Shown in pieces: positions 1-7,568 of a stretch of DNA of 7,568 bases (position 1 is its first letter; each line of letters opens with the position of its first letter). This DNA is from Sulfuricurvum sp. GTDB taxonomy: Bacteria; Campylobacterota; Campylobacteria; Campylobacterales; Sulfurimonadaceae. The position numbers were made by a program, and so were the translations under genes. The notes beneath the pieces were generated by a model. The model was not told the DNA's origin and searched no databases. It was given only the letters and a program-made list of their open reading frames with translations. Location: the NCBI GenBank assembly GCA_024635855.1, contig JAGXHZ010000016.1, positions 1 through 7,568 on the forward strand, read 5' to 3'.

Positions 1-147
1 CAATTTGTCCAATTTGTTGTTTGTCTACACCTTTGATGCTAATAACATTTTTTTCTACCGCAATGGCAACACCAGCAGGAATATCAAAGTTGATATCGTG
101 GCTGAAACCAAGTTGCAAGTTCAAAACATCGCCTTGAACCGCTGCAC
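1..147 (-). other. rplF: Inverted, diverged fragment of rplF (ribosomal protein L6) at the window edge
   Basis: Read on the minus strand from 145 down to 1, this stretch encodes an L6 segment with no stop (starts [17 protein letters not shown], ends VDKQQIGQI). It aligns without gaps to 161-305 on the plus strand, which encodes [17 protein letters not shown] and so on. By my hand count about 28 of 145 bases and 8 of 48 residues differ. Most base changes are silent, so the copy diverged while it was a working gene. The outermost 25 bases (1-25 against 281-305) are identical. Homology stops at about 147-149, where the plus-strand rplF begins. An open frame also runs in plus from base 5 into rplF, but its first 48 residues are only the antisense of this fragment. 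I infer a fold-back chimera between two related strains at a contig end. A true inverted partial duplication is possible but less likely. Confidence 0.85.
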
Positions 148-148
148 A

Positions 149-412
149 GTCGGTTACCGTGCTGCTGTTGAAGGCGCTATTTTGAAACTTCAATTGGGCT
201 TCAGTCATGATATTCTTTTTGATATCCCTGCTGGCGTTGCAATTACCGTTGAGAAAAACGTTATTACCATCAAAGGTACTGACAAACAACAAATTGGACA
301 AATTGCAGCAGTTATTCGTTCATTCCGTCCACCTGAGCCGTATAAAGGCAAAGGTGTTAAATACTCTGATGAGACTATCCTGCGTAAAGCCGGTAAGACA
401 TCTAAGAAATAA
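149..412 (+). CDS. rplF: 50S ribosomal protein L6, 3' part (5' part replaced by the inverted joint)
   Basis: The C-terminal 87 residues of L6 are recognisable, from VGYRAAVEG through the second L6 domain to the usual tail [15 protein letters not shown] and RKAGKTSKK. Full L6 is about 178 residues, so roughly the first half is missing. Homology begins at the Val codon at 149; everything upstream is the inverted fragment, so no genuine start codon is present. L6 binds 23S rRNA near the sarcin-ricin loop and the GTPase-associated centre of the 50S subunit. The stop codon TAA is followed at once by the Shine-Dalgarno AAGGAG of rplR, as expected inside the spc-type ribosomal operon. The reading as L6 is secure. 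Whether the organism's real rplF is intact cannot be judged from this window. Confidence 0.93.
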
Positions 413-423
413 GGAGCGATGAT

Positions 424-780
424 ATGACAGGTAAAACACTTAAAATAAAAGCGGCAAAACGTCTCCAACGTAAACGCCGTATTCGCTCTAAAATCTCAGG
501 ATGCGCGACTTTGCCACGTATCTCAGTATTTCGCTCTAACCGCTTTATCAGCGCACAAGCGATTAATGACGAGCAAGGGGTAACTCTTGCAGCCGTACAC
601 TCAAAAACTTTAGGTCTTAAAGCTAACATTGAAAGCGCTGAAAAAGCGGGTGCAGTGTTCGCAAAAACCTTAAAAGATGCTGGGATTAATGAAGTTACGT
701 TCGATCGTAACGGATTTTTGTATCACGGTGTCGTAAAAGCGTTTGCCGAAGCACTTCGTGCAAATGAAATCAAGTTTTAA
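424..780 (+). CDS. rplR: 50S ribosomal protein L18
   Basis: L18 (118 aa, normal family length) binds 5S rRNA and helps anchor it in the central protuberance of the 50S subunit. The N-terminus is rich in Lys/Arg (about residues 4-24, with RLQRKRRIRSKI), as expected for the rRNA-binding tail. It is followed by the LPRISVFRSNRFISAQ strand region and by the hallmark C-terminal block DRNGFLYHGVVKAFAEALR ending in IKF. The start is supported by AAGGAG at about 411-416, which overlaps the rplF stop. The gene sits between rplF and rpsE with short gaps (11 and 10 bases), so it is cotranscribed with them. I see nothing unusual in it. Confidence 0.97.
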   Translation: MTGKTLKIKAAKRLQRKRRIRSKISGCATLPRISVFRSNRFISAQAINDEQGVTLAAVHSKTLGLKANIESAEKAGAVFAKTLKDAGINEVTFDRNGFLYHGVVKAFAEALRANEIKF

Positions 781-790
781 GGGCTGATGA

Positions 791-1234
791 ATGAATCCTA
801 TTAATAGAGAAGAATTTTCAGAAGCGATCGTAAATATCGGTCGTGTAACCAAAGTTGTAAAAGGTGGACGTCGTTTTCGTTTTACCGCACTTGTGGTTGT
901 AGGTAACAAAAAAGGGACTGTCGGTTACGGCGTCTGTAAAGCCAAAGAGGTTCCTGATGCTATTCGTAAAGCGGTAGATGAAGCGTTCAAAAATCTTACA
1001 GTTGTAAAGATCAAAGGGACTACTATCGCTCACGATATCGAAGTAAAATACAACGCAAGTCGTATGTTGCTTAAACCGGCATCTGAAGGTACAGGAGTTA
1101 TCGCCGGCGGCGCTGCTCGTCCTGTTCTTGAACTTGCTGGAATCCAAGACATCTTGACGAAGTCTTTGGGTTCAAACAATCCAAACACCGTGGTTCGTGC
1201 AACAGTTGATGCACTTTCACGTATCAAAGGATAA
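791..1234 (+). CDS. rpsE: 30S ribosomal protein S5
   Basis: S5 (147 aa) is a 30S protein at the mRNA entry side that takes part in decoding accuracy and mRNA unwinding. The N-terminal double-stranded-RNA-binding-like domain is clear (about residues 9-73), with [20 protein letters not shown], the [10 protein letters not shown] loop and [11 protein letters not shown]. The C-terminal domain (about 80-147) carries [18 protein letters not shown] and the helix [15 protein letters not shown]. The start is preceded by AAGGG at 779-783, which overlaps the rplR stop. A near-consecutive ATG at 787 is in another frame and is rejected. The rplO start follows the stop codon after three bases, so the two are probably translationally coupled. 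Confidence 0.97.
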
Positions 1235-1237
1235 GGT

Positions 1238-1636
1238 ATGGCACTCGAAAATTTAACACCAGCTGCAGGGTCAACACACCCTACAAAACGTCTTGGACGT
1301 GGCGCCGGTAGTGGTACCGGTAAAACTTCTGGTAAAGGACACAAGGGTCAAAAAGCTCGTGGAGGTTACAATGAAAAGCGTAACTTCGAGGGTGGACAAC
1401 AACCTCTTGCTCGCCGTTTGCCAAAAATTGGATTTACGTCTCGTGTCGTAAAACCAACGATCATTAACGTTGAAAAAACAAATGTAATCGCTGAGCTTTC
1501 AGAAATTACAATGGAAACAATCCGTAGCGTACACCGTTTGAAAAAATCGGTCACTCAAGTTAAACTTGTAGGTGCAAGCGCAAAAGATTTAGCATCTAAA
1601 ATCAAAGACGAAAACGTTACAACTACTGGTAACTAA
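1238..1636 (+). CDS. rplO: 50S ribosomal protein L15
   Basis: L15 (132 aa) is a late-assembly 50S protein. The glycine- and lysine-rich extended N-terminus (about residues 19-43, [20 protein letters not shown]) and the block [17 protein letters not shown] (50-66) are diagnostic; the globular C-terminal domain follows. The protein is a little shorter than the roughly 144 residues of E. coli, and the usual Gly-rich C-terminal end is replaced by [13 protein letters not shown] take this as lineage variation, since the frame runs straight into secY. A purine-rich AAGGATAAGG lies just before the ATG and overlaps the end of rpsE. The stop TAA shares its last A with the secY start (TAATG), typical of translational coupling. 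Confidence 0.96.
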
Positions 1637-2898
1637 TGAACCAGCAACTTGTAAACAAGATCTTAATTACGATCGGTTTTCTCTTTATCTTCCGTCTATT
1701 GGCATTCGTGCCGGTACCGGGTGTTGACACAGCGGTTATCGCTTCTTTCTTTGACCAACATCACGCTGATGCATTAGGTCTATTTAACATGTTTAGCGGT
1801 AAAGCCGTAGAACGATTCTCCATTATCTCCCTTGGTATCATGCCTTATATCACCGCATCTATTATTATGGAGCTGTTAGCAGCTACTTTCCCAACTTTAG
1901 CGCAAATGAAAAAAGAGCGTGATGGTATGGTTAAATACATGCAAATTATCCGTTATGCAACCATCGTGATTACCATTGTACAAGCAATCGGTGTGAGTGT
2001 TGGATTGCAAAGTATGACCGGCAAAGATGGTGGAAGTGCTATCTTGGTCGATCACTCAACTTTCATGATGCTTGCTGTTGTTTCTATGTTGGCAGGAACT
2101 ATGCTGTTGATGTGGATTGGTGAGCAAATTACTCAAAGCGGTATCGGTAACGGTGTCTCTTTGATTATTTTTGCCGGTATTGTTTCAGCAATTCCGAGTG
2201 CTATTTCTCAAGCAATTACGATGGTCAATACGGGAGCGATGAGTTTTTTATCTGTTCTCGCGATAGTTGCATTAGTTATTGCAACCGTATTGGTCATTAT
2301 TTACGTAGAGCTTGGTGAACGACGTATTCCGGTCACCTATGCTAAAAAGACAATGCTCCAAAATCAAAACAAACGGGTTATGAACTATATTCCGGTTAAA
2401 GTAAATCTTTCGGGTGTTATTCCTGTTATTTTTGCTTCAGCGATTTTGATGTTTCCAATGACCGTTATGTCAAGTAGTACGAATCCAACGATTCAAGCGA
2501 TTGCGGATGTTCTTAATCCAAATCACTATTTCTTTAACGTGTTACAATTTACGTTTGTTGTATTCTTTGCATTTTTCTATGCATCTATTGTATTTAATGC
2601 AAAAGACATTGCTGACAATCTTAAGCGTCAAGGTGGATTTATCCCCGGTGTTCGCCCAGGGGAATCGACAAAAGCATTTTTGAATGATACTGCGGGTCGT
2701 TTGACCATTTCCGGTGCAATTTATCTTGGATTAGTAGCAACGCTTCCATGGGTTATTGTTAAAGCAATGGGAGTACCTTTCTTCTTTGGAGGGACGGCAG
2801 TTCTTATCGTGGTTCAAGTAGCACTGGATACGATGCGTCGTGTTGAAGCACAAGTGTATACTTCTAAATATCAAACTCTTAGCGCGGTTGGTCTGTAA
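1636..2898 (+). CDS. secY: Sec translocon channel subunit SecY
   Basis: SecY (420 aa) is the ten-helix pore of the SecYEG protein-conducting channel in the inner membrane; with SecA or the ribosome it exports or inserts proteins. Visible marks are the first membrane helix (about 8-27), the plug and second-helix region GLFNMFSGKAVERFSIISLGIMPYITASII (given in two parts: 48-62 and 63-77), the cytoplasmic loop motif GERRIPV (227-233), the SecA/ribosome-contact loop RQGGFIPGVRPG (331-342), and the C-terminal DTMRRVEAQ. The start overlaps the rplO stop by one base and has only a weak Shine-Dalgarno, so reinitiation from rplO is likely. map begins two bases after the stop. Length and motifs are normal for the family. 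Confidence 0.97.
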   Translation: MNQQLVNKILITIGFLFIFRLLAFVPVPGVDTAVIASFFDQHHADALGLFNMFSGKAVERFSIISLGIMPYITASIIMELLAATFPTLAQMKKERDGMVKYMQIIRYATIVITIVQAIGVSVGLQSMTGKDGGSAILVDHSTFMMLAVVSMLAGTMLLMWIGEQITQSGIGNGVSLIIFAGIVSAIPSAISQAITMVNTGAMSFLSVLAIVALVIATVLVIIYVELGERRIPVTYAKKTMLQNQNKRVMNYIPVKVNLSGVIPVIFASAILMFPMTVMSSSTNPTIQAIADVLNPNHYFFNVLQFTFVVFFAFFYASIVFNAKDIADNLKRQGGFIPGVRPGESTKAFLNDTAGRLTISGAIYLGLVATLPWVIVKAMGVPFFFGGTAVLIVVQVALDTMRRVEAQVYTSKYQTLSAVGL

Positions 2899-2900
2899 CT

Positions 2901-3659
2901 ATGGCGATTGCGCTACGTAAAAATGATGAAATAGCCAAACTCCGTGCAGCGAATAAAATCGTTGCAGGGACGTTAGAGCTTTTACGAGAAAATACAAAAG
3001 TGGGTATTTCGTTAAAAGAGTTGGATGCGATGGGTGAAGAGTATATTCGGTCACTCAACGCAAAACCGTCATTTAAGGGTCTTTATGGCTTTCCAAATGC
3101 GGTATGTACTTCTCTTAATAACGTTATTATTCACGGAATACCTACCGATTACCGACTTCAAGAAGGCGATATTATCGGCTTCGATGTCGGTACTCAAAAA
3201 AACGGTTATTTTGGCGATGCTGCCATAACGGTAGGCGTTGGTCAAATTACCAAAGAAGATGAGGCATTGATCGCATGCGCGAAAGATACCCTCTACCACG
3301 CCATTGAGATTATTCAAGACGGAATGCGATTCAAAGAGCTTTCTTATGAGATGGAGAAATTTATCTTAAGCCGTGGCTATGTCCCATTACGCAATTTCTG
3401 TGGACATGGTATCGGAAAAAAGCCTCATGAAGAACCTGAAATCCCAAATTATTTCGATGGAACAAATCCCAAAGCGGGACCAAAGATCAAAAACGGAATG
3501 GTTTTTTGTTTGGAACCGATGATTTGTCAAAAAGACGGTATGTCTAAAATCTTGGCAAATGGTTGGGATGTGGTGAGTGTGGATGAGCTGAGAGGCTCTC
3601 ATTACGAGCATACGGTTGCGATTATCAACGGTAGAGCTGAAATTTTATCAATCACGTAA
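2901..3659 (+). CDS. map: Methionine aminopeptidase, type I
   Basis: This 252-aa cytoplasmic metalloenzyme removes the initiator Met from nascent proteins after deformylation. All expected active-site residues of the pita-bread fold are present: substrate His78 (IIHGIP), metal ligands Asp95 (GFDVG), Asp106 (FGDAA), His169 (CGHGIG), Glu205 (FCLEP) and Glu236 (YEHT), plus His176 (KPHEEP). The spacing matches the E. coli enzyme closely. There is no N-terminal zinc-binding extension, so it is the short bacterial type. It lies two bases after secY with no strong ribosome-binding site, implying coupled translation. Its place between secY and infA is a common arrangement in bacteria. Confidence 0.97.
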   Translation: MAIALRKNDEIAKLRAANKIVAGTLELLRENTKVGISLKELDAMGEEYIRSLNAKPSFKGLYGFPNAVCTSLNNVIIHGIPTDYRLQEGDIIGFDVGTQKNGYFGDAAITVGVGQITKEDEALIACAKDTLYHAIEIIQDGMRFKELSYEMEKFILSRGYVPLRNFCGHGIGKKPHEEPEIPNYFDGTNPKAGPKIKNGMVFCLEPMICQKDGMSKILANGWDVVSVDELRGSHYEHTVAIINGRAEILSIT

Positions 3660-3668
3660 AGGAATTTT

Positions 3669-3887
3669 ATGGCAAAAGATGATGTCATTGAAGTAGACGG
3701 AAAGATTGTTGAAGCGCTACCGAACGCAACGTTTCGTGTGGAGCTTCCAAATGGGCATGTGATCTTATGTCACATCGCTGGAAAAATGCGTATGCACTAT
3801 ATCAAGATCTTACCGGGTGATACGGTTAAACTCGAACTCACCCCTTACAGTCTTGATAAAGGGCGTATTACTTATCGTTACAAGTAA
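3669..3887 (+). CDS. infA: Translation initiation factor IF-1
   Basis: IF-1 (72 aa, the standard length) is a single OB-fold protein that binds the ribosomal A site during initiation together with IF-2 and IF-3. Diagnostic parts are [19 protein letters not shown], the core [20 protein letters not shown], and [19 protein letters not shown] followed by TYRYK at the C-terminus. A Shine-Dalgarno AAAGGA (3658-3663) overlaps the map stop. It is the last gene of the plus-strand operon here. rpmJ, rpsM and the rpoA cluster, which follow infA in many bacteria, are absent; the next gene is convergent. The stop codon lies inside the hairpin at 3882-3907. Confidence 0.98.
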
Positions 3888-3907
3888 GAACCAAAAGGTT
3901 CTTACTT
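3882..3907. terminator. Perfect hairpin containing the stop codons of convergent infA and ppnP
   Basis: AAGTAAGAACC (3882-3892) and GGTTCTTACTT (3897-3907) are perfect inverted repeats around an AAAA loop. The infA stop TAA (3885-3887) sits in one arm and the ppnP stop TAA (complement of 3902-3904) in the other, each read as AAG TAA. Because the palindrome is symmetric it forms in both transcripts and could end or protect both messages. No clear U-tract follows on either side, so intrinsic termination is uncertain; it may act as an mRNA 3'-end stabiliser or with Rho. Confidence 0.6.
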
Positions 3908-4216
3908 CACAAAACTGCAACAATAATCACTAATTGTCTTAACTTTCAAATGAAATGCACTGTTAGCGGGAACGTCAAAACTTTGAGGTCCTACGATAGT
4001 AATCCATTCTGGTGAATCCGGAAGTTGTATGTCCATTTCTCCACTCATAATTTCCATAATCTCTTTATCGCCTGTGTTAAACGTATATTCGCCCGGCAAC
4101 ATAATCCCCAGAGTTTTCATACTGCCGTCTTCGAAATGAAGCGTTCGGCTCGTTACTTTTCCGTCGAAATAAATATTTGCTTTTTTATCAGCAGTGACAT
4201 TGCTAAATTGTGACAT
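3902..4216 (-). CDS. ppnP: Pyrimidine/purine nucleoside phosphorylase PpnP (DUF1255/YaiE family)
   Basis: This 104-aa protein is a small single-domain cupin of the PpnP/YaiE family. The E. coli member phosphorolyses a broad range of nucleosides to free base and ribose-1-phosphate, feeding nucleotide salvage. Family marks are [14 protein letters not shown] (13-26), [11 protein letters not shown] (36-46), [16 protein letters not shown] (51-66), and the cupin strand [13 protein letters not shown] (80-92). It is soluble with no signal peptide. The start is supported by AAAGGA at about 4222-4227. It follows the 71-aa gene after 27 bases on the same strand, so it may be the last gene of that transcription unit, and it converges on infA. 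Family assignment is confident; substrate range here is by analogy. Confidence 0.93.
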
Positions 4217-4243
4217 TGTGATCCTTTAAAAAATAGTGGAGAA

Positions 4244-4459
4244 TTATAGCGGATTGAGCTCTTTTTTCATATTTTTAGGAAGATGAGCAAAGGGATATTT
4301 TGGATCAATTCTCTCTTCGTCTCCGTCTTTGATGTGAATTTCCAGTGTCATTTCACTTCGGTCAAAATTGATAAGTGTGTAGACTTTATCATCTTCAATG
4401 TACGATAAACGTCTTCCTTGAAGATTCATAAAAGCTCTTTTTTTAGGTCTATATCCCAT
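4244..4459 (-). CDS. Small conserved-looking hypothetical protein (71 aa)
   Basis: I do not recognise a named family. The protein is soluble, with no signal peptide or membrane segment. It starts very basic (GYRPKKRAF), has a middle that looks like alternating beta strands (RRLSYIEDDKVYTLINF, then MTLEIHIKDGDEE), and ends with a short PKNMKKEL tail. That pattern suggests a compact beta domain, perhaps nucleic-acid or protein binding, but this is a guess. Evidence that it is a real gene: a strong Shine-Dalgarno AAGGAGAA (4468-4475) eight bases before the ATG, an 11-base overlap with the end of the cvfB-like gene, and tight packing with ppnP. The overlap suggests coupled translation with the S1-domain protein. 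Confidence 0.75.
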   Translation of the reverse strand: MGYRPKKRAFMNLQGRRLSYIEDDKVYTLINFDRSEMTLEIHIKDGDEERIDPKYPFAHLPKNMKKELNPL

Positions 4460-5297
4460 AAATTCCGTTCTCCTTGATGGTTATTTTTTTTGCATCACTT
4501 AGTTTGGTGAGGGCAGCTTTAAAATTCTTTTTGCTAAGTCCGAACATTTTTTGAATCAATTCCGCGTCGCTTTTGTAGTTGTACGGAAGCATCCCATTAT
4601 TCTTTTTGAGCATTTGAAGAATTTTTTCGCCGGCATCGGTCGATTTTTCTTTTCCCATTTTTTGAAGAGAAAGATCCAATTTACCATCTTCACGGCGTAG
4701 TTTTACAAACCCGCTTTTGATTTGACCTGAGCGAAGAGGCTCAAAAATCTCGTTGGCATAAAGCATTCCCTCGTAGAGGTGATTGACGATGGCTTTGTAC
4801 CCCATAGGTGTTTTGGCAATAATCATAAACTCCACGGGGGTGTTCGGGTAAAAGTCTCTTGGGGCATCGATGAGTGCCGGAGTGATTTTTTCAGTCCCTA
4901 CGAGACGATTCGTCTGCTCATCCAAGATAACCCGTACGATGCGCTTTTCACCCACCTTGAAGGGAACTTTTTGCATCACGCGCGGGACAAAGAGGTCTTT
5001 TGGCAATCCCCAGTTGACAAATGCCCCGATAGGAGTGGTATCGACGACTTCGACGAAGGCGAGTTGATTGACCATTGCTTTTGGCATTACGGTGCTTGCT
5101 ACGGGACGATCTTCGCTGTCGGTATAGACAAACACGTCGATGGTATCGCCGATGTGCATTGTGTCCGTGACGTATTGGTTGGGCAATAGAATATCGCTCT
5201 CATCCAGTGCTCGTAAAAAAAGCCCCGGCGTTGTATCTCTATCGATAGTGAGGATATTTATTTCCCCGATTTTTAGTGTTTCATTCATAAGTGACAT
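4449..5297 (-). CDS. cvfB: CvfB-like RNA-binding protein: S1-type OB domains plus C-terminal winged helix
   Basis: This 282-aa cytoplasmic protein matches the CvfB/YitL plan. It has three S1-like OB-fold segments (about 7-68, 74-137 with FVEVVDTTPIGAFVNWGLPK, and 148-212 with VEFMIIAKTPMGYKAIV), followed by a winged-helix domain (about 222-282, ILQMLKKNNGMLPYN, then a helix pair ending GIYGI). Known members bind RNA and affect virulence-gene expression in Staphylococcus; the role here is inferred to be RNA-related regulation. The open frame extends to a TTG at 5369, but residues encoded there are translated from the REP-like palindrome, so I reject that start. ATG at 5297 (MSLMNETL) or 5288 (MNETL) is more likely, though neither has a good Shine-Dalgarno. 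The gene overlaps the next one by 11 bases. Confidence 0.88.
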   Translation of the reverse strand: MSLMNETLKIGEINILTIDRDTTPGLFLRALDESDILLPNQYVTDTMHIGDTIDVFVYTDSEDRPVASTVMPKAMVNQLAFVEVVDTTPIGAFVNWGLPKDLFVPRVMQKVPFKVGEKRIVRVILDEQTNRLVGTEKITPALIDAPRDFYPNTPVEFMIIAKTPMGYKAIVNHLYEGMLYANEIFEPLRSGQIKSGFVKLRREDGKLDLSLQKMGKEKSTDAGEKILQMLKKNNGMLPYNYKSDAELIQKMFGLSKKNFKAALTKLSDAKKITIKENGIYGI

Positions 5298-5317
5298 TAT
5301 ATCGGGTTTTGGCTTCG

Positions 5318-5361
5318 CGTCATCCCCTCTCCCGTCATCCCGTACTCGATACGGGATCCAG
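5318..5361 (+). repeat. Solitary REP-like palindrome (half-unit) plus a truncated piece
   Basis: The unit CCCGTCATCCCG...GGGATCCAG (5331-5361) has arms CCCGTA (5339-5344) and TACGGG (5350-5355) around CTCGA. A shorter CGTCATCCCC (5318-5327) precedes it and looks like a truncated copy. It lies between the outer-membrane-protein gene, whose stop is at 5366-5368, and the cvfB-like gene, so it would form a hairpin at the 3' end of the upstream minus-strand message. The same consensus recurs at 6871-7503. Confidence 0.85.
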
Positions 5362-5365
5362 CATT

Positions 5366-5878
5366 TCAATACCCAAAAATCATCATAAAAACAGTTGAGT
5401 TATTTTTGAATACTGTTCCGAGTAAATCAGCCTCAGCATATTTGTATTTAACCCCAATGCCCAGTGACTTATAGACGAGATATTCCCCTCCCACTTCATA
5501 CTGTATTCCCGATTCACTATCATCGACACTTTTGATAATTCCGTATCCGATTCCGGCTTTGAGTTTAAGCGGAATATTGTATTGGGAGTGAAACGTGTAT
5601 CCGAGTTTTGCTGTCCCTCCCATCGAGAACATCATGTATTCACGACTGTTTTGAGAGGGAGCGTTCCAGATATTTAGGTCAAATCCTGCACCGTATCCAA
5701 AGCCTAAAGGGGTAGTTTTCATAATATCGATACCGTTGTAAAATCCTCCACGATTGGAGGATTCGATAGTGGAGATGTCATTTGAGGAGTAGCCGATTTG
5801 ATAGCTAAAGAGGTTTCCCTCTCCCGCAATCAGTATCGGGGTTAGTAGGAGAGAAGCGATTGTGAATTTGAGAAACAT
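5366..5878 (-). CDS. Small outer-membrane beta-barrel-like protein with signal peptide
   Basis: I do not recognise a named family. The 170-aa protein has a Sec signal peptide (MFLKFTIASLLLTPILIAG, cleavage near residues 18-20). The mature part is built of amphipathic, Gly/Tyr-rich beta strands separated by turns (FSYQIGYSS, GFGYGAGFDLNIW, GTAKLGYTFH, LKLKAGIGYGIIK, IQYEVGGEYLVY, LGIGVKYKYAEA) and ends in an aromatic residue (MMIFGY), the usual outer-membrane insertion signal. About eight strands are plausible, as in small OmpX/OmpA-type barrels. It starts three bases after the stop of the adhesin-E-like gene and lacks an obvious Shine-Dalgarno, which suggests coupling. It is the last gene of the three-gene operon starting at 6786, and a REP-like hairpin follows directly after its stop. 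Confidence 0.82.
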   Translation of the reverse strand: MFLKFTIASLLLTPILIAGEGNLFSYQIGYSSNDISTIESSNRGGFYNGIDIMKTTPLGFGYGAGFDLNIWNAPSQNSREYMMFSMGGTAKLGYTFHSQYNIPLKLKAGIGYGIIKSVDDSESGIQYEVGGEYLVYKSLGIGVKYKYAEADLLGTVFKNNSTVFMMIFGY

Positions 5879-5881
5879 AGA

Positions 5882-6361
5882 TTATTTCAGATTGTATTTT
5901 TTTATAATTTCTTCCACCACTAGTTCATTTATGGATGATGGATATAATTCTTCCCATTTCCCATCATCTAAAAGCGTAGTAATAGATGAGCCATCACAAT
6001 CCATAAATGTTGAGGGATTAGTTTTTATTTTCATATTAACATAATCTACTGTCCATAGCATCTTTTGATACCCATAATTAGAAAAACCATTAAATTTACT
6101 GAATTTAGCCCTGCCTTTTTCGGATGCTACCCGAATGACCCACACCTTGATTATTTTATTTTTCTTATCAATTTTGATTGTTTCCAAATCAAAAAAATGT
6201 CCTGTTGTGCTTCCATCGCTGCTGGATATACCAATATCAAAAAATCGACTATCTGTAGCCCAATGTCGCTCACTAGAGTTGCATACAGGTTCATCGGCTA
6301 AAGTGCATGTTGATAGTGTTGTAGTTAAAAGTAGCATGGAGATTAGGGTGAGTTTTTTCAT
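5882..6361 (-). CDS. Exported protein resembling the surface-adhesin E family
   Basis: This 159-aa protein has a signal peptide (MKKLTLISMLLLTTTLSTCT, likely cleaved after LA at about residue 22). A lipobox-like LSTC ends at Cys19, but Thr before Cys is atypical, so I favour a soluble periplasmic or surface form. The body recalls surface-adhesin E-like proteins: a Trp near the start (RHWATDS), a FFDLETIKID block (56-65), KVWVIRV (72-78), a WTVDYVNMKIK strand pair, and a closing KWEELYPSSINE. Cys27 and Cys122 could form a disulfide. The start overlaps the stop of the ankyrin gene as ATGA and has AGGAG at 6369-6373. The family call is by pattern only; the binding partner is unknown. Confidence 0.72.
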   Translation of the reverse strand: MKKLTLISMLLLTTTLSTCTLADEPVCNSSERHWATDSRFFDIGISSSDGSTTGHFFDLETIKIDKKNKIIKVWVIRVASEKGRAKFSKFNGFSNYGYQKMLWTVDYVNMKIKTNPSTFMDCDGSSITTLLDDGKWEELYPSSINELVVEEIIKKYNLK

Positions 6362-6786
6362 TGAGAATCTCCTAAGTCACTAAATTTTTTTGCATGATTT
6401 TGTTCCAAGAAAGCGATGAGGTCTTCGATCTCTTGATGGAGGGTTGCATTAGCTGAGCGATTCTTTTCTAATTCTTTGTAGGCTGAGTCCAATGCTGTGA
6501 TTTTAGTAGTTCCAGCATCATAGACCAAATTCACATCTGCACCTTTTTCAATCAAAAGTTGTGCAATCTCTTGCTTGCCTGTTAGGATTAGAGGCGTTCC
6601 ATTTCCTTTGGTCGGTGAGCTAATCACGATAGCATTTACATCAACATCTGGAAACTTATCCATAAGATAGCGAACCTCATTCGTATCGTCTGCATAGCAC
6701 GCACGGACTAAACGAAATTCGGGTTTTTCGTAACCATCATTACCGTGAACTAGCTCAGTGATGTTTTTGTATATAATTTTAACCAT
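6358..6786 (-). CDS. Ankyrin-repeat protein
   Basis: This 142-aa, cytoplasmic-looking protein (no signal peptide) contains about three ankyrin units. The clearest is residues 62-86, NGTPLILTG then QLLIEKGADVN, close to the repeat consensus. A first, weaker unit lies at about 22-52 (LVRACYADDTNEVRYLMDKF) and a degenerate one at about 94-131. Ankyrin repeats mediate protein-protein contacts; no enzymatic domain is attached. The start has AAGAGG (6794-6799) seven bases upstream. It is the first gene of the operon and overlaps the exported-protein gene by four bases, so the binding partner may belong to this envelope system, although this protein itself seems to stay inside the cell. The promoter is at 6818-6848. 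Confidence 0.85.
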   Translation of the reverse strand: MVKIIYKNITELVHGNDGYEKPEFRLVRACYADDTNEVRYLMDKFPDVDVNAIVISSPTKGNGTPLILTGKQEIAQLLIEKGADVNLVYDAGTTKITALDSAYKELEKNRSANATLHQEIEDLIAFLEQNHAKKFSDLGDSQ

Positions 6787-6817
6787 TTCAGAGCCTCTTT
6801 TATGTTAATTTAAGTTT

Positions 6818-6848
6818 ATTTTAGCAGAGAGAGAGAGAGAGATGTCAA
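6818..6848 (-). promoter_or_regulatory. Sigma-70-type promoter with a dinucleotide tract as spacer
   Basis: On the minus strand TTGACA (6848-6843, a perfect -35) is followed by 19 bases (6842-6824) and TAAAAT (6823-6818), which is preceded by TGC as an extended -10. Seventeen of the 19 spacer bases are the (TC)8-T tract. Initiation would fall near 6811, about 25 bases before the ankyrin gene's ATG. A spacer of 19 is longer than the optimal 17; loss of one TC would make it ideal. Confidence 0.68.
6826..6842. repeat. (AG)8 dinucleotide microsatellite
   Basis: Eight uninterrupted AG units plus one A, read as (TC)8-T on the minus strand. It lies exactly between the -35 and -10 hexamers of the ankyrin operon promoter. 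Tracts of this kind change length by slipped-strand mispairing during replication. Confidence 0.95.
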
Positions 6849-6870
6849 GAGCTAAGAAATGGGCCTTAGG

Positions 6871-6908
6871 GATGGATTCCGCGTCGTAGCGCGGAATGAG
6901 ATGGACGG
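6871..6908 (-). repeat. Solitary REP-like palindrome, GC-variant stem
   Basis: GATGGATTCC...GGAATGAGATGGACGG has arms ATTCCGCG (6876-6883) and CGCGGAAT (6890-6897). Flanks match the right-hand half of the doublets, except that the ATGACGG end is interrupted (ATGAGATGGACGG). Stem bases differ from the other copies, yet pairing is fully kept. Confidence 0.8.
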
Positions 6909-6938
6909 TGAGATGCTAGAAATAAAATCAATAGTTTT

Positions 6939-6947
6939 TGGTACAAT
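6939..6947 (+). promoter_or_regulatory. Possible extended -10 promoter for the GIY-YIG gene
   Basis: TGGTACAAT combines a TGn extension with a near-consensus -10 (TACAAT, 6942-6947) in an AT-rich stretch with T/A runs upstream. There is no good -35, which is usual for Campylobacterota housekeeping promoters. Transcription would start near 6954 and carry the whole palindromic doublet (6968-7044) in the 5' untranslated region. Confidence 0.42.
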
Positions 6948-6967
6948 CAGCAAGAATATTATTTCCC

Positions 6968-7044
6968 CGTCATCCCCGACTTGATCGGGGATCCAGTGGT
7001 TTTAAATACTGGGGATGGATTCCCAATCGAGTTGGGAATGACGG
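6968..7044. repeat. REPIN-like palindromic doublet, left flank of the GIY-YIG gene
   Basis: Two inverted halves make this 77-base unit. The left half has arms ATCCCCGA (6972-6979) and TCGGGGAT (6985-6992); the right half has ATTCCCAA (7019-7026) and TTGGGAAT (7032-7039). The halves also pair with each other at the ends (CGTCAT with ATGACG) and near the middle (CCAGT 6993-6997 with ACTGG 7008-7012). It ends 19 bases before the GIY-YIG start codon. Confidence 0.9.
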
Positions 7045-7063
7045 AATAGACTAGGAAACATAT

Positions 7064-7351
7064 ATGAAACAACCTGCTGTTTATATTTTAGCAAGTCAGC
7101 GAAATGGTACACTTTACATCGGAGTTACGTCTAATTTAGCAAAACGTATTTATGAACATAAAACTCATGTTGTCGAAGGATTTACGGATAAATACAGTGT
7201 TGATTTTCTTGTATGGTTTGAATTACATGATACGATGGAAGCTGCTATTTCACGAGAAAAAGTGCTCAAGCGATGGAATCGATTATGGAAAACAGAGTTG
7301 ATAGAGACAAAAAATCCTGAGTGGAATGATTTGTATGAAGAGATATTATGA
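7064..7351 (+). CDS. GIY-YIG nuclease-domain protein, stand-alone
   Basis: The 95-aa protein is a single GIY-YIG domain of the short bacterial (UvrC/intron-endonuclease-related, YhbQ-like) type. Expected catalytic residues line up with those of I-TevI: Tyr7 (AVYILAS), Tyr18 (LYIGVT), Arg28 and His32 (KRIYEHK), Glu65 (ISREKVLKRW) and Asn84 (NPEW). The end WNDLYEEIL is typical of this subfamily. There is no extra DNA-binding domain. The start ATG has AGGAAA at 7053-7058. It is flanked at 19 and 17 bases by two 77-base palindromic doublets in direct orientation. Substrate and function are unknown for most of this subfamily; processing of the hairpin repeats is my inference from context, not from the protein itself. 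Confidence 0.92.
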   Translation: MKQPAVYILASQRNGTLYIGVTSNLAKRIYEHKTHVVEGFTDKYSVDFLVWFELHDTMEAAISREKVLKRWNRLWKTELIETKNPEWNDLYEEIL

Positions 7352-7355
7352 AAAA

Positions 7356-7367
7356 GATGGATTCCCA
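7356..7367. repeat. Truncated repeat fragment before the right doublet
   Basis: AGATGGATTCCC AG matches the start of the right-hand half-unit (compare GGATGGATTCCC at 7013-7024) and is cut off where the next doublet begins at 7369. This suggests insertion of one unit into another or a deletion between units. Confidence 0.6.
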
Positions 7368-7368
7368 G

Positions 7369-7445
7369 CGTCATCCCCGACTTGATCGGGGATCCAGTGC
7401 TCTTAAATCTGGGAGATAGATTCCCAATCAAGTTGAGAATGACGG
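7369..7445. repeat. REPIN-like palindromic doublet, right flank of the GIY-YIG gene
   Basis: It has the same length (77 bases) and orientation as the copy at 6968-7044. The first 31 bases are identical, and I count about nine mismatches in total without gaps. Left-half arms are ATCCCCGA (7373-7380) and TCGGGGAT (7386-7393). The right half (ATTCCCAA and TTGAGAAT) has one stem mismatch, so this copy is slightly decayed. It begins 17 bases after the GIY-YIG stop codon. Confidence 0.9.
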
Positions 7446-7474
7446 GAGTGTTGTGAATGACAAAAGAAAAAGAT

Positions 7475-7503
7475 GGATCCCCGATCGAGTCGGGGATGAC
7501 GGG
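7475..7503 (-). repeat. Solitary REP-like palindrome before the SDR gene
   Basis: GGATCCCCGA...GGGGATGACGGG has arms ATCCCCGA (7477-7484) and TCGGGGAT (7490-7497) around TCGAG. It is oriented like the right-hand half-units. It ends directly against the purine-rich AAGGGA (7504-7509) that serves as ribosome-binding site of the next gene. Confidence 0.88.
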
Positions 7504-7513
7504 AAGGGAAAAA

Positions 7514-7568
7514 ATGCGCATAATCATCACAGGAGCCAGCAGTGGACTGGGTGAAGCGTTAGCGTTTC
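7514..7568 (+). CDS. Short-chain dehydrogenase/reductase, N-terminal fragment (runs off the window)
   Basis: Only 18 codons are visible: MRIIITGASSGLGEALAF. The TGASSGLG stretch is the glycine-rich TGxxxGxG nucleotide-binding motif of the SDR Rossmann fold, right after the first beta strand, so this is the true N-terminus of an NAD(P)-dependent oxidoreductase. AAGGGA (7504-7509) lies at a normal distance from the ATG. The substrate cannot be told from this part. No separate promoter is obvious, and it may be read through from the GIY-YIG gene upstream. Confidence 0.8.
   Translation, partial: MRIIITGASSGLGEALAF

Follow-up and report, generated by a model that had tools for sequence, protein, structure and literature searches.

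In the 7,568-nucleotide stretch of Sulfuricurvum sp. DNA analyzed here (the window), a promoter-like site whose spacer between the -35 and -10 hexamers is filled almost completely by a TC dinucleotide tract stands ahead of three genes on the minus strand. On its anatomy and by analogy with known systems, the best explanation for this arrangement, and one that we rate as narrowly probable, is a phase switch located in a promoter spacer and acting on a three-gene envelope operon. The site is known from a single metagenome contig, and the length of its tract is 8 units as assembled. The elements of the site and the genes that follow it are listed below in order of transcription.

6843..6848, minus strand: -35 hexamer TTGACA, a perfect consensus read from the sequence
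6826..6842, minus strand: (TC)8-T dinucleotide tract, filling 17 of the 19 spacer bases
6824..6826, minus strand: TGC, putative extended -10 motif
6825-6824, minus strand: GC between the tract and the -10 hexamer
6818..6823, minus strand: -10 hexamer TAAAAT
6794..6799, minus strand: AAGAGG, 7 bases 5' of the ATG, putatively Shine-Dalgarno-like in function
6358..6786, minus strand: gene 1, ankyrin-repeat protein, 142 aa
5882..6361, minus strand: gene 2, predicted to have a protein-E-like fold and probably secreted, 159 aa
5366..5878, minus strand: gene 3, probable outer-membrane beta-barrel, 170 aa (OMP_b-brl match below cut-off)
5331..5361, minus strand: palindromic repeat after gene 3, possible transcript end, absent from the terminator list

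Read on the minus strand from 6848 to 6818, the succession of TTGACA, a 19-base spacer with (TC)8-T, and TGC-TAAAAT is exactly as the initial annotation had described it, and the gap of 31 bases from the -10 hexamer to the ATG of the ankyrin gene (6786) falls within the 25-35 bases given there. In general form the site is TTGACA-(TC)n-TGNTAAAAT, and the spacers computed for 6, 7, 8, 9 and 10 TC units are 15, 17, 19, 21 and 23 bases. The T of the TGC is itself the final base of the tract, and the extended -10 would therefore be retained at any unit number. A simple repeat thus lies between the -35 and -10 elements, as in switches of the hif and porA type, and its 8 full units exceed the 6 or more from which dinucleotide repeats are treated as phase-variable in Campylobacter (PMC6321876). 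A sigma70 promoter of the Campylobacter type would carry an extended -10 without a -35; here the perfect TTGACA is present too. A hairpin in the leader was tested and rejected (z 0.41).

In the proposed switch, a housekeeping-sigma promoter would drive an envelope operon of three genes, for the ankyrin protein, the protein-E-like secreted protein and the beta-barrel, and replication slippage within (TC)8-T would shift the -35/-10 spacer in steps of two bases. Seven units would give a 17-base spacer and the best expression; eight units, the 19-base spacer as assembled, would give intermediate expression aided by the extended -10; nine units, with a 21-base spacer, would give the lowest expression; and the cell population would be a mix of expression states. 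We infer that transcription starts at the site, that the tract varies, and that the effect has this direction. The effect on expression may be that of a dial instead of an on/off switch. Consensus promoters of E. coli with random spacers have a high output from 15 to 19 bases with a peak at 17, and the difference between 17 and 19 bases is thus perhaps small; a TG motif was inferred there to compensate for an absent -35 (PMC8695583). The initial annotation had called the present 19-base form weaker, which in view of the high E. coli output at 15-19 bases, and of a TGC that may carry the promoter, overstates the case. The wider proposition, that a free-living sulfur-oxidizing member of the Campylobacterota varies a protein-E-like envelope operon through dinucleotide slippage in the core promoter, in steps of 17, 19 and 21 bases, is advanced tentatively, as falling somewhat short of probable. 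If true, hif-type switching would also exist in an environmental chemolithotroph, whose phylum is known for tracts of the homopolymer kind. Repeat-based phase variation has been studied mainly in host-associated bacteria, and a core-promoter switch of an envelope operon in an environmental sulfur oxidizer would suggest that pressure from phages or grazers selects for phase variation too.

The genes downstream are closely packed: gene 2 overlaps the end of gene 1 by 4 bases and gene 3 starts 3 bases after gene 2, and on account of this overlap and gap the three would form one transcript, a linkage judged from spacing alone. A database search with the gene 1 protein returned 37 matches including the query, with one named relative coming from a Campylobacterales MAG, and its alignment has 22 rows (the query and 21 relatives), in which the closest relatives (P0002-P0008) are 74-89% identical. 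Gene 2 begins with what we take to be a signal-peptide-like stretch. Against Adhesin_E (PF16747) it scores 14.7 bits, under the Pfam gathering cut-off of 23.7, and five of five members of Adhesin_E give a match to it with E<=1, the lowest value being 1.4e-4. Its structural model (five-row alignment, mean pLDDT 70.7) retrieves H. influenzae protein E at ranks 1-9 among PDB structures, twice as a chimera with PilA (E-values 1.7e-4 to 2.9e-3, TM 0.43-0.53 by query, 10-14% identity), and ranks 10-11 are P. aeruginosa muramidase with TM-scores similar to those for protein E. Gene 2 is predicted to be protein-E-like in fold only, and is kept outside the Adhesin_E family. Gene 3 matches OMP_b-brl at E 7.4e-5, which is under the cut-off, and the model of its beta-barrel was unusable (pLDDT 31). 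Genes 2 and 3 look like genes for secreted or outer-membrane proteins, and the run as a whole looks like an envelope operon, the usual cargo of phase variation. As to a conserved pairing of genes 1 and 2, the longest contigs given in their two homologue lists differ, apart from the window and one length, 983, that is common to both, which proves nothing.

Spacing between -35 and -10 hexamers in the genus was evaluated in three S. kujiense plasmids (240,098 bases, complete except for the final 1 kb of the third plasmid). Exact TTGACA..TANAAT pairs number five at 17 bases, two at 19, and none or one at every other spacing from 8 to 28, with sites at 8, 14, 22 and 23 bases; the mean over spacings 0-200 is 0.34 per spacing. 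Five pairs at the pre-named spacing of 17 have a Poisson probability of 3e-5, or 6e-3 if any of the 201 spacings could have been named; two of the five sites are near-duplicates, and four independent sites give 4.4e-4. An unrelated spacing, 188, reached four exact pairs. All five 17-base sites are intergenic and point at a gene, in an annotation that PLSDB calls incomplete, and one of them lies only 6 bases before the annotated gene start. The two 19-base sites each fall within a gene of the opposite strand, and the exact 14-base site is, like the 17-base sites, intergenic and pointing at a gene. When one mismatch is allowed the result is weaker than in the exact test: the count for spacings 16-18 is 30, where 30 permuted hexamers average 15.1 (sd 4.1, maximum 26), and the count for spacing 17 is 16, but some permuted hexamer had as many as 21 pairs at one spacing or another. 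The same one-mismatch test on 50 kb of one Sulfurospirillum plasmid gave no peak at 17.

The excess of exact pairs at 17 bases indicates that -35 boxes are probably used in Sulfuricurvum with an optimum of 17 bases, although the sample is small, and with that optimum the loss of one TC would bring the spacer back to the best spacing (7 units, 17 bases; optimum from a sample of five sites). The earlier proposal that losing one TC yields a 17-base spacer is in this respect borne out by the computed spacer, and an optimum at that length is favored by the five plasmid sites. The TTGACA-17-TANAAT promoter-like sites in these plasmids (L095-L100) are unlike the pattern of C. jejuni, where a clear -35 is missing from about 89% of promoters, which show a periodic A/T pattern in its place, together with an extended -10 (PMC3656092); the spacing result suggests that Sulfuricurvum, unlike C. 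jejuni, uses -35 boxes. By analogy with C. jejuni, the -35 of the present site might likewise be of no consequence, and the alternative that fares best builds on this: the promoter would be real and would work by way of the extended -10 (TGCTAAAAT), in the manner of Campylobacter and Helicobacter promoters, so that neither the -35 nor the length of the tract has much influence and the effect of slippage is slight. Of 100 upstream regions, with that of the window among them, 11 have the motif TGNTANAAT, versus 4 on the reverse strand, and TGnTAAAAT is also found in sabA of H. pylori G27 (PMC4081817), both of which speak for this account; yet TANAAT alone is unenriched (53 versus 53), the plasmid excess at 17 bases suggests use of a -35 in the genus, and the -35 at the site is perfect. 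We consider this alternative unlikely, though not negligible.

Chance was evaluated at the level of the site and of its tract. The window has a single TTGACA-N15..21-TAAAAT; among 200 shuffled versions, 9 contained such a site at least once (mean 0.04), and with ten TC bases demanded in the spacer none of 200 shuffles matched. A dinucleotide tract of at least 17 nt was found in none of 3000 Markov-simulated windows at each of orders 1-3, the longest being 14, and by calculation 2e-3 to 7e-3 tracts of this length would be expected in a 2.57-Mb genome. Given the tract, the probability of TTGACA and TANAAT abutting it as observed is ~2e-5, calculated from motif frequencies. The longest dinucleotide run in the first 200 kb of the S. 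kujiense plasmids is 10 nt, versus 17 nt here, and a 17-nt AG run is present in 3 of 99 genomes of another phylum (that of G002), at one place each. The observation is real, and the tract lies far beyond chance. A generic promoter scan of the window did not list the site because that scan ends at 18-base spacers, and overall it performed at chance (19 found, 18.4 expected).

The same figures bear on the idea that the tract is a neutral microsatellite that expanded recently, sits in a promoter by accident and will be lost or frozen. Slippage can expand repeats anywhere, and no second carrier was found in the genomes searched, none of them close relatives; tracts of such length are, however, very rare, and the exact stop of this one at both promoter elements is hard to obtain by accident, so that we regard a neutral origin as unlikely, and more so than action through the extended -10.

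The phase-switch reading draws its analogies from several known systems. At the hif locus of H. influenzae a repeat of TA9-11 lies in the promoter region of divergent genes, with maximum expression at 10 units, and has been proposed to change the -35/-10 spacing (PMC2651432, PMC3899988, PMC11709252). The likeness to hifA/hifB is that a dinucleotide repeat sets this spacing, ahead of genes for surface structures there and of probable envelope genes here; the difference is that there the repeat is TA, the promoters are divergent, and variation and expression have been demonstrated, whereas here it is TC, with a single promoter and a putative switch. In N. meningitidis porA a poly-G tract occupies the promoter spacer and the product is an outer-membrane protein, as is probably one of the products here, but that homopolymer changes the spacer in one-base steps and the present tract in two-base steps (PMC3899988). 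Closer in phylogeny is H. pylori, in which 25 loci have T/A tracts near predicted promoters, nine of them between -35 and -10, and 15 of the 25 encode outer-membrane proteins, which are over-represented (PMC4081817). These loci share with the present site the phylum and, probably, the association with outer-membrane genes, and the sabA rheostat has in strain G27 an extended -10 of the form TGnTAAAAT, as here, but the tracts there are homopolymers and not dinucleotides, and the sabA tract lies beside the -35, outside the spacer, and acts through alignment of the DNA axis (PMC4081817). H. pylori oipA does have a CT dinucleotide repeat and an outer-membrane product; its repeat, however, is in the 5' region of the gene and acts by frameshift (PMC10564699).

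Campylobacter genomes contain 44 dinucleotide repeats of at least 6 units versus 1944 poly-G/C tracts, and 31 of the 44 are in ORFs (PMC6321876). The claim that such a switch would be unusual in Campylobacterota is thus to be narrowed: tracts of T/A in promoter spacers are known from H. pylori (PMC4081817), and it is the dinucleotide that would be unusual. Because a spacer repeat is already known in the phylum, what would be new is that the repeat is a dinucleotide, lies in the core spacer and belongs to a free-living organism. In favor of slippage, Epsilonproteobacteria are described as being without several mismatch-repair genes; against it, free-living S. denitrificans, together with W. succinogenes and A. 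butzleri, is described as having no hypervariable G:C tracts (PMC2147049). Among the matches listed in a literature search there was no paper on phase variation in Sulfuricurvum, subscription journals being outside its coverage; three listed papers that mention both name the genus a single time each.

A pattern for the full architecture, which matches the window, was found in 0 of 398 genomes of another phylum (that of G024), and there is thus no comparative support from this source. The searches of the G002 and G024 phyla were centered on a Deltaproteobacterium (L001) and a Thiotrichaceae bacterium (L079), so that close relatives of the window were not expected among the genomes scanned. For relatives of the ankyrin protein in genome contigs, none of the 80 loci covered out of 85 carried a Campylobacterota title; SecY was checked in 23 genomes from 24 of these 80 loci, of which 21 gave a match and none above 47% identity, and in the phylum of one such genome 28 of 29 gave a match, at most at 45% identity. 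None of the SecY-matched genomes looked like Campylobacterota. The ankyrin protein has 11 distant loci in viral contigs, among them L089 with a repeat-rich ankyrin protein, and a search of plasmids found no relatives.

The full-architecture pattern also matched 2 viral contigs, and its AG version 9, two of them shared; a longer AG pattern matched L110 only, inside an ORF. Eight related viral contigs (L102-L109) have promoters of the form TTGACA-(CT/GA run)-TANAAT in which the spacer is 17 bases throughout, and in L102, as in L103, two such promoters are divergent, have starts ~290 bases apart and share CACTCTCTCTCTCA. The 11-base CT/GA run in these contigs appears to be a fixed element, possibly an operator, and since it occurs in fixed 17-base spacers, a run within a spacer is no proof of slippage. 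It could be argued from these contigs, in which the run has 11 bases and the spacer exactly 17 at 10 of 10 sites, and in which CACTCTCTCTCTCA is, by eye, common to both divergent promoters of L102 and likewise of L103, that the TC run is itself a fixed-length binding site for a regulator instead of a slippage tract. The viral runs, however, leave six other bases in the spacer, whereas 17 of the 19 bases here are nothing but the repeat, so that there is no room for a distinct operator, and we judge a regulator site improbable. The site is set apart from the viral ones by its purity, its length and its near-complete filling of the spacer. Separately, a (CT)15 run with similar flanks occurs in two genomes of one phylum (L111, 521-550, and L113, 398-427), close, it seems, to the 5' end of a gene; the ORF that follows in L111 matches methyltransferase domains, and the run is a candidate for phase variation by frameshift.

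The remainder of the window places the site in its genomic setting. SecY (1636-2898) assigns the contig to Sulfuricurvum: among the matches listed, the top MAG protein of that genus shares 97% identity with it and the S. kujiense protein 93%, and one match at 96% is labelled Sulfurimonas. Beside SecY is a plus-strand run of what are presumably ribosomal-protein, methionine aminopeptidase and IF-1 genes, and the ankyrin, protein-E-like and beta-barrel genes are on the minus strand. At the start of the contig (1-305) an inverted repeat with arms at 1-150 and 156-305, 80% complementary, covers the beginning of a ribosomal protein gene and is probably an assembly fault at the contig end. That likely fault (150-nt arms, first 305 bases) could raise the suspicion that the tract length in this lone metagenome contig is itself an artefact of assembly or sequencing, but it is 6.5 kb distant and 17 nt are short enough for one read to span, which makes an artefact very improbable.

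Between the site and the far end of the window a GIY-YIG nuclease gene (7064-7351) is enclosed by two copies of a 77-nt repeat (6968-7044 and 7369-7445; 88% identical), and further palindromes occur in 6966-7504 and at 5331-5361. The core CCCCGA..TCGGGGATCCA of these repeats and palindromes is absent from the 240 kb of S. kujiense plasmids, and a related 28-mer is present in 1 of 80 genomes of another phylum; these repeats possibly form a family tied to the GIY-YIG gene.
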